DNA from: Geovibrio ferrireducens
GTDB taxonomy: Bacteria; Chrysiogenota; Deferribacteres; Deferribacterales; Geovibrionaceae
Direction: 5' to 3'
DNA: 64,000 bases
Assembly: GCF_026226615.1 (NCBI RefSeq)
Contig: NZ_JAJAPB010000005.1
Coordinates: 124,001 to 188,000, forward strand
Positions 1 to 64,000 of the stretch are shown piece by piece. The notes beneath the pieces were generated by a model. It saw only the letters and a program-made list of their open reading frames with translations. It had not been told where the DNA came from and did no database searches. A program made the translations under genes and the position numbers. Each line of letters opens with the position of its first letter. Within the stretch, counting starts at the first letter, position 1.

Positions 1-668
1 CAGGTGAGGCAGAGAGTCTTTTCGTCTGCCGCTTTCAGGTGGAATTTCGCATCAGAGTTATGCGGATCATGGCACTGGGTGCAGTCATCTGCAACAGGAG
101 CGTGAACGCTCACTTTTGAGAGGTCTGCCTTCTTGTCCGAGTGGCACACGAAGCAGAGTTCATCCTTGGCTGCCTTAAGCTGATACTGGTGATCGGATGA
201 GTGCGGATCGTGGCATGAGGCGCACTCCCCTGCCCCGACTGGGCCATGCAGGAACTTTTTGCTCATTTTATCATTTTCATGGCACTGAAAGCATGTCTCC
301 GATTCAGTTGCCGTAATCAGCAGATATTTGTTAGTTCCGCCGTGGGGGTTGTGACAGGCTGTGCAGTCTCCGCCCTCGACCGGAGCATGAACAAACTTTT
401 TCCCGCCCTTTTCATCGTGGCAGACAAGGCATACAGGGCCGTCCTCAGCGGGGGATGAAAACTCCTTAAACTGTGCCGGCTTGCTTATATGCTGCTCATA
501 ATCGTCCATAATGTGGCATGTGGTGCATTCATCAGCCTCGACAGGGGCATGAAGAACCTCATATTTTTTGATGTCAGCGTGGCATTGGGCGGTGACGCAT
601 GTTTCCGCATTTGCCTGAAAAACGGAAATACAGACAATCCCCGCAAGCAATAATAACTTTTTAATCAC
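1..668 (-). CDS. Multiheme c-type cytochrome (3' end outside window)
   Basis: The reading frame runs off the left edge; about 222 codons are visible. It starts with GTG at 668, five bases after an AGGAGGT-type ribosome site. A signal peptide (IKKLLLLAGIVCISVFQANA) is followed by one CX4CH and at least seven CXXCH haem-binding motifs (CTTCH, CLVCH, CTACH, CFQCH, CASCH, CFVCH, CTQCH, then CLTC at the edge). Several sit in the repeated form 'HAPV..G.C..CH.PH', the doubled-CXXCH module of periplasmic multihaem cytochromes. The product should be an exported electron carrier. Its redox partner cannot be told from what is visible. The resB/ccsA genes at the other end of the window provide haem attachment. 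Confidence 0.9.
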   Translation of the reverse strand, partial: MIKKLLLLAGIVCISVFQANAETCVTAQCHADIKKYEVLHAPVEADECTTCHIMDDYEQHISKPAQFKEFSSPAEDGPVCLVCHDEKGGKKFVHAPVEGGDCTACHNPHGGTNKYLLITATESETCFQCHENDKMSKKFLHGPVGAGECASCHDPHSSDHQYQLKAAKDELCFVCHSDKKADLSKVSVHAPVADDCTQCHDPHNSDAKFHLKAADEKTLCLT

Positions 669-1012
669 TGTTGACCTCCTGCTCGTCCCTCTTAAGCATA
701 TAACTCTTCCTAAATTTCACCGAACATCATAATGTGATAACCATATAAAATCAACGTTCTAATTAAACAATACCCCATATTTGAACGGCCGTCTATATTA
801 CTGGCGTTATGAGTGTTTGTCAGAAACAAACACTGAGCCCTTCTTGATTTATCCATTTAATGTTAAAGAGTTCCGCCCTCCCCTCTTATCGGGAAGATGA
901 GTGGTCTCGTTTTTAAAAACAGTTTATGAACATGCTTTTTATTAAGCTTTATTCATTCAAGTTATTTCTGTTTATGGTTTTTCTGCTATAATTAAATTAC
1001 GGAGGGCAGGAC
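669..1012. promoter_or_regulatory. Divergent intergenic region with promoter and dyad
   Basis: No gene is seen here. A TATAAT hexamer lies at 987-992, just before the Fe-S protein gene on the plus strand. A perfect 9-bp inverted repeat (AGTGTTTGT, 5-base spacer, ACAAACACT) occupies 812-834 and could be an operator or a small hairpin. The region separates two divergently transcribed genes, so it should hold promoters for both; no clear -35 box was assigned. Confidence 0.4.
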
Positions 1013-2293
1013 ATGGCACATCTAACAGCAAGAAACGGCTTCCGGGAGCTGGCCGAACGGCTGAACCGCTTTCCTCAGGGAGCGCCTCTGAGCGAGAATC
1101 TTTTCAAAATCTTTTCAGTCCTCATGAGTGAAGAGGATGCACGCCATCTGGCACAGATACCCATTAAGCCGTTTACTGCGAAGCAGGCGGCAGAAATCTG
1201 GAAAATATCCGAAACCGAAGCCCGGAAAAAGCTGGATTCATATGCCGACAAAGTTCTCATACTCGATATGGAAACTGACGGGCAGACCCACTATGTTCTC
1301 CCTCCGCCCATGGCAGGTTTCTTCGAATTTTCCATGATGCGCACAAGGGGCGACATAGACCAGAAATACCTCAGTGAGCTTTTTTATCAGTATATTACAG
1401 TTGAAGAGGACTTCATAAAGGCACTGTTTGTCCGCGGCGAAACCCAGCTTGGGCGTGTATTTGTAAATGAAGGGGCACTGGCTGAAGAGAACAGCATGCA
1501 CATACTGGACTATGAAAAGGCCAGCGAAGTTATAAAAACCGCGGAGCATATGGGAATCAGCATGTGCTACTGCCGCCATAAGAAAGAGCATCTCGGCACG
1601 GCATGCGATGCACCGATGGACATCTGCATGACCTTCGGCACAGTCGCAGATTCCCTCATCCGCCACGGATATGCCCGCAGAGTGGATGACAGAGAGGGGC
1701 TTGATCTGCTCCGGCAGGCTTACGAAAGCAACCTTGTTCAGTTCGGGGAAAATGTAAAGAAAGAGGTCAGCTTCATCTGCAACTGCTGCGGGTGCTGCTG
1801 CGAAGCTATGGTAGCTGCCCGCAGGTTCGGCATAATGAACCCTGTGCACACCTCAAACTACATTCCTGAAATAAAGGAAGAAGCCTGTACAGGCTGCGGC
1901 AGATGCGCAGAGGTCTGTCCGGTGGAGGCTATAGGAATGGTCTCTGCGAATGACCCGCACAAACCTAGGAAAAAGAAAGCAAAGCTGGATAATGATCCCT
2001 GCCTCGGCTGCGGAGTGTGCGTACGGGTTTGTTCCGCTGAGGCAGTCAGCATGGTGTACAGGGGAAAAAGGGTGATAACTCCGGAAAACTCGGTGCATAA
2101 AGCCGTGATGATGGCCATCGAACGAGGCGGACTTGAGCACCTGATATTCGATAACCGCGCCCTTTTCTCACACAGGGCGATGGCCGCCGTCCTCGGTGCG
2201 ATTCTCAAACTCCCCCCTGTGAAGCAGGCGATGGCGAGCGAGCAGATCAAATCCCGCTATTTCGGCAGGCTTGCGGAAAAGATAAAGAGGTGA
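1013..2293 (+). CDS. 4Fe-4S ferredoxin-type iron-sulfur protein
   Basis: The 426-residue protein has a C-terminal dicluster ferredoxin domain at about residues 285-345 with two full motifs, CTGCGRCAEVCP and CLGCGVCVRVC, each typical of a 4Fe-4S cluster. Further cysteines sit in the middle (CYCRH, then CNCCGCCC near residue 250), suggesting extra metal or cluster sites. No transmembrane segment or signal peptide is seen, so it is probably cytoplasmic. The start is ATG with GGAGGG eight bases upstream. Proteins with this layout occur in anaerobic iron- and sulfur-metabolising bacteria as uncharacterised electron-transfer proteins; I cannot name a partner. Confidence 0.85.
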   Translation: MAHLTARNGFRELAERLNRFPQGAPLSENLFKIFSVLMSEEDARHLAQIPIKPFTAKQAAEIWKISETEARKKLDSYADKVLILDMETDGQTHYVLPPPMAGFFEFSMMRTRGDIDQKYLSELFYQYITVEEDFIKALFVRGETQLGRVFVNEGALAEENSMHILDYEKASEVIKTAEHMGISMCYCRHKKEHLGTACDAPMDICMTFGTVADSLIRHGYARRVDDREGLDLLRQAYESNLVQFGENVKKEVSFICNCCGCCCEAMVAARRFGIMNPVHTSNYIPEIKEEACTGCGRCAEVCPVEAIGMVSANDPHKPRKKKAKLDNDPCLGCGVCVRVCSAEAVSMVYRGKRVITPENSVHKAVMMAIERGGLEHLIFDNRALFSHRAMAAVLGAILKLPPVKQAMASEQIKSRYFGRLAEKIKR

Positions 2294-2297
2294 TATT

Positions 2298-2936
2298 ATG
2301 AAATATTCTGATACTGAACAAATATTTAACAAGCTATATGAAGAAGTAAATATATCAAAAATACATTTTAAGCATGCAAGATCAAATCTTGCATTATTTT
2401 TCTCAGCTCTTTCTTTTATTTTGCTTATTACTACCTTCATACTTGTTTATTTATATAATGAAAAACAATATCTATGGCTTATATTTCTATCTTTGATCTT
2501 TGTATTAATAAGCATTTATTTCTCAAAAAGAAAAATATTAAAAAAATATAATATAAAAACGCCATTCTTTGACAAAGATCTTCTTGAAATCAGAAGCTTC
2601 CTCTTTATGAAATTTGCCAAAAAACATGGAAAGAACTTATTTGATAGAGTGTTTTTGGGAGCTTTTATTGAATTGCATGAATCAAAATCAGCTACTGACT
2701 TGACAAGCAACATTAAAGATAATGCAGTTATTATTTTTCAAGTAAGTTTAATATTAATAACTTACGAAGCAATTGTCAGTAGCTTTCCAGTCTGGTTGAA
2801 TCTATTAGTATTTTATTTGCTTCTTGTGTTAGTGTTTTATTCTTATCTTTTTTATGAATTATTTAATCAGACGAAATCCTTTAACACTAAAGTGCACTTT
2901 ATAAAAAAATATATAATATTAAATGAAAAGGACTAA
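2298..2936 (+). CDS. Hypothetical membrane protein, AT-rich
   Basis: I do not recognise this 212-residue protein. It has about four hydrophobic segments: residues 30-52 and 57-76 form a hairpin, and 140-190 hold two more. A positively charged stretch (KRKILKKY) follows the first pair. It starts four bases after the Fe-S gene, with AGAGGTG as ribosome site. Base composition is strikingly AT-rich compared with the genes on either side, which suggests recent acquisition. Nothing in the context reveals a function. Confidence 0.7.
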   Translation: MKYSDTEQIFNKLYEEVNISKIHFKHARSNLALFFSALSFILLITTFILVYLYNEKQYLWLIFLSLIFVLISIYFSKRKILKKYNIKTPFFDKDLLEIRSFLFMKFAKKHGKNLFDRVFLGAFIELHESKSATDLTSNIKDNAVIIFQVSLILITYEAIVSSFPVWLNLLVFYLLLVLVFYSYLFYELFNQTKSFNTKVHFIKKYIILNEKD

Positions 2937-2960
2937 CGTAATTAAAAGCATAATTAGGGT

Positions 2961-2991
2961 TTGACATCCGCTCTTAAATGTCCTATTTAAT
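2961..2991 (+). promoter_or_regulatory. Sigma-70-type promoter of glyA transcript
   Basis: TTGACA at 2961-2966 is a perfect -35 box. Candidate -10 boxes are TATTTA (2984-2989, 17-base spacer) or TTTAAT (2986-2991, 19-base spacer). It lies just upstream of the riboswitch, so transcription would begin at the 5' edge of the aptamer. Confidence 0.55.
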
Positions 2992-2995
2992 ACTC

Positions 2996-3076
2996 GTCCG
3001 TGCAACTGACGCAGATTAAGGGGGATCACCTCCGGGAAGTACGGAACTATATGCTTAAAGTCGTGCGTCTGGGCTG
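2996..3076 (+). ncRNA. ZTP riboswitch (pfl motif)
   Basis: The leader of glyA carries the conserved pieces of the pfl/ZTP aptamer in order: CGTGCAACTGACG near 2999-3011, the GGGGGATCACCTCCGGGAAG region near 3020-3039, and GCGTCTGGGC at 3065-3074. ZTP riboswitches sense the purine intermediate ZMP/ZTP, which accumulates when 10-formyl-tetrahydrofolate is short, and commonly precede one-carbon genes such as glyA and folD. The conserved 3' CTGGGC is part of the 5' arm of the following terminator, giving a direct ligand-dependent antitermination mechanism. The assignment rests on consensus recall and gene context; it was not scored with a covariance model. Confidence 0.85.
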
Positions 3077-3103
3077 TTCTTAGAACTGTTCGGGCGTTTT
3101 TTT
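3066..3103 (+). terminator. Riboswitch expression-platform terminator
   Basis: A long hairpin pairs 3066-3080 with 3082-3096 (several G-U pairs, small internal loop) and is followed by seven T's at 3097-3103. Its 5' arm overlaps the conserved CTGGGC of the ZTP aptamer. Ligand binding would therefore prevent hairpin formation and let transcription reach glyA. Confidence 0.85.
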
Positions 3104-3129
3104 ATGCCCGTATGTATGGGAGGATTTTA

Positions 3130-4371
3130 ATGCAGAATCTCAAAAACTTTGACCCAGCGATTTACGATCTCATCATCAAAGAAGAGCAGAGGCAGATAGA
3201 CAAAATACGTCTTATAGCTTCCGAAAACTACGTTACCCGTGCTGTGCTTGAGGCTTCGGGAACCGTACTCACCAACAAGTACTCAGAAGGCTACCCCGGC
3301 AAACGTTACTATGAAGGGCAGCAGTTTATCGACCCCATCGAAGAACTCGCTATCGAAAGAGCGAAAGAGCTTTTCGGCGCCGATCACGCAAATGTTCAGC
3401 CCTACTCAGGCTCACCCGCGAACCTTGCCGTTTACCTTGCCTTCGTAAAACCCGGCGACACAGTAATGGGTATGGCTCTCCCCCACGGCGGACACCTCAC
3501 ACACGGCTCCCCCGTAAGCATCACCGGAAAATATTTTAATATAGTTTCCTACGAACTCGATCAGGAAACGGGACTCCTCAACTACGATACAATCAGAAAG
3601 CTTGCCCTTGAAAGCAAGCCCAAAATGATAATAGCCGGTCACTCCGCATACCCCCGCCAGCTTGACTTCAAAAAATTCCGTGAAATTGCGGATGAAGTCG
3701 GCGCAATCCTCTTTGTTGATATGGCGCACTTCGCAGGTCTCGTGGCAGCGGGCGCACACCCCAGCCCCGTCCCCTATGCGGATGTTGTTACCACAACCAC
3801 CCATAAAACCCTCAGAGGCCCCAGAGGCGGCATGATCCTCTGTAAAGAGCAGCACAAAGCGGCTATCGACAAAGCCGTTTTCCCCGGAATACAGGGCGGG
3901 CCCCACAACCACACCACAGCAGCTATCGCAGTTGCCCTTAAAGAGGCTATGGCTCCGGAATTTAAAGACTACGGCCACCAGATAGTCAAAAATGCTAAGG
4001 TTATGGCTGAAACACTCCTTGCAAAAGGCTTCCAGCTTGTAACGGGCGGAACAGACAACCACCTCCTGCTCATTGACCTCACCAATAAAAACATCACAGG
4101 AAAACAGGCGGCAAAAGCCCTTGATGATGCAGGCATAGTTCTCAACTGCAACTCTGTTCCCTATGACAAAAGAAAGCCCTTTGACCCCAGCGGAATCAGG
4201 CTCGGCCTCGCTGCCGTAACCTCCAGAGGGTTTAAGGAAGAAGAAACAAGAAAAACTGCCGAGTTCATCAGCGCAGTTATAGATAACTGGCAGAACGAAG
4301 AATTCCTCGCCAAAACGGCGAAGGATGTCAAGGAGCTGTGCAGCAAGTTCCCCCCACCGGGACTTGACTGA
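3130..4371 (+). CDS. glyA: Serine hydroxymethyltransferase
   Basis: Converts serine plus tetrahydrofolate to glycine plus 5,10-methylene-tetrahydrofolate, in the cytoplasm and dependent on pyridoxal phosphate. The 413-residue protein matches bacterial GlyA along its whole length. Visible signatures are [14 protein letters not shown] at the N-terminus, [11 protein letters not shown], and the PLP-lysine motif [16 protein letters not shown] near residue 225. An earlier ATG (3112) is in frame, but ATG at 3130 is chosen because GGGAGG lies seven bases before it and family members begin at about this point. Expression is controlled by the ZTP riboswitch immediately upstream. Confidence 0.97.
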
Positions 4372-4404
4372 GAATAATTACAACCTTCTTGTTTTATACC
4401 GCTG

Positions 4405-4429
4405 CCCGCCCGGTTTTTAGCCGGGCGGG
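4405..4429 (+). terminator. GC-rich hairpin after glyA
   Basis: CCCGCCCGG (4405-4413) pairs perfectly with CCGGGCGGG (4421-4429) across a TTTTTAG loop. No clean T-run follows, so termination may be partial or factor-assisted. Confidence 0.6.
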
Positions 4430-4518
4430 ATAAATCGCGCTTTTCGTTGACTTTTCCCTTAAATTCCATACAAATAGAACAGAATAACAAACATGTTTAA
4501 ATTTCTTATATTTCCTGC

Positions 4519-4547
4519 TTGACTTAATAAAAATTATTAACTAATAT
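4519..4547 (+). promoter_or_regulatory. Rubrerythrin promoter with internal operator-like dyad
   Basis: TTGACT (4519-4524) and TAATAT (4542-4547) are spaced by 17 bases. The spacer is filled by an inverted repeat, TTAATAA-AAA-TTATTAA (4524-4540). Its AT-rich, 7-bp-arm layout resembles a PerR/Fur-type box, although the usual spacing in such boxes is one base, not three. A repressor bound there would cover both promoter elements. A Fur-family regulator gene lies at 47128-47538. Confidence 0.6.
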
Positions 4548-4638
4548 TTTTTATCGACTATATTTGCAATTATGCTTTTTTCAGAAACATAATTGAAGTA
4601 ATATTAAATGAACTGAAAAATAAAAGGAGGCATACGAA

Positions 4639-5235
4639 ATGTCAAAAACTCTCAAAGGAACAGAAACCCTTGAAAACCTCATGAAAGCTTTCGCCGGAGA
4701 ATCACAGGCCAGAGGCAGATACACTATGTACGCGGCTCAGGCCAGAAAAGACGGCTTCCGCCAGATCGAGAACATTTTCCTTGAAACAGCAGACAACGAA
4801 AGAGTGCACGCCAAAAGATTCTTCGACTACGCCCTTGAAGGCCTCGGCGATTCAGCGCCCGTTATGGTAAACGTAAACGCTGACTACCCTGTCTGTTATA
4901 AAAGCACCAAGGATAACCTTATCTATGCCGCTGACGGCGAACATGAAGAATGGGAAATCCTTTACCCCAAATTCGCTCAGATAGCCAAAGAAGAAGGCTT
5001 CCCTCAGGTTTCTTCACTCTTCACACGCATTGCGGCTATTGAAGCCCACCACGAAAACAGATACCGCAAACTCGCTGACAGCCTCGCAAACGGCATGGTC
5101 TTCAAAAGAGACGTTACCGTTAAATGGAAATGCCTTGTGTGCGGACACATACACGAAGGTTTTGAAGCTCCCGGCGTTTGCCCCACATGCGCACACAAAC
5201 AGGAACACTTCGAACTTCTGGTTGAAAACTTCTAA
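4639..5235 (+). CDS. rbr: Rubrerythrin
   Basis: A cytoplasmic peroxide-reducing protein of anaerobes. The N-terminal four-helix diiron domain shows the paired ligand motifs GESQARGRYTMY (about residue 20), ETADNERVHAKRF (about residue 53) and AAIEAHHENRYRKL (about residue 132). The C-terminal rubredoxin-like domain has CLVCG and CPTCAH as the Fe(Cys)4 ligands. At 198 residues it is of normal length. AAGGAGG sits eight bases upstream of ATG. It is a single-gene unit, followed at once by the repeat block, and probably controlled at the 4519-4547 promoter by a peroxide- or iron-responsive repressor. Confidence 0.96.
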   Translation: MSKTLKGTETLENLMKAFAGESQARGRYTMYAAQARKDGFRQIENIFLETADNERVHAKRFFDYALEGLGDSAPVMVNVNADYPVCYKSTKDNLIYAADGEHEEWEILYPKFAQIAKEEGFPQVSSLFTRIAAIEAHHENRYRKLADSLANGMVFKRDVTVKWKCLVCGHIHEGFEAPGVCPTCAHKQEHFELLVENF

Positions 5236-5244
5236 TTAATGATC

Positions 5245-5310
5245 GTAATTTCCATCCGTGGAAATTACTTAAACCGCTCGCGCCGTGCAGGCACGTCTTC
5301 GCTACGCACG
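5245..5310. repeat. Modular hairpin repeat, copy 1
   Basis: Hairpin A is GTAATTTCCA / TGGAAATTAC (5245-5268, loop TCCG). Next come the constant linker CGCTCGCGCC, a short hairpin B with arms GTGC / GCAC, and the constant linker CTTCGCTACGCACGGCGC. The copy ends there without a clear third hairpin. See the matching copies at 5335-5425, 5527-5621, 39145-39227 and 50475-50566. Confidence 0.75.
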
Positions 5311-5334
5311 GCGCATGTCTTCTCTTTATAATCC

Positions 5335-5425
5335 CAAATTTCCATCCATGGAAATTTGAGATACACGCTCGCACCTTGCATAGCAAGGCTTCGCTACGCA
5401 CGGCGCATTCCCTTCCATGGGAATG
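5335..5425. repeat. Modular hairpin repeat, copy 2
   Basis: Hairpin A is CAAATTTCCA / TGGAAATTTG (5335-5358). The linker ACACGCTCGCACC follows, then hairpin B with arms CCTTGC / GCAAGG, the linker CTTCGCTACGCACGGCG, and hairpin C CATTCCC / GGGAATG (5406-5425). The linkers match other copies, while the hairpin arms differ yet remain complementary. Confidence 0.8.
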
Positions 5426-5435
5426 TTCACATCCG

Positions 5436-5518
5436 TTTTTTATATAATCATAATTATATTTTAAACACCTTAAGCTTGGGATGTCATTGCGAACCCGCGA
5501 AGGGTGAAGCAATCTCTT
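5436..5518. repeat. Tandemly dispersed ~82-bp repeat, copy 1
   Basis: First of three near-identical copies (others at 5633-5713 and 5813-5894). Each begins with an AT-rich stretch (TTTTTATATAATCATAATTA), passes through CACCTTAAGCTTGGG and ends in the half-palindrome GTCATTGC...GCAATCTC (5483-5516). The copies alternate with modular hairpin repeats, so the whole block is a nested composite. Confidence 0.85.
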
Positions 5519-5526
5519 ATTTGATA

Positions 5527-5621
5527 ACATCAAACTGCACATCCTGTCAGTTTGATGTACACGCTCGCGCCTTGCATAGCAAGGCTTCGCTGCGCACGGC
5601 GCATTCCCTTCCATGGGAATG
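5527..5621. repeat. Modular hairpin repeat, copy 3
   Basis: Hairpin A is ACATCAAACTG / CAGTTTGATGT (5527-5558). The linker ACACGCTCGCGCC follows, then hairpin B with arms CTTGC / GCAAG, the linker CTTCGCTGCGCACGGCG, and hairpin C CATTCCC / GGGAATG (5602-5621). Hairpin A is unrelated in sequence to that of copies 1 and 2 but matches the copy at 50475-50506 exactly. Confidence 0.8.
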
Positions 5622-5632
5622 TTTGTGTACGA

Positions 5633-5760
5633 TTTTTATATAATCATAATTATATTTTAAGCACCTTAAGCTTGGGATGTCATTGCGAATCCGCAAAGGG
5701 TGAAGCAATCTCTCGGTATTGTGAGACTGCCGCGTCAGGCTGCGCCTTCCTCGCAGTGAC
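5633..5760. repeat. ~82-bp repeat copy 2 with inverted GTC...CTC half
   Basis: The copy at 5633-5713 ends in GTCATTGC...GCAATCTC (5679-5712). It is followed by an inverted half with a different stem, GAGACTGC...GCAGTGAC (5723-5760). The pair forms a composite palindrome like those at 39255-39326, 50341-50429 and 53725-53807. Confidence 0.8.
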
Positions 5761-5782
5761 GATTTGATAACATCAAACGGCG

Positions 5783-5894
5783 CAGTTCCATCCGTGGAAC
5801 TGTTCATATCCGTTTTTTATATAATCATAATTATATTTTAAGCACCTTAAGCTTGGGATGTCATTGTGAACCCGCGAAGGGTGAAGCAATCTCT
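5783..5894. repeat. Isolated hairpin C plus ~82-bp repeat copy 3
   Basis: CAGTTCCA-TCCG-TGGAACTG (5783-5802) follows a remnant GGCG linker; it is a third-hairpin relic of the modular family with new arm sequence. The third ~82-bp copy runs 5813-5894 and ends in GTCATTGT...GCAATCTC (5860-5893), where one pair has become a G-T wobble. Confidence 0.7.
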
Positions 5895-6033
5895 CGGTAT
5901 TGTTAGACTGCCGCATCAGGCTGCGCCTTCAGAATGATGGGGAAAAAGTCATCCTGAACAATCTTGTGTGATGGGAGCATCAACCTCATATATAATTTTC
6001 TTTGACGAAATAAAAGGCCTTGAAGCCAAGAAC

Positions 6034-6068
6034 TTCCCCCTTTCTTAAAGGGGGAATGAGGGGGATTT
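6034..6068 (-). repeat. Half copy of the C-rich 92-bp repeat
   Basis: TTCCCCCTTTCTTAAAGGGG (6034 onward) followed by GAGGGGGATTT up to 6068 is one hairpin plus the outer arm of the C-rich repeat found at 50210-50303 and 53825-54718, here in reverse orientation. Confidence 0.75.
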
Positions 6069-6110
6069 CAGAAAACCTGCCGGATATAAAACCGAACTGA
6101 AAGAGAGCAC

Positions 6111-6141
6111 AAAAAAAGCCCGTCCGGATAACCGGACGGGC
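6111..6141 (-). terminator. Terminator of cold-shock gene
   Basis: GCCCGTCCGG (6118-6127) pairs perfectly with CCGGACGGGC (6132-6141) across an ATAA loop. Read on the minus strand it ends in a run of seven T's (6111-6117), a classic intrinsic terminator 30 bases beyond the cold-shock stop codon. Confidence 0.92.
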
Positions 6142-6170
6142 TTCATAATTCTGTTATTGTTTCCTAAAGC

Positions 6171-6371
6171 TTACGCAGTAACAACGTTAACAGCAGCAAG
6201 ACCTTTGGGAGTTTTTTCTACATCGAATTTAACTCTTTCGCCTTCTTCAAGGGTTTTGAAGCCCGCTTTTGCGATTGCGCTTACGTGTACGAAAATGTCA
6301 TCACCGTCATCTTTGGCTATGAAGCCGTAGCCCTTAGTCTCATTGAACCATTTTACAGTTCCTTCTTGCAT
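6171..6371 (-). CDS. Cold-shock domain protein
   Basis: A 66-residue, single-domain CspA-type RNA chaperone. The RNA-binding motifs [15 protein letters not shown] (RNP1) and DIFVHVSAI (RNP2) are intact. The start is ATG at 6371, with AGGAGA about seven bases upstream; a longer in-frame opening exists but lacks a ribosome site. About 190 bases separate it from the next gene, leaving room for the long structured 5' leader usual for csp genes. Confidence 0.96.
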
Positions 6372-6567
6372 GAATAGTCTCCTGTTAAAAGTAGTAAAAG
6401 AACTACAGTTTTGAAACTTCCAGTTCAACTTGCCTTAGATAATCGGTGATTATACTCGACTCGTGCTCGTCTGGTAACTAAACTGTACTCTTTGCTCTGA
6501 TTGTATAATACCCGAATTTACAAAAAAAAGAATCATTTTTTTGCAATTTTAAAAAATAATTTTAAAG

Positions 6568-7212
6568 TTAAAGGTTGAGGATGTATAAAAGCATTACCAT
6601 AAAATGGCAGAAACTTCCAGCAAGAACAAAGATATGCCATATTTCATGGAACCCGAACACACCCGGCCACGGGTTAGGTTTTTTGAGGGCATAAATCACC
6701 GCACCAACGCTGTAAAGCAACCCGCCCGCCGCAAGCCATACCACTCCTCCGGCAGGAACGTTCTTAACTATGGGGTATATAGCTACTATACTTATCCAGC
6801 CCATGGCAAGGTAAATACTGGTGGAAAGGAACCTTGGCGCATGGATATAAAAAAGCTTGAAGAAAATCCCGACAACGGCAAAGCCCCAGACTATGCCGAA
6901 AATGCTCCATCCCCAGCCGCCCCTGAGAGGAACAAGGCAGAAAGGAGTGTATGTCCCGGCTATCATCATAAAGATCATAACATGATCCAGCTTTTTGAGA
7001 ATACGTGTACCCTTTTCGTTCAGCGGAATAAGGTGATACGCGGCGCTGGCAGCGTAAAGGAGGAACATTGCAGATCCGTAAATAGAGAAAGATACAATAT
7101 GCCATGCGGTTGCATTCATAGATGCAAGCACGACAAGAACGCTGAGCGCAGCAACGGACATTACAGCCCCGGCCAGATGAGAAAAACCGCTTACTGGATC
7201 TTTTATCCGCAT
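6568..7212 (-). CDS. Hemolysin III / YqfA-type membrane protein
   Basis: The 214-residue integral membrane protein has about seven hydrophobic segments. It carries the conserved polar motifs of the HlyIII/adiponectin-receptor-like superfamily: SAAYHL near residue 58, DHVMIF near residue 76, and HEIWHIFVLAGSFCHF near residue 190. These His/Asp/Ser residues form a metal site in family members. The family is linked to membrane-lipid or membrane-energy homeostasis; no haemolytic role should be assumed. AAAGGAGA precedes the ATG. Confidence 0.92.
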   Translation of the reverse strand: MRIKDPVSGFSHLAGAVMSVAALSVLVVLASMNATAWHIVSFSIYGSAMFLLYAASAAYHLIPLNEKGTRILKKLDHVMIFMMIAGTYTPFCLVPLRGGWGWSIFGIVWGFAVVGIFFKLFYIHAPRFLSTSIYLAMGWISIVAIYPIVKNVPAGGVVWLAAGGLLYSVGAVIYALKKPNPWPGVFGFHEIWHIFVLAGSFCHFMVMLLYILNL

Positions 7213-7545
7213 AGAAATCTCCTTTCATTAAATGAATATGCCATGCGGCACAAAACTGCAATACTTTAGTTTGTCAACTTATTATTAAATAACTCGTTAT
7301 CCGATAATTAAATAATCATAAGCTCATTAATACGCTATATTCCCACACAAAACATCTGAATTATATCATTGATAAACAGTCAACTTTGTTGTTATAATAA
7401 ACCCCTATACCGGATAAAAAGACGCAAAGCGGCAGGCTGCCGGATGAGGCAGAATATTTTATCAAAATAATCAAATTCATCTTTCGGGATTTGCAGTGCA
7501 TTACTATATTCTAAATTATAAAACACAAACCAAAGGATTCTGTTG
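7213..7545. promoter_or_regulatory. Promoter and leader of EAL-HDOD gene
   Basis: No gene is seen. TTGATA (7369-7374) and TATAAT (7393-7398), 18 bases apart, form a good plus-strand promoter. The roughly 140-base leader starts with GACGCAAAGC (7421-7430) and a small CGGCAG/CTGCCG hairpin. That decamer also occurs in c-di-GMP-I riboswitches, but the other conserved parts of that motif are not evident. The promoter of the divergent membrane-protein gene should lie in the left half. Confidence 0.6.
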
Positions 7546-8793
7546 ATGAATTATGAAGAACTGATACTCGGCCGTCAGCCGATTCTCACCAGAGACGGGT
7601 TCACCCACGGCTATGAACTCCTCTTCCGTAATCCCGGTGAGACATCAGCCGTTATAACTGACAATACATGCGCAACGGCAAGGGTTCTGGTGAACATGGT
7701 TCAGAACTTCGGGCTGGAAAAACTGCTCGGCGGAAAAGACGGATTCATCAACATAAACGAAAACATGCTTATGCAGGACATACTGGATGTTCTTCCGCCG
7801 GAGAAGCTTGTCTTTGAGATCATAGAAAACACCGTTGTTTCCAAAGCTCTCGTGGAAAGGATAAAAAAATACAAGGAAAAGGGCTACCGCTTTGCTCTGG
7901 ACGATATGTTTTTTTCGGACGAGTACATGCTTATGTTTGCTCCGCTTTTCCCCATGGTTGACTACATCAAGGTAGACTTTGCCCTCTCGGAAGAGAAAGA
8001 CATACGCTACAAGACACGGGAACTGAAAAAATATCCGGCAACGCTCCTTGCCGAAAAAGTGGAAACTCAGGAATCTTATTTAATGGCTCTGGATGTCGGT
8101 TTCGAACTGTTTCAGGGCTATTATTTCGCCCGTCCGAACATTGTATCCAAATCATCAATCGAACCGTCTAAAATATCCATACTCAAGCTGCTCAACCTCC
8201 TTGGGAGCGACAGTTCCCTTGATAAAATAGAAACCGAGTTCAAGCTCCAGCCGGAATTCAGCCTGAAACTGCTTAAGCTGATAAACTCCTCCTCATTCTT
8301 TATCCGTTCTGAAGTGCGCTCCATACGTCACGCAATAAGCCTTCTGGGACGGCAGCAGCTTCAGAAATGGCTGATAATAATGCTTTACGCCTCCAAAAAT
8401 AAAGACAGCAGACGGAGCCCGCTGCTGGAAACCGTTCTCCTGCGGGCAAGGGCGATGGAGCTGCTCGCCTCCAGAGTATACGGAGAAGGCTCCGGCATAG
8501 CCGGTGATGCATACTTCACAGGGCTCATATCCATGCTTGATGTGATTTTCGGCATTTCCTCCTCTGAACTGATGAACTCACTGAATATTGAAGGGAACAT
8601 AAAAGATGCGATAGAAAAAAGGGAAGGCAGACTGGGGAGCCTGCTACGGCTTATAGAAACGTCTGACGATCGTTCGGTTGCTGTTAACGGTGATCTGCTG
8701 AAACAGATGAAACTCTCCGTTAACGATGTAAGCGAAATCAAATACGCCAGTTTTGAATGGGTCGCGGAGCAGCAGGTGCTTCACGGCTGTTAA
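7546..8793 (+). CDS. EAL-HDOD signalling protein (YuxH-like)
   Basis: The 415-residue protein fuses an EAL-like domain (residues ~5-200) to an HDOD domain (~205-400). The EAL signature is degenerate (YELLFR in place of E-A/V-L; IKVD where active enzymes have K-I-D). This is usual in the YuxH family, whose members often bind rather than cleave c-di-GMP or lack activity. HDOD domains are non-catalytic relatives of HD phosphohydrolases and act in signalling. The start is ATG 7546 with AAAGG upstream; the in-frame TTG just before it is less likely. It is monocistronic. Catalytic activity is doubtful. Confidence 0.9.
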   Translation: MNYEELILGRQPILTRDGFTHGYELLFRNPGETSAVITDNTCATARVLVNMVQNFGLEKLLGGKDGFININENMLMQDILDVLPPEKLVFEIIENTVVSKALVERIKKYKEKGYRFALDDMFFSDEYMLMFAPLFPMVDYIKVDFALSEEKDIRYKTRELKKYPATLLAEKVETQESYLMALDVGFELFQGYYFARPNIVSKSSIEPSKISILKLLNLLGSDSSLDKIETEFKLQPEFSLKLLKLINSSSFFIRSEVRSIRHAISLLGRQQLQKWLIIMLYASKNKDSRRSPLLETVLLRARAMELLASRVYGEGSGIAGDAYFTGLISMLDVIFGISSSELMNSLNIEGNIKDAIEKREGRLGSLLRLIETSDDRSVAVNGDLLKQMKLSVNDVSEIKYASFEWVAEQQVLHGC

Positions 8794-8910
8794 TAGTTCA
8801 TTAAAACTTTTGCAGCGTTATGAGCGTTCCGGTTCATAAAATAGTGTTATACGAGCATTCTGGTTTAGCCACAAATAATTTTTATCATGAGCTTTTCGCC
8901 AGTTACGGAC

Positions 8911-8939
8911 TTGACACGGATCGCGCATAAAGTTATTCT
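8911..8939 (+). promoter_or_regulatory. Sigma-70-type promoter upstream of chemoreceptor
   Basis: TTGACA (8911-8916) is separated by 17 bases from TATTCT (8934-8939). A second TATAAT lies at 8982-8987, closer to the gene, without a good -35 box. Either could serve the chemoreceptor operon starting at 9017. Confidence 0.5.
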
Positions 8940-9016
8940 AAAAACTGTTAAATTTCTATCTGAAGTGTTTGAATCCTGAGTTATAATATTTTGTTTTAGT
9001 GCGCGGGGGTTTTATT

Positions 9017-10939
9017 ATGCCTAAAGTAAGAAAGCTGTCACTTTTCATGAAATTTCTTATCCCTCTTGCAGGAATTGTTGCAACAGCGGCTATAGTTTAT
9101 TCTGTTTACTCCATAATGGGGCTGAACAAAGTTAAAGAAGACGTTATGAATTCCAAAGTGGAGGAGATCGGCCGTTTTCTCCAGCATACCGCAGAATCTG
9201 CCGCGGAAACAGTGCTGACCAATGCCATTGTTCTCTCCACAAATTCAGAGATAATGAACTCCCTCAGTATGCGCGACAATGAATACGCCGCGGAATACAT
9301 AGGGAAAATACACTATCGCCTTGAAAAAAACAGCCACTTTGAAGGCATTAAGATCCTTGTGGTGAACGAGGGCCTCAGCACCTTCACATACGCAGGCTTC
9401 GCATCAGGTTCACCTGAACCGGGCTATGTGCTGAAAAAGGCCGAGCAGTCAAAATCACCTTTCAGCGGAGTCGAGGATTCTGCCGACGGTGTCTGTATCA
9501 AGGGTGCGGCTCCCATAACCGATAACTCCGGCAGATATGTGGGCGCACTCCAGCTTTCCGTTAACGCGGACATAATAGCCAAGGAAATGAAAACCGATAT
9601 GGGCGTGTCAACCCTCATCCTGCTGAACTCATCAGCCGCTAAGGGTGAAAAGCTCGGCGGTTATACAATTGCATACAACGGCGACCCCGCACTTGCGGAA
9701 GAACTGCGCAAAGCGGAATTTTCTTCTGGCAAGCCCTACACTGTCACAGACAGCTTCTTCGTAATCACCAAAGAGATCAAAAATGACGGAGAAAGCGCAA
9801 TAGGCCACTTTGCGGCGGCTGTGCCCCTTCGTGATATAAACGAAGCTATATCAAGCGCAAAAAAGGTTTCCTCTCAGCAGTTTTTCTACACCATTGTGTG
9901 GTTCCTCTTCATCGCCTCAGTTGTGCTTGTTATCCTCTTTGTAGCGATTATCAAACCGCTTAAGGAAGTGATAGCCACAACGGAAGACCTAGCTGTGGGT
10001 GACGGCGACCTGACCAGAAGAGTAAGCTACAGAAGCGGCGATGAGTTTGAGCTTGTTTCGGACAACATAGATGCATTCATAGAAAAAGTGCAGAACACTG
10101 TAATCACCTCTCTGGACAGCGCAAACGAAACAGCAAGCGCAAGCGAGGAGCTTTCCTCCACTTCCGAATCCCTCTACAGCAATATTCAGGAAATGACAAG
10201 CCTCGCTGAGGAAAACAGCGTAATAGTGAACAACATCGCCTCCAACCTCGACAAAACAGAGGAGCTTGCCATCAGCACCACAGAAGTTCTGGAAGACAGC
10301 CGCAACATGCTCAACAAGTTTGTTGCGAATCTTAATAATGTTGTCAGCACCATCATCAGCGAAAGCGCGCGTCAGGCATCCCTCGCAAAAGACATGGAAA
10401 ACCTTACTGAACAGGCGGCTCAGATACGTCAGGTTCTCTCCATCATCAGCGATATAGCCGACCAGACAAACCTTCTAGCGCTGAACGCCTCCATTGAGGC
10501 TGCAAGAGCGGGCGAACACGGACGCGGCTTCGCCGTTGTTGCGGACGAAGTGCGCAAGCTTGCCGAACGTACACAGACATCACTTGTGGAGATCAACCGC
10601 ATTATAGGGATGATAACCAACGGGGTTGAAAACTCCAACAGACAGATAAGCGATATATCAGAAAAAATAGTCACAGTCGCAGACGATTCCAAAGAGCTGA
10701 TAAGCGAGGCAAACGCCACAGGCAGCAAACTGGGCGACACAGTGTCCGTTTCCTCCGAAGTGGTGAAGATGAATACAATCATCGCCACAAAAACCAAGGA
10801 GATGATAGAGATAGTGCAGAGGCTCACCTCACTTTCCACCGAGAACAAATATTCCGGTGAAAATGTTGAGGAGGTTGCCAGAATGCTCTCGGAAAAATCC
10901 GGAAGTCTTCTTGCAGTGCTGAAAAGATTTAAGGTTTAG
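9017..10939 (+). CDS. Methyl-accepting chemotaxis protein
   Basis: The 640-residue chemoreceptor has TM1 at residues ~12-34, a periplasmic ligand domain of about 250 residues, TM2 at ~292-316, a HAMP domain and a cytoplasmic signalling domain. The hairpin tip reads [20 protein letters not shown], the universal CheA/CheW contact. ATG at 9017 is chosen over the in-frame GTG at 8999 because GGGGG lies seven bases upstream. Two bases after its stop begins a REC-phosphatase-kinase gene, so receptor and partner-switching proteins are probably co-expressed. The ligand is unknown. Confidence 0.95.
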
Positions 10940-10941
10940 AA

Positions 10942-12612
10942 ATGACACTGGGCGGACTGCTCGATAAGCTTAATGTTCTGGTGGTGGAGGATAACTCCGT
11001 CAACAGACGCACAATGGAACTGGTTCTGGAACAGATGGTGGGCAGGGTTTTTACCGCCGCCGACGGTCTGGAAGGTCTGGAACTGTTCCGCCGCCGTGAG
11101 ATAGACGTGGTTTTCACCGACCATGACATGCCGCAGATGACCGGGCTTGAGCTTGCCAGAGAAATTCTGGAGGAGAAGCCAGACACCCCTGTGGTTCTCG
11201 TAACCGGGCACAACGAGAGCGATGTGGTTATAAGCGCGCTCAACAGCGGCATAACCCACTTTCTGCCCAAACCGATCACAAGAAAAACAATCCGCCGTGC
11301 CCTTGAGGATTCTTTTCAGAAGGTGCTTGTCAAAAAGCTTGAGCATGAAAGCCGCAGAAAAGACCTCGAACTTCTCAGGTTTAAGGAGCGCTACCACTCC
11401 CTTCAGGAAAAAAACGCCTTCGAAAAGCAGCTTAACCTGATCAAAAACGACTTTCAGGGTATGATGCTGGAAAACGCCGGCAACCCGTATTTCGTGAACA
11501 CCTTCTACAAGCCTCTGGACACGCTCAGCGGTGACGGATATTCGGTGAGAAGACTTTCTGACGGAAGCATATTTGTTTTTCTCATAGACTCTATGGGAAA
11601 AGGACTCTCCGCATCCGTAACCACATTCATGAGCATAGCTTTCATAAACCACATAATAGACCGCTTCAACGAACGCAACGGTTCAGGGCTCTCCACTCTC
11701 ATAAGCAGATACCTGGAATATGTGAAAAAGGTTCTGCTTGAGGAGGAGATAGTAAGCTGCGCTTTTCTGAGAATAAGCAGCGGGTTCGAAGAGATGGAAT
11801 ATGCGCTGTTTTCCGTGCCTTCCCTCTCTGTCTCCATGCCTGACGGGCTTAAAAAGCTAAAAAGCAATAACCCCCCGCTTATGTCCTCCACCGAAAGCTT
11901 TAACATAGGCAGGGAAAATACAGCAGGCATGCTTTCCCTTGCGGTTTTCACTGACGGACTTCTGGAAAATACATTTATAAGTACAGCAGAACACAAGGAA
12001 ATGCTGTATGATCTCATAAAGGACAATCCGCCCTTTATGCACATGCGTACATTTCTCGACAGTACAGTCACCAGCTATGAGGACGATATAACCTTTATAT
12101 ACATAAATTCATCCGTGGGCGGCTATGCGGAGGAAATATCCGTAAACCCCGACTTTCATGACGTTATGGTCTACATAAACGGAGTGGAGGAAAAGCTCAG
12201 GAGGGATGGCCTCTCGGACGATGACGCAGCTTCCATGACGGGGGTTCTGACGGAACTTGTCATGAATGCCTTTGAGCACGGCTGCCTGGAAATTGAACTT
12301 GAAGAGAAAACAAAGCTCATAACAGAAGGCGTGTATGACGAATGCCTCAAGAAGGCAAAGCCGACACCGGATAAATTTATAAAAATAAGAACCCGTGTTG
12401 AGAACAGGGGCGGTTCCCTTGTTTTCTGCGCAGAAGTGAGCGACAACGGACACGGCTTTGACTTCCGCAAAAAACGCAGAAGCAGAAAGGCCTTTTTCGG
12501 CGGAAACGGAATAAAAATGGTGACTTCCGCTGTGGATGATATTTACTTTAATGAAAAAGGGAATAAAGTCAGAATCTATAAAACAATCCGCGGAGAATGC
12601 GTATGGAAATAA
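10942..12612 (+). CDS. Response regulator with PP2C-type phosphatase and HATPase kinase domains (HsbR-like)
   Basis: The 556-residue protein has three domains. REC (~10-125) has phospho-acceptor Asp in VFTDHDMP and Lys in LPKP. The SpoIIE/RsbU-type PP2C phosphatase (~170-395) shows DTLSGDGY, DSMGKGLSA and FTDGLLE. The RsbW-type anti-sigma kinase ATPase (~405-555) shows LTELVMNAFEHG (N box), DNGHGFDF and GNGIKMV. One polypeptide thus holds both the kinase and the phosphatase of a partner-switching circuit, as in Pseudomonas HsbR. The target is almost surely the STAS protein whose gene overlaps its 3' end. Confidence 0.93.
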   Translation: MTLGGLLDKLNVLVVEDNSVNRRTMELVLEQMVGRVFTAADGLEGLELFRRREIDVVFTDHDMPQMTGLELAREILEEKPDTPVVLVTGHNESDVVISALNSGITHFLPKPITRKTIRRALEDSFQKVLVKKLEHESRRKDLELLRFKERYHSLQEKNAFEKQLNLIKNDFQGMMLENAGNPYFVNTFYKPLDTLSGDGYSVRRLSDGSIFVFLIDSMGKGLSASVTTFMSIAFINHIIDRFNERNGSGLSTLISRYLEYVKKVLLEEEIVSCAFLRISSGFEEMEYALFSVPSLSVSMPDGLKKLKSNNPPLMSSTESFNIGRENTAGMLSLAVFTDGLLENTFISTAEHKEMLYDLIKDNPPFMHMRTFLDSTVTSYEDDITFIYINSSVGGYAEEISVNPDFHDVMVYINGVEEKLRRDGLSDDDAASMTGVLTELVMNAFEHGCLEIELEEKTKLITEGVYDECLKKAKPTPDKFIKIRTRVENRGGSLVFCAEVSDNGHGFDFRKKRRSRKAFFGGNGIKMVTSAVDDIYFNEKGNKVRIYKTIRGECVWK

Positions 12613-12899
12613 ATGTTCACGACAGACAGATCGAAATAAAAGGCAACATCAAGACCCTCGAAAACTACATGACCATCAAGGAGACAGTTCAGGCTCTTGT
12701 TGACAGAGGCGCAGACAGCATCAGCTTCATAATAGGCGACTCGCTCTCCATGACCTCCTCCGTAATCGGCTACCTGATGAAGCTTGTAAACGTGGACGGC
12801 ATCCATATAACCATGTACGTGGGCGATGACAGGCTCATTGATCTCATGGAGGAACTCAGCCTTGTGCAGATTTTCGGCGTGAAAAAACTTCGGGGCTGA
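12603..12899 (+). CDS. STAS-domain anti-sigma-factor antagonist
   Basis: The 98-residue single STAS domain (SpoIIAA/RsbV/HsbA type) carries the phosphorylatable region GDSLSMTSSVIGYL, with candidate Ser52/Ser53. It overlaps the upstream phosphatase-kinase gene by 10 bases, implying translational coupling. The start at 12603 (not 12597) is chosen because GGAG then lies seven bases upstream. It is predicted to be phosphorylated by the HATPase domain and dephosphorylated by the PP2C domain of its neighbour. The final partner (a sigma factor, anti-sigma factor or diguanylate cyclase) is not encoded next to it. Confidence 0.9.
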   Translation: MEINVHDRQIEIKGNIKTLENYMTIKETVQALVDRGADSISFIIGDSLSMTSSVIGYLMKLVNVDGIHITMYVGDDRLIDLMEELSLVQIFGVKKLRG

Positions 12900-13088
12900 T
12901 TTAGCTGATAATCACCCCGCCCACTGAGGCAGAAATACAGCCTCACCAAACAGGCAGGACAGCCATTTCACAAACATATACCGCTGCGTCTGAATATGTT
13001 GCCGAAGCTTAGCTCCCTTAATTACTCTTGAACACTGCCTCACCAAGGTATATTCTTAGCCCAAGAACACATTTGTTAAGAGGTAAGG

Positions 13089-13787
13089 ATGTTCCTTGTA
13101 CTGAAAATGGGAAGCACTCTCAAAGAACTTGAAGATAATTACGGCGGCTTTGCCGACTGGATAATCCGTTTCATGGGAGCATTCAGGAAGCAGGTAAAAG
13201 TAATAGATGTACAAAAAGGGGACGCACTCCCCGATCCTTCGCAGTACGAAGGCGTAGTTGTCTCCGGCGCACATGAGATGGTCACCGACCTTCACCCATG
13301 GAGCGAAAGAACCGCAGTCTGGCTGAAAGAAGCTGCCGTGAAAGAGGTTCCCGTGCTGGGCATCTGCTACGGTCATCAGCTTCTTGCTCATTCATTGGGC
13401 GGCAGGGTGGACAACCATCCTTTCGGCCCCGAAATAGGCACTGTGGAGGTGGAACTCACCGATGCGGGCAGGAAAGACCCCCTCTTCAAAACACTCCCGA
13501 AAAAATTCATAGCCCATGCGACCCATACCCAGTCGGTAATGAAACTGCCGGAGGGATGCGTTGTCCTTGCCGGAAACGGCTACGAACCGATACACGCTTT
13601 CAGATACGGCAAAAACACATGGGGGGTTCAGTTCCACCCTGAGTTTGACTCCTTCATAATGGAGCAGTATGCCGAGCACCAGAAGCACAGGCTGAAAGAA
13701 CCTGAAAAAATCATGGAGCTGATAGCCGAAACACCGGAGGCGAACGCCCTGCTGGCCGCTTTCATGGAAATGTATTCCGGAGACTGA
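13089..13787 (+). CDS. Class-I glutamine amidotransferase (GMP-synthase-like)
   Basis: The 232-residue stand-alone class-I glutaminase domain has nucleophile Cys in GICYGHQLLAHSLGG (~residue 95) and the His-Glu pair in VQFHPEF (~residue 181). It releases ammonia from glutamine, or in some family members hydrolyses gamma-glutamyl compounds. AGAGGT precedes the ATG. One base separates it from the macro-domain gene downstream, so the two form a transcription unit. The acceptor substrate is unknown. Confidence 0.9.
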   Translation: MFLVLKMGSTLKELEDNYGGFADWIIRFMGAFRKQVKVIDVQKGDALPDPSQYEGVVVSGAHEMVTDLHPWSERTAVWLKEAAVKEVPVLGICYGHQLLAHSLGGRVDNHPFGPEIGTVEVELTDAGRKDPLFKTLPKKFIAHATHTQSVMKLPEGCVVLAGNGYEPIHAFRYGKNTWGVQFHPEFDSFIMEQYAEHQKHRLKEPEKIMELIAETPEANALLAAFMEMYSGD

Positions 13788-13788
13788 A

Positions 13789-14223
13789 ATGCTTTTCAGC
13801 AGAGACGACCTGACGGAGCTTGCCGGGAAAAGCTGGATAGCCGTAACCACCAACGGAACGGTTAAGAAGGACGGCACGGCGAACATGGGCAGGGGTAATG
13901 CCAGAGAGGTGGCGGCGAAGCTTCCCGATATTGTGTCAGAACTGGGCAGGCTCCTCACGGAAAATGGGAACAGCGTACATTACTTAGGCAGCATGGTGTT
14001 CAGCTTCCCCGTTGAGGAGACATGGCTCTCATACGCAGAGCTCAGGCTTGTGGAACGCTCCGCAGCACAGCTTCTGGAACAGGTTGACAAACGGGGCATA
14101 GAGCGCATCACCATCCCCCTTCCCGGCTGCGGCAAAGGCGGGCTGAAAAAGGCCGATGTGCTCCCCGTCCTTGAAAAATATTTTGACGACAGATTCATTA
14201 TCACGGAAAAAGAGGCTCAGTAG
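13789..14223 (+). CDS. Macro-domain-like protein (ADP-ribose binding)
   Basis: The 144-residue protein shows features of macro domains: VTTNGTVKKDGTANMGRGNA near the start (substrate loop with conserved Asn/Gly) and PLPGCGKGGL around residue 105. Such proteins bind or hydrolyse ADP-ribose derivatives. It follows the amidotransferase with one base between and overlaps the convergent cyclase gene by seven bases. The exact substrate is not predictable. Confidence 0.8.
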   Translation: MLFSRDDLTELAGKSWIAVTTNGTVKKDGTANMGRGNAREVAAKLPDIVSELGRLLTENGNSVHYLGSMVFSFPVEETWLSYAELRLVERSAAQLLEQVDKRGIERITIPLPGCGKGGLKKADVLPVLEKYFDDRFIITEKEAQ

Positions 14224-14825
14224 GAGGCGAAAGCCCTCACGCTGCACCCGTCTGAATCGGCGTATTTCAGCGGCAGCGCGGTGAAAGTCACCTCAGCGGG
14301 CAGCATTTCCAGACAGGCAAGGTTTTCTATTATCAGCATTCCGCTCCCCAGAATAACCCTGTGAACAGGAAGTTCGTTCATCCCGACCTCATCTACCGAA
14401 ATGCAGTCAAGCCCTATCCCTTTCAGCCTGAGCCCGGTCAGATACTCCGCAGCTTTCAGGGAAAGAACGGGAAAACCATCAAAATATTCATCCCTGCCCC
14501 ATTTACTGCCCCAGCCGGTGCGGAGCAGGACAAACTCAAAGCCTTCGGCGGATTTAAGCATTTCCGGCTCAATGGTCTTTGTGCCCTGCGGAATGTCTAT
14601 CACTGCGGCTCTGCCTGTAAACTCCTCAATGGAGTAATCCTCAAGCTTCCTGCCATCCTTAAAAACATGGTACGGAGCGTCCATGTGGGTTCCCGTATGG
14701 GAGAACATATGAAAAAGAGTTTCCCGGTATCCGTCAATCTCAAGCTTTTCAAGAACAGGCTTTTCGGTTCCGGGGTAAACAGGCATGTTTTCGGTAATTG
14801 TATAAGTGAGATCAGTGTATTTCAT
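14217..14825 (-). CDS. Cyclase / kynurenine-formamidase family hydrolase
   Basis: The 202-residue protein has the metal-binding signature of the cyclase family, FSHTGTHMDAPYH (HxGTHxDxPxH) at about residues 42-54, and a C-terminal ENLACLE motif. Family members include KynB formamidase and other metal-dependent amidohydrolases. No tryptophan-degradation genes are nearby, so the kynurenine role is not supported. AGGAAG precedes the ATG. It overlaps the plus-strand macro-domain gene tail to tail. Confidence 0.88.
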   Translation of the reverse strand: MKYTDLTYTITENMPVYPGTEKPVLEKLEIDGYRETLFHMFSHTGTHMDAPYHVFKDGRKLEDYSIEEFTGRAAVIDIPQGTKTIEPEMLKSAEGFEFVLLRTGWGSKWGRDEYFDGFPVLSLKAAEYLTGLRLKGIGLDCISVDEVGMNELPVHRVILGSGMLIIENLACLEMLPAEVTFTALPLKYADSDGCSVRAFASY

Positions 14826-14943
14826 ATTTTCACTTCCTTATTATAAAGTCCTTGCATTTTCCGCAGGGATGCTCCATTAGTTTTATTTCCGGATAAACTG
14901 CTTTATACTTGAAGCAGTCAGAACGTAAAGAGGTTTTTTCGAT

Positions 14944-15744
14944 ATGCAGCAGGAAATAATGTGGCGTGTGGTAGGCACTGTACTTGTAATAGCCGTAGCC
15001 ATAATTTCACGCATAATTTTTCTCCGTTATGTGCAGAAGCACAACTTCCCCAATGCGGACGCGAAAAGGCGTGTGCTGGTAACCACACGGAATATGTTTT
15101 TCCTCACTGTGATCCTTATTGTCAGCATAATCTGGCTTTCCCACATAAGGGACATGGCAATATCCCTCGCCGCCATAGCCGTGGCGCTGGTCATTGCCAC
15201 AAAGGAGATACTCCTCTGTTTTCTCGCCGGAATAATCAGGGGCATCACCCAGCCGTTCAGGGTAGCAGACAGGATAGAGATCAACGGACTGAGGGGTGAC
15301 GTTATAGATGTAAACCTCATAGGCACAACCCTGCTGGAAATAAGCTCAACCCACCAGTACACAGGGCGGACAGTGAACCTCCCCAACAGCCTTTTCATGA
15401 GCTATCCGGTAATAAATGAAACCTATCTGGATGAATTCATGCTCCATATTTTCAGCATTCCCCTGAAAAGAGAGGATGATCTGGAAAAAACCGAGAAGAT
15501 AATTCTGGATGCTGCCAACGAGGTATGCACAGAATACCTCGGAAGTGCAGTGAAATACATGACGGAAGTGAGCACACGGGCAGGTCTTGAGGTTCCCTCC
15601 GTTGAACCTAGAGTCTCCATAGAATTTCCTGACAGGGAAACAGTGAACCTCCTTGTCCGTGTTCCCGTACCTTCACGCAGAAAAGGGAGGATAGAGCAGG
15701 CTATCATCCGCCTTTACCTCACCAAGCTGAAAGAGCAGGCCTAA
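14944..15744 (+). CDS. MscS-family mechanosensitive channel
   Basis: The 266-residue inner-membrane protein has hydrophobic segments at residues ~8-28, ~47-64 and ~68-100, then a beta-rich cytoplasmic domain. The pore region (AAIAVALVIATKEILLCFLA) and PFRVADRIEINGLRGDV match the MscS beta domain. It should release small solutes under hypo-osmotic shock. AGAGG lies upstream of the ATG. It overlaps the convergent corA gene by four bases. Confidence 0.9.
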   Translation: MQQEIMWRVVGTVLVIAVAIISRIIFLRYVQKHNFPNADAKRRVLVTTRNMFFLTVILIVSIIWLSHIRDMAISLAAIAVALVIATKEILLCFLAGIIRGITQPFRVADRIEINGLRGDVIDVNLIGTTLLEISSTHQYTGRTVNLPNSLFMSYPVINETYLDEFMLHIFSIPLKREDDLEKTEKIILDAANEVCTEYLGSAVKYMTEVSTRAGLEVPSVEPRVSIEFPDRETVNLLVRVPVPSRRKGRIEQAIIRLYLTKLKEQA

Positions 15745-16802
15745 AACCACCGTTTACGCCGGACATATATCACCATGGCGCAGACAACACAGGCCATAAG
15801 CCCAAGCACAGCCGGGTAGCCCCACGGCTTGGCAAGCTCCGGCATGTACTGAAAGTTCATGCCGTAGACCCCTGCAATGAAGGTCAGAGGAATGAATATA
15901 GCGGAAAATACCGTAAGCACTTTAATGACCTCATTCATCTGCTGCCCGTTAAGGGAAACATAGAGATTGAACATATCCGTGGCAGCGGAATGCACCGATT
16001 CCACTATGTCCCGCATGTGCTTGTAGTGATCCTCCAGATCCTTGTAGTAAGGCATCACCTCATCCGGAATATCCAGATAGTCGCTTACCTTTATGCTGTT
16101 TATTATCTCCATATACCGCCAGAGAGAGCGTTTGGCGTGTCCCATAAGCTGCTTTATGCGGTAAATCTCTGCTATATCAAACTCCTGAAAGTTTTCCTGA
16201 ACAACCTCTTCCATCTCCTCCACAGTGTCTATTATACGGTTGAGGGTTTCATAGCTTCCGTCACTCAGGGCATCCAGCAGCGCAAAAAGGAAGTAAGGCA
16301 GCCCCATTTTGCGCAGTTTGGTATTCTTCTGCGAAAGCCTCTTAAAAAGCTTGAGATACATGGGCACGGGCTCAGCGCTGAATGTGATTATATAGTTTTC
16401 GCCCACAATTATCTTCGTATCCGCAATGGTGAAGCTCTCTTTATTGTGGTTATAAACCAGAGACTTAACGATTATAAACACGAAATTGTCATATTCCTCG
16501 AACTTAAGGGGCTGAGATCCGTTCTGAATATCCTCCAGAACAAGGTCATGCACATCCAGTTTCCTTCCCAGCTCCCGCAGAACATCATGGGTGGCATGCC
16601 CTGTAACGTTCAGCCAGTTTATGGTGTCCTCCCTGCTTATGGCAGCTATACATGCCTCCGCAGTGTCACAGGAGGCATGCTCTATTACATCCTCACTGTA
16701 GCTGGTGCATGCGGCGGAAAAACCGTAATCTGCCGTTTCCTCATGCAGGGTTCCGGGCGCAGCACCCAGCCTTTTTTCAGGTGTTTTGAAAAATCTCAGC
16801 AT
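15741..16802 (-). CDS. corA: CorA-type magnesium/cobalt transporter
   Basis: The 353-residue protein has a large acidic cytoplasmic domain, a long helix, and two C-terminal transmembrane segments. The hallmark YGMNF (GMN selectivity motif) occurs at the end of TM1, close to residue 317, with the C-terminus KRRWF basic. The start at 16802 is preferred over the longer frame (to 16859) because GGAGGT lies seven bases upstream. The gene lies 16 bases behind the MFS gene on the same strand and may be co-transcribed with it. Confidence 0.95.
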   Translation of the reverse strand: MLRFFKTPEKRLGAAPGTLHEETADYGFSAACTSYSEDVIEHASCDTAEACIAAISREDTINWLNVTGHATHDVLRELGRKLDVHDLVLEDIQNGSQPLKFEEYDNFVFIIVKSLVYNHNKESFTIADTKIIVGENYIITFSAEPVPMYLKLFKRLSQKNTKLRKMGLPYFLFALLDALSDGSYETLNRIIDTVEEMEEVVQENFQEFDIAEIYRIKQLMGHAKRSLWRYMEIINSIKVSDYLDIPDEVMPYYKDLEDHYKHMRDIVESVHSAATDMFNLYVSLNGQQMNEVIKVLTVFSAIFIPLTFIAGVYGMNFQYMPELAKPWGYPAVLGLMACVVCAMVIYVRRKRWF

Positions 16803-16818
16803 CCTTAAAAACCTCCGG

Positions 16819-18183
16819 CTATTTAGAAGTGTTTCTTCCCGCCAGGGACATAACAGCACCCGCGGCGCATATCAGCGCAAACAGCACGAACGATGCCCTC
16901 AGAGCAGTGATAAGCCCCTCCTCGCTCATGGTTTCAAGCTTGGCGGAGCCGGCAAACATATTAAGCAGTATGACAGATGCCGCTATGCTGAATGTCTGCC
17001 CCATGAGGCGCATAGTGGAAAGGGTGGATGCGGCAAAGCCGTAGTCCTTCTTCTCCACCGAGTTCATGATCACGGTGTTGTTCGGCGTGGAGAATATTCC
17101 GAGCCCCACACCCAGAATAAACAGCATAAGCGCAATCTGATAAAGCTCCGCCCTGCCCGTCATAAAAGCCATAGCACCTAGTACAAAAGCGATAATCAGC
17201 ATTCCGCCGAAGGCAAGGGTCTTCGGGTTTGACCTGTCTGACATTCTCCCTGCAAAAGGGGTAACAGCCGCCATGGCCAGAGGCTGAGCCAGCATAACCA
17301 TTCCGGCTTTTTCCGAAGTGAGGCCGTAGTTAAGCTGCAGCTCCATGCTGACCAGAAACAGCACTCCGGAAGTGGCGCAGTAGTTCAGCATGGACGCACT
17401 GTTGGCAAAGCCGAAGGTGCGGTTGCCGAAGAACAGGCGGACGTTGATAAGCGGATCCTTCTGTCTGTATTCATAGTAAGTCATCACAATCATAACAATA
17501 AGCCCAAGGCCGAAGGCGGAATATCCCCTCGCATCCGGCACGGAAAGCCCGCCGAATATCAGAAGCACCATCAGCATGAACAGAGCCATTCCTGTATAGT
17601 CGCTCACTTTCCCCTCACGCCCCCTCACAGGCTTAAGCACCGTGAATGAATAGAGAGAGACAAGAGCCGCCATAACCCATGTCAGGTGCAGGATGCTCCG
17701 CCAGCCGTAAAACTCGTTGAGAAAACCGCCTATGACAGGGCCTATGGAAAGCCCGGTATAAACAGTAAAAGTAACCCAGCCTATGGCGCGTCCGCGCTCC
17801 TCCGGCGGATAAACACAGGAAACAAGCGCCATGCCGCTGCAGTATATCAGTGCGGAAGCCGCACCCTGAAGAAACCGGAAAACAATAAGAAGCTCACCCG
17901 TCGGCGCAAACCCGCAGGCCATAGTTGTAACCGCAAATGAGGCCATACCCGCCTTAAAAACCACCGGATAGCCCTTGTAATCAGCAAATCTGCCCGCAGG
18001 CATGAGGAGTATCGCACTTGCCAGCACGAAGCCGGAGATCACCCAGCCGGTCATTGTGACGCTCATCTGAAGATTAAGCGCTATAACGGGAACGGCAACC
18101 ACCATTGCGCTCCCCATAAACCCCGTGAGGAAGTAGCCTGACATTACTGCAAAAAGAGTGTATTTTCTGTGTTCTGAGTTCAA
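16819..18183 (-). CDS. Major facilitator superfamily drug exporter
   Basis: The 454-residue protein has about twelve to fourteen transmembrane helices. MFS motif A-like sequences are present (LMPAGRFADYKGYPVVFKAG, near residue 62), and the segment GWVTFTVYTGLSIGPVIGG matches motif C of drug/H+ antiporters. The start codon is TTG at 18183, six bases after AAGGAG; the nearby ATG is immediately followed by a stop in its own frame. Substrate unknown. Confidence 0.92.
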   Translation of the reverse strand: MNSEHRKYTLFAVMSGYFLTGFMGSAMVVAVPVIALNLQMSVTMTGWVISGFVLASAILLMPAGRFADYKGYPVVFKAGMASFAVTTMACGFAPTGELLIVFRFLQGAASALIYCSGMALVSCVYPPEERGRAIGWVTFTVYTGLSIGPVIGGFLNEFYGWRSILHLTWVMAALVSLYSFTVLKPVRGREGKVSDYTGMALFMLMVLLIFGGLSVPDARGYSAFGLGLIVMIVMTYYEYRQKDPLINVRLFFGNRTFGFANSASMLNYCATSGVLFLVSMELQLNYGLTSEKAGMVMLAQPLAMAAVTPFAGRMSDRSNPKTLAFGGMLIIAFVLGAMAFMTGRAELYQIALMLFILGVGLGIFSTPNNTVIMNSVEKKDYGFAASTLSTMRLMGQTFSIAASVILLNMFAGSAKLETMSEEGLITALRASFVLFALICAAGAVMSLAGRNTSK

Positions 18184-18299
18184 TTCATTCTCCTTTCTGA
18201 GATTTTAAATTATAACCTAACAGGCGGCAAAGATCACCTGCGCATTTTTCTTTTGCCAACGGACGGAGAAAAAGCTATTTTTCTTATCCGTGCACATTT

Positions 18300-19655
18300 A
18301 TGAGAAAAATTAAGATTTTCATCCTTTCCCACAAGTTTAATAAAAACAGCATAGCCGCACTGACCGGAGCATTACAGGTCTGCCCCGAAACAGCGGAGCT
18401 TGAGCCGTCTGTCATGTGGAACAGTGAGGATCTGCTTCGCAGCGCAGCGCAGGCATCAGGCGAAGGGCTTCTGCCTGTCATATGCTTTTCATTCACCACG
18501 CTCCACTTTCTGGACACTGTGAAGGAGCTTCTGTTTCTTAAGAAAAATCTGGATGCTCTTCCGCTCCCCCCGGTTTACATAGCGGGCGGCGCACACCCCA
18601 GCGGCTCAGCGGAGGAAACGCTGGGATGCGGATTTGACTTTGTAGTCAAAGGCGAAGGAGAGTACGCATTCCCCGCCATGATAAAAGCACTCATAAACGG
18701 AAGCGACCCATGCGGGATAAAAGGCGTTTGCAGACTGGAGAACGGAAAACTCATATCAAAAGGGCGCGCGGAAGCTGTGCACCTTGATGACTATCCCCCC
18801 TTCCCCGTCAGGCTGACCAAGTTCAGCTACATAGAGATAACCAGAGGCTGCCCCGTGGCATGCAGATACTGCCAGACCAGCTATATTCAGGGTGCGCACT
18901 ATCGTCACAGATCACCTGAGAAGGTGCTGGACTATTCTGAAAGGCTCGTCTCCCTCGGTGTGAAGGATCTGCGGTTCATCACGCCGGACTGCCTCTCATA
19001 CGGCAGTAATGACGTGGGCAGACCGGATGTGCCGTTCATTGAGAAATTCCTGAAAGATATAAGAAAATGCGCCGGAACAAGCAATGTGCATTTCGGTTCC
19101 TTCCCCTCCGAGGTCTTCCCCACCTCAGTAACTGATGAATCCATGGAGCTCCTTGCCGCCTACGCCTCAAACGACAACATAGTTATAGGCGCGCAGACCG
19201 GAAGCGACAGACTGATGCGCCATATAGGACGCAACCACACTGTGGATGATGTGAGAAAAGCGGTGGGGATCATACTGAAAAAAGGCTTCGCCGCCAATGT
19301 GGATTTCATGTTCGGCCTGCCCGGTGAAACAGAGGAGGATGAGGAGGAGAGCATACGCTTTATGACTGAGCTCTGCTCGATGGGTGCTAAGGTACACAGC
19401 CACACGTTCATGCCTCTGGCGGGTACTCCGTTCGGCCACCTGCCCCCCGTGACAGTATCACCGAAAACTGTACAGATGCTTGAAAAGCTTGCAGGTTACG
19501 GAATCCAGTACGGCTCATGGAAGGCGCAGATGGAAAAATCGAACCGGCTTGCCCGTTTCAGAAAAATATTTGCCGAAACCAAAGACGCGGAAAGGGCGGT
19601 CACCGGGTCCGATAACTACCCTGCGCCGCCCCTCCAGAGGTGTAGCCATATATAA
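18300..19655 (+). CDS. Radical SAM protein with B12-binding-like N-domain
   Basis: The 451-residue protein has a Rossmann-like B12-binding-type domain (~1-150) and a radical SAM domain (~175-400) with the cluster motif CPVACRYCQT (CX3CX2C). It fits the TIGR04013-type family of B12-binding/radical SAM proteins, whose chemistry is unknown. The DxHxxG cobalamin motif is not evident, so actual B12 binding is doubtful. Its ATG has no obvious ribosome site. It diverges from the MFS gene across 116 bases. Confidence 0.88.
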   Translation: MRKIKIFILSHKFNKNSIAALTGALQVCPETAELEPSVMWNSEDLLRSAAQASGEGLLPVICFSFTTLHFLDTVKELLFLKKNLDALPLPPVYIAGGAHPSGSAEETLGCGFDFVVKGEGEYAFPAMIKALINGSDPCGIKGVCRLENGKLISKGRAEAVHLDDYPPFPVRLTKFSYIEITRGCPVACRYCQTSYIQGAHYRHRSPEKVLDYSERLVSLGVKDLRFITPDCLSYGSNDVGRPDVPFIEKFLKDIRKCAGTSNVHFGSFPSEVFPTSVTDESMELLAAYASNDNIVIGAQTGSDRLMRHIGRNHTVDDVRKAVGIILKKGFAANVDFMFGLPGETEEDEEESIRFMTELCSMGAKVHSHTFMPLAGTPFGHLPPVTVSPKTVQMLEKLAGYGIQYGSWKAQMEKSNRLARFRKIFAETKDAERAVTGSDNYPAPPLQRCSHI

Positions 19656-19665
19656 TTATAATCTA

Positions 19666-20223
19666 TTAAAGTCCAAGTTCGTCTGAAATCTCTGAAAGCG
19701 CCCCGATGACAAAGCCTATGTGCTCATCGGCATCAATCCCAAGCTCCTCCATACCTTTGGCAATATCTTCCCTGTTCACTGCCCTTGCGAAGCTTTTGTC
19801 TTTCAGCTTTTTCTTAACACTCTTTATTTCTACATTAGCAATCTTTCTGTCAGGGCGGACATAAGCACAGGCAAGGAGAAAGCCGCAGAGCTCGTCCACT
19901 GCAAAAAGCGTTTTCTCCATCGGTGTTTCGCGGGTTATCCCCGTGTGTTCCCCATGGCTCATCACAGCTCTGATGATGTCCTCAGGCCAGCCTTTTTCCC
20001 TGAGAATGGCACAGCCTTTATACGGGTGTTCCTCAAGTGAGGGGAACAGTTCATAATCAAAATCATGAATCAGCCCCGTAATGCCCCATTTTTCTTCATC
20101 AGCGCCGGATTTGCGGGCATAAGCCCTCATGGCCTGCTCCACCGACAAAGCATGCTTCAAAAGCGAATCCGACTTGGTGTACTCGCTCAGAAGCATGTAG
20201 GCCTGTTCTCTGTTCAGTTCCAT
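19666..20223 (-). CDS. HD-domain hydrolase
   Basis: The 185-residue protein has an HD phosphohydrolase core: H in LKHALSVEQAM, the HD pair in GLIHDFDYELFP (~residue 52), and H residues in EEHPYKG and MSHGEHTG. The layout matches small HDIG-type proteins of unknown substrate. The start is ATG at 20223 with GAGG upstream. It is convergent with the radical SAM gene, 10 bases apart. Confidence 0.88.
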   Translation of the reverse strand: MELNREQAYMLLSEYTKSDSLLKHALSVEQAMRAYARKSGADEEKWGITGLIHDFDYELFPSLEEHPYKGCAILREKGWPEDIIRAVMSHGEHTGITRETPMEKTLFAVDELCGFLLACAYVRPDRKIANVEIKSVKKKLKDKSFARAVNREDIAKGMEELGIDADEHIGFVIGALSEISDELGL

Positions 20224-20768
20224 AAATTCTGCCTCATTATTATATTAATAAGACAGATTTTAAACCCTAACGGAGTTTTCGGCAACACTGCATCAGCATT
20301 TGTTATCAATAAGCGAAAACCTATCAAAAAGAGTAAACACGCTTATAAGAAATACTGATAACACAGATTGGATACCATTCTATTTATCAACGATCAACAT
20401 TTATTTTCAGCTTATTAACAAATGTGACTTACCAGAACACCGAGCCAAAATGCGAAACAGCATAAAACCCTGTAGTGACTTATGGTTATGAATGTGCAGG
20501 CTGAATACAAAAAAAATCAGAAAAGATAAGGCAGCTAATCAAATAACAGCATTGCGGAGAGGAGCAGCAGGTTTATTCATCCGATGCTGTGTTTAACCCG
20601 AAGTTTAATATATTTTATAGAATAAACATCTGAAAGGCGCGCAGAAAAGCGGAGTGCATCTGTTCAGAGCGGAAATGCTTAACAAATGCTTGACAGGTCT
20701 CTTTTTTACCTGTATAGTCTCATTATAAATCAGAACATCATTCTATTAATATTTCAGGTTTGACAGCA
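20224..20768. promoter_or_regulatory. Intergenic region ending in a strong promoter
   Basis: About 545 bases without a credible gene; short open frames here lack ribosome sites and family features. The right end holds a strong sigma-70-type promoter, TTGACA (20690-20695), 17-base spacer, TATAGT (20713-20718), driving the small gene at 20769. The middle is AT-rich with no repeat or hairpin that I could identify. Confidence 0.7.
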
Positions 20769-21125
20769 ATGACTTTTAAAAAAATGACCACCGAACTGCA
20801 TAATGAACTGCTTGAGGGTATTCATTTCCGTTTTACGGACCATGAGCCTGAGACTCCGTTCTTCGATGCGGATAATATAAGAAAACTTCTTGATAATGCA
20901 AAGGTTTGCGGAATTGACATTCTGGGAATCGAGTGCTGGACCAGCAACCGTCTGGATTATTTCACCACTGTCTGCCGTGATATTTATGTGGCAACACATA
21001 AAATACCCGAAAACCAGTGGGCGGACAGAGCCCTTGCTGAGATCATGAATGAATACGGCGAAAAAGTGCTTGAAAAATTTCCGGATGACAAGCCGCTCTT
21101 CTCAGTTGAGTTCAGCGGAAACTGA
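20769..21125 (+). CDS. Hypothetical protein
   Basis: I do not recognise this 118-residue protein. It is soluble, acidic and rich in aromatic residues (FRFTDHEPETPFF; ECWTSNRLDYFTTV), without signal peptide or membrane segment. The start is ATG 20769, with AGGT nine bases upstream, rather than the in-frame TTG at 20760. It has its own strong promoter (20690-20718) and is convergent with the HD-GYP gene, eight bases away. The near-consensus promoter suggests substantial expression. Confidence 0.7.
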   Translation: MTFKKMTTELHNELLEGIHFRFTDHEPETPFFDADNIRKLLDNAKVCGIDILGIECWTSNRLDYFTTVCRDIYVATHKIPENQWADRALAEIMNEYGEKVLEKFPDDKPLFSVEFSGN

Positions 21126-21133
21126 CAGAGTTT

Positions 21134-22480
21134 TTATTCTTCCAGAAAGAGCTCAATCCCTCTGCCTTTCACACTGCTGATAAACTCGCTGAAAGACACG
21201 GCAGCGGCAGCCTGCGCCTTCTCCCTTTCGGAGTTAACCGCTGTGTAGTTATCCTTAAGCGCGGCAACCACGCGGGCATCTATCTTGTTTTTTGAAACAA
21301 GTTCATCCAGAACCGAAATCACCCCTTCCTTATCCATTCCCGCTCTGTACGGCCTGTCCTCCGTGAGGGCGGTAAAAATATCCGCGACAGCCATTATCCG
21401 GCAGCCCAGATCAAGCCTGTCCCCTTTAACATGGAAGGGATAGCCGTTTCCGTCCAGAGTTTCATGGTGGAAGGAAGCCCACTCTTTGATATTGTCAAAT
21501 ATCTCAAAGCAGTTGAGGGCAAAGTAGGTGTAGTAGGTATGCTTTTTGATCATCCTCTGCTCGCTGATGTTCAGAGAGCCGTTTTTGTACAGCACGTCAG
21601 GCAGAACAGCAAGCTTGCCAAGATCATGCAGATAGCCAGCCACTTCCATATTTTGCACTTCCTCTGAGCCCATACCGAATATTTCAGCAAGGAGAGAGGC
21701 TGTTCTGGCAACTCCGGCGGAATGAGTGGATGTGAAGCTGCACCTGAAATCTATTATACGGCTTATCAGTTTGGAGATTTCCAGTATCTCCGCTGGTTTG
21801 AGAATGAGTGTATTGAAATGGTAGTCTCTCTTGAGAAGCCTGTATTTGTCCGGCTCCTCAAGGTTAAACCAGAAGGATTCCTTTTCTGCCAGATGCATGA
21901 AGGCATCCACATGCGAAGGCTTGAACCACCGCCCTTTCATGGAGGAGATTTTATCAAGGACAGCCGCCTTCTGCTCAAGGGCGCTTTTATTCCTGTCGGT
22001 GAGTATGTCCACCCTGTCAGCCAGATGAATTATGAATGCACCCTCCGGCAGTGCGGAGCCCAAGTCACGGGCGGCCTTGCCGTGGTTCCATTTTTCATGA
22101 TGGTAGCGGATCATCTGAGCTATGCTGCCAAACTTATCCGTGTCTTTAAACAATAGATGGCCGATATAGCCGTGGCCGTACTCATGCCCTGTAAATTCAG
22201 GGTTTGCGAGCTCCCTGAACTCCTTTTCGGCAACAACGCCTATGTCATGCAGAGCAGAAGCAGCCACTATATCCTGAACCTCATATTCAGACAGGCCGCA
22301 CTCACGGGCGAGAACCCCCGCTATATAAGCCACACGCTGATGATGCCCGTTTATTAACGGGTTAACCAAGTCCACAACGCGGGATAAGCCCATTATTAAG
22401 TCAAGGCGTGAAATCACATACGAGTCCATCATCTTCCTTCTGTAAGCGCCTTCTGCTGTCTGAATATTCGTTATTTCCAT
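21134..22480 (-). CDS. HD-GYP protein with duplicated HD domain
   Basis: The 448-residue protein has an N-terminal HD domain (HQRVAYIAGVLA, ALHDIGVV) and a second, complete HD-GYP domain (~230-420) with YLHDLGKL and HHETLDGNGYP. HD-GYP domains hydrolyse c-di-GMP to pGpG or GMP. Both metal-binding motifs of the second domain are intact, so activity is likely. ATG 22480 is chosen over TTG 22498, as neither has a strong ribosome site and ATG is the commoner start. Class resembles the MJ/GTA-type double-HD regulators. Confidence 0.9.
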   Translation of the reverse strand: MEITNIQTAEGAYRRKMMDSYVISRLDLIMGLSRVVDLVNPLINGHHQRVAYIAGVLARECGLSEYEVQDIVAASALHDIGVVAEKEFRELANPEFTGHEYGHGYIGHLLFKDTDKFGSIAQMIRYHHEKWNHGKAARDLGSALPEGAFIIHLADRVDILTDRNKSALEQKAAVLDKISSMKGRWFKPSHVDAFMHLAEKESFWFNLEEPDKYRLLKRDYHFNTLILKPAEILEISKLISRIIDFRCSFTSTHSAGVARTASLLAEIFGMGSEEVQNMEVAGYLHDLGKLAVLPDVLYKNGSLNISEQRMIKKHTYYTYFALNCFEIFDNIKEWASFHHETLDGNGYPFHVKGDRLDLGCRIMAVADIFTALTEDRPYRAGMDKEGVISVLDELVSKNKIDARVVAALKDNYTAVNSEREKAQAAAAVSFSEFISSVKGRGIELFLEE

Positions 22481-22518
22481 TGTACACCGCTGCTTCAAAT
22501 TAAATTAGGTAAAATCTC

Positions 22519-23373
22519 TCACTCTCCGCTGAAAACTTTATACACAGCGGAAAAATCCTCATCGGCTATCCCCTTGCGGAACATCTCACCGAAAAGCTCC
22601 TTAACAAGGGAGCCTGTGTATAAAGGAGTCTGCAGTTCATGCGCCAGAGCCTGAAGATACCCCATATCCTTGAATATGCAGGCTCCGCTGAACTGGGCTG
22701 AGAAGTCACCTTTTATTATTTTGTCTTTTTTAGCATCCATCACAAGGGATTTTCCCGCACCCTCAGCGAGAATTTCCAGAAGCTCCGCCTTGTTTATCCC
22801 TGCCTTTTCTCCCAGAGCCGCTGCTTCGGCTATGGAGGCGCAGAAAACACCGAGAAGCATGTTATTTATTACCTTGACCTTTGAGGCTGCCCCCTCCTTC
22901 TCAAGCCAGCAGGTCTTCCTGCCTATGGCATCAAGCACAGGGCGCGCTTTTTCAAGAGCTAAGGCGGAACCGGAAGCAAGCACCACCAGAAGTCCCTTCG
23001 AGGCAGGGACAGTGCTCCCCAGAACTGGAGCCTCAAGGTACATTCCGCCCATGGATTCCACCTCATCATAAAGCTGGAAAACATCGCCGAAATGGTTTGT
23101 TGTCGTATCTATTATAAGTTTGCCTTCAATATCAGCGGAAAGTATTCCGTTCTCCATCCAGAGTACGTCCAGAACAGCCGCCGTGTCAAACAGATTAAGC
23201 ACAATCACATCCGCAGCGGAAACCACGGCAGCGGGAGATTCGGCAATCTCAGCCTTAAGCCCCTCGCATTTTCCGAGAGTCCTGTTCCAGACCACAAGCT
23301 CAAATCCCTGCTCTATCAGCCTGCCCGCCATGGCTTTTCCGAGGTTGCCCATTCCTATGAACCCGACCTTCAT
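22519..23373 (-). CDS. NAD(P)-dependent beta-hydroxyacid dehydrogenase
   Basis: The 284-residue protein has a Rossmann nucleotide fold at the N-terminus (GFIGMGNLGKAMAGRL). It carries the family motifs EAPVLGSTVPASKG (substrate binding) and KVINNMLLGVF (catalytic Lys, ~residue 165). It resembles 3-hydroxyisobutyrate, tartronate-semialdehyde and glyoxylate/succinic-semialdehyde reductases; the exact substrate is open. The start at 23373 follows GGAGGGG at correct distance; a longer in-frame opening up to 23448 has no ribosome site. Confidence 0.92.
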   Translation of the reverse strand: MKVGFIGMGNLGKAMAGRLIEQGFELVVWNRTLGKCEGLKAEIAESPAAVVSAADVIVLNLFDTAAVLDVLWMENGILSADIEGKLIIDTTTNHFGDVFQLYDEVESMGGMYLEAPVLGSTVPASKGLLVVLASGSALALEKARPVLDAIGRKTCWLEKEGAASKVKVINNMLLGVFCASIAEAAALGEKAGINKAELLEILAEGAGKSLVMDAKKDKIIKGDFSAQFSGACIFKDMGYLQALAHELQTPLYTGSLVKELFGEMFRKGIADEDFSAVYKVFSGE

Positions 23374-23430
23374 ATTCCCCTCCGCGTTAAAACCCGTTGC
23401 AACGGGCATCATTTTTAACATAATACATCC

Positions 23431-24546
23431 ATGACCCGTATGAAGCAAGATAACAGACTGGAGCTCCTTATCCCGGCGGAAGAGATAGACGGCGGGGCAA
23501 TGAAGCAGATTCTTAACTTTTTAGACTACTCTTTCGTGCGTAAGCTGGCTGTGATGCCGGATGTTCATCAGGGCTACCACCTGCCTATAGGCGGGGTTGC
23601 GCTTCTGGACAAAGGGATAATCTCCCCTTCCGCCGTCGGGTATGACATAGGCTGCGGAATGTGCTGCATACTGACCGACATACCCGCACAGGAGATAAAA
23701 CCCTCCGCTGAAAAAATATTCCGTGAAATAACATCAAAAATACCCAGCGGATTTGACGCTCATAAGCACCCGGAGGAATATGAAAAATTCCGCTCCGCCT
23801 CATCAAACAGGGATCTGGACAAACAGGTGAACGAAAAACTCTTTCACCAGTTAGGCACTCTGGGGAGCGGCAACCACTTCATAGAGATAGGGGAGGACAG
23901 GGACGGAATGCTCACGGTAACTCTCCACAGCGGCTCCCGCAACCCCGGTCACTCTGTAGGCGGTTATTACATGAGGCTGTCAAAAACGGAGGATAAAAGC
24001 CTCCCCGAAGGGTTTCTGGATCTCACGCGGGACACAGGCAGGGCTTATCTGGCGGATATGCGCTTCATGCTGGAATATGCCCTCGCAAACAGGCTTGCCA
24101 TGCTTGAAACTGTGAAAAAAATCCTCGGCATAGGCAAAAAAAATGTAAAGCTTTTCATAAACGAAAACCACAACCATGCGGAAGTGCGCAGGGACGGCGT
24201 TCTCCACCGCAAGGGCGCAACTCAGGCCGATAAAGGCCGATACGGAGTTATTCCCGCCAACATGCGCGACGGAGTTTTCATCACGGAGGGGCTCGGCAAC
24301 GAACGTTTCCTTTCCTCCGCCTCCCACGGAGCAGGCAGAACACTGGGCAGAAAAGAGGCAGCAAAGTGCCTTTCTCTTGACCGCTTCGTCAGCGACATGA
24401 AAGGAATAACCGCATTCACAGACAAGGCACGTCTGGAGGAAGCACCGCAGGCATATAAGGATATAAACAGGGTAATGGAACTCCAGGAAGGGGTTGTTAT
24501 ACACACGTTAAACAGGGCTAAACCATTCATAAATGTAAAAGGATAG
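23431..24546 (+). CDS. rtcB: RtcB-family RNA ligase
   Basis: The 371-residue protein shows the RtcB signatures: DVHQGYHLPIGGVA, GYDIGCGMCC (metal Cys), GSGNHFIEI, HSGSRNPGH, NENHNHAE, and SSASHGAGRTLGR with the guanylylated His. RtcB joins 2',3'-cyclic phosphate and 5'-OH RNA ends using GTP and Mn(II), in RNA repair or tRNA healing. It is somewhat shorter than the roughly 400-480 residues of characterised members. No archease or rtcA gene is adjacent. The start has no clear ribosome site; ATG 23440 is an alternative. Confidence 0.95.
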   Translation: MTRMKQDNRLELLIPAEEIDGGAMKQILNFLDYSFVRKLAVMPDVHQGYHLPIGGVALLDKGIISPSAVGYDIGCGMCCILTDIPAQEIKPSAEKIFREITSKIPSGFDAHKHPEEYEKFRSASSNRDLDKQVNEKLFHQLGTLGSGNHFIEIGEDRDGMLTVTLHSGSRNPGHSVGGYYMRLSKTEDKSLPEGFLDLTRDTGRAYLADMRFMLEYALANRLAMLETVKKILGIGKKNVKLFINENHNHAEVRRDGVLHRKGATQADKGRYGVIPANMRDGVFITEGLGNERFLSSASHGAGRTLGRKEAAKCLSLDRFVSDMKGITAFTDKARLEEAPQAYKDINRVMELQEGVVIHTLNRAKPFINVKG

Positions 24547-24679
24547 TGCTTTATAGCGATTATTTAAGATAAAACAAGTCTATTGATATGTTTTACTATA
24601 GATTTACATAATAAACAATTCTCTTTTACTTCATTAAGTTATCATTAATTTTATGTCAAATTTCATTTCAAATGCAAAA

Positions 24680-24697
24680 AAGGCATTGCACTTGCTT
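24680..24697 (+). promoter_or_regulatory. Candidate sigma-54 promoter before chemoreceptor
   Basis: AAGGCATTGCACTTGCTT has GG (24682-24683) and GC (24694-24695) separated by exactly ten bases, the spacing of -24/-12 promoters, with TTGC in the -12 box. The -24 box (AGGCAT) is a modest match. It lies about 60 bases upstream of the chemoreceptor start. Confidence 0.4.
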
Positions 24698-24757
24698 GTC
24701 AAAATACATATTTAGAAAGTCTGCAAGCTTTAAACCAGCAGAACACAAGGAGGAGCA

Positions 24758-26662
24758 ATGAGTCTCAAACTTAAGCTGTTTATTATCACGCTGACTGTAT
24801 TCCTTATCAGTTCGGCCATCCTGAACATACAGTCCTACGGAGATAAAAAGGATCTCTCCAGAGGAATAATAAACGGTTCACAGAAGGCAGTATCAGACGA
24901 AATAGCACTTTATGTGGACGCATGGTCAAAGTCGAAGATGAAGGCGCTGGATGTTTTCGCGGAAGACCTCGGTAAAAAGGGCGAGTACGCTCTCAGCGAC
25001 ATTGACACTCTCACAAAAGACCTCAAGCTGGTCTCCGACTCACATTCGTTTGACCTGATGTATGTGGGTGTTGAGGCCACGGGCGAATTTCTGCCTTCCG
25101 CCCATATCAATCTCCCCGCAGATTATGACCCAAGGAAGAGACCATGGTATCAGGGAGCAAAAAACAGCAGCACCGTCTCCGCAACTGAACCCTATGCGGA
25201 TGCTGAGGACGGGAGACTTATCATATCATTCATGAAGCCTGTTCACCCCGGCGGAAGGTTTGCTGGCGTGCTCGCATCTGACGTCACCATGACGGACATA
25301 GTCGGCTCCGTACTTTCCAGAAACACGGGCAAAAACGGATTCACTTTCATCACCAACAGGGACGGAGTAATACTTGTTCACAAAAACAAGGACTATGTGC
25401 TGAAGAAAAAAATAACCGACCTTGACCCCGGTCTCAGAAACATAGAAAACATTGTAAACAGCAGGGAGGGCACTGTATCTTTCCGCACTGACGGGCAGGA
25501 CTATCTCCTCTCCGGTTCGGCAGTTCCCTCACTCGGCTGGTATGTATTCACCGCCATAGCAAATGAGGATGTTTTCGGAGATCTCCATTCAAAGCTCCTT
25601 AAACAGGTTTTCACAGGCTTTTTTATCACCGGTCTCTCTGTTCTTGTTATCCTCTTCTTCACCAAGAAACTCCTGAGCCCCATAGACACGCTGATAACAA
25701 GGCTTAAGGATATAGCAGAAGGAGAGGCGGATCTCTCCAAGCGTCTGGATGAATCCCGCACTGATGAACTGGGCACAGTGGCCGGACTTTTCAACAGATT
25801 TATTCAGAGGATTCAGGACATCATACGTCAGGTGGATGATCTGGCCTCCACCATGACCGATTCAAGCTCAGAGCTCGCACATGCCGTCACCGGTATCTCC
25901 GATGGCCTCGGAAACCAGACGGGGGACACAAATGAGCTCGCCGCCGCCATTGAAGAGATGAACCAGACCATCCAGCAGATAGCCGAAAACGCATCAAGCA
26001 CTGCGGAACAGGCGGGCAACACGCTGAAAAGCGCCGAATACAGCAAAGACTCAGTAATGGGTACAGTGCAGAAAGTGGCGGAGATAGCCGATTTTATAAA
26101 GGAATCCGCAGTTGTCATTGAATCTGTAGGTGAATCATCAGGCAAAATAAGCGAAATTGTAAATGTAATCAATGACATAGCAGACCAGACAAACCTTCTG
26201 GCACTCAACGCCGCCATAGAAGCGGCAAGAGCCGGAGAACACGGACGCGGCTTCGCCGTGGTGGCGGATGAGGTTCGCAAGCTTGCTGAGCGCACTCAGA
26301 GAGCGACTCAGGAGATAACATCCATGATCGGCGGGCTTCAGGGCTCAGCTAAAGATGCGGTAAGTAAGGTCGAGGGCGGCGTTAAACACGCTCAGGCAGG
26401 TACTGAACAGGCAAACAGGGCGGAAATGTCCATAGGTGAAATCATCGAAAACACCAACACCACATCGGACATGGCAACCCAGATCGCAACTGCTGCGGAA
26501 CAGCAGTCCGCAACCACGGATGAAATAGCCAAAACTGTTGCCAGAATAAGAAAAATATCTGAAAGCAACACAAACGAACTCATGGAAATAAGCAGCGCAA
26601 CGGCCAAGCTCAGCAGACTGGCTGATGACCTGCATAACGCAGTAAGAATGTTCAGGATATAG
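24758..26662 (+). CDS. Methyl-accepting chemotaxis protein with dCache sensor
   Basis: The 634-residue receptor has TM1 (~6-26), a periplasmic double-Cache domain (~35-280), TM2 (~285-306), HAMP and a signalling hairpin ([20 protein letters not shown]). The sensor contains [12 protein letters not shown] and a later EPYADAEDG, resembling the Y/R-x-WY/Y/D pattern of amino-acid-binding dCache domains; amino-acid sensing is therefore a reasonable guess. AAGGAGG sits upstream of ATG. It is monocistronic and ends at a bidirectional terminator. Confidence 0.95.
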
Positions 26663-26680
26663 TTCCGGAAACAGGAGCAG

Positions 26681-26709
26681 AAAAGGCCTTCCGCAAGGAG
26701 GGCCTTTTA
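26681..26709. terminator. Bidirectional terminator
   Basis: AAGGCCTTCC (26683-26692) pairs with GGAGGGCCTT (26697-26706) around a GCAA-type loop, flanked by A's on the left and T's on the right. It ends the chemoreceptor transcript, and it overlaps the stop codon of the convergent gene. Confidence 0.85.
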
Positions 26710-27048
26710 TTTCACACTCATCTCTCTTTCCTCGCGGAGAATACGCCACCTGCCGCCTTCAAAAACAAACCTGCTCCTGCTGAAAAAGCTGGTAACCTTA
26801 TCATCCACGGCAATGTATTCTATAAAAGTGACCTCGGCGCATTTCCCCTGTACAGTCTCCTTCACAATGTTCAGCCCCGCATGGGAGCTTGCCGCCACTA
26901 TCTCCGCAAAGCGGGTGCAGAAGGACTGTTCATCAGGGAAAAAGCGTCTCAGTTCGCTGCTTTCCGCATATAGGTCATATACTCCGCCGCCGTTTTTTTC
27001 GGTGTAAAGCCTCGCCCTGTGTTCAATTATCTCTTTCGGGGTCATCAT
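26707..27048 (-). CDS. YchJ-like NTF2-fold protein
   Basis: The 113-residue protein resembles the central NTF2-like domain of the YchJ/UPF0225 family: RLYTEKNGGGVYDLY at the start, and EVTFIEYIAVDDK and SRFVFEGGRWRIL at the end. The cysteine-rich SEC-C metal motif that flanks it in full-length YchJ is absent. The start codon lies inside the hflX coding region (26-base overlap), with GGAGAG eight bases upstream, so it is translationally coupled to hflX. Function unknown. Confidence 0.7.
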   Translation of the reverse strand: MMTPKEIIEHRARLYTEKNGGGVYDLYAESSELRRFFPDEQSFCTRFAEIVAASSHAGLNIVKETVQGKCAEVTFIEYIAVDDKVTSFFSRSRFVFEGGRWRILREEREMSVK

Positions 27049-28807
27049 CAAAATAGCTCTCCACTGGTATGTCCCGCCCCTTGCCTTCTATGAAGAGGGC
27101 AAAGCGGATGCGCTCAAGGAGCAGCCGGAAGGTTTTCCTGTCCAGAGCGGAAATATACACCGCATCAGGCTTGGAGTTTTTTATTTCCATCAGGCTGTGC
27201 AGCCTTGCATCCGCAAACATTGTATCCGGCAGAACATTGTTCAGCACAAAATCCGCCTCCTCCGGCGGGAGCAGGTCGGTCTTGTTCAGCACCGTTATAA
27301 TCTTCTTGTCAGTGAGTCCCAGTTCCGCCAGAACTGTCTCCACAGAGCGGATGTGGTTCAGAAAGCCATGGTTTGATATATCAACCACATGAACCAGCAA
27401 ATCCGCCTCGTTCAGTTCCTCAAGGGTCGATTTGAAAGCGCCTTTGAGATTCTCAGGCAGGTCACGTATGAAACCCACCGTATCTGTTATGATAACATCA
27501 CGCTCCTCCGGAAAGCGTATGCGCTTGGAGCTTGTGTCCAGAGTGGCAAACATGAGGTCATCAGAATAAACCTCGCTTTGGGTGAGGTTGTTAAGCAGGG
27601 TGGATTTCCCGGCATTAGTGTAGCCGACAATCGAAACTATGGGCAGCCCGCCCCTGTTTCTCCTGCTCCTCTGCACTGTTCTGTTCTGTTCTATCTTCTC
27701 CAGCTTCTTGGAAAGGAATGCAATCCGGTCGTTAATGCGCCTTTTGTCTATCTCCAGTTTGGTTTCTCCGGGGCCTCTGCCCCCTATTCCGCCTGTAAGC
27801 CTTGAGAGAGCATCATCCCTGCCGGAGAGACGGGGAAGTATGTATTTAAGCTGTGCAAGCTCCACACGTATCTTGCCTTCGTTAGATTTTGCCCTGCGTG
27901 CGAATATATCAAGGATGAGCTGTGTGCGGTCAAGCACCTTAAGCTCAGTAAATTCTGAAACGGCTCTGGACTGTGCGGGTGAAAGGCTGTTATCAAAAAC
28001 TATAAAGTCTGCCCCGGTCTGGAGAGCACGGATCACCACCTCTTTCAGCCTTCCCGGCCCCATAACGTATTTCGGATGGATCTGCGGTTTAATCTGCGTA
28101 TGAATATCCAGAACATCCATTCCGGCACTTTCGGTGAGCTCCTGAAGCTCCGCCATGTGCTCCCCGGCATCCTGCTTTTTGCGGTAAGAGCCCACAAGTA
28201 TCGCAGAATGGGCGTTTTTTACCCTGAACAGAGCCTTGGTTTTATCCTCTATCTCTTTTTCCAGAGCAGAGATGAAATCCAGATAATCAGTGTCCTGCCT
28301 GTGGGGATCTGTGTCCTCAAGGAAGCCGAACATATGCGGGCTGTCCGGCGGAAGAAGATGAGCCGTCTGCATCCGCATGGGGATGCCTCTGCTGTCTCCG
28401 TGGAGAACCGTCACGGAATCCAGACGGAGAAGAGCAAGGTCGGTAAGGTCGTCGTCGGTGAGTTCCTCGCCGCCTGTGTGGGTATGCACAAGCCTTAAGC
28501 CGCGCAGCCCTCCCGGCGTTATCCTGTATCTGCTGAGGACAGGGATCACGATCTCCGATGAACCGCCGATGATCACATACTGCACTGTGTTTGCCCTGTC
28601 AAAGAGAACCGCAGTCTGTCTGCCTGTTTCCGCAGTGAGTTCACAGAGGGTTCTGGCAAACTCAGGGGACACTGCTGAAAAGGATGATGATTTTCTGCTG
28701 TAAAGCTTTTCCAGACGCTTAATCTGCTGAGGGCGCAAACCCTCAAGATGACCGAATACTTCTATGAAACGCCTCCGAAAAATTAAATTAAAAAACCGCC
28801 GCACCAT
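27023..28807 (-). CDS. hflX: HflX ribosome-associated GTPase
   Basis: HflX splits stalled or hibernating ribosomes. The glycine-rich linker GGIGGRGPGETKLEIDKRRI precedes the G domain: G1 GYTNAGKST, G3 DTVGF, G4 NKTD. The protein is longer than E. coli HflX owing to an N-terminal extension of about 150 residues, as in many anaerobes. The start is uncertain. ATG 28807 (594 residues) lies inside the loop of the preceding terminator and has no ribosome site. CGGAGG (28772-28777) is perfectly placed six bases before an ATA codon at 28765, where family members usually begin (580 residues). A short NTF2-like gene overlaps the 3' end. Confidence 0.93.
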   Translation of the reverse strand: MVRRFFNLIFRRRFIEVFGHLEGLRPQQIKRLEKLYSRKSSSFSAVSPEFARTLCELTAETGRQTAVLFDRANTVQYVIIGGSSEIVIPVLSRYRITPGGLRGLRLVHTHTGGEELTDDDLTDLALLRLDSVTVLHGDSRGIPMRMQTAHLLPPDSPHMFGFLEDTDPHRQDTDYLDFISALEKEIEDKTKALFRVKNAHSAILVGSYRKKQDAGEHMAELQELTESAGMDVLDIHTQIKPQIHPKYVMGPGRLKEVVIRALQTGADFIVFDNSLSPAQSRAVSEFTELKVLDRTQLILDIFARRAKSNEGKIRVELAQLKYILPRLSGRDDALSRLTGGIGGRGPGETKLEIDKRRINDRIAFLSKKLEKIEQNRTVQRSRRNRGGLPIVSIVGYTNAGKSTLLNNLTQSEVYSDDLMFATLDTSSKRIRFPEERDVIITDTVGFIRDLPENLKGAFKSTLEELNEADLLVHVVDISNHGFLNHIRSVETVLAELGLTDKKIITVLNKTDLLPPEEADFVLNNVLPDTMFADARLHSLMEIKNSKPDAVYISALDRKTFRLLLERIRFALFIEGKGRDIPVESYFDDDPERDN

Positions 28808-28825
28808 GGAAATGATACGGCGGCT
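28789..28825 (-). terminator. Terminator of sCache chemoreceptor gene
   Basis: On the minus strand GCCGCCG (28818-28824) pairs with CGGCGG (28796-28801), followed by six or seven T's. It terminates the chemoreceptor gene that ends at 28858. The annotated hflX ATG falls inside its loop. Confidence 0.85.
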
Positions 28826-28857
28826 TTTATTCTATACGCTGCTGGCTTTCTTTGCAA

Positions 28858-30543
28858 TTATTCTGTTCTGAACCTCGAAACAAGCTGGCTCATTTCATCC
28901 GCCTGCCTCTGGAGATCCGCTATGGTGTGGGTTATCTCCTGCATTGCGACTGAACTCTCCTCCAGACCGGAACTGAGCGCCTGAGTGTTGTCGTTTATGC
29001 TTATTATCGTAGCGGTCTGCTCCTGAACAGCGTTACTTATTATGCTGTTCACCTGCTCCGCAGTTTCCATTGTTGTCACTATCTGCCCGAAAACAGCGCC
29101 TGTTTCGCCTATAACTTTCACGCCCTCTTCAACCTGTTTTCTGGCTTCTCTCATGTCCTTTTCGGCCTCGCCTGTCTCCCTGACAAGGCCGCCAATTATC
29201 TTGCTGATTTCGCTTGTGGCGTTCTGTGTCCGTTCCGCCAGCTTGCGTACCTCATCCGCCACCACGGCAAAGCCTCTTCCTGCGTCTCCCGCTCTGGCTG
29301 CTTCTATTGCTGCGTTAAGCGCAAGCAGGTTAGTCTGGTCGGCTATATCGTCTATCACACCCACAATATTGCCTATCTCATCTGATGAACCTGAAAGTCT
29401 GCCTATAGCCGCGCTGAGCCTGTCCACCTTGTCTCTGATTGCGTTTATCTCATTTGTGGCCTTGTTGAGGCTCTTCCGCCCTTCGCCTGTGTATTTTACC
29501 GCCTCACGTGAGCGCTCGCTCCCTTCACGGAGCGCTTCCAGAACCTCGCTGGAGGATGATGTAAGCTCTTCCGTAGCTGCGGCCACGCTCGAAACCTGAG
29601 AGGACTGTCCCTGAAATGTGGAGGCCATCTCCTCTGAGGCTGAGGCAAGCTGTGAGCTTGCGGAAGCCACACTCACGGAGCTCTGCTTTATGGTTATTAT
29701 GAGATCTTTGAGCTTGTCTATGAATCTGTTGAAGTTTTCCGCAACCTGACCGACTTCATCCTTCTGGCTGACTTTGATCGCAACTGTCAGGTCACCTTCG
29801 CCTTCTGAAATATCCTTAAGCATGTCTGCCGTCTGTCCGAGGCTTTTTGTAAGAACCCGAACCACAAGGAAAGTCACCGTAATCATTACAGCCAGCAGAA
29901 CCGCCACGGCCGCTGCCATGATTTTCACCATCAGGGCCTTCTGTTCAGCAGCAGACTGCTCTATCCGCGCTATCTCCTCGTTTATATCATCTATAAAAAA
30001 ACCTGTGCCCACGACCCAGCCCCATTTCTCCAGACCGACGACATAGCTGAGCTTGTCACCCTGTCTGCCTGTTTCGGGGTTGTTCCACTGATAAAGCACA
30101 TAACCCTGCTTCTCGTCTCTGGCAATACGGCTCATCTCACGGAAAATATATTTACCGTCACCGCTTTTCAGATCTCCCAGATTTCTCCCTTCCAATTCAG
30201 GGTTTCCTCTGTGAACCAGCACATTGGAATCGAAATCCGTGACAAATACATAGTTCCCGTTATCAAAACTGAACTTTTTTATTATTTCCTTAGCAGCATT
30301 CTGTGCCTGCACATCATCAGCCGCAGAACTGCGGTAAATATCATCTATGGATGAAACCGCCATTTCAATGTAGATTTTAAGCTCATCACGCTTGGCAGCT
30401 TCAAGATCGCTTCTTGTGTTTTCAACAAAGCTCCTTCCCATTTGCCCCATTTCATAAACTGCCAAAAACATTACTGAAAATACAGCAATCAGAACCGACA
30501 GCGTGGTAACAACGCTGAACTTAAGTCTTAACGAAAGAGACAT
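28858..30543 (-). CDS. Methyl-accepting chemotaxis protein with sCache_2 sensor
   Basis: The 561-residue receptor has TM1 (~8-32), a periplasmic single-Cache domain ([20 protein letters not shown]; later [14 protein letters not shown]), TM2 (~195-215), HAMP and a signalling hairpin with [20 protein letters not shown]. The GD after RA, in place of GEH in the other two receptors, places it in a different length or subfamily class. The start at 30543 follows ACCTCC-complement GGAGGT by five bases. sCache_2 domains of this kind often bind small organic acids; the ligand here is unknown. Confidence 0.95.
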
Positions 30544-30924
30544 GAATAACCTCCGTAAATCAGAATACATGATTTGTGTCTGTCATATCCTATAAGAACA
30601 CTAGTTTTGTCCTTTTTTATGTCAATAAAATATTAACAAAAGCTAAGAAATTCAAGGATTATTTTTGTTCCGGAAACAAATTGTTTAGATTATTTAACTG
30701 ATTAATAATTAAGACTAATTATCTACCATAATTCATACTGTATATAAATGTAACACTATTCTGAACAGATAAATTCCCTTTCAAAATTTTACTGTATATA
30801 AATGTGACACTATTTTGAGTAATTTCTGCCGGATATACGCCGAAACTGGCAATCGGATTGTCAATTTCTGTTGTTATTTTACAAATTCTGATTATTATAT
30901 TTTCTTAACCAAGCGGAGGCATGA
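30544..30924. promoter_or_regulatory. Intergenic region with 29-bp direct repeats
   Basis: No gene. Two 29-base direct repeats, 30736-30764 and 30790-30818, begin TACTGTATATAAATGT and differ at only two positions. Their starts are 54 bases apart, about five helical turns. They lie 107 to 190 bases upstream of the marR gene. They are candidate binding sites for that regulator or another protein. A TTGACA sequence on the minus strand (near 30625-30630) could be a -35 box for the chemoreceptor. Confidence 0.6.
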
Positions 30925-31401
30925 ATGATTTCAAACAACATGACAAATGACAAAAAAACCGAGATTATCCTTGATTTTGTGGTAGAAGCGGCAAGAGCAT
31001 TCGGAATAATTCAGGAAGCGGGCAAAAAAATAGGCGCAGTCAGTGAAACAGGCAAAAGAATATGGGCTCTTCTCAGGATTCTTAAGCTTTACGGTCCGCA
31101 GACAGTGCCGCAGATAGCGAAAATGCGCTCTGTTTCCAGACAGTATATACAGAGGCTCGCCAACGACATAGTTGACGAAGGATACGCAGAATACAGCAAA
31201 AACCCCGGCCACAAACGTTCGCAGTTTCTCAAAATCACCCAGAAGGGCGAGGAGCTTTACAGCGAAGTTTATGAAGCAATGAGAGAAAATGTGGAGGCTG
31301 TTGCCCCCAAGTTCAGGGAAGAGGACTTAAGCGCAGCGGAAAGAGTTCTCAAATCACTCATATATGAGCTTGAGCACTATTTGGGAAAATCAAAGAAATA
31401 A
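30925..31401 (+). CDS. MarR-family transcriptional regulator
   Basis: The 158-residue winged-helix protein has recognition region TVPQIAKMRSVSRQYIQRLANDIVDEGYAEY (residues ~63-93) and a wing (KNPGHKRSQFLKITQKG). Flanking helices would form the dimer. MarR proteins usually repress themselves and a neighbour and respond to small ligands. GGAGG sits five bases before the ATG. The direct repeats in its upstream region are plausible operators. The 3' end overlaps the convergent diguanylate cyclase gene by 25 bases. Confidence 0.9.
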   Translation: MISNNMTNDKKTEIILDFVVEAARAFGIIQEAGKKIGAVSETGKRIWALLRILKLYGPQTVPQIAKMRSVSRQYIQRLANDIVDEGYAEYSKNPGHKRSQFLKITQKGEELYSEVYEAMRENVEAVAPKFREEDLSAAERVLKSLIYELEHYLGKSKK

Positions 31402-33371
31402 GCAAAGCCGTTTTTCCCGCCGTTTTTCACTTCGTACATGGCGGTATCTGCCTTGCTCACCAGTTCATCTATATTTACCCCGTCATCGGGAATAATGCTT
31501 ATGCCTATGCTCGCCCCTAATATCTGCCTGTCACCGCAGGCGCCGTAGGGGCGGGAAACCATCTCTATAATCCTTCTGGACACCGCTCCGGCTTTTTCCC
31601 TGTTTTCTATCCGGCTTAAAATAACCAGGAACTCATCCCCGCCTATGCGGCAGGCAGTGTCAGCCGTTCTGATGCTGGTGAGAATGCGTCTTGCAGTCTC
31701 TTTCAGCACATCATCACCGGCTTTGTGCCCGTAAGTATCATTAACGTTTTTGAAGCCGTCCAGATCAATAAACAGAACAGCGGCCATTTCACCGTATCTT
31801 TGCACCCTTTCCAGAACGGTTTCCAGCCTGTCCCTCATCAGGAATCTGTTGGGGAGTCCGGTGAGTATGTCGTGCATGGCCATATGCCGTATTTTTTCCT
31901 CACGGAGTTTTTTATCCGTGATGTTTTCCTTCACCGCCACATAGAAAAGCAGCCTTCCTTCGCTGCATTTCACAGGGGTTATTGTCGAAAGCTCCCAGAA
32001 AATATCACCGTATTTACCGCGGCTGCAAAGCTCCCCGTTCCAGGTCTGCCCTCCGCGTATTGTCTCCCACAGATTTTCATAGTACTCCTGCGGGTGCACT
32101 CCTGATTTGAGCAGGTTCACGTTTTTCCCGAATATCTCCGGTGCGCTGTAACCGGAAATCTCGCAGAAAGCAGGGTTAACATATTCCACATGGCCTGATG
32201 AGTCGGTAATTATTACGGAAACCGGGCTTTGCTCCACAACGAGAGAAAGCTTCATTATCTCTTCGCTGCGTCTTTTCTCATCGGTAATGTCCCTGAAAAC
32301 GTTCAGAACTGCCATGCCGTTTCTGCTTTCATACGGCTGACTGGACATCTTGACGGTCATTTCCCTTCCGCGCTTGTTTATCAGGGTTCTTTCAAAACCA
32401 ACGGAAGGCTTTCTGGTTGTGAGCATATCTTCGATAAAATCTTCCACCGATACCTTATCCTGTTCGGGGATAAAATCCATAATACGCTCACCGAAAGCGT
32501 CCTCAGGGTTTTCGTACCCCAGAAGCTCCGCCCCGGCGGGATTTATGTAGGTGATGAGCATTTTCTCCTGGACAACAATGCCCATCGGGGAAAACTCAGT
32601 AAGAAGTCTGTATTTGTTTTCACTCTTTTCCAGCAGCTTTCTGGTTTTCGTTATTTCGGTGCAGTCTTCCAGAGTGCAGACTATGCCGCTGAATTTTCCG
32701 GAAGCATCCCTGCTTGGGGAGGCGCTGACCTTGACAAAGCCGTTTCCGCCGTTTCTTGTGGAGCAGAAAAGTTCATCGTAAAAAGCTTTTCCGGTTTTTA
32801 CCAGACCGTCAAAAGGACATTTGTAATCATGCAGAATACAGGTATCACCCTCAAGCTTCCCTGCGAAAAAATCCTTTATATTTTTATTAAACCAGTTGGC
32901 GCGTTCACCCAGCATCATCATGGATATTGCGGCGGAGTTGGCAAATTTCATTTTCAGACTGCTGTCCAGTATAACAACGCCGGAGGGCAGGTGTTCGGTA
33001 ACGGTCTCCAGTATATCAGGAAGCTCCTCCGAGCCCTCTTCTTCGGCAGTGTTTTCGGTAATATCAGTGCCGATACAGAGAAACTTTTCCCCGCCGTTGT
33101 TCATGGGTATCCGGGTAAAACGGAAAGTTCGCCTATTGTTCTCCTGATCAGAAAGAGTTATGCTTCTTGTGGATACGTATAAGGGTGAGAGTGAGCTGGA
33201 TATTTCAGAGGAGAATCTGCCGCAGAATTCATTGCCGTAAACAGATAAAAACTTTTCAGCCTCCTTGTTTACATAAAGAAAGCATTTCTGTTTATCAGTA
33301 ACCATAACTATGCTTTCGGAATCTGTAAGGATACCAAAATCAGTCAACTCGGAACTGAAATGTGTTTTCAT
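31377..33371 (-). CDS. PAS-repeat diguanylate cyclase
   Basis: The 664-residue cytoplasmic protein has four PAS-type segments (approximately 12-105, 120-240, 255-370, 375-490) and a C-terminal GGDEF domain. The active-site motif RIGGDEF is intact, and the inhibitory site RTAD lies five residues before it. It should therefore make c-di-GMP and be feedback-inhibited. PAS4 (ITDSSGHVEYVNPAFCEISG) is the best conserved and could bind flavin or haem, but no diagnostic residue was identified. No transmembrane segment is seen. It overlaps marR at the 3' ends. Confidence 0.94.
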   Translation of the reverse strand: MKTHFSSELTDFGILTDSESIVMVTDKQKCFLYVNKEAEKFLSVYGNEFCGRFSSEISSSLSPLYVSTRSITLSDQENNRRTFRFTRIPMNNGGEKFLCIGTDITENTAEEEGSEELPDILETVTEHLPSGVVILDSSLKMKFANSAAISMMMLGERANWFNKNIKDFFAGKLEGDTCILHDYKCPFDGLVKTGKAFYDELFCSTRNGGNGFVKVSASPSRDASGKFSGIVCTLEDCTEITKTRKLLEKSENKYRLLTEFSPMGIVVQEKMLITYINPAGAELLGYENPEDAFGERIMDFIPEQDKVSVEDFIEDMLTTRKPSVGFERTLINKRGREMTVKMSSQPYESRNGMAVLNVFRDITDEKRRSEEIMKLSLVVEQSPVSVIITDSSGHVEYVNPAFCEISGYSAPEIFGKNVNLLKSGVHPQEYYENLWETIRGGQTWNGELCSRGKYGDIFWELSTITPVKCSEGRLLFYVAVKENITDKKLREEKIRHMAMHDILTGLPNRFLMRDRLETVLERVQRYGEMAAVLFIDLDGFKNVNDTYGHKAGDDVLKETARRILTSIRTADTACRIGGDEFLVILSRIENREKAGAVSRRIIEMVSRPYGACGDRQILGASIGISIIPDDGVNIDELVSKADTAMYEVKNGGKNGFAYFFDFPK

Positions 33372-33570
33372 CTCCCACCTTGGCTGTGCATTGTATATAT
33401 CAATAACGCTTATCGGCGCATAGGAGTATATTTATTCAATTTAACTATTTATGCAAGAGGATATTGTTAAAACTGAGCCAAAATACAAATAAATTAGGAG
33501 AGAGACCATTTAAAGAGATGTTGACTGATATATTGAATCATTGAATATAAAACTTATATAATAAGGAGTT

Positions 33571-34605
33571 ATGAAGATGTACCTAGGTTTTTTCAGTGAC
33601 AACTGCGCAGGCGTGCTGCCGGAGATAATGGAAGCAATTTCAGCAGAAAATAGTGGTTTTACACGACCTTACGGCTATGATCATACAACCGGGGAGTCGA
33701 AAGAGGTTCTCAGGGAACATCTGGGGGATGCGGAAGTTAACTTCATGCTAACAGGAACAGGTGCAAATGTTGCACTTATTGCAGCGGCTCTGAAACCGTT
33801 TCAGGGGGTAATATGCCCGGAGACTGCTCACATAAATGTGGACGAATGCGGCGCTCCCGAAAGATTCACATCATGCAAGCTTCTGAGCGTTCCGGCGGAA
33901 AACGGCAAGCTGAACCCTAAATACATCACGAAATTTGCCCATAATGTCGGCTTTGAGCACAATGTGCAGCCTGTTATGGTTTCCATATCTCAGGCAACGG
34001 AAGCGGGCAGTCTGTACACTGTTGATGAGATAAGTGAAATAGCCCGCATAACCCACGAAAACGGCATGTATCTGCACATGGACGGAGCAAGGATAACTAA
34101 CGCTGCCTGTGCCATGGGCAAAACAATAAAGGAAATCTCAGGCGATCTTGGGGTGGATCTCCTCAGCCTTGGAGGAACAAAGGCGGGAATGATGTTCGGA
34201 GAGGCTGCCGTGTTCTTTAATAAGGAACTCGCAGCCGATTTCAAATACATCCGTAAGCAATCTATGCAGCTTCTCTCCAAGTCCCGCTATATAGCCGCAC
34301 AGTTCAAAAGAATGTTTGAGGATGACCTGTGGCTGAAGGCGGCCGGGCATGCAAACGCAATGGCCGCATATCTGGGTGAAAGGCTTGAAGCCATAAACGG
34401 TGTAACACTCAGCAGAAAGCCGGAGGTAAATGCAGTATTTGCGCAGATACCCCGCAGCGCAATTGATGTGATAATAAAAGAATTCGGCTTTTATATCTGG
34501 AATGAGGAGCTGAACGAAGTGCGCCTGATGACCAGCTTCGCAACGGAGAAGAAGGATATAGACGCATTCGCGGACAGGCTGGCAGAGGTGATGAAGACGG
34601 TATAG
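33571..34605 (+). CDS. Threonine aldolase / beta-eliminating lyase family
   Basis: The 344-residue PLP enzyme of the low-specificity threonine-aldolase family cleaves threonine or allo-threonine to glycine and acetaldehyde. The PLP lysine is in LLSLGGTKAGMM (~residue 205). The aldolase fold signatures FSDNCAGV, GTGANVALIAAAL and HMDGARITNA are present. AAGGAG precedes the ATG. Together with glyA and the GcvR-like gene it is another glycine-related function in the window, though not clustered with them. It ends at a hairpin at 34615-34645. Confidence 0.92.
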   Translation: MKMYLGFFSDNCAGVLPEIMEAISAENSGFTRPYGYDHTTGESKEVLREHLGDAEVNFMLTGTGANVALIAAALKPFQGVICPETAHINVDECGAPERFTSCKLLSVPAENGKLNPKYITKFAHNVGFEHNVQPVMVSISQATEAGSLYTVDEISEIARITHENGMYLHMDGARITNAACAMGKTIKEISGDLGVDLLSLGGTKAGMMFGEAAVFFNKELAADFKYIRKQSMQLLSKSRYIAAQFKRMFEDDLWLKAAGHANAMAAYLGERLEAINGVTLSRKPEVNAVFAQIPRSAIDVIIKEFGFYIWNEELNEVRLMTSFATEKKDIDAFADRLAEVMKTV

Positions 34606-34614
34606 AGAAAATCA

Positions 34615-34645
34615 CACGACATCCACGGAGGATGTGGATGCCGTG
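34615..34645 (+). terminator. Hairpin after threonine aldolase gene
   Basis: CACGACATCCAC (34615-34626) pairs with GTGGATGCCGTG (34634-34645) with one A-C mismatch and a seven-base loop. No T-run follows on the plus strand, so its strength is uncertain. Confidence 0.6.
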
Positions 34646-34651
34646 CTTAAA

Positions 34652-34699
34652 AAAGCTTTAATATTTGCCTCAGACCGCCTGCGGAAGCAGCCTGAGGCA
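34652..34699 (-). terminator. Terminator of lipoprotein redox operon
   Basis: On the minus strand TGCCTCAGG (34691-34699) pairs with the arm at 34666-34674, enclosing a smaller CTGC/GCAG hairpin. A T-rich run (AAAGCTTTTTT) follows about 10 bases later. It lies 50 bases beyond the flavoprotein stop codon. Confidence 0.6.
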
Positions 34700-34750
34700 T
34701 ATTGCGGGATCTCTCCTCTCCCTTTTATCCTGCGGAGACAGGATTCTCTG

Positions 34751-36358
34751 TTACTCCCATGAATTTTCGTTTGACATTTCCCTACCTGCAACAAGTCCGA
34801 AGGTAAAGGCTCCGGCGGTTCCGCCTCCTGCGAGATAATACTGGGCATTGATGTGGGCAATGGATGAACCTGCGGCATAAAGACCGGGAATTACCGAACC
34901 GTCGGTTTTAAGAACCTGAGTTTTAGCATTCACACGGAGACCTCCGCATGACAGAGTAAAAACCCTCTGGCTTGTCTGCCTCATGGCATAAAAAGGAGCT
35001 TCCATTACCTGAAGTGTAGTGGGATCCTTCTGGAATTGTTCGTCGGTTCCGTTAGTTGCGTACAGGTTGTAGCGGTTCACGGTTTCACTAAGGATCGATG
35101 CCGGAACACCTATTTTTCCCGCAAGTTCAACTATAGTATTGGCAGTTTCCATAGAGAAGTTCGCCTGAACTGCAAGGGGTATCTCATCCAGCACTTTCTG
35201 GTCAAAAATGAGGTAGATTGAAGGATATGTTCTTGCCACAAGTCTTCCGAAAACTGAGCCTCCAAGATCCTCAGGCGCAAATCTTATTCCTGTGGGAGTA
35301 ACGGCTATTGATTTAACAAGAGCAGGATGGTTCATATAAGTCGGACCGTAGTCCTCGGCAGCTCCCATATTTTTTATATCGGCTCCTATTGCCTGTCCCA
35401 TTTTTATTCCATCGCCTCTGTCTCTGCCGCTGCCGCCGCGGAAGCAGTTCATTGCGTGGGGTATAAACTGCTGAACCATCTCATCGTTGTTTATGAAACC
35501 GCCGCTGCATATAAGAACTGCTTTTGAAGCTTTGTAATATTTTGTGCCGCCGTCTTTCTCAGCGGCAACACCTACTACCCTTCCGCTTCCGTTTACTATG
35601 AGTTCGTTTGCTCTTGCGCTGTATTCAACTGAAACATTACTGAGTGCAAGCGTTGCTGTTTCAAGTGCTCTCCAGAATGTTCCTGCTCTTGAAAGACCTG
35701 CAGATGTATCCGCAATTGCAAAATGCGTATGGGGAACAGGAGTGGTGTAGCCTGCTTTAGCCATAAGCTCGGGGCGTTTTTCATTATCATACATAAGGCT
35801 GTAATCAGCGGCGGGGCCGGTGGCATAGCCTGTGTAAAACCCTGAGTAAGTCACGCCAAGCTCCACAAGGGTATCGTAAGCCGCTTTCGCATTATCAGCA
35901 TAAACTCTCATAAGCTCCGCATTGCCGCCTTCGCCTACTCCGGCGAGTGCATAGTTATAAAACTCATCAGCATCTTCAGTGAAGCCGCTGTCTATCTGAA
36001 TCTGCGTACCGCCGCCGAAGTGTGTTCCGCCGCCGCATATTTTTGTACTGCCGCCGCCTGCCGTTCCTGCTTCTACAAAAATTATTTTTGCGGAAGGATC
36101 CTGTTTTTTTATGTTGATGGCAGCCATTGCGCCCGCACCGCCGAAACCGACAAGAACGAAATCAGCAGAATCGTCCCAGCTTGAAGGAAGATTACCCGAG
36201 CTACCAGCAGAACCGGAGGGCTCTACGACATTGACATCGCCTCCGCAGCCAGTGAGAATGCTCATTCCAACTGTACCCACCGCAAGACTTCCGAATTTAA
36301 GAAACTTTCTGCGGGAAATCGATTTATTTATCTCTTTTTCATCTTTTTTTATACTCAT
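34751..36358 (-). CDS. Tat-exported FAD-binding fumarate-reductase-like flavoprotein, lipoprotein
   Basis: The 535-residue protein has a twin-arginine signal (SRRKFLKFG) that leads into a lipobox (SILTGC), implying Tat export and lipid anchoring outside the cytoplasm. The FAD Rossmann motif is VLVGFGGAGAMAAINI. C-terminal family motifs CGGLRVN and PGLYAAGSSIAHINAQYYLAGGGTAGAFTFG match the fumarate-reductase/ketosteroid-dehydrogenase flavoprotein class. It has no haem motifs of its own, so it probably receives electrons from the cytochrome encoded upstream. The reduced substrate (an enoate, for example) is not predictable. It is last in a three-gene operon under apparent sigma-54 control. Confidence 0.92.
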   Translation of the reverse strand: MSIKKDEKEINKSISRRKFLKFGSLAVGTVGMSILTGCGGDVNVVEPSGSAGSSGNLPSSWDDSADFVLVGFGGAGAMAAINIKKQDPSAKIIFVEAGTAGGGSTKICGGGTHFGGGTQIQIDSGFTEDADEFYNYALAGVGEGGNAELMRVYADNAKAAYDTLVELGVTYSGFYTGYATGPAADYSLMYDNEKRPELMAKAGYTTPVPHTHFAIADTSAGLSRAGTFWRALETATLALSNVSVEYSARANELIVNGSGRVVGVAAEKDGGTKYYKASKAVLICSGGFINNDEMVQQFIPHAMNCFRGGSGRDRGDGIKMGQAIGADIKNMGAAEDYGPTYMNHPALVKSIAVTPTGIRFAPEDLGGSVFGRLVARTYPSIYLIFDQKVLDEIPLAVQANFSMETANTIVELAGKIGVPASILSETVNRYNLYATNGTDEQFQKDPTTLQVMEAPFYAMRQTSQRVFTLSCGGLRVNAKTQVLKTDGSVIPGLYAAGSSIAHINAQYYLAGGGTAGAFTFGLVAGREMSNENSWE

Positions 36359-36412
36359 GATTTTCTCCTTAAAATGAATTTTCTGTTGTGATTCTTAAAA
36401 TTACAAACAGAG

Positions 36413-36985
36413 CTACGGTCTTGTTGATGATATATATTCAACTAGGTCACTAAGCTCCTCGGCAGTGAGCGACACAGGAAACGGGTGGTCATCAAGACTT
36501 GATGAATTGAACCCGTCAAATATCGCATCAGTGATTGCCGGAGCCATTACCCCGCTGTGACAGCCGCTGCACGTTGTGTTAAAAACAGCCTCCCCGGGCA
36601 ACGCAGGATCACTCGGATCTGTGGGGTCTGTGGGATCAGTCGGGTCTGTATTTTCTCTCAGATACCCGTCAATAAGTTGGAGCTGTTCCAGCGTGGGTGC
36701 GGGGTCAAGCTCAAATGGATGATGAAATGTTTCAGGGGTGAACAGATGAGGACTGAATTCATGACAAGAGCAGTAAGCCAAAAAAATTTCTTCCGCAGTT
36801 GCAGGAGGTTCAGTCGGATCAGTGGGATCTGTCGGATCAGTTGGGTCAGTTGGATCAACAGGCGAACTTCCGCCATTGTTGACATAGTCATCCAGATAAA
36901 TTGTTTTGTCATCACCGTAACAGCCCGCAAATATGGAAAGCAGCACTGTAAGCACGGTCAAAAGTAATAAATTCTTTCCTTTCAT
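36413..36985 (-). CDS. Cytochrome c-type lipoprotein with DPT repeats
   Basis: The 190-residue lipoprotein (lipobox LSIFAGC) has two low-complexity linkers made of DPT repeats (DPTDPTDPTDPTDPTEPP, and a shorter one), each preceding a haem-domain-like segment. The second segment has a normal CSGCH haem site with a later Met (SGVMAPAI). The first has CSCH, one residue short of a normal CXXCH. It is probably a tethered electron carrier for the flavoprotein encoded 54 bases downstream. The acidic repeats would act as flexible spacers. Confidence 0.85.
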   Translation of the reverse strand: MKGKNLLLLTVLTVLLSIFAGCYGDDKTIYLDDYVNNGGSSPVDPTDPTDPTDPTDPTEPPATAEEIFLAYCSCHEFSPHLFTPETFHHPFELDPAPTLEQLQLIDGYLRENTDPTDPTDPTDPSDPALPGEAVFNTTCSGCHSGVMAPAITDAIFDGFNSSSLDDHPFPVSLTAEELSDLVEYISSTRP

Positions 36986-37052
36986 TTAATTTCCTCTTGT
37001 AAGTATATTTTTTGACATCTCAGCCGATTCAGCCGACTATGGCTTTCAGAAC

Positions 37053-37271
37053 TCACAGGCACTTTGTATACACCACCTCCTTAAAATATCTTCCGCTTAC
37101 AGCCGGATCCGTTTCGGACTCTCCCAAGCCGAGCGGATAGTCCTCCGGGAAAATCACACGGAAAAGATCCGGCATATTTTCGCAACGGACTGCATTAAAA
37201 TCCTTCTCACCGCATCCACAGGCAGAAGCAAACAACAGCATTCCGACTACTAACCATTTGTTAGAAACCAT
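37053..37271 (-). CDS. Small lipoprotein, first gene of redox operon
   Basis: This 72-residue protein has signal peptide VSNKWLVVGMLLFASACGC with a lipobox (ASAC) and a short mature part of about 50 residues, including two further Cys. It matches no family that I know. ATG 37271 is chosen because AGGAG lies eight bases upstream; an in-frame GTG at 37280 overlaps that ribosome site. It is the first gene after the sigma-54-type promoter at about 37411-37427 and probably belongs to the same complex as the cytochrome and flavoprotein. Confidence 0.75.
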   Translation of the reverse strand: MVSNKWLVVGMLLFASACGCGEKDFNAVRCENMPDLFRVIFPEDYPLGLGESETDPAVSGRYFKEVVYTKCL

Positions 37272-37410
37272 TTTCTTCACTCCTAAACATCAATCAAAGA
37301 TACTTGTACTTTTAAGATGCTTTGTCTGGCTCAGGTGTAATGAACGAACATCTGAGAAATAAAAACGAACTCAAAGCACACCTAATCAGAATTTTTATTA
37401 CGCCTCAGAT

Positions 37411-37428
37411 AACAATAAAGGTGCCAAA
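37411..37428 (-). promoter_or_regulatory. Sigma-54-type (-24/-12) promoter
   Basis: On the minus strand TTTGGCACCTTTATTGTT carries TGGCAC in the -24 box and TTGT in the -12 box, with the GG and GT dinucleotides ten bases apart. The -24 box is consensus; the -12 box has T in place of C. It points toward the lipoprotein operon and would start transcription near 37400, giving a leader of about 130 bases. Confidence 0.75.
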
Positions 37429-37476
37429 CACTGTCCTCTTTACCTATAAATGACTTAGGGAATCGCGCCAAACAGA

Positions 37477-37516
37477 CTCACCACAGATGGTGAGTAGATT
37501 CACCAAATATGGTGAG
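37477..37516. promoter_or_regulatory. Paired palindromes, probable enhancer sites
   Basis: Two similar inverted repeats, CTCACC-ACAGAT-GGTGAG (37477-37494) and TTCACC-AAATAT-GGTGAG (37499-37516), have centres 22 bp apart, two helical turns. They lie about 85 and 107 bases upstream of the expected sigma-54 start. This is the usual place for upstream activator sites bound by a dimeric enhancer-binding protein, such as the one encoded divergently at 37641. Confidence 0.8.
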
Positions 37517-37640
37517 CTATATTCGCCAAAAACATTGTTAATGAAGAAGAAACAAAAAGATATGTGTCCGAATTAATTTGACATTTCTGAAAAAATAGTT
37601 AATGTATTAACTACATTTTTATTAAAAGTCGGAGAGAGAG

Positions 37641-39140
37641 ATGATCAACAATGAAATGTTTCTTAACGACACCATTCTTAATATTTTTAAGAGTACAGAT
37701 GTTGAAACTCTTCTTACAAACTCACTCAAATGTCTGAAGAGGTACATCCCCATTGATATGATAGATCTGTCATATTATTTGGAGGAGGAACACAGTATAC
37801 TGCGTTTATGCACAGTAGAAGAGAACAGAACCTACAAGGATCTTTACATAAAGCTACCTGACAGCATCAAACCAGAAGACTTTAAGCGCGGTTTCCCCAA
37901 TGATTGTGTATATAACTATAATGAAAGAGTAGCCCAGACAGAGAATAAAACCAACTTTATCTGCCCTACGGAGGGCAACTCCTGCATAGTTCTTCAATGC
38001 AGAAACGCAGGGCACGTCATAGGCAACCTTGCGATTAAGGTTTACAAGGAAAATGTCTATACCGATGAGCATAAAAATCTTCTGCGCCTTCTGGCAACCC
38101 CATATACCATGGCACTATGCACTGCCATCACTGCCAGAGAGATGCGCAACAGCAATTACAGCAGTGTGAAAAACAGCATATCGCAGGATTCTGCATTAAC
38201 AAACTTTGCCATGTCCGTGGAGCCTGATATGAACAAGCTTCTCACACAGGCAAAAGAGGTAGCCGAATTTTCAAGCGCTGTTCTCCTCACAGGGGAAACC
38301 GGAGTAGGGAAAGAGGTTTTCGCTAACTTCATACACAGCAATTCAGACAGAAAACACGAGGCCTTCATAAAAATAAACTGTGGAGCAATCCCTGAAACTC
38401 TTATAGACAATGAACTTTTCGGACATGAGAAAGGAGCGTTCACGGGGGCGGATTCATCAAGAAAAGGGCGGTTCGAGCTGGCGCACAATGGAACGCTCTT
38501 TCTGGACGAGGTGGGAGAGCTGCCTTTGAATTCTCAGACAAAGCTTCTGCGTGCGCTCCAGTTCGGGGAAATAGAGCGTCTCGGCGGAGGAAAAGCGATC
38601 AAGGTCAATGTGCGCGTTATCTCCGCCACTAATAAAAACCTGCCAAAAATGGTGAAGGACGGAACATTCAGAGAAGATCTGTTCTGGAGACTGAATGTTT
38701 TCCCCATTGAAATTCCGCCTCTGAGAGAGCGAAAAGGGGATATTCCGATTCTTCTCAGGCATATAACAGAAAAAATATGCAGAAAGTTTGGAATCAAAAA
38801 TATACCCGAAATTGACGGCTCTGTAATGGAGAAACTCATCAGCTATCAGTGGCCGGGAAACGTCAGGGAAATGGAAAACATAGTTGAACGCGAAATCATA
38901 ATGAATCATGCAACAGAGATGAAGTTTGAACATATAAATACCGGAATGCAGTTCAGCAGTCAGCCGGAGCAAATCATCACTGAAAGCAATATCGCACTTG
39001 ACCATGTTATGAAAGCGTACATTCTCAAAACTCTTCATCAGACCAACTGGAGAATAAGCGGAAAAAACGGCGCAGCGTATATTCTGGGAATACATCCCAA
39101 CACACTGCGCCACAGGATGAAAAAACTGGGAATATTTTAA
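37641..39140 (+). CDS. Sigma-54-dependent transcriptional activator with GAF-like sensor
   Basis: The 499-residue protein has a GAF-like N-domain (~1-170), an AAA+ domain (~190-425) and a Fis-type helix-turn-helix (~450-499). The AAA+ domain has Walker A GETGVGKE, the sigma-54 contact loop GAFTGA, Walker B TLFLDEVGEL and the motif QWPGNVREMENIV. No REC domain is present, so it responds to a ligand or redox signal, not phosphorylation. Three cysteines in the sensor (CPTEGNSC, LQC) could be relevant. It faces the lipoprotein redox operon and very likely activates it. Confidence 0.94.
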   Translation: MINNEMFLNDTILNIFKSTDVETLLTNSLKCLKRYIPIDMIDLSYYLEEEHSILRLCTVEENRTYKDLYIKLPDSIKPEDFKRGFPNDCVYNYNERVAQTENKTNFICPTEGNSCIVLQCRNAGHVIGNLAIKVYKENVYTDEHKNLLRLLATPYTMALCTAITAREMRNSNYSSVKNSISQDSALTNFAMSVEPDMNKLLTQAKEVAEFSSAVLLTGETGVGKEVFANFIHSNSDRKHEAFIKINCGAIPETLIDNELFGHEKGAFTGADSSRKGRFELAHNGTLFLDEVGELPLNSQTKLLRALQFGEIERLGGGKAIKVNVRVISATNKNLPKMVKDGTFREDLFWRLNVFPIEIPPLRERKGDIPILLRHITEKICRKFGIKNIPEIDGSVMEKLISYQWPGNVREMENIVEREIIMNHATEMKFEHINTGMQFSSQPEQIITESNIALDHVMKAYILKTLHQTNWRISGKNGAAYILGIHPNTLRHRMKKLGIF

Positions 39141-39144
39141 ATAC

Positions 39145-39227
39145 GGCTTCGCTTCGCACGGCGCAGTGTATTTCCTTTATAATTCAAAATTTGCCATCCA
39201 TGGAAATTTTGAATACACGCTCGCGCC
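39145..39227. repeat. Modular hairpin repeat, permuted copy
   Basis: The right-hand linker GGCTTCGCTTCGCACGGCGC comes first (39145-39164). A hairpin A with new arms (TTCAAAATTT / AAATTTTGAA, 39183-39213) follows, and then the left linker ACACGCTCGCGCC. The order is permuted relative to other copies, as if two adjacent copies had recombined. Confidence 0.65.
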
Positions 39228-39254
39228 GCAGCCCCGGTTTTCTCCCTGTTCAGC

Positions 39255-39326
39255 GTCACTCTGAGCAAAGCGAAGAGTCTCAATATTATGTCCAACAAGA
39301 GATTCTTCACTGACGTTCAGAATGAC
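39255..39326. repeat. GTC...CTC composite palindrome
   Basis: The first half is GTCACTCT...AGAGTCTC (39255-39281). The second, inverted half is GAGATTCT...AGAATGAC (39299-39326). Each half is itself a stem, with arms ACTCT/AGAGT and ATTCT/AGAAT. See also 5679-5760, 50069-50140, 50341-50429, 53725-53807 and 61285-61373. Confidence 0.8.
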
Positions 39327-39347
39327 ATCAGCATAAACTGTTTACGT

Positions 39348-39851
39348 TTACTTATATTTTTTCCTGCGAAAAAGATCTGTTCTTCTTGATATAACTCGGT
39401 CGATAAACAGAACGCCGTCGAGGTGGTCTGATTCGTGCTGAATGAGGATCGCCTCGAAGCCTTCGGTTTCGATGACTTTTTCTTCCAGATTCTCATCCAG
39501 ATACTGCACAAGAACCTTCCTTGCCCTGTTCACGTTCCCAGTATAATCCGGCACACTCATGCACCCTTCTCTGAAAGGGGTTATGCCTTCCCATTTCAGT
39601 ATCACGGGGTTGATCATTATCTGTCTGCCGTGGCTCTGCTCGCACTTGGGGTTTTTGCCCGGATCGATTGCTATGATCCTGTAGAGTTCACCTATCTGCG
39701 GTGCGGCTATTCCCACGGAGTGGGATGATGAATCCATTGTATCTTTCAGATCCTGTATGACCTGCTTTATTTTATCGTTCAGCTCCGTCACATCTTCCGA
39801 AATCTCTTTCAGAACCGGATCGGGATAAACCAGAACTTCCCTTACTGCCAT
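39348..39851 (-). CDS. def: Peptide deformylase
   Basis: Removes the formyl group from the N-terminal methionine of new proteins; an Fe(II)/Zn enzyme. The three motifs are present in the 167-residue protein: SVGIAAPQIG (motif I), EGCMSVP with the metal Cys (motif II) and QHESDHLDG (HEXXH, motif III). It begins three bases after the GcvR-like gene stop, so the two are co-transcribed. Close to its 3' end lies a dispersed repeat. Confidence 0.97.
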   Translation of the reverse strand: MAVREVLVYPDPVLKEISEDVTELNDKIKQVIQDLKDTMDSSSHSVGIAAPQIGELYRIIAIDPGKNPKCEQSHGRQIMINPVILKWEGITPFREGCMSVPDYTGNVNRARKVLVQYLDENLEEKVIETEGFEAILIQHESDHLDGVLFIDRVISRRTDLFRRKKYK

Positions 39852-39854
39852 ATA

Positions 39855-40397
39855 TTACAACTCGTATGTTTCAATCTGTCTGACGTGTATGTCGGTTCCG
39901 AGCTCAGATGAGATCTGCTTAAGCTTGTCCGTCCATGTTTTATCCGGAAAATATTCAGGCAGAACAACTTCCAGAACCATAATGTATATCGGCGATTTTT
40001 CCTTTCCCGCCACTTTGGTCTGAAGGTCTATGATGTTTATACCTTCCCCGGAGAGAAATGAAGCCACCTTATGCACTATGCCGGGCTTGTCTGAACCGTA
40101 TACGGATATTATGTAGTGCTCACCCGCGGGAGCATCCTCGGTTTCCGTCATGCTCTGCACTTTTACGGAAACACCTTTTTTCTCAAGGAGTTCCTCAAAA
40201 AGTTCCTTAACCTCGCACTCGCTCATGGGCTGTTCGCGGCTTACTATTAATATTGCCGCAAAAAAACCCTGAAGCAGCGTGGAGCTTGAGTCTTCGATAT
40301 TAAAATTGTTCTCAAGAAGAACCTTGGTTATGTCAGCTACTATACCGGGCCTGTCACCCGCAACGAGCATGAGTGAAAAAAGGTTTGCCTTTCCCAT
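39855..40397 (-). CDS. Double-ACT-domain protein, GcvR-like
   Basis: The 180-residue protein consists of two ACT domains: FSLMLVAGDRPGIVADITKV (~7-26) and YIISVYGSDKPGIVHKVASF (~97-116). Each contains the DRPG/DKPG ligand turn. This matches the GcvR family (glycine cleavage repressor accessory protein), which senses glycine or related amino acids. No DNA-binding domain is present, so it must act through a partner. It is first in an operon with def. Confidence 0.85.
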   Translation of the reverse strand: MGKANLFSLMLVAGDRPGIVADITKVLLENNFNIEDSSSTLLQGFFAAILIVSREQPMSECEVKELFEELLEKKGVSVKVQSMTETEDAPAGEHYIISVYGSDKPGIVHKVASFLSGEGINIIDLQTKVAGKEKSPIYIMVLEVVLPEYFPDKTWTDKLKQISSELGTDIHVRQIETYEL

Positions 40398-40561
40398 AGA
40401 TGCACCCCGTTATTACTAATGGGTTATTATGCTTTCGCCTGCTTATTTGTCAACGGACTTTTTTGCTCTCAAAAAAGATTCAGGGCATATTAGTATTGAA
40501 AAGAAGTGTTTAAAGACCATATAATTATAAACATACATTTAAATATAGGGGGCAGAAACTC

Positions 40562-42970
40562 ATGTTTGATCTTTTTACGGACAGAGCAAGGCGGGTGATT
40601 CTCTATTCCAGAGAGGCCGCAGAAAAGCTCCTCCAAATATCCATAGATACGGAGCACATCCTCATGGGGCTCCTCAGGGAGAAAACGGGTGTAGCCGCCG
40701 ATATTTTTAATAAGCGCGGGCTGGACACCAACGTGCTCATAAACGACATCAAGAAAATGAGCGTTCAGGGAAGAAACCTGATGATAAAAGGGAGCCTCCC
40801 TTTCAGCCCCATGGGAAAAACTGTGCTTGAGGCGGCTGTGGAGGAAGCGCGGCTGCTGGAAAGCAAATATATAAACACAGAGCATATCCTCCTCGGTCTC
40901 CTGAGGGAGCGCAGAGGCAAGGCGTACATGCTCCTCGCCAAGCTGGGCTTTGAGCTTGCCCCGATAAGGGAGGAGATACGCGCTCTTTCCAGCACAAAAG
41001 TACAGGGAGCCACGGTCTCCACCCCCACAATAGACGAGTTCGGGCGTGATCTCACAGAACTTGCCAAGGAAGGCAAGCTTGATCCCGTTATAGGCCGCAG
41101 CGGGGAGATTGAAAGACTGATCCAGATCCTCTGCCGCAGGATAAAGAACAACGCAGTGATAATCGGCGAACCCGGCGTGGGCAAAACAGCCATAGTGGAA
41201 GGCCTCGCCCGTGAAATGGTCTCCTCCGGCATACCCGAATTCCTTAAAAACAAGCGCCTGATCTCCCTTGAACTCGGAAGCCTCGTTGCCGGAACCAAAT
41301 ACAGAGGCCAGTTTGAGGAAAGGATGAAAAACCTGATCAAGGAGATTGAACAGGCAACAAACATCATAGTCTTCATAGATGAAATACATACCATAGTCGG
41401 TGCGGGTGCTGCCGAAGGCTCCATTGATGCGTCCAACATGCTGAAACCCGCCCTTGCCAGAGGTTCTTTCCAGTGCATAGGCGCAACTACCCTAACGGAA
41501 TACAGGAAGCACTTTGAAAAGGACGGTGCGCTGAACAGACGCTTTCAGACAATTTTTGTTAATCCGCCCAACACTGAGGAAACAATCGGAATCCTCGGCG
41601 GAATAAGAAAGTATTACGAAGACTTCCACAAGGTCTACATACCTGATGAGGTATTAAAGGAAACCGTTTACCTCACAGACAGGTATGTGACCGATAAATT
41701 CCAGCCTGACAAAAGTATAGACGTGATAGATGAAGCATGCTCAAAGCTTAAGCTCAGCGTGAACATACTCCCCGATAATCTCAAGGAGGTTAAGCTTAAG
41801 CTTGATGCCGCCATGGATAAACGGAACAGGCTGATAGCCGACAACGACTTTGACACTGTGGAAAAAGTGACAAAGGATATTGACCGCCTCGGCGGAAAGT
41901 TCCGCAGCCTCCTTGGGGAATGGACTCAGGAGCTTGATTTGAACTGGCCTTCACTGAACAATGACCACATATCCGAAGTGGTGGCGATGATGACGGGAAT
42001 CCCCGTCCAGAAGCTCCGTGAAGACCAGATGGAGCGCATAGTCAACATCGGAAAGGATATAAAGAAATACGTTCTCGGACAGGATGAGGCCGTGGACGCG
42101 CTTGCCCGTTCCATAAAGCGCAGCTTCGCAGGGCTCAACAACCCTGACAGACCGCTGGGCTCCTTCATATTCCTCGGTCCCACAGGCGTGGGAAAAACTG
42201 AGGTCGCAAAACGCCTTGCCGAGATAGTTTTCGGCTCCGCCGGAGCACTCATACGCATAGACATGAGCGAGTATATGGAAAAGTTCAACGTTTCCAGGCT
42301 TGTCGGCGCACCCCCCGGATATGTCGGCTATGAAGAGGGGGGCAAACTCACCGAGCAGGTTCGCAGGAAGCCATACTCAGTGGTACTCTTCGATGAGATA
42401 GAGAAAGCGCACCCCGAAGTGATGAACATACTGCTGCAGGTTCTGGATGAAGGGCACATACATGACAGTCTGGGTCATATGGTTAACTTCAAAAACACTG
42501 TAGTGATAATGACCTCAAACCTCGGAACCAAGCTCACCCTTGATTCCCGCTCCATGGGTTTCAGTACCTCGGATGATAAGGTAAGCTTCGAGATAGATTA
42601 TGACAGGTTCAGATCCAACGCATTTAAGGAGCTTCGGGAGCGTTTCTCCCCCGAATTTCTCAACAGGGTGGACAGCCACATAGTGTTCAAGCCGCTGGGC
42701 AAAGGTGATCTGTTCAAAATCATCGATCTTCAGGTGGAGGAAATCAACCAGAGGCTTGAAAAACACGAAAAGCAGGTTTCACTCGATGACGATGTTAAGG
42801 AATTCCTCCTTTCTCAGGACTATAACTTCAACTACGGAGCAAGGCCAATCAAACGCCTCCTCCAGACGCACATAGAAGACAACCTGTCGGATATACTCAT
42901 CTCCGGCAGATACAAAAAACGCAGGAACTTAAGGGCGGTTTTAAAGGATGGACAAATCTCTTTCAAATAA
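40562..42970 (+). CDS. clpC: ClpC-type AAA+ unfoldase
   Basis: The 802-residue Hsp100 protein feeds substrates to ClpP. It has two N-terminal Clp repeats (FTDRARRVILYSREAAEKL; later YINTEHILLGLLRE) and two AAA+ modules with Walker A GEPGVGKT (~206) and GPTGVGKT (~540). A short ClpC-like middle domain (MDKRNRLIADNDFDTVEKVT) lies between. The length agrees with ClpC, not with ClpB. GGGGG precedes the ATG. The PanE-Nudix gene starts inside its last 23 bases, so the two are coupled. Confidence 0.95.
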   Translation: MFDLFTDRARRVILYSREAAEKLLQISIDTEHILMGLLREKTGVAADIFNKRGLDTNVLINDIKKMSVQGRNLMIKGSLPFSPMGKTVLEAAVEEARLLESKYINTEHILLGLLRERRGKAYMLLAKLGFELAPIREEIRALSSTKVQGATVSTPTIDEFGRDLTELAKEGKLDPVIGRSGEIERLIQILCRRIKNNAVIIGEPGVGKTAIVEGLAREMVSSGIPEFLKNKRLISLELGSLVAGTKYRGQFEERMKNLIKEIEQATNIIVFIDEIHTIVGAGAAEGSIDASNMLKPALARGSFQCIGATTLTEYRKHFEKDGALNRRFQTIFVNPPNTEETIGILGGIRKYYEDFHKVYIPDEVLKETVYLTDRYVTDKFQPDKSIDVIDEACSKLKLSVNILPDNLKEVKLKLDAAMDKRNRLIADNDFDTVEKVTKDIDRLGGKFRSLLGEWTQELDLNWPSLNNDHISEVVAMMTGIPVQKLREDQMERIVNIGKDIKKYVLGQDEAVDALARSIKRSFAGLNNPDRPLGSFIFLGPTGVGKTEVAKRLAEIVFGSAGALIRIDMSEYMEKFNVSRLVGAPPGYVGYEEGGKLTEQVRRKPYSVVLFDEIEKAHPEVMNILLQVLDEGHIHDSLGHMVNFKNTVVIMTSNLGTKLTLDSRSMGFSTSDDKVSFEIDYDRFRSNAFKELRERFSPEFLNRVDSHIVFKPLGKGDLFKIIDLQVEEINQRLEKHEKQVSLDDDVKEFLLSQDYNFNYGARPIKRLLQTHIEDNLSDILISGRYKKRRNLRAVLKDGQISFK

Positions 42971-44270
42971 ACGTATAGCCATAGTTGGAGCCGGGGCAAT
43001 AGGCTGCTATTACGGCGCATTCTTCACCAAGGCGGGTTTTGATACCGAGCTCATAGCAAGGGGAGCGCATCTGAAAGCCATGCAGGAAACAGGCAAGCTT
43101 GTGTTTAAAAGCAGAATACACGGGGATTCTGTTATCCCTGTCAAGGCGTCAGGCGGGCTTACGGGTGAGTATGATGTTATAATCTTCGCCGTTAAATCGC
43201 AGGACACCGAAGCAGTGTGCGCAGATGCCGCGAAGCACCTCAGAAAAGACGGCTACGCTGTTTCGTTCCAGAACGGAGTGGAAAACCCGGCTATTCTGGA
43301 AAAGCACTTCGGTAAAAACCGTGTTCTCGCTGCGAGCCTTTACATCGGCGTGTGGATAGAATCACCGGGGGTGCTGAACCACACAGCCTTCGGAAATATC
43401 ACCTTCGGCGCTTTCAGTGAGGAGAGCAAAACCGTAGAGCCATATTTTGCCGAAATTCTCAGCAAATCCAGCCTGGAGTTTAATGCGGCAAAAAGCATGA
43501 AGTATATTCTGTGGAAAAAGCTTATCTGGAACATTGCCTACAACCCGCTTTCCGCGCTTCTGGAAAGCACCTGCGGCAAAATGGCAAAAGATCCGGAAGT
43601 CTTTGCCCTCATGGTGAAAATGGTTAAGGAAACCCTTGAGGCGGCACGGATGGAAGGGGTGGAAGTTCCCGAAGAGGAATGGATGCCGCTTATAGCCCAC
43701 AAGGACAGTCTGGACGATTATAAAACCAGCATGCTCATCGATATACAGAAGAACAGACAGCCTGAGATTGACGGCATACTCCTGCCTGTCATAAGCCGTC
43801 TGGAAGCCGCGGGCAAAGGAGCGCCCTACTGCGAAACTGTGTACAGATCGCTCAGGTTTAAATACGGCAGAATATTTGTCTACACACCGAGAGTGGCTGC
43901 GGATGTTATAGTAAGAAACGGCGGCTCCGTTCTCCTCGTGGAAAGAAAGTACGAGCCCAAAGGCTGGGCTATACCCGGCGGATTTGTTGAATACGGCGAA
44001 AAGACAGAGGACGCTGCTGTGCGCGAACTGATGGAAGAGACAGGCATTAAGGCTGAATCCGTAACACTGCTGGGCATTTACTCAGACCCGGCAAGGGATA
44101 AGCGCGGTCATGTGGCTTCCGCTGTATATTACACAGAATCTGATGCCGAACCCGTAGCGGGTGATGATGCAAAAACAGCAAAATTCTTCCCGATGAATGC
44201 CCTGCCCGCCGATCTGGCGTTTGACCACGCCAAAATACTGGCGGATTACATAAAAGTGAAGCCTGTATGA
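42948..44270 (+). CDS. Ketopantoate reductase-Nudix hydrolase fusion
   Basis: The 440-residue protein joins two enzymes. Residues ~8-300 are a PanE/ApbA 2-dehydropantoate 2-reductase: NADPH motif GAGAIGCYYG, catalytic Lys in WKKLIWNIAYNP, and SMLIDIQKNRQPEIDG. Residues ~305-437 are a Nudix domain with a complete box, GX5EX7REUXEEXGU, in GGFVEYGEKTEDAAVRELME followed by ETGI. PanE makes pantoate for coenzyme A; Nudix enzymes cleave nucleoside diphosphate derivatives. Both active sites look intact. It overlaps clpC by 23 bases and the response-regulator gene by four (ATGA). Confidence 0.93.
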   Translation: MDKSLSNKRIAIVGAGAIGCYYGAFFTKAGFDTELIARGAHLKAMQETGKLVFKSRIHGDSVIPVKASGGLTGEYDVIIFAVKSQDTEAVCADAAKHLRKDGYAVSFQNGVENPAILEKHFGKNRVLAASLYIGVWIESPGVLNHTAFGNITFGAFSEESKTVEPYFAEILSKSSLEFNAAKSMKYILWKKLIWNIAYNPLSALLESTCGKMAKDPEVFALMVKMVKETLEAARMEGVEVPEEEWMPLIAHKDSLDDYKTSMLIDIQKNRQPEIDGILLPVISRLEAAGKGAPYCETVYRSLRFKYGRIFVYTPRVAADVIVRNGGSVLLVERKYEPKGWAIPGGFVEYGEKTEDAAVRELMEETGIKAESVTLLGIYSDPARDKRGHVASAVYYTESDAEPVAGDDAKTAKFFPMNALPADLAFDHAKILADYIKVKPV

Positions 44271-44953
44271 CAGAACCGGAAAAGAAGCTGAAAAAATACA
44301 CAGTGCTTTACGCCGAGGATGATGAAGGCATACGCAAAAGCTATGAAATGATACTTAAAAAGCTATGCGGAACCCTTCATTGCGCCTCAGACGGTAATGA
44401 GGCCTTCGTCCTTTATACCGAAAAGAAACCGGACATCCTCATAGCCGATATAAAAATGCCCTATACGGACGGATTGCAGCTTATCAAAAGAATACGCAGT
44501 TCCGACAAAAAGCTGCGCATACTCATGACCACTGCCTATACAGATGAGCAGTACACCCTGCAAGCAATAGAGCTGGACATAAGCAGATACCTTGTAAAAC
44601 CTGTTATGCTTGAGGATCTCCGCGGCGCACTGCAAAAATGTGTACGCGAGCTGGAGGAAAAAAACCCGGAGCTGATTTGCCTCGAAAACGGGCTGACATA
44701 CAGCTTTCCCCTTAAAAGCATTTCATCTTACGAAGGGGAAATCCCCCTCACCAATATTGAGTCGCGCATTCTGGAAATTTTGATTGAAAACCGCGGCAGA
44801 ATAGTGCGTTATGAAAAATTTGAGTCTGAAATATGGCGAAATGAGTATATGTCCAAGGAAACCCTGAGAAGCCATATAAAATTTTTGAGAAAAAAAATAG
44901 GCAATGAGATCATCAAAAGTGCTAAAGGTCTGGGGTATTTCATAAACTCCTGA
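44267..44953 (+). CDS. Response regulator, REC plus winged-helix (OmpR-type)
   Basis: The 228-residue protein has REC (~12-125) with acidic pair EDDE, phospho-acceptor Asp in IADIKMP, and Lys in YLVKPV. A C-terminal OmpR/PhoB-type winged helix follows (LTNIESRILEILIENRGRIV ... LRSHIKFLRKKIG). It overlaps the upstream fusion gene by four bases. No histidine kinase gene is adjacent, so it is an orphan regulator in this window. Confidence 0.92.
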   Translation: MTEPEKKLKKYTVLYAEDDEGIRKSYEMILKKLCGTLHCASDGNEAFVLYTEKKPDILIADIKMPYTDGLQLIKRIRSSDKKLRILMTTAYTDEQYTLQAIELDISRYLVKPVMLEDLRGALQKCVRELEEKNPELICLENGLTYSFPLKSISSYEGEIPLTNIESRILEILIENRGRIVRYEKFESEIWRNEYMSKETLRSHIKFLRKKIGNEIIKSAKGLGYFINS

Positions 44954-45084
44954 AACAAGCACCGCATTCCTTTTCCTCCGCAATCAGTCTGATTTTCCTT
45001 CACGATATTTTCACGCCCGCATGATAAACGTTATTTATAGTGATATTTCTATTGCTTGCGAAGCATTGCCGATCTGAGGTTAGG

Positions 45085-45660
45085 ATGAAAAATTATCTTG
45101 TTATCAGCAACAACACCATTCACCTTGAATGGATAAACGAAATACTGAGTATTCAGGGGCATAAATGCCTCACACTGCGCTATGAAGACAAAGAGGAGCT
45201 TGCACAGTCTGACTTTTTGCCTGATTTTGTAATTTTTGACATTTTCTCCAGCAATTTTGACGAAGGACTTATCCGCCCTTTTCTTGACGGTGACTATCCG
45301 GCGACAATTATGCTTCTCACCTCAAAGAGCAACCCCTTCCAGAAGTACTATTTCAAAAAATATAATATTATCAATTTTCTCTACATCGAAAACGATGTGC
45401 ATACCTTCACCGAAGCGCTCAAAGGAGTTAAGCCCAGAAAAAGGATGAAGCCCTGGCCTAAGTCCGTTCTGCTGCTTACTGTAAGGGAATATGAAATTCT
45501 CAAGCATATTGCAGGCGGAAAAACAAGCAAAGAGATTGCAAAGCAGCTTCAAATAAGTAAAAATACTGTCGATACGCACAGAAATAAAATGCTCCAGAAG
45601 CTCAATCTCTCCAACTCGACTGCTTTGGTAAACTACGCCATCAAATCCGGACTGATATAG
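45085..45660 (+). CDS. LuxR/NarL-family regulator with divergent receiver domain
   Basis: The 191-residue protein has a receiver-like fold (~1-115) in which DFVIFDIFSS may carry the acceptor Asp but the usual acidic pair near the start is not evident. A GerE/LuxR helix-turn-helix follows (LTVREYEILKHIAGGKTSKE; NTVDTHRNKMLQKL). ATG 45085 is preferred over the longer frame from 45040 because GAGGT lies just upstream. Phosphorylation may not be the input. Confidence 0.85.
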   Translation: MKNYLVISNNTIHLEWINEILSIQGHKCLTLRYEDKEELAQSDFLPDFVIFDIFSSNFDEGLIRPFLDGDYPATIMLLTSKSNPFQKYYFKKYNIINFLYIENDVHTFTEALKGVKPRKRMKPWPKSVLLLTVREYEILKHIAGGKTSKEIAKQLQISKNTVDTHRNKMLQKLNLSNSTALVNYAIKSGLI

Positions 45661-45699
45661 GCGTAAAAGCAGAAGGGAGCGTTTACATCAGGTGATTAA

Positions 45700-46950
45700 G
45701 TGAAGAGAATTCCTTTATCAGAAATCCAGCCGGGAATGGTCATTTCGCGGCTGGACAAGCAGGGAGTCCACTTTCCACATTACGGGCAGGTAATTACGGA
45801 TCTGGATTTTATTCAGGATTTGAGAGATCAGGGAGTTGGCTACGTCTATCTGGCTGACGCTGAGGACGAACCCGCGATCTCCCTTTTGGACAGCTTCGGC
45901 CTAGCGCGGAAGGATAACATGCGCCCCCCGTGCAGAAAAGCGGAAGCTGAGCCGGAGGATGACGAAAACATGCGTCCGGGAGTGTTCTCACCCGGCAATA
46001 ACCTCATTTTTGCAAAAAAGATCCGTCAGCGGGCTCAGAGCAATGTAAAATCAATTTTCGATAAAATAACCTCAGGCGCGTTGCCTGATCTGGATATTGC
46101 ACGCTCCGTAACGGACGAGTTTGTCAGCACATGTCTTTATAAAAATGAAGTTTTTATGAACATGCTTCTTGTAAAGGAAGCACTGGAATGTGAAGTCAAC
46201 CACGCCATAAACGTAAGCATTCTCTCAATAGCCCTTGGCAGGAGGCTGGGACTGCCGACATACGAACTGGAAAATCTCGGTCTGGCAGGTCTGCTCCATG
46301 ATGTTGGCATGCTTATGCTGCCGGAGTATGTTTATAAGGATTCCGGCAAGCTCTCGGAAACTGAGTTTGAAACACTGAAAAGTCACTCCGAACGCGGCTT
46401 TCAGATGCTTAAACAGTGCGGCGGGCTGAACGAGGCCGTTCTTCAGGCTGTCCTCCAGCATCATGAAAAGGCTAACGGCACAGGCTACCCCGAAGGTCTG
46501 CTTGAGCGCCAGATAACAAAAAATGCTAAAATAGTCGCCATAGCAGATACATACGATACAATAACCTCAGACCGGCCATACAGCAAGGGGCGCTCCCCCG
46601 TGCAGGCAATCAAGCTGATTTTCGGCTGGTCCGGCAGACATTTCAACGAAACTCTGGTAAAATTCTTCGTTAGTCTTCTGGGGGTTTATCCCGTGGGTAC
46701 TGTCCTGCGGCTGGAATCCGGAGAGGTCGGAATAGTTTATGAAGTTTCCAGAGGGAGCTCCACAAAGCCGAAAATACTTGTGATTATTGATGAGGACGGA
46801 AATGAGAGGGAGCCGTTTCCCCTTGATCTCAATGCCAAAAATATCGTCACAGGGCAACCTGTAAAAGTCATAAAAGAAACACTCACGCCGGATCAGATAA
46901 CTACTGATATTTTCAGCGTACTGGAAAAATATCTTTTCAGCGGAAAGTAA
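45700..46950 (+). CDS. HD-GYP domain protein with DUF3391-type N-terminus
   Basis: The 416-residue protein starts with the DUF3391-like region (IPLSEIQPGMVISRL). The HD-GYP domain at ~150-330 has LLHDVGMLMLP and HHEKANGTGYPEGL, so the metal ligands for c-di-GMP cleavage look complete. A C-terminal extension of about 90 residues follows (VYPVGTVLRLESGEVGIVYE). The start is GTG at 45700 with AGGTG five bases upstream. It lies 39 bases after the LuxR-type gene and may be co-transcribed. Confidence 0.92.
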   Translation: MKRIPLSEIQPGMVISRLDKQGVHFPHYGQVITDLDFIQDLRDQGVGYVYLADAEDEPAISLLDSFGLARKDNMRPPCRKAEAEPEDDENMRPGVFSPGNNLIFAKKIRQRAQSNVKSIFDKITSGALPDLDIARSVTDEFVSTCLYKNEVFMNMLLVKEALECEVNHAINVSILSIALGRRLGLPTYELENLGLAGLLHDVGMLMLPEYVYKDSGKLSETEFETLKSHSERGFQMLKQCGGLNEAVLQAVLQHHEKANGTGYPEGLLERQITKNAKIVAIADTYDTITSDRPYSKGRSPVQAIKLIFGWSGRHFNETLVKFFVSLLGVYPVGTVLRLESGEVGIVYEVSRGSSTKPKILVIIDEDGNEREPFPLDLNAKNIVTGQPVKVIKETLTPDQITTDIFSVLEKYLFSGK

Positions 46951-47092
46951 AGGGATAATACAGCAGACTCACCCGCTGGTATATGCCAGAGGAGTCCGCC
47001 TTATCTGGCAGAATTTAAATTACGGACTTTTTATGAACTATTCTTCGGTGCGGCGTTCATATCATTAACGAGAAGCAGAAAACAACCTCCCG

Positions 47093-47127
47093 AAAAGACA
47101 GGGAACCGCAAGGTTCCCTTCTTTATT
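47093..47127. terminator. Bidirectional terminator between HD-GYP and Fur-type genes
   Basis: GGGAACC (47101-47107) pairs with GGTTCCC (47112-47118) across a GCAA loop. T-rich sequence follows on the plus strand; A's on the left are poorer. It lies just beyond the Fur-type gene stop and would also end the HD-GYP transcript. Confidence 0.75.
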
Positions 47128-47538
47128 TTAAGAGTTCATTCCTGAGCAGCTTCTGCATGTGCCTTTTATCATGACACCCACAGAGTCCACATATTTTCCG
47201 TATTTTTCATAGAAGAATTTTTTAAGCTCGTATGAATCCGTTTCCAGGTCTTCCACATAGCCGCATTTTGAGCAGACATAGTGAACATGGTCGCCTATGT
47301 TTATCTCATAAACCGGTTTTGCGCCCTCAATCGGGATCTCCTTAAGCAGACCTTCCTCCACAAGGAGGTTAACATTTTTATATATTGTTGCCAGAGAAAC
47401 GGAAGGGGAAACAGCCTTAACAAGCCTGTGCAGCTCGTCAATGCAGACATGCCCTTTACCTCTGATCTCGCTGAGCAGAAGCATCCTCTGAGGTGTAACC
47501 TTAAGGTTTTTCGACCTGAGCGATTCTTCAAAATTCAT
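47128..47538 (-). CDS. Fur-family metalloregulator (PerR/Fur-like)
   Basis: The 136-residue protein has a winged helix (KVTPQRMLLLSEIRGKGHVC; SLATIYKNVNLLVEEGLLKE) and a dimer domain with two zinc-type pairs, CSKC (~95) and CRSC (~130). HVHYVCSKCGYVEDLE is typical of the family. In my alignment the His/Glu residues usually found just before the second Cys pair are replaced by V/M (VGVMIKGTC), so the regulatory metal site may be altered. AAGGAGC precedes the ATG. A likely target is the rubrerythrin promoter dyad at 4524-4540. Confidence 0.9.
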   Translation of the reverse strand: MNFEESLRSKNLKVTPQRMLLLSEIRGKGHVCIDELHRLVKAVSPSVSLATIYKNVNLLVEEGLLKEIPIEGAKPVYEINIGDHVHYVCSKCGYVEDLETDSYELKKFFYEKYGKYVDSVGVMIKGTCRSCSGMNS

Positions 47539-47928
47539 ATAAAGCTCCTTTTACTTTAAGTCAGCAGTACACGGTTTTAATTCAAACCAATTATGTCTTC
47601 AAATACAAATATATTTCAACTAAAAATAATAATTAATTGACATCAGGCAATGCTTTTTTAAAATACATCAGAGACAGCAGCCTGTAAATATCTGTAGAGA
47701 AACACTTTATAGATACATTTTGATATTCTCCGAAAAGAAAGAATATCAACTGATAACTATACCACTATCTTTTATTATATTATGCTCATAAATTTGTCCA
47801 CAGAAATGTCTAGAGAACGGGAATCATTTAATAAAAATTATGAACTAATAGAAACTTACAGAACAAAAAAGTTTGAGTGCATTAAGTGGTTAAAAAGCTC
47901 CCTCCGCGGAGAAGGGAGCCCCAGTGTT
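47539..47928. promoter_or_regulatory. AT-rich intergenic region with dyad
   Basis: No convincing gene. A perfect 10-bp inverted repeat, TTGATATTCT ... AGAATATCAA (47720-47749, 10-base spacer), may be an operator or hairpin. On the minus strand TTGAAA (47614-47619) and CATAAT (47590-47595), 18 bases apart, form a possible promoter for the Fur-family gene. The rest is AT-rich without features. Confidence 0.55.
47892..47920 (-). terminator. Terminator of cyclophilin gene
   Basis: On the minus strand GCTCCCT (47913-47919) pairs with AGGGAGC (47897-47903) around CCGCGG-containing sequence, followed by five T's. It sits ten bases beyond the cyclophilin stop codon. Confidence 0.88.
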
Positions 47929-48534
47929 TTATTTTTTCTTAATTACTTTTATCTTTTTTATCACTATGGAAGTCTGAGGAACATCGCTTCTGAAAAAGCC
48001 GCCGCTCCCTGTGGGTACATCCGCCATAGCGTCTACGATCTCCATACCTTTCGTGACTTTGCCGAATACGGCATAGCCCCAGCCCTGCGGAGTTTCTGCG
48101 GCATAATCCAGAAAATAGTTATCCACATAGTTTATAAAAAACTGTGATGTGGCAGAGTGAGGATCATTCGTTCTTGCCATTGCTATTGTTCCTCTCTCGT
48201 TTTTGATTCCGTTTGATGCCTCATTTTTGATTGGGGCATTTCCTTCCTTCTGCTCAAGATTTTCAGTGAAACCGCCGCCCTGTGCCATGAATCCGGGAAT
48301 AACTCTGTGGAAGACTGTTCCTTCATAAAATCCTGACTTTACATATCCAAGGAAGTTTTTGACCGTTTCTGGCGATTCCTTGTCGAAAAGCTCAACCTCA
48401 AAATCTCCCAAGTTTGTACTGAATAATACTTTTGTGTTTTTCATCTCAACCTCTTCAGTTTTGTCCGCTTCTTTCTGTGTGCTGCAACCGAAAACCAGAA
48501 CAGCAGCCAGAAGAAAAATAAGTTTACGCAGCAT
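47929..48534 (-). CDS. Cyclophilin-type peptidyl-prolyl isomerase, lipoprotein
   Basis: The 201-residue protein has a lipoprotein signal (FLLAAVLVFGC) and a charged linker, followed by a cyclophilin domain. Conserved motifs are FHRVIPGFMAQGG, GTIAMARTNDPHSATSQFFI and YAVFGKV. Catalytic Arg and Phe residues are present in FHRVIPGF. Lipid anchoring would place it in the cell envelope as a folding catalyst for exported proteins. Its gene stands alone. Confidence 0.94.
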   Translation of the reverse strand: MLRKLIFLLAAVLVFGCSTQKEADKTEEVEMKNTKVLFSTNLGDFEVELFDKESPETVKNFLGYVKSGFYEGTVFHRVIPGFMAQGGGFTENLEQKEGNAPIKNEASNGIKNERGTIAMARTNDPHSATSQFFINYVDNYFLDYAAETPQGWGYAVFGKVTKGMEIVDAMADVPTGSGGFFRSDVPQTSIVIKKIKVIKKK

Positions 48535-48651
48535 AGGAACTCCGTCTTTTTTTTATTGAGATGCAAATAATAGCTTGTATCTTTCAGGAATTCTAATATT
48601 TTCTGCAAATGTGACGATTATTTAATAAGTGATTACACCGGAAGGTGATTT

Positions 48652-49602
48652 GTGGGAACTAAAAGGACTATTGTTATTTTCGGGTCGGACAGTACTGATT
48701 CTGTAAAAAGTTTTTCTTTCTCTGTGACCGGCTTCAGGCTGGCATTAGCGGCAACTGTTGTTTTTCTGATTTCTTCTGTGGCGGTTTTTACCGTTCTTTT
48801 TGATTTCGCTGTGGACAGGGCTCATTTTTTGCATTGGAAGGATGAGAACAAACGTTTGACCAAGCAAATTAAGCAGTATGAACCTGTGATAGCGGAGCTT
48901 GAGGACAAGTCCTCTATCCTTGACTCAACCCAGAACAGGCTTCTGGGTACGGCATCACTGGCAGGTTTGCAGGTCTCCGATCCCCAGCCGGAAGGCGGAA
49001 CGGAAAGTGCACAGCCCTATCAGCTTGCGGAAGATATTTATCAGACCGATGCCCTTAACCCTATGACAAAGTTTCTCCGCCGGGAGCTTGACTCAAGGAT
49101 AATAAGCATCACCGGACTTGCTAACTACATAGAAGAGCAGGAATTTCTCTTTCAGTCTACTCCGTCGGGCTCTCCGGTTGAAGGGTGGATCTCCAGCAAA
49201 TTTGATTTCCGTTTCTCTCCGTTTACCGGAAGGCTTGTCTTCCATGAAGGGCTCGACATAGCGGCGCCGTTCGGTTCACCCGTGCGGGCATCGGCTAAGG
49301 GTATAGTTATCTTCTCCGGCTATAAGCAGGGTTACGGTTATCTTGTCACAATAGACCACGGGTACGGCTTTGTAACACGATACGGCCACAACAGCAGGCT
49401 CACAGTGCGCGAGGGTGATTTTGTACAGCGTGGCGAGCGTATAGCTCTTGTCGGTTCAACAGGGCACAGCACCGGGCCCCATGTTCATTATGAAGTCCTT
49501 ATAAACGGCATTCCGGTGAACCCCCTGAACTTCATGTTCAATACATCGAAACCCACGCAGAAAGAGCTTAACGCAAAATATGTTAAAAACGATTACAATT
49601 GA
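48652..49602 (+). CDS. M23-family peptidoglycan endopeptidase
   Basis: The 316-residue protein has a short cytoplasmic start, one transmembrane helix (~26-50), a coiled-coil-like stretch and a C-terminal LytM/M23 domain. Zinc ligands are visible: HEGLDIA (HxxxD) and HVHYEV (HxH), with YGHNS between, so the enzyme looks active. It should cut peptide cross-links in the periplasm during growth or division. The start is GTG at 48652, a few bases after AAGGTG. The next gene is 42 bases downstream. Confidence 0.93.
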   Translation: MGTKRTIVIFGSDSTDSVKSFSFSVTGFRLALAATVVFLISSVAVFTVLFDFAVDRAHFLHWKDENKRLTKQIKQYEPVIAELEDKSSILDSTQNRLLGTASLAGLQVSDPQPEGGTESAQPYQLAEDIYQTDALNPMTKFLRRELDSRIISITGLANYIEEQEFLFQSTPSGSPVEGWISSKFDFRFSPFTGRLVFHEGLDIAAPFGSPVRASAKGIVIFSGYKQGYGYLVTIDHGYGFVTRYGHNSRLTVREGDFVQRGERIALVGSTGHSTGPHVHYEVLINGIPVNPLNFMFNTSKPTQKELNAKYVKNDYN

Positions 49603-49644
49603 TTTTCCCCTCTTATAACATTATGTTGACTAAGAGGTTGTGAA

Positions 49645-50070
49645 ATGCGGATAGAATGGACAAGCTATATACAAACCAATAACGAGCTTCTGGATTCACA
49701 GCATAAAGAACTGTTCAGCAGAATGAACAGGTATTTCGAGTGCGCGGAACGCAACCCGCGCCCGCAGGAACTGATTGAAACACTTAACTATCTGGTGGAA
49801 TACGTTAAAACCCATTTCAAAACCGAAGACGATATAATGACCCAGATAGAATATACAAGGCAGAAGGAACACAGAAAATCCCACAGAGAGCTCACTGAAA
49901 AACTTGTGGAGATATACAAAGAGCTTATAGAAAACGGCGCCTCTGACGAACTCCATGAGAAACTGGCAAAACTTTGCCAGATTTGGTATGTGGCGCATAT
50001 AAATGATTTCGACAAACGTCTTGCCTCCTATATAAAAGCCTATAACAGAGCACACCAATCTCAGATTTGA
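49645..50070 (+). CDS. Bacteriohemerythrin
   Basis: The 141-residue diiron O2-binding protein has ligand motifs DSQHKELFSRMN, HFKTEDDIM, HRKSHREL and HINDFDK, all in the order and spacing of bacteriohemerythrins. It could store, deliver or sense oxygen in a microaerobic or anaerobic cell. Its stop codon lies inside the first arm of a dispersed repeat (GAGACTGC starting at 50069), so the repeat has settled directly at the gene end. Confidence 0.95.
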   Translation: MRIEWTSYIQTNNELLDSQHKELFSRMNRYFECAERNPRPQELIETLNYLVEYVKTHFKTEDDIMTQIEYTRQKEHRKSHRELTEKLVEIYKELIENGASDELHEKLAKLCQIWYVAHINDFDKRLASYIKAYNRAHQSQI

Positions 50071-50140
50071 GACTGCCACGCCGCTTTGCTCCTCGCTGTG
50101 ACGTAAGCTACTGTCATTGTGAACAAAGTGAAGCGATCTC
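50069..50140. repeat. GTC...CTC composite palindrome
   Basis: The inverted half GAGACTGC...GCTGTGAC (50069-50102) has one mismatch in its stem. It is followed by the direct half GTCATTGT...GCGATCTC (50113-50140), whose stem contains two G-T wobbles. It overlaps the hemerythrin stop codon. Confidence 0.7.
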
Positions 50141-50209
50141 TATCCTGACAGTTAAAAACCGTACATCCTGCTCTTGTGTTCATGCCGGCAGTCTTTAATC
50201 AACTATTTC

Positions 50210-50303
50210 AAATCCCCCTCTGGTCCCCCTTTGCAAAGGGGGAAGCTATTGCGAATAAGAGTAAAAGCACCCTCCTTTCGTAAAGGAGGGCGGGGGAGGA
50301 TTT
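50210..50303. repeat. C-rich 92-bp repeat, solitary copy
   Basis: Outer arms AAATCCCCCTC and GGGGGAGGATTT enclose two hairpins, CCCCCTTTGCAAAGGGGG and CCTCCTTTCGTAAAGGAGG. The 3' spacer ACCTGAGACATCGTTTAC matches that after the copy at 53825-53916. The intervening region between the hairpins differs from the array copies. Length is 94 bases. Confidence 0.88.
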
Positions 50304-50340
50304 ACCTGAGACATCGTTTACATAATCCTGCTTTTTTTCC

Positions 50341-50429
50341 GTCACTCTGAGCCTCAGGCGAAGAGTCTCTTATCTGATAACATCAAATCAATGATCACGG
50401 CAGAGATGCTTCACTCCGTTCAGCATGAC
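50341..50429. repeat. GTC...CTC composite palindrome
   Basis: The direct half GTCACTCT...AGAGTCTC (50341-50369) is followed by the inverted half GAGATGCT...AGCATGAC (50403-50429). Stems are ACTCT/AGAGT and ATGCT/AGCAT. Confidence 0.8.
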
Positions 50430-50436
50430 TAGTTCG

Positions 50437-50466
50437 GAGCAAAAAAAAAGCGGAGCCGAAGCTCCG
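50437..50466 (-). terminator. Second copy of decaheme-gene terminator
   Basis: This 30-base sequence is an exact duplicate of 50563-50592. On the minus strand it is CGGAGC-TTCG-GCTCCG then GC and nine T's, a full intrinsic terminator. The two copies flank the modular repeat at 50475-50566. Confidence 0.85.
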
Positions 50467-50474
50467 ACTTGACA

Positions 50475-50566
50475 ACATCAAACTGCACATCCTGTCAGTT
50501 TGATGTACACGCTCACGCCGAACACGTTCGGCTTCGCTGCGCACGGCGGGCTCCCTCCTTGGGAGC
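50475..50566. repeat. Modular hairpin repeat between duplicated terminators
   Basis: Hairpin A is ACATCAAACTG / CAGTTTGATGT (50475-50506). The linker ACACGCTCACGCC follows, then hairpin B CCGAAC / GTTCGG (50518-50531), the linker CTTCGCTGCGCACGGCG and hairpin C GCTCCC / GGGAGC (50550-50566). Hairpins B and C have arms unlike those of the 5.3-kb copies, yet fully complementary. It is bounded by a 30-base direct duplication. Confidence 0.82.
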
Positions 50567-50592
50567 AAAAAAAAAGCGGAGCCGAAGCTCCG
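50563..50592 (-). terminator. Terminator of decaheme cytochrome gene
   Basis: On the minus strand CGGAGC-TTCG-GCTCCG with nine T's follows the decaheme stop codon by about 27 bases. The UUCG loop makes it very stable. Confidence 0.92.
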
Positions 50593-50618
50593 CTTTTTAG
50601 TTTTGAAGTTAGAAACTG

Positions 50619-53066
50619 TTAATGGCCGGGAGCGTAACTGCCGTTATGGCAAGTTGCACAACCTTCTCCACCAGTCTGTGATTTTGAAGTCACAAAGTTA
50701 AAATGTGCTTTAAGACTAGCATCATTTCCAGATTTAAGAAGATCTCCTGTGTGGCAGCTAGCGCAAGCAGCTTTAGCCGGTCCAACTATTGTATCGTCAG
50801 AATCAACAGTCAAACTTGCACCCTGTCCAAGAGTAACAGGAACAGCACCAACACCTGCATCACTGTATGTTCCGGGGTTATGGCAAGCTTCACAATTTGT
50901 AAGATCTTGCGGATAGTAAATCTGAACATCATTGAAGTTCGCAGTGATAGCATTGGTTCCAACAGGGTTCACTCCCCAGCCTGCGGGCAGGATTTTTCCG
51001 AAGAATGCCCAGATCGATGTTCCTTGCTGTCTGTACAGGATATAAGGTTTATCTGTTGCACCAGCAGAGTGAATCCTATGAAGCATGTTTTTGAGATCGT
51101 AGCTTTCCTCATCTTTGCCATCAAGAGCAGTTGATGCATTAACGCCATAGTAACTCGCTCTTCTGTTTTTCTCTGTTGCACCGGGGTTGTGGCAAACAAC
51201 ACACATTTGTGTACCGATAACACGTCCGCTTGTGCCGTGGAAACCGGAATTACTGCCATGGCATGCAATACATTTTGCATCATCAACTATTGAGCGACGA
51301 AGTGCAAGTTCAGTACCATTGGCAGCAACATCAAAAGGAACGGCAATACCGCTAACCAGAGGTCCAGTGTACCCAGTAAGCGTTACGTCACCTACTTTAA
51401 GTGAAGGTCTGTTATGAATAACAATCGCACCTCTCGTTTCACCAGCACCAGCAGCAACAGGAACAGTGGTTGTCATTCTATTTGTCATAGCATTGTAAAC
51501 GTTTGTTCCGTTAGTTGTAAGTGCACCCGCAGCCGCTGAAAGTCTGTTAGTTGTTGATGGCTGAGCACTAGTCATGCCAATGTTAGTCCAATCATCGCCT
51601 TTTCCATAACCGACCCACATTGTAAGGTTGCCAAATGTAGGACCTGCATCAAGATCGTTATTTATAAGGTTGTAATTATCACCATCAGCATCCTCAACTC
51701 CCCAAACAACATCAGCAAAATCCCCTGCACCATTTACAGTTATGCTATAGATTTTGTAAGTAAAATCTGATGCGTATTTTGTACTGAGGTCATAACCGCC
51801 GTGGAACTGAGCAAAAGTGGGTGCAAGCCCGCCATTGTGGCAGCTAACGCAAGCCAATTCACTTGTTGCTCCAGTGTAATCTTCATGGAAGCTTACATCA
51901 GTAACCTGAGTTCCAACAAGATCCCATGAGTCCCAACTCTGGTGGCAGGACATACATGTGTAATAGTTGAAATATTTCTGCTGAGTGACTTCAGCAACCC
52001 TTGCAGGACTATCATGGCATACTACACAATCCTGCATATTATTGGGGTAACCAATGGCATAATAAACACCCGATTTAACCTGCACAGGTTCGTCATGAGT
52101 TGAAACATGCACACCGTGAACATATGCTACAAGATTTCCACCTTTATTGGGGTTAGCAGCCTCCTTTGATGCATAAGAGTGGCAAACTGTACAATTTTCA
52201 CCGTTTGAAGCTGCATAATGATAACCATATGTGGATTTTCTTGTTTCATGAGAAGCATTTATAGCAGAATTATTGCCTCTGTTGAATATTTTTTCACCGT
52301 GGCAGCTTGCACATGCCGCTTTTGAAAAAAGATCTCTGGGAGCTGTTCCGTAGTCCTTCTGAACATTAGCATAATACCTGTACCAACCAGTTGTATCAGC
52401 CAAGTCAGTATTATCATTAACAAATGTTACAAGAATACGTATATCGCGATCAACTTCAGGAAGTGCAAGAAGTTCTGCAAGTTTCTGAATATCTGTCAGA
52501 GTACTTCCAGTGGTACTCCCGCCATTTGCAGGGAAAGTAATTTTATAATTACCGTCTGTAGGCTGAGTAAAAGCATTAGGAAGAGCAGTGGCGGTGCTCG
52601 AAGACTGGATTCTCGCACGCACTACCTGATTCTGAGCATCAAGATAGTGGAAATATACTGTGTTGAAATTCTTATACCCTTTAAAAGGATTGCCTTTTGC
52701 GTCCTTGAAAGAGAAGGTAATTTCAATGTTTCCACCACTCAGAGTAGCAGATAAATCATTGTTAGATTCGATAACCTCTTTACGAAGAGCGATAGTTGCA
52801 CCAACTCCGATCTCAGCATCACGCTGAGCCTCAAGCTCTGCAATTTGCGCAAGTAAAGCCTGAATTTCCTCTGTTGAAGCAGAACCAGACTCCTCAAGAG
52901 CCTCAATCTGAGCCAGAAGAGCATCAATCTGCTGCTGAAGAGCAGTGACCGTACCCGGGTCAACATCCTGTCCAGCTTTTCCGTCGGAACCGTCTGAGCC
53001 GCAGCCGACAGCGACGAACATGCAAAGTAATGTTGCCATTACAAGCAATAAAAGTCTTTTTGACAT
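50619..53066 (-). CDS. OmcA/MtrC-family decaheme c-type cytochrome, lipoprotein
   Basis: The 815-residue protein has a lipoprotein signal (MFVAVGC) and a coiled-coil stretch at ~40-85 (LQQQIDALLAQIEALEE). It contains exactly ten CXXCH sites: CASCH, CTVCH, CVVCH, CMSCH, CVSCH in the first half and CIACH, CVVCH, CEACH, CASCH, CATCH in the second. This pentahaem-plus-pentahaem layout matches outer-surface decaheme cytochromes that pass electrons to metals or other extracellular acceptors. The usual MtrA/MtrB porin partners are not in the window. AAAGGAGG precedes ATG; promoter at 53220-53247. Confidence 0.96.
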   Translation of the reverse strand: MSKRLLLLVMATLLCMFVAVGCGSDGSDGKAGQDVDPGTVTALQQQIDALLAQIEALEESGSASTEEIQALLAQIAELEAQRDAEIGVGATIALRKEVIESNNDLSATLSGGNIEITFSFKDAKGNPFKGYKNFNTVYFHYLDAQNQVVRARIQSSSTATALPNAFTQPTDGNYKITFPANGGSTTGSTLTDIQKLAELLALPEVDRDIRILVTFVNDNTDLADTTGWYRYYANVQKDYGTAPRDLFSKAACASCHGEKIFNRGNNSAINASHETRKSTYGYHYAASNGENCTVCHSYASKEAANPNKGGNLVAYVHGVHVSTHDEPVQVKSGVYYAIGYPNNMQDCVVCHDSPARVAEVTQQKYFNYYTCMSCHQSWDSWDLVGTQVTDVSFHEDYTGATSELACVSCHNGGLAPTFAQFHGGYDLSTKYASDFTYKIYSITVNGAGDFADVVWGVEDADGDNYNLINNDLDAGPTFGNLTMWVGYGKGDDWTNIGMTSAQPSTTNRLSAAAGALTTNGTNVYNAMTNRMTTTVPVAAGAGETRGAIVIHNRPSLKVGDVTLTGYTGPLVSGIAVPFDVAANGTELALRRSIVDDAKCIACHGSNSGFHGTSGRVIGTQMCVVCHNPGATEKNRRASYYGVNASTALDGKDEESYDLKNMLHRIHSAGATDKPYILYRQQGTSIWAFFGKILPAGWGVNPVGTNAITANFNDVQIYYPQDLTNCEACHNPGTYSDAGVGAVPVTLGQGASLTVDSDDTIVGPAKAACASCHTGDLLKSGNDASLKAHFNFVTSKSQTGGEGCATCHNGSYAPGH

Positions 53067-53102
53067 AAACTTTCCTCCTTTAATTTTATGCCCCTTATTC
53101 TA

Positions 53103-53135
53103 AGCCCTTAATGCCTGTTTCAGGGATTAAGGGCT
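53103..53135 (-). promoter_or_regulatory. Hairpin in 5' leader of decaheme gene
   Basis: AGCCCTTAAT (53103-53112) pairs with ATTAAGGGCT (53126-53135), and an inner CCTG/CAGG pair extends the stem after a one-base mismatch. It lies 37 bases upstream of the start codon, within the predicted leader of about 145 bases. It may stabilise the mRNA or bind a regulator. Confidence 0.65.
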
Positions 53136-53219
53136 ATAACGCCCTAGTCAAACAGTGTTTAAGTTTTACAGACTCAATTAATAAACTACATATCTGTACG
53201 ATATTATTCACGTTATCGA

Positions 53220-53247
53220 AGTATATCAAAAAAAAATGATTTGTCAA
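53220..53247 (-). promoter_or_regulatory. Sigma-70-type promoter of decaheme gene
   Basis: On the minus strand TTGACA (53242-53247) and TATACT (53220-53225) are separated by 16 bases, mostly T's. It is a near-consensus promoter; transcription would start near 53213. Confidence 0.75.
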
Positions 53248-53724
53248 AATGAACTTAACTCTTTGCGCTAATAAAATTTACATTCGCTTTACCGCCTGTT
53301 TTTTTTCATATTTTAGTCATCATCGAAACTTATTAGTTACTACTAAATCAGCGTAAAATCTTATCATTCCATATGTATAGAAATTTCGCAATATTTGCAT
53401 AATTACCCAGAAGATGACTAGGTGTTTAGAAATACTTAACCATCCTATTTATCGTGAAATATCGAAACGAACTTTTTTAGGTAATGCCAATGTAAAAATT
53501 ATTAAGAAAATAAATTAACATTGGTTTATTTTAGCCTAATAATAATTTTCCAGTGACTATTGATAAATAAGACATATTAAACCGCTAGGAATTGCCTGAA
53601 AACTAATATTCCGCCACAGGGAGACAATGTTTTTTGTTTTGCTATAAAATTTTACCTATGGCTTACCGGAATGATTTTTTTGAAATGACTGAGAGATTTC
53701 TGAGGTGAAGAAGTTGGAGATAGC
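53248..53724. other. AT-rich intergenic stretch without recognised features
   Basis: About 480 bases of AT-rich sequence upstream of the decaheme promoter. I see no gene, ribosome site, repeat or convincing hairpin. It may hold distal regulatory sites or be decayed sequence. Confidence 0.5.
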
Positions 53725-53807
53725 GTCACTGCGAGGAGTAAAGCGATGCGGCAGTCTCCGGTATATATACATAGAGATTGCTTCACCTTATCAGGGTTCG
53801 CAATGAC
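53725..53807. repeat. GTC...CTC composite palindrome
   Basis: The direct half GTCACTGC...GCAGTCTC (53725-53758) and the inverted half GAGATTGC...GCAATGAC (53774-53807) have stems ACTGC/GCAGT and ATTGC/GCAAT. It ends 18 bases before the first C-rich repeat unit. Confidence 0.85.
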
Positions 53808-53824
53808 ATAAACAGCAAAAATCA

Positions 53825-53916
53825 AAATCCCCCTCAGTCCCCCTTTGATAAAGGGGGAAGCTATTGCTGTCAAAGAAGAACCCCCTCCTTTGGCAAAGGA
53901 GGGCGGGGGAGGATTT
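53825..53916. repeat. C-rich 92-bp repeat, unit 1
   Basis: Outer arms AAATCCCCCTC / GGGGGAGGATTT enclose hairpins CCCCCTTTGATAAAGGGGG and CCTCCTTTGGCAAAGGAGG. An 18-base spacer with CATCGGTTA follows, then unit 2. Confidence 0.92.
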
Positions 53917-53934
53917 ACCTAAGACATCGGTTAC

Positions 53935-53982
53935 AAATCCCCCTCTATCCCCCTTTGATAAAGGGGGAAGATATTGCAGCAA
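53935..53982. repeat. C-rich repeat, unit 2 (first half only)
   Basis: The outer arm AAATCCCCCTC and first hairpin (CCCCCTTTGATAAAGGGGG) are present. The second hairpin and closing arm are missing. Ten bases later comes the stop codon of the DUF559 gene, as if that gene replaced the second half of the unit. Confidence 0.88.
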
Positions 53983-53991
53983 AAGAGAATC

Positions 53992-54339
53992 TCAACAATG
54001 TTCATAAATTGCCTGAACAACTCCGTCAATATTAGTCAAAACTTCTGTGTTGCTGAATCTCAGCACTTTGAACCCGTGCCTCAGCAAAAATCTGTCTCTT
54101 TCATTATCTTTATGAATTGCTTCTTCACTGAAATGCTGCCCGCCATCAATTTCTATAACCAACTTAGAGGCAGGACAATAAAAATCAAGAATATAATTTT
54201 CGATGACTTTCTGCCTGTAAAACTGCAGTCCCTTTATTTGTTTTCTTCTGATTTTTGACCAAATCAGCAACTCAGCATCGGTCATGTTCTTCCTGAGTGC
54301 TCTGGAGAAAGATTTAAGCTTTTTATTGTATCTGATCAT
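53992..54339 (-). CDS. DUF559 endonuclease-like protein within repeat array
   Basis: The 115-residue protein of the DUF559 family (very-short-patch-repair/restriction-endonuclease-like fold) contains RKNMTDAELLIWSKIRRKQI, FYRQKVIENYILDFYC and LVIEIDGGQHF. The DFY...EIDG acidic pattern with Q-H corresponds to a PD-(D/E)XK-type nuclease core. Family function is not settled. The ATG abuts repeat unit 3 directly, so its ribosome site (GGGGG, four bases upstream) is supplied by the repeat's outer arm. Repeat units flank it on both sides. No methylase is adjacent. Confidence 0.9.
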   Translation of the reverse strand: MIRYNKKLKSFSRALRKNMTDAELLIWSKIRRKQIKGLQFYRQKVIENYILDFYCPASKLVIEIDGGQHFSEEAIHKDNERDRFLLRHGFKVLRFSNTEVLTNIDGVVQAIYEHC

Positions 54340-54718
54340 AAATCCCCCTCAGTCCCCCTTTAATAAAGGGGGAGGCTATTGCAGTCAAAGAAGAACTCCC
54401 TCCTTTTGCAAAGGAGGGCGGGGAAGGATTTCAAAAGCGCATCGGTTAGGAAATCCCCCTCAGTCCCCCTTTAATAAAGGGGGAAGTTGTTGCAGTCAAA
54501 GAAGAACCCCCTCCTTTTGCAAAGGAGGGCGAGGGAGGATTTCAGCAACTCATCGGTTAGAAAATCCCCCTCAGTCCCCCTTTATCAAAGGGGGAGGCTA
54601 TTGCAGCCAAAGAAGAACTCCCTCCTTTTGCAAAGGAGGGCGGGGGAGGATTTCAAAAACGCATCGACTGCAAAATCCAACTCAATCCCATTTTGATAAA
54701 AGGAGAAAGTTATTGCGG
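54340..54718. repeat. C-rich repeat array, units 3 to 6 (111-bp period)
   Basis: Units start at 54340, 54451, 54562 and 54673, exactly 111 bases apart. Units 3-5 are full 92-mers (54340-54431, 54451-54542, 54562-54653), each with outer arms and two hairpins. Spacers of 19 bases share GCATCGGTTAG or a close variant. Unit 6 is a decayed first half that runs into the GGDEF gene and provides its stop codon (54710-54712). The hairpin loops vary (AATA, ATCA; TTGC) while stems hold. Confidence 0.93.
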
Positions 54719-55636
54719 CTCCTGCCTGCATCCGCCGACAGTGAAGGCAGAACCGCCTTTTTCCTTGGATTTATAGACGCAGGCATCTGCCTCTTCCAGA
54801 AGCAGTTTATATTGTTCCGCATGTTCGGGATATATGCTTATCCCTATACTGATCCCAACCTCCAGTGCGAGGTCATTATTTGTATATATAGGACATGTGA
54901 CTGCCGTTATTATCTTTTTGGCCAGTGCTCCTGCCTCTTCTTCCGTCTTAACGTTTTCGGCGAGGATAACAAACTCATCACCGCCGAGCCGGGCTACGGT
55001 GTCCGTTGCGCGCACAGTTTTCAGCAGTCTGGCGGCGACCTCTTTCAGCACCTCATCCCCGATGTGGTGACCGTAAGTGTCATTAATAGGCTTGAATTTA
55101 TCCAGATCCATGTAAAAAAGGGCGAAGCGCTTCTGATACCTGTTCCAGTTGTCTATGTAGTCTCCGGCTTTTTCCTGAAGCATAAAGCGGTTGGCAAGTC
55201 CGGTGAGGCTGTCGTGGGTGGCTTTGTAATAGTTTTCCTCGGAAGCGTCCCTCAGCTCTTTCTCGCTGTTGAACTTTTCCATGGCCTGTTCCACTGTTTT
55301 CCGGAGGATATTTCTGTCGCATGGTTTCTGGAGAAATTTGAAAACCGAACCCTCATTAACCGCTCTGACGGCTATATCCAGATCGGCGTTTCCCGTGAGC
55401 ATGATCCTCACGCTGTTAGGGTTGGTTTCGGCAGCCCGCCGTATGAACTCAACACCGTCCATTTTGGGCATTTTATAATCAGAAACCACCACGTCAAAAG
55501 CCTCTTCCCGCATCATTTCAAGGGCTTTGATAGGCGAATCGCACAGAGTAATGTCCAGATCCCTGAACGTGCGGCGGAATGTGTCCAGAATAAATTTATC
55601 ATCATCAACAAAAAGAATCCTGTTTTTCATCGGCAT
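54710..55636 (-). CDS. Response regulator diguanylate cyclase (REC-GGDEF)
   Basis: The 308-residue protein has REC (~5-120) with acidic DDD, acceptor Asp in VVSDYKMP, and Lys in FLQKPC. The GGDEF domain (~140-300) has intact RLGGDEF and the inhibitory-site motif RATD five residues upstream. It is thus a PleD/WspR-like c-di-GMP synthase activated by phosphorylation. ATG 55630 is an alternative start. Its last codons and stop lie in a decayed C-rich repeat, suggesting the natural C-terminus was changed by repeat insertion. Confidence 0.93.
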   Translation of the reverse strand: MPMKNRILFVDDDKFILDTFRRTFRDLDITLCDSPIKALEMMREEAFDVVVSDYKMPKMDGVEFIRRAAETNPNSVRIMLTGNADLDIAVRAVNEGSVFKFLQKPCDRNILRKTVEQAMEKFNSEKELRDASEENYYKATHDSLTGLANRFMLQEKAGDYIDNWNRYQKRFALFYMDLDKFKPINDTYGHHIGDEVLKEVAARLLKTVRATDTVARLGGDEFVILAENVKTEEEAGALAKKIITAVTCPIYTNNDLALEVGISIGISIYPEHAEQYKLLLEEADACVYKSKEKGGSAFTVGGCRQEPQ

Positions 55637-55673
55637 TCCCGTGGTTATTGTGTGGAGCTTACGCTGAAAACTG

Positions 55674-55712
55674 AAATCCCCTCTCCTTTTAAAAGGCGGG
55701 TCGGGGAGGCTT
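55674..55712. repeat. Short relative of the C-rich repeat
   Basis: AAATCCCCTCTCCTTTTAAA followed by AGGCGGGTCGGGGAGG keeps the outer arm and one hairpin (CTCCTTTT/AAAAGG) of the C-rich family in compact form. It lies just upstream of the REC-GGDEF gene. Confidence 0.6.
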
Positions 55713-55775
55713 CATAAAAAATCCGCGTCTACAGCTTTATATATACATTATTTACGGAATGTGCCAAAGAAAAAT

Positions 55776-57143
55776 TCAGGTGACAGGCTGAATATCCTTC
55801 CATCTGCCGCTTTTGTAACGGGCGTAAAGAAAAACGGGAAACAGCAGAAAAAGCAGAACAACGGATGTCCAGCCTACTTCTGCGGAAAAATTCAGCGTGT
55901 TCATAATAATATATGTGATAACCATGATAGACCAGTTTGTACCCACGGAAATCAGCATAGCCCAGAAGGTGTCCCCCGCGCCCCTGAGAGCGCCCATGAA
56001 AACAACCATCTGTGCGGTTACAAGAACATATATCGAAGCCAGCCTCAGCATATATACAGTAAGAGGCACTGCCGCCTCGAAAGCAGGGTCAGGCGAATCC
56101 GGCCGGAAAAAATCCGTAAGCTGATAAGGGAAAAAGATAAAAAGCAGAGCCACAATAACAGAGTAGATCACGCCGAGTTTGAGGCCTGAGATTACGGTTT
56201 TATGCACTATGTCATGTCTGCCCGCGCCGATATAGCGCCCCACAAGGCTGGTTACGCCTATTTCAACACCTATAAGCGGCACATACGCAACATGATCCCA
56301 GTTGAACATTATGGTAGCCGCTGTCGCAGTGGAGAGCCCCTGAGCGTGGAAAATAAGCACTATAAACGTAAATGCCGTGAAGCCCAGCAGAAACTCTATC
56401 CCCGCGGGTGTGCCGAACCTGAGCAGCTTAAGGCTGAGAGCCCTGTCAAAACGAAAAGAGCCCTTTATGCCGTATGCATCCACATTAGTTTTTCTCAGAT
56501 AAGCAAAAACCAGAACAAGTATGCCGGATATGCTGCCTATTATAGTGCCGATGGCAGCGCCCCTCATCCCCATCTCAGGCAGACCGAAGCGGCCGAAAAT
56601 CAGCACCCAGCTTGCACCGACATTCACGAACATGGCCAATATGGAAGAGAACATGACTATACCTGTTTTCCCTATGCCTGAGAAGAAGCAGCTTAAAGAG
56701 TGCCTTATGAGGAAGAAAACGGAACCGAAAATCAGAATATCAAAATATTGCCGCTGGTAGTAAAGCTGCATTTCGTCTATCCCTGTCTTGGTGAACATAT
56801 AATGTATAAGCGGGCGGGAGAGGAGTATAACCGGGTAAGCCAGAACAGAGATTATCATCCCCTGAAATGCGGAAATACCGCACATTTCCTTTTTGCCCGC
56901 GCCGTAAAACTGCGCTATCATCGCCGTGGAGTAGCCTATGAGCCCTATGAAGAAGACAGTGAGCATGAAGCTGCTCATGCCGCCGCCCATAGCCGCACTC
57001 ATCTGCACCGAGCCCAGACGGGAAAGGAAAAGCCTGTCGGTAAACACCATCACCGTTTCGCATGCGTTGGAAACAAGCATGGGAAACGCTATGTAAATCA
57101 TCTCTCTTACGCCGCCCTCGGCGAACCTGACGTTACTGCTCAC
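55776..57143 (-). CDS. MATE-family efflux transporter
   Basis: The 455-residue protein has about twelve transmembrane helices arranged as two similar halves, typical of MATE (NorM/DinF) Na+- or H+-coupled multidrug exporters. Segments such as AFPMLVSNACETVMVFTDRL in helix 1 and LPEMGMRGAAIGTIIG match the family. The start is GTG at 57143 with GGAGT seven bases upstream. Substrate unknown. It diverges from the GGDEF gene at 57280. Confidence 0.93.
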   Translation of the reverse strand: MSSNVRFAEGGVREMIYIAFPMLVSNACETVMVFTDRLFLSRLGSVQMSAAMGGGMSSFMLTVFFIGLIGYSTAMIAQFYGAGKKEMCGISAFQGMIISVLAYPVILLSRPLIHYMFTKTGIDEMQLYYQRQYFDILIFGSVFFLIRHSLSCFFSGIGKTGIVMFSSILAMFVNVGASWVLIFGRFGLPEMGMRGAAIGTIIGSISGILVLVFAYLRKTNVDAYGIKGSFRFDRALSLKLLRFGTPAGIEFLLGFTAFTFIVLIFHAQGLSTATAATIMFNWDHVAYVPLIGVEIGVTSLVGRYIGAGRHDIVHKTVISGLKLGVIYSVIVALLFIFFPYQLTDFFRPDSPDPAFEAAVPLTVYMLRLASIYVLVTAQMVVFMGALRGAGDTFWAMLISVGTNWSIMVITYIIMNTLNFSAEVGWTSVVLLFLLFPVFLYARYKSGRWKDIQPVT

Positions 57144-57279
57144 AAATTACTCCGAAATAATGAAGAACAAAAAATATAACTCTGAAAATACTTTTCAGCA
57201 AGGGGAAAGAACCCCCGGCGAAGAGCTAAGCTTTTCGGCGTAATTTACGATTATATAAAAAAAATACGGGAACACATGC

Positions 57280-58380
57280 ATGACAAAGGAACAAAAGGCA
57301 GTGGCAGACCGCATAAGGCTTGCGGGCGGCTTCAAAAACAGACGGCTTGAAGCCCTTTTCCGCAGGGAGAAGGCAAAAACATCGGCGATGAAGGTGCGTC
57401 TTCTTTTTGCGCTGTACGCAGTTATGTATTCCTTTTTCGCCGTGTCTGCTCAGGCGCAGGAAATGCGCCTTGCGGGGGCGGTTTCTGCTGCTTTATCCGC
57501 CTCATGTGTGCTCAGGCTGCCCGGAAAACCTTCAAGAATGAACATCCTTGCGGGAACAGCAGTTTTCATCTTTTTCGTATTCTTTCTGGTTAATGCACTC
57601 TACACAGGCGAAATGCATCCGGCTGTTTACGCAGGCCTGATTATTCCGTTCCTGCTGATTGAGATTCCTTTGAAGACATTGGTTTACATCACCCTGCTCC
57701 CGTTTTTTGCCGTGAAATTGATCACGGGCACAGGCATTGCGGCTGCGGCACTGTTAATACCTGCCGGAGCTCTTTTTTACGTCATATCCTCATACATGCG
57801 CAGGAGCTACTTTCTTCATATGCGCAGGGGACAGGCGGGCGCGAGCGCTGCGCACTCCGTGACAACTGCCGGAAACGGGAGCGGAAAGGACACTCTGACA
57901 GGGCTCATCGGTCTCGGCGCTTTTCTGGAAAAGGCAGATGCACTGCTTCAGGGAAAGCCCGCGGAGAATGACAGCTTCATAATTGTCTGCGATATTGACG
58001 GATTTGAGAAAATAAATAATGCATACGGTCAGGAAACAGGAGATATGATACTCCGCACCGCAGCCCACAGGCTCAGAAGTCTGGTTGGCCCGGCTGATCT
58101 GATTGCCAGAACCGGAGGCGGCGAGTTTTCGGTATTTCTGGCTGATGAAACCGAGGAGACGGCAAAAAATCTCGCTGAACGCTTAAGGGTTAATATGGAG
58201 AACAGCATATGGAAAACCCGCAAATCGGACGCTGCTGTCACACTGAGCGCAGGAGTTGCCCTTGTCTGCCCGGAGGGTGTGCAGAGCGCGGCGGAGGTGT
58301 TCCATAAGGCGCGGGAAGCCATGTTCACAGCAAAGGCAAACGGACGCAACCGCACTGCTTTTTATGATTCCGGTAGATGA
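57280..58380 (+). CDS. Membrane GGDEF protein with altered active site
   Basis: The 366-residue protein has an N-terminal region with about six hydrophobic segments (~38-170) and a C-terminal GGDEF domain (~200-362). The signature reads RTGGGEF: Gly replaces the catalytic Asp/Glu of GG(D/E)EF. The inhibitory RxxD site is replaced by GPAD. Diguanylate cyclase activity is therefore doubtful; it may act as a degenerate sensor or through its membrane part. The start is ATG 57280 without a strong ribosome site. Confidence 0.9.
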   Translation: MTKEQKAVADRIRLAGGFKNRRLEALFRREKAKTSAMKVRLLFALYAVMYSFFAVSAQAQEMRLAGAVSAALSASCVLRLPGKPSRMNILAGTAVFIFFVFFLVNALYTGEMHPAVYAGLIIPFLLIEIPLKTLVYITLLPFFAVKLITGTGIAAAALLIPAGALFYVISSYMRRSYFLHMRRGQAGASAAHSVTTAGNGSGKDTLTGLIGLGAFLEKADALLQGKPAENDSFIIVCDIDGFEKINNAYGQETGDMILRTAAHRLRSLVGPADLIARTGGGEFSVFLADETEETAKNLAERLRVNMENSIWKTRKSDAAVTLSAGVALVCPEGVQSAAEVFHKAREAMFTAKANGRNRTAFYDSGR

Positions 58381-59100
58381 TCAGCCGATGACGCAGTTTT
58401 TCATAAACTGCCTTATTCTCTTATAATCAGGAACATATTCCGCAACCAGAGCCCAGAAGCTTATACCGTGGTTGGGGTGCACCAGATGGGCAAGCTCATG
58501 GACGCAAACATAGTCAGCACATTCCGGCGGGAGCTTGGTCAGTTCGTAATTAAGGGATATGTGCCCCAGAGACGAGCAGCTTCCCCAGCGGCTGCCCGTT
58601 TTGCGGAAAGTGACTTTGCGGTACAGAAGCCCCATTTCAGATGCGCGCCTTTCAAGCACAGGGGTTATAACCTCTTCGGCTTTTCGTTTCCGGAAAACTT
58701 CAAGAGCTTTAAAAAAGTATTCTTCTTTAAAGAGATACGGATTTATCTCCGCCTTTATACTGCCGCCTGCGAGATAAACCTCCGCCCTGCCCAGTCCGGC
58801 CAGCGGGTTACGGATTATTTCAAGCGGGTACTCCGCACCGAATAAAGGCACGGGGCATCCGTCATCAAACCGCACGGCATCCAGCCTTTCACGCTTTACA
58901 GACATGCGGCGGAAGATCCACTCCGCCTTTTTTTCGATTACGGAGAGAATGGTTTTCTCCGGCACAGCGGGAGCCCTGACGGCTATCACACCGTCCGCAT
59001 CCACGGATATGTATATATTCTTAAGCCCCGCCTTCACTGTGTGGCGGTAGGAAACCTCGCGCCCGCAGACAAGCACGGCCTGTTTTATCTCATCCTTCAT
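58381..59100 (-). CDS. YgjP-like zinc metallopeptidase-domain protein
   Basis: The 239-residue protein of the YgjP/DUF45 family has an N-terminal beta region and a C-terminal HEXXH zinc motif in VCVHELAHLVHPNHG, with a further His downstream (NHGISFW). RWGSCSSLGHISLNYEL is a family hallmark. Members are presumed metal-dependent hydrolases, some near type I restriction genes, but no such genes are here. It is convergent with the GGDEF gene, the stops adjoining. Confidence 0.9.
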   Translation of the reverse strand: MKDEIKQAVLVCGREVSYRHTVKAGLKNIYISVDADGVIAVRAPAVPEKTILSVIEKKAEWIFRRMSVKRERLDAVRFDDGCPVPLFGAEYPLEIIRNPLAGLGRAEVYLAGGSIKAEINPYLFKEEYFFKALEVFRKRKAEEVITPVLERRASEMGLLYRKVTFRKTGSRWGSCSSLGHISLNYELTKLPPECADYVCVHELAHLVHPNHGISFWALVAEYVPDYKRIRQFMKNCVIG

Positions 59101-59136
59101 GGAGCGGATAATAACCCCGCACGAAACAGATTACAA

Positions 59137-59535
59137 TCATTCATTAAGCGGGTCCTCACCCTGATGCCAAGAGGCGAGATAACGCTCGTTCAGGTGAAAA
59201 TCCTCTCCCTTATGCTCAGTAAATGTAACATACATATTATCGAACGGAATGAAGAACAGGCTGTTGATAATCTCCATAAACCCCAAGGCAAGCTTGCGCC
59301 TCTGCTGAATGGTGCGCCCTTCCCTTATGTCGGCATTAACCAGAGCAACGCCCTCTTTGTTGTTTCTCACCCTGCCTATGAACAGGTTGTAGGTGTCATA
59401 CTCGCGGATGCTTATGCCTATGTGGTCTGTGCCCGTGTCCATAACCAGTGAAAAAAGCTCCTTAACCCTCTCGGCGAGAGCTTTTTTCTCATCGTCGCTT
59501 ATTTTCCTGTTAATCTCGAACTGTAAGTGTGGCAT
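59137..59535 (-). CDS. Tautomerase-superfamily protein
   Basis: The 132-residue protein starts MPHLQFEINR. The N-terminal Pro exposed after Met removal is the catalytic base in the tautomerase (4-OT/CHMI/MIF) superfamily, and the beta-alpha-beta pattern with LVNADIREGRTIQQRR fits the 5-carboxymethyl-2-hydroxymuconate isomerase branch. AAGGAGG precedes ATG. No aromatic degradation genes are close, so the substrate is open. It is 36 bases upstream of the YgjP-like gene, probably co-transcribed. Confidence 0.82.
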   Translation of the reverse strand: MPHLQFEINRKISDDEKKALAERVKELFSLVMDTGTDHIGISIREYDTYNLFIGRVRNNKEGVALVNADIREGRTIQQRRKLALGFMEIINSLFFIPFDNMYVTFTEHKGEDFHLNERYLASWHQGEDPLNE

Positions 59536-59608
59536 ATACGCCTCCTTTATAGTATTAATTATATAATCAAATACCGCATACGCCAGTTTAAATGAGGCAG
59601 GAAAAGTT

Positions 59609-60052
59609 ATGGAAATTGTCAGAGCGGAAACAAAAGATATACCGGACTTATGCCGTCTGCTGGCTTATCTTTTTGAGCAGGAAGCTGAATTTTCACCGGA
59701 TACAAAAGCTCAGGAAAAGGGCCTGAGGCTGATTATAGACGACCCGCGCACCGGGGATATACTGATAATGCGGGAAAACGGGCAGGCAGCGGGGATGGTG
59801 AATCTGCTTTACACAGTGAGCACCGCTCTGGGCGGCAAAGTCGCTGTGCTTGAGGATATGGTTATTTCTCCTGAGCACAGAAACGGCGGAACAGGCGGCA
59901 GACTGCTTAAAGCCGCCGTGGAGCATGCAAAAAAGCAGGGCTGCCTGCGCATAACCCTGCTTACCGACACAGTAAACGAAAAGGCGCAGAGGTTTTACGA
60001 ACGCCACGGATTCAGCATATCACCCATGCTCCCCATGCGCCTTGTTCTGTGA
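59609..60052 (+). CDS. GNAT-family N-acetyltransferase
   Basis: The 147-residue single GNAT domain has strand-4/acetyl-CoA loop VLEDMVISPEHRNGGTGGRL (~residues 84-104), where RNGGTGG is the pyrophosphate-binding Q/RxxGxG/A motif. The C-terminal ITLLTDTVNEKAQRFYERHGF is characteristic. The acceptor substrate is not predictable. Its stop lies three bases from the convergent msrAB stop. Confidence 0.92.
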   Translation: MEIVRAETKDIPDLCRLLAYLFEQEAEFSPDTKAQEKGLRLIIDDPRTGDILIMRENGQAAGMVNLLYTVSTALGGKVAVLEDMVISPEHRNGGTGGRLLKAAVEHAKKQGCLRITLLTDTVNEKAQRFYERHGFSISPMLPMRLVL

Positions 60053-60055
60053 AGT

Positions 60056-61114
60056 TCACTCGAAAAGCTTAAGAAACTCGCCGTAGCCTTCCTTCTCAAG
60101 GTCTTCCTTCGGGATGAAGCGCATAGCCGCCGAGTTCATGCAGTACCTCATACCTGTCGGAGCCGGGCCGTCCTCAAACACATGGCCGAGGTGGGAATCA
60201 CCGTATTTGCTGCGCACCTCTGTTCTGGACTGAAAAAGCTTCGTGTCCACACGGGTTACGATATTCTCCCGCATAAGAGGCTTGGTAAAGCTCGGCCAGC
60301 CTGTGCCGGAATCGTATTTATCAAGGGACGAGAAAAGAGGCTCGCCTGAGACTACATCCACGTATATCCCATCCCGCTTGTTGTCCCATGTTTCCCCTGT
60401 GAATGCTCTTTCAGTACCCTCATGCTGAGTCACTTTGTACTGCATAGGCGAGAGTTTGTTTTTCAGCTCAGCGTCAGACGGTTTTTTAAAACCCCGCCAG
60501 TCTTTCTTAGGAACCTGAGATTTTTCATTCCCCCAGGTTTTCTCGATGAAGCCCGCTCTGCCGGAGCCGACTTTGTATCTGTTATAGTGATTCGCATTCT
60601 TCTTATAGTAGTCCTGATGGTACTCCTCAGCCTTGTAAAACTTTACAGCGGGCAGAATATTTGTTGCTATGGGCTGCTTGAACTTGCCGGAGTTCGCCAG
60701 AGCCCGCTTTGAAATCTCTGCCGCATCCCGCTGTTCGGGGCTGTGGTAAAATACTGCTGTCCGGTACTGAGTGCCTTTATCGGCAAACTGTCCGCCCCTG
60801 TCCACAGGGTCAATATTCCGCCAGAAAACCTCCAGCAGTTCTTTATAAGTTATCACGGCAGGATCAAAGGTTATCTGCACGGCTTCATAATGCCCGGTAA
60901 AGCCTGCGCTCACGTCCTCATAGGTGGGGTTTTCAACCTTGCCTCCGGTGTAGCCGGCTATAACATCCTTCACACCTTCCAGCTTCTCAAAAGGCGGCTC
61001 CATACACCAGAAGCAGCCGCCCGCAAATGTAGCGGTTTCGTATTTTTCTGCACTCATAGATTCACCTGTCATAAGCAAAAACAGTAACGCCGGAATAAAA
61101 AGCAGCTTTTTCAT
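60056..61114 (-). CDS. msrAB: Secreted MsrA-MsrB fusion methionine sulfoxide reductase
   Basis: The 352-residue protein has signal peptide [21 protein letters not shown], an MsrA domain (~24-180) with [12 protein letters not shown] (catalytic Cys in GCFW), and an MsrB domain (~220-350) with GTGWPSF, HLGHVF and catalytic Cys in [11 protein letters not shown]. The two domains repair S- and R-methionine sulfoxide. The zinc CxxC pairs found in some MsrB are absent, as in many periplasmic fusions. The export signal places it in the envelope. GGAGGT precedes ATG. Confidence 0.95.
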
Positions 61115-61248
61115 AAAACCTCCGCACAGGGGTAAGAATAAATATATGATGACCTGTGGAGTAATGAAAGGGAAAGGGGAAAGAAGTTCAGACTGAGGCG
61201 AAACACCTCAGCAGGCTTGTTTACAGCAACAACATCATTTCAGGGTTC

Positions 61249-61373
61249 GCGATGACGCAAACAGTTCCAAGAACGGTGTTATGCGTCATCCTGAACGCGG
61301 GTGGAGGATCTCAAACTGCTGCAAACAATATATCCGCAGGTTCGGGATTCTCCGGTTAAAGCCTCAGAATGAC
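61249..61373. repeat. GTC...CTC composite palindrome, partial extra half
   Basis: A broken half ends in GCGATGAC (61249-61256). A direct half GTCATCCT...AGGATCTC (61285-61312) and an inverted half GGGATTCT...AGAATGAC (61344-61373) follow. Stems are ATCCT/AGGAT and ATTCT/AGAAT. Confidence 0.75.
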
Positions 61374-61388
61374 GCTGAAATCATCAGA

Positions 61389-62465
61389 TCAGAATGTGCC
61401 GTAGGAATGCAGACCGCTGAGCAGAAGGTTCACGCCGACATATGTAAAAATCGTGCTGAGGAACCCTATAACGGCGATGACTGTCACCTTGCGACCCTGC
61501 CAGCCGCGCATGTATCTGCCGTGGAGGTAAAAAGCATATATAAGCCATGTGATGAGCGACCATGTTTCCTTCGGGTCCCATGACCAGTAATGCCCCCATG
61601 CCTTGTCCGCCCATATCGCACCGAATATCAGCCCGCCCACAGTGAAAACCGGAAAACCCACCGAGATAGCCTTGTATGTGAGTTCCTCAAGCAGATCCTG
61701 CGTGAGACCAAGCTTTTCGGCGAGACCTGCGATAAAATTACCGAAATACCACAGAAAGAGCCATACAGTTATAAAACCCACTATTATTATAGCTATATCA
61801 GAGCCGTCCGCCCTTCTGAAAAGGTCAGAAAAAGGCTTTGACATCCCCTCCCTGTCACCGGAGGAAGCTTTAAGGATCATATCTGCCAACATGCCGCCCA
61901 TTGTGAAAATAAACAGCGAGAGCGTACCTGTCCAGAAAAGATAAACACCGGAGCTTTTCCTTTTATCGCTCAGGGCGAGGTGAAGCACTGCGGCTATGAA
62001 CGAAACCGCAAACGCGGCATAAGCCACAAAGCTGAGTGAAGCATGCGCCAGAAGCCAGTTGCTTTTAAGTGCCGGGAGAATCGGCTGAATGTCTTTTGAC
62101 ATCCCTGTGGTGTCTATGAAGGCTATCGCCATTCCGGCAAGCATGGCTGCCAGAGCGCCGAAGGCTCTGATCTTATAATAAGATTCCACCAGAATATTGC
62201 CGAGGATAAGACACCACGCAAAAAACACCAGCGATTCATAAAGGTTAGTGATGGGTATGGACTGGAAAAAGCCCAGATTATACATCTGCGAGAAGGCAAA
62301 CCAGCGGATAGCAAAAGCGCCTGTGTGGCATGCGAAGCTCACAACCGCAACAGATGAGGCAACTCTGCCGACTATATCTCTTCCTGTAACGAAATAGGCT
62401 ATGTAAATGACCATTGCAAGCAGGTAGCCGAGACCTGCCGCCGCGAAAAGAGGCGATGAGCTCAT
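61389..62465 (-). CDS. ccsA: Cytochrome c biogenesis protein CcsA/ResC
   Basis: The 358-residue inner-membrane protein has about eight transmembrane helices. The haem-handling WWD-type motif WGHYWSWDPKETWSLITWLI lies near residue 285, and conserved His residues flank it. With ResB it forms the system II haem lyase that moves haem out and attaches it to apocytochrome c. The start overlaps the resB stop by one base (TAATG), so the pair is translationally coupled. It serves the multihaem cytochromes of this cell. Confidence 0.95.
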   Translation of the reverse strand: MSSSPLFAAAGLGYLLAMVIYIAYFVTGRDIVGRVASSVAVVSFACHTGAFAIRWFAFSQMYNLGFFQSIPITNLYESLVFFAWCLILGNILVESYYKIRAFGALAAMLAGMAIAFIDTTGMSKDIQPILPALKSNWLLAHASLSFVAYAAFAVSFIAAVLHLALSDKRKSSGVYLFWTGTLSLFIFTMGGMLADMILKASSGDREGMSKPFSDLFRRADGSDIAIIIVGFITVWLFLWYFGNFIAGLAEKLGLTQDLLEELTYKAISVGFPVFTVGGLIFGAIWADKAWGHYWSWDPKETWSLITWLIYAFYLHGRYMRGWQGRKVTVIAVIGFLSTIFTYVGVNLLLSGLHSYGTF

Positions 62466-63850
62466 TATTTTTCCCCCCTGCTTTTTTCAATTTCAGCCGA
62501 AAGCCCACGGAACAGCTTTTCCGCTTCCCTCTGGGCTGTTACTTTGCCCTTGTCTTTATGGTAAAAAAGGCGCACGGAGATATTTCTCCCGCCCGGCTTG
62601 GTTACAATCCACACCCTTCTGTGTGATGTGTAGAAGGCTGTCATCACCCCGATGGAAATAATTATGAAACCGAGATAAATCACAGGCAGACCCGGATCTA
62701 TGCGCGCAGAAAGAACAGTGTATTCAGCGCCCCAAACATCATTAAAGGTTATGTGCATATTAGTAAAATCCCCGGATGCGGGATCTTTCATAAGTATCCA
62801 TTCACTTGCGGATTCCCCCTCCTGATTGGTGAACACAAAGTTCAGGGCGGGGTTCACAAGCTGGGTGCTGAAGTTGATAAGATTTCCTTCACTGTCCTTA
62901 CCAAGAGCGGGCGCAAAGTCATTCAGCATGACCTTAAGCTTGAGATCGGGTATTTCAAACTCCTGTCCGATCCCCATTGAATATTCGGAACTGACACCGG
63001 AGATGAGGGAATCGACCGTGAATTTAAATATAACGTCCCTGTTGGGGAACACGCCGTAGCTTGACTGATAAAATGTTACACCGTCAAACTTAACCGGGCT
63101 GTTCACTGAGACCACTGCGTCTGTTGTTACGTTGTCTTTTATGAAGTGTATTTTGGAGCGGAAGGAACTCTGCTTGGGAGAGTTTTCATAGAACTCAGAT
63201 TCAAAATTTTCGAGATAAACACTGAAAGGAAGCTCAATCTCCTTATCCTTACCGGCAGTGACAATATGTTCCAGCTTACCTTCGAGTATGGCTATATTGC
63301 CGTTGTAGCCGAAAATTCCGCCTATGAAGCCGCCCGCAATGAGTATAACGAGTCCGAGGTGCGTTATAAATGCACCGGATTTGCCGTATCTGCCTTTTTC
63401 CGCAGCGAGAACATCTTCACTCCCGGTTTTTCTCCAGCGTGAGAAAACGGACTCAAAGGCCTTTGCCACATTTTCGGAAGATGTATTAAACTCTTTTTCC
63501 TCAACAAAATAGGCAGAGAAGGCATCCTTATCCGTGCTGATTTTCCCGGTAAGCTTCCTCCATGTTGCCGGAAACTTATCCACGGAACAAAAAATAAGAT
63601 TCAGCGCCAGAAGCAGCAGGATGGAGTTAAACCAGTATGTATGGTAAAGGTCGGTGAAACCTGTTTTATCCAGAAAATTGTAAACCGTCGGTGCAGCCTC
63701 GCCGAAAACAGAGCTGAGCCTTTCTGTTGTTTCTTCGGCCGGTGCGTGCTGTTTAATGAAAGTACCCACGGAGGATACGAAAATTATAACCGCGAAAAGA
63801 ACGAGAGCAAACCTCAGAGAGCCTGCGGCCTTGAATATTTTTTTCATCAT
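62465..63850 (-). CDS. resB: ResB-like cytochrome c biogenesis protein
   Basis: The 461-residue protein has three N-terminal hydrophobic segments (~10-32, ~70-90, ~150-172), a large periplasmic domain and a last membrane helix near residue 400 (GLPVIYLGFIIISIGVMTAF). This is the ResB/Ccs1 pattern of system II cytochrome maturation. ATG 63850 is preferred over the longer frame (63904) since AGGAAT lies upstream and the family starts with KKIFKAAGSLRFAL. It is first in the resB-ccsA operon. Confidence 0.94.
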   Translation of the reverse strand: MMKKIFKAAGSLRFALVLFAVIIFVSSVGTFIKQHAPAEETTERLSSVFGEAAPTVYNFLDKTGFTDLYHTYWFNSILLLLALNLIFCSVDKFPATWRKLTGKISTDKDAFSAYFVEEKEFNTSSENVAKAFESVFSRWRKTGSEDVLAAEKGRYGKSGAFITHLGLVILIAGGFIGGIFGYNGNIAILEGKLEHIVTAGKDKEIELPFSVYLENFESEFYENSPKQSSFRSKIHFIKDNVTTDAVVSVNSPVKFDGVTFYQSSYGVFPNRDVIFKFTVDSLISGVSSEYSMGIGQEFEIPDLKLKVMLNDFAPALGKDSEGNLINFSTQLVNPALNFVFTNQEGESASEWILMKDPASGDFTNMHITFNDVWGAEYTVLSARIDPGLPVIYLGFIIISIGVMTAFYTSHRRVWIVTKPGGRNISVRLFYHKDKGKVTAQREAEKLFRGLSAEIEKSRGEK

Positions 63851-63963
63851 AATTAAAATTCCTGCTTTCAAAAATAAATTACAGCATTCCCGAATCTTAG
63901 TCATGTTTCGAGAAATCCCGTAATATATATAAACCCTTTAGACAGATTCAGACAGTATTTTTT

Positions 63964-63996
63964 TGTAAAAAAGAATCGGGGGCATTAAGCCCCCGA
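63964..63996 (-). terminator. Terminator of a minus-strand gene beyond the window
   Basis: TCGGGGGC (63976-63983) pairs with GCCCCCGA (63989-63996). On the minus strand a T-rich run follows (TTCTTTTTTAC). The gene it ends must lie to the right of position 64000. Confidence 0.85.
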
Positions 63997-64000
63997 CTCA

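Follow-up and report, generated by a model that had tools for sequence, protein, structure and literature searches.

Genes for the small DUF559 nuclease are paired with C-rich palindromic hairpin repeats, and this pairing is confirmed as general across many bacterial phyla. In the window, by which we mean the whole 64-kb stretch of DNA analyzed here, the gene is embedded in an array in which 92-bp palindromic units recur with a period of 111 bp. We consider it probable that the two form a nuclease–repeat pair that works like a REPtron made of unrelated parts, in which the DUF559 gene sits between palindromic repeats and its product would mobilize the units. Few unexplained sequences of bacterial genomes are as common as small palindromic repeats, and RAYT, the best-known repeat partner enzyme, is tied to GTAG-tagged repeats. 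Here, a class of untagged C-rich repeats travels, in many phyla, with one small nuclease family that lacks a function. The pairing suggests that DUF559 is the long-missing partner of a repeat class, which it would either spread or ride on, and that REPtron-like pairs evolved around an enzyme of different chemistry. It provides DUF559/YcjD with a testable role and the C-rich repeats with a candidate mobilizer, and the question of what spreads such repeats can now be tested directly with a 115-residue protein and a 92-bp substrate. A full-text search of the open-access literature for DUF559, judged by title and abstract, found no description of the pairing.

Each unit consists of an arm (AAATCCCCCTC), a hairpin, a linker of about 20 nt, a second hairpin, and an arm (GAGGGGGATTT). 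A repeat half comprises the arm AAATCCCCCTC with a pyrimidine/purine hairpin, and a full unit comprises two such halves in inverted orientation. On the 5′ side of the DUF559 gene, full units at 54340..54431 (abutting the start codon), 54451..54542, and 54562..54653 lie exactly 111 bp apart, as the preliminary description had claimed, and a degraded half unit at 54673..54712 closes the right end of the array; the start at 54673 keeps the spacing but does not belong to a full unit, as had been supposed. On the 3′ side, a half unit (53935..53986) directly follows the gene and a full unit, complete from arm to arm, lies at 53825..53916. A solitary full unit at 50210..50303 and half units at 6034..6068 (a hairpin with the GAGGGGGATTT arm) and 55674..55713, all reported earlier, proved real; all of these units are given on the + strand. 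The unit is predicted to fold into a branched structure, with z of about −3.4 as RNA and −3.7 as DNA (z=-3.4 and z=-3.7 for the unit at 54562). The window contains 12 hairpins compared to 0–2 in twenty dinucleotide shuffles, while in its genome BLAST matched the unit about 46 times and the hairpin pattern was matched 49 times, compared to once for the reversed control.

The spacers of 19 nt are near-copies of one another. The motif noted in them before is present, but in two variants, CATCGGTTA in two spacers and CATCGACTG in the third. A CRISPR or other repeat–spacer array was ruled out because the spacers are not unique, and a known structured RNA was ruled out because all Rfam matches fell below threshold. 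Since the dispersed units of the window's genome often have conserved flanking sequence in common, by which they can be grouped, the repeat may be longer, with the 92-bp unit as its core.

The DUF559 gene (53992..54339, − strand) is the sole copy in the window's genome and encodes a YcjD-like protein of 115 aa. Its match to the PF04480 profile (E=4e-37) scored 126.8 bits against a curated Pfam cut-off of 20.6. The AlphaFold model (pLDDT 90.6) was matched by Foldseek first to PDB 3hrl, then to 3r3p, the homing endonuclease I-Bth0305I (E=1e-4, TM 0.6–0.7), and more weakly to 1vsr (Vsr). The catalytic-type positions E, Q, D, E, D, and H are kept in 96–98 of 98 homologues, and the conserved D52, E63, and D65 are predicted to belong to the active site. 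The predicted structure thus has a Vsr/EDxHD-type PD-(D/E)XK fold in which acidic and basic residues of the active site are conserved, in agreement with the core proposed for it previously. YcjD itself was assigned to the PD-(D/E)XK superfamily in 2005 (PMC1189080).

The association of the gene with the repeats was examined using a generic hairpin with an arm of at least 6, a 5′ side composed entirely of pyrimidines, and CCC included. This definition was prompted by the first loci and was applied to 80 later DUF559 loci before their flanks were read; these loci come from many phyla and are the closest relatives of the query, so that they are not phylogenetically independent. Hairpin density was 8.8/kb at 0–50 nt from DUF559 genes compared to 0.08/kb at 2–10 kb. 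A hairpin lay within 200 nt of 70 of 75 DUF559 genes (93%) and of 55 of 714 other ORFs of the same loci (7.7%; Fisher p ~1e-59), which bears out the enrichment across genomes that the preliminary description had anticipated. Hairpins lay on both sides, with the same limit, for 46/75 DUF559 genes (61%) and 2/714 other ORFs (0.3%; p ~1e-52). These hairpins were found at none of 21 UvrC control loci, none of 20 Y1 transposase loci, and none of five loci with weaker DUF559-type matches, which lie mostly in long ORFs. The other positions and ORFs of the same loci, together with the UvrC loci, ruled out a background of hairpins near any gene.

The same kind of hairpin accompanies all six short DUF559 loci of the window's family, which occupy four different genomic sites, and all 30 Acinetobacter loci. 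Among more distant members in a plasmid collection, hairpins were found in 9 of 11. These include E. coli ycjD, whose 3′ end extends into a palindromic, C-rich repeat (a 226-bp query covering it matched a median of nine places per genome), and the Sinorhizobium meliloti pSymB gene, whose flanking repeat occurs at 21 places on the replicon. Two plasmid records place the gene within operons, between sufB/sufC and paaD/paaZ. Protein identity and flank similarity of the DUF559 loci were correlated (Mantel rho 0.35, 0/1000 permutations), to which base composition may contribute. In another clade, L037 (G001:C9:119219-119512), L106, L116, and other Bacteroidota-type loci have flanks with a second repeat type; in some of them, a GCGAAGC-like mini-hairpin separates the hairpin from the arm, and at L037 the reading frame of the nuclease includes repeat sequence.

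The repeats are rare where the gene is missing, and not equally common with and without it. Hairpin-pattern counts were obtained for 51 genomes of the window's phylum. Within the window's family, six genomes with a short DUF559 gene contained 49, 39, 71, 81, 12, and 3 hairpins, compared to 1 (in the same genus), 0, 1, 0, 17, and 10 in genomes without it (p=0.01); all other families of the phylum had 0–2 per genome. In 149 Acinetobacter genomes, the median was 11 hairpins with a full-length DUF559 gene and 0.5 without (Mann–Whitney p=5e-14, uncorrected for shared ancestry), although 13 of 62 genomes without it still contained at least five. The hairpins of DUF559-negative genomes, both these and the 17 and 10 in the window's family, could be remnants. 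As a correlation has no direction, the DUF559 gene may instead depend on the repeats.

Comparison with sister species, as had been proposed, revealed empty sites. One of them (G022) has the gene at the equivalent site, preceded by half a unit on its 5′ side and followed by five full units on its 3′ side, three of which are 96–98% identical. The arrays thus expand and shrink. The other sister species (G021) lacks the gene and the whole array at the equivalent site. The half unit at 55674 is missing from both species, and the solitary unit at 50210 is common to the window's genome and G022 and missing in G021. Around the empty sites (at 55674 and at the array), flanking sequence has diverged too far for a target-site duplication or insertion junction to be read. 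The stop codon of the G022 gene is directly adjoined by a full unit, so the half unit is no designed boundary of the gene; the cut unit noted earlier at this 3′ end is most simply explained by a deletion in the window's lineage. The earlier reading is partly supported: the repeats are enriched beside the gene and rare without it, the active site is conserved, and the architecture resembles that of a REPtron.

The dS of the DUF559 gene between the window's genome and G022 is 0.06, compared to a median of 1.2 for neighboring genes (dN/dS 0.48, based on few changes). No neighbor had a dS below 0.48 except one poorly aligned ORF (61% identity, dS 0.08), which is unlikely to be a real gene. Since some intergenic stretches are also more than 90% identical, the comparison is based on coding sequence. 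Given this low dS and the cassette missing in G021, the gene has moved recently. In the protein tree, Deferribacterota DUF559 copies of the window's family fall in separate clades, and in related genera the gene occupies different sites. In Acinetobacter, one genomic site is common to 26 of the 30 best-scoring loci, so the gene is mostly inherited in place there. In E. coli genomes, the sapF–fabI interval (L228, L242) contains either ycjD or the eefRABCD operon; because ycjD-less strains carry this efflux operon there, E. coli was rejected as an empty-site system.

Recent movement is also what would be expected if DUF559 were a free-standing homing endonuclease for which pre-existing repeats serve as landing sites, spreading by gene conversion without multiplying them. 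The nearest solved folds after 3hrl are those of I-Bth0305I and Vsr, and a gene nearly identical between two species at the same site is what homing predicts; the observations that bear on spread into empty alleles by conversion, itself hypothetical here, are the empty allele of G021 and the low dS. However, because the repeats are rare in genomes without DUF559, they hardly seem independent of it; most genomes have many units and only one or a few DUF559 genes, and flanking repeat sequence covaries with the protein. On these grounds, we regard homing into the repeats as unlikely and favor a DUF559 that would multiply them.

Another possibility is that the repeats serve a Vsr-like host gene for DNA repair or anti-phage defense as regulatory or terminator hairpins, and are not part of a mobile pair. 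On the gene strand, the unit arm GAGGGGGATTT (54340..54350, − strand) is followed immediately by the ATG at 54339, which lies directly against the unit at 54340 as described earlier, and 36 of 98 homologous loci have GGGG in the 30 nt that precede the conserved start. Since the start codon directly follows it, this arm is probably the Shine–Dalgarno sequence of the gene. In the predicted RNA, the Shine–Dalgarno-like arm is paired in the minimum-energy fold only (z=-1.95), so that gating of DUF559 translation by the repeat hairpin is only suggested. Terminator-like hairpins of the unit on the gene strand, the Vsr-like fold, and weak PADLOC matches to defense nucleases are also consistent with a regulatory role. 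However, dozens of units are located well away from the gene, which is itself at different sites in related genera and missing in G021. The gene is moreover flanked by hairpins on either side, and these form arrays of as many as five units, of which some are near-identical. This makes the explanation improbable.

Y1 transposases occur in 21 of the 51 genomes of the window's phylum, and one contig (G011:C2, L123) has seventeen copies of equal E-value and bit score, an IS200-like expansion. No Y1_Tnp/RAYT gene (PF01797) was found in the four repeat-richest Deferribacterota genomes (the window's own, G000, together with G022, G026, and G027), so a resident RAYT cannot account for their repeats. 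That another resident enzyme, a RAYT or an IS transposase, spreads the repeats with DUF559 as a passenger is very doubtful, and its RAYT version is largely refuted: Y1 transposases are found in many bacteria and the longer outer flanks common to dispersed units may mark them as cores of larger elements, but the richest genomes lack Y1_Tnp, the Y1 loci lack these hairpins, and the pairing, in many phyla, is with DUF559.

In a mobilization of the repeats by DUF559, the gene with its flanking repeat halves would be the autonomous element, and the dispersed units without a gene would be non-autonomous copies. Most likely, DUF559 would recognize the arm–hairpin structure, perhaps extruded or single-stranded at replication forks, and would nick or cut at its edge. 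Repair from another copy would then multiply the units in tandem, copy them to new sites, and carry the gene between homologous sites. The recognition, the cleavage, and the copying route proposed here are inferred.

Small stand-alone GIY-YIG nuclease genes (~100 aa) of the window's family lie among CGTC-type repeats (GTCATTGCGAACCCTGAAAGGGTGAAGCAATC) at L226 (G000:C13:20479-20700), L227, L199, L201, and L204. Such repeats were found within 450 nt of all five small GIY-YIG loci compared to 2 of 21 UvrC loci, and they occur in the window at 5483, 5679, 5860, 50113, and 53776. Because CGTC repeats have been reported to lack a dedicated transposase (PMC3733652), the small GIY-YIG nuclease may be their missing partner. 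At L198 (G011:C1:351384) and L200 (G010:C6:32308), a GIY-YIG domain is apparently inserted in what resembles a four-helix-bundle (23S-intervening-sequence-like) gene. Two more dispersed repeat families, GGCGCAGT..CATCCATGGA..GCGCCGCAG and AAAAAAAAAGCGGAGCCGAAGCTCCG, are present in the window at 39140–39231, 50433–50466, and 50559–50592. The broadest reading, in which DUF559 is the dedicated mobilizer of pan-bacterial C-rich palindromic repeats, a second alliance beside RAYT–REP, with small GIY-YIG nucleases and CGTC-type repeats as a further one, is tentative, and we place it slightly short of an even chance. If it is true, stand-alone nucleases of several unrelated folds each evolved REPIN-like partners.

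Compared to known systems, the DUF559–repeat pair exhibits several likenesses and differences. The repeat of the S. meliloti pSymB gene may belong to the Rhizobium-specific intergenic mosaic elements (RIME) or to similar GC-rich palindromes; to our knowledge, RIME has no known mobilizer. The pair shares with homing endonucleases (EDxHD/Vsr-like, I-Bth0305I, PDB 3r3p) the catalytic fold and signs of recent movement between equivalent sites. Unlike I-Bth0305I-type enzymes, however, DUF559 has no intron or intein and no DNA-binding domain beyond its 115 aa, and its gene is linked to multicopy repeats. Vsr acts together with a cytosine methylase, whereas no cytosine methylase was seen beside the window's DUF559 gene. 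Vsr and YcjD, the latter itself a DUF559 protein, belong to the same superfamily as the window protein (PMC1189080).

The pair can also be compared with the REPtron, in which REP/REPIN sequences are coupled with RAYT (TnpA-REP; PMC3733652, PMC2817692, PMC3116915). The enzyme here is a PD-(D/E)XK nuclease, while that of the REPtron is an HUH Y1 transposase (PF01797), of which the window's genome has none; the genomes richest in these repeats are without RAYT. The window units have a AAATCCCCCTC foot, and a GTAG or CGTC foot is absent from the copies listed. Since the HUH transposase and the GTAG tag were looked for and not found, the pair is not a REPtron by membership. It nevertheless resembles one in four respects: the repeats are dispersed intergenic palindromes, both systems have inverted hairpin pairs whose foot is conserved, copies of the repeat stand on either side of a nuclease gene of low copy number, as was found for DUF559, and repeat and enzyme covary.
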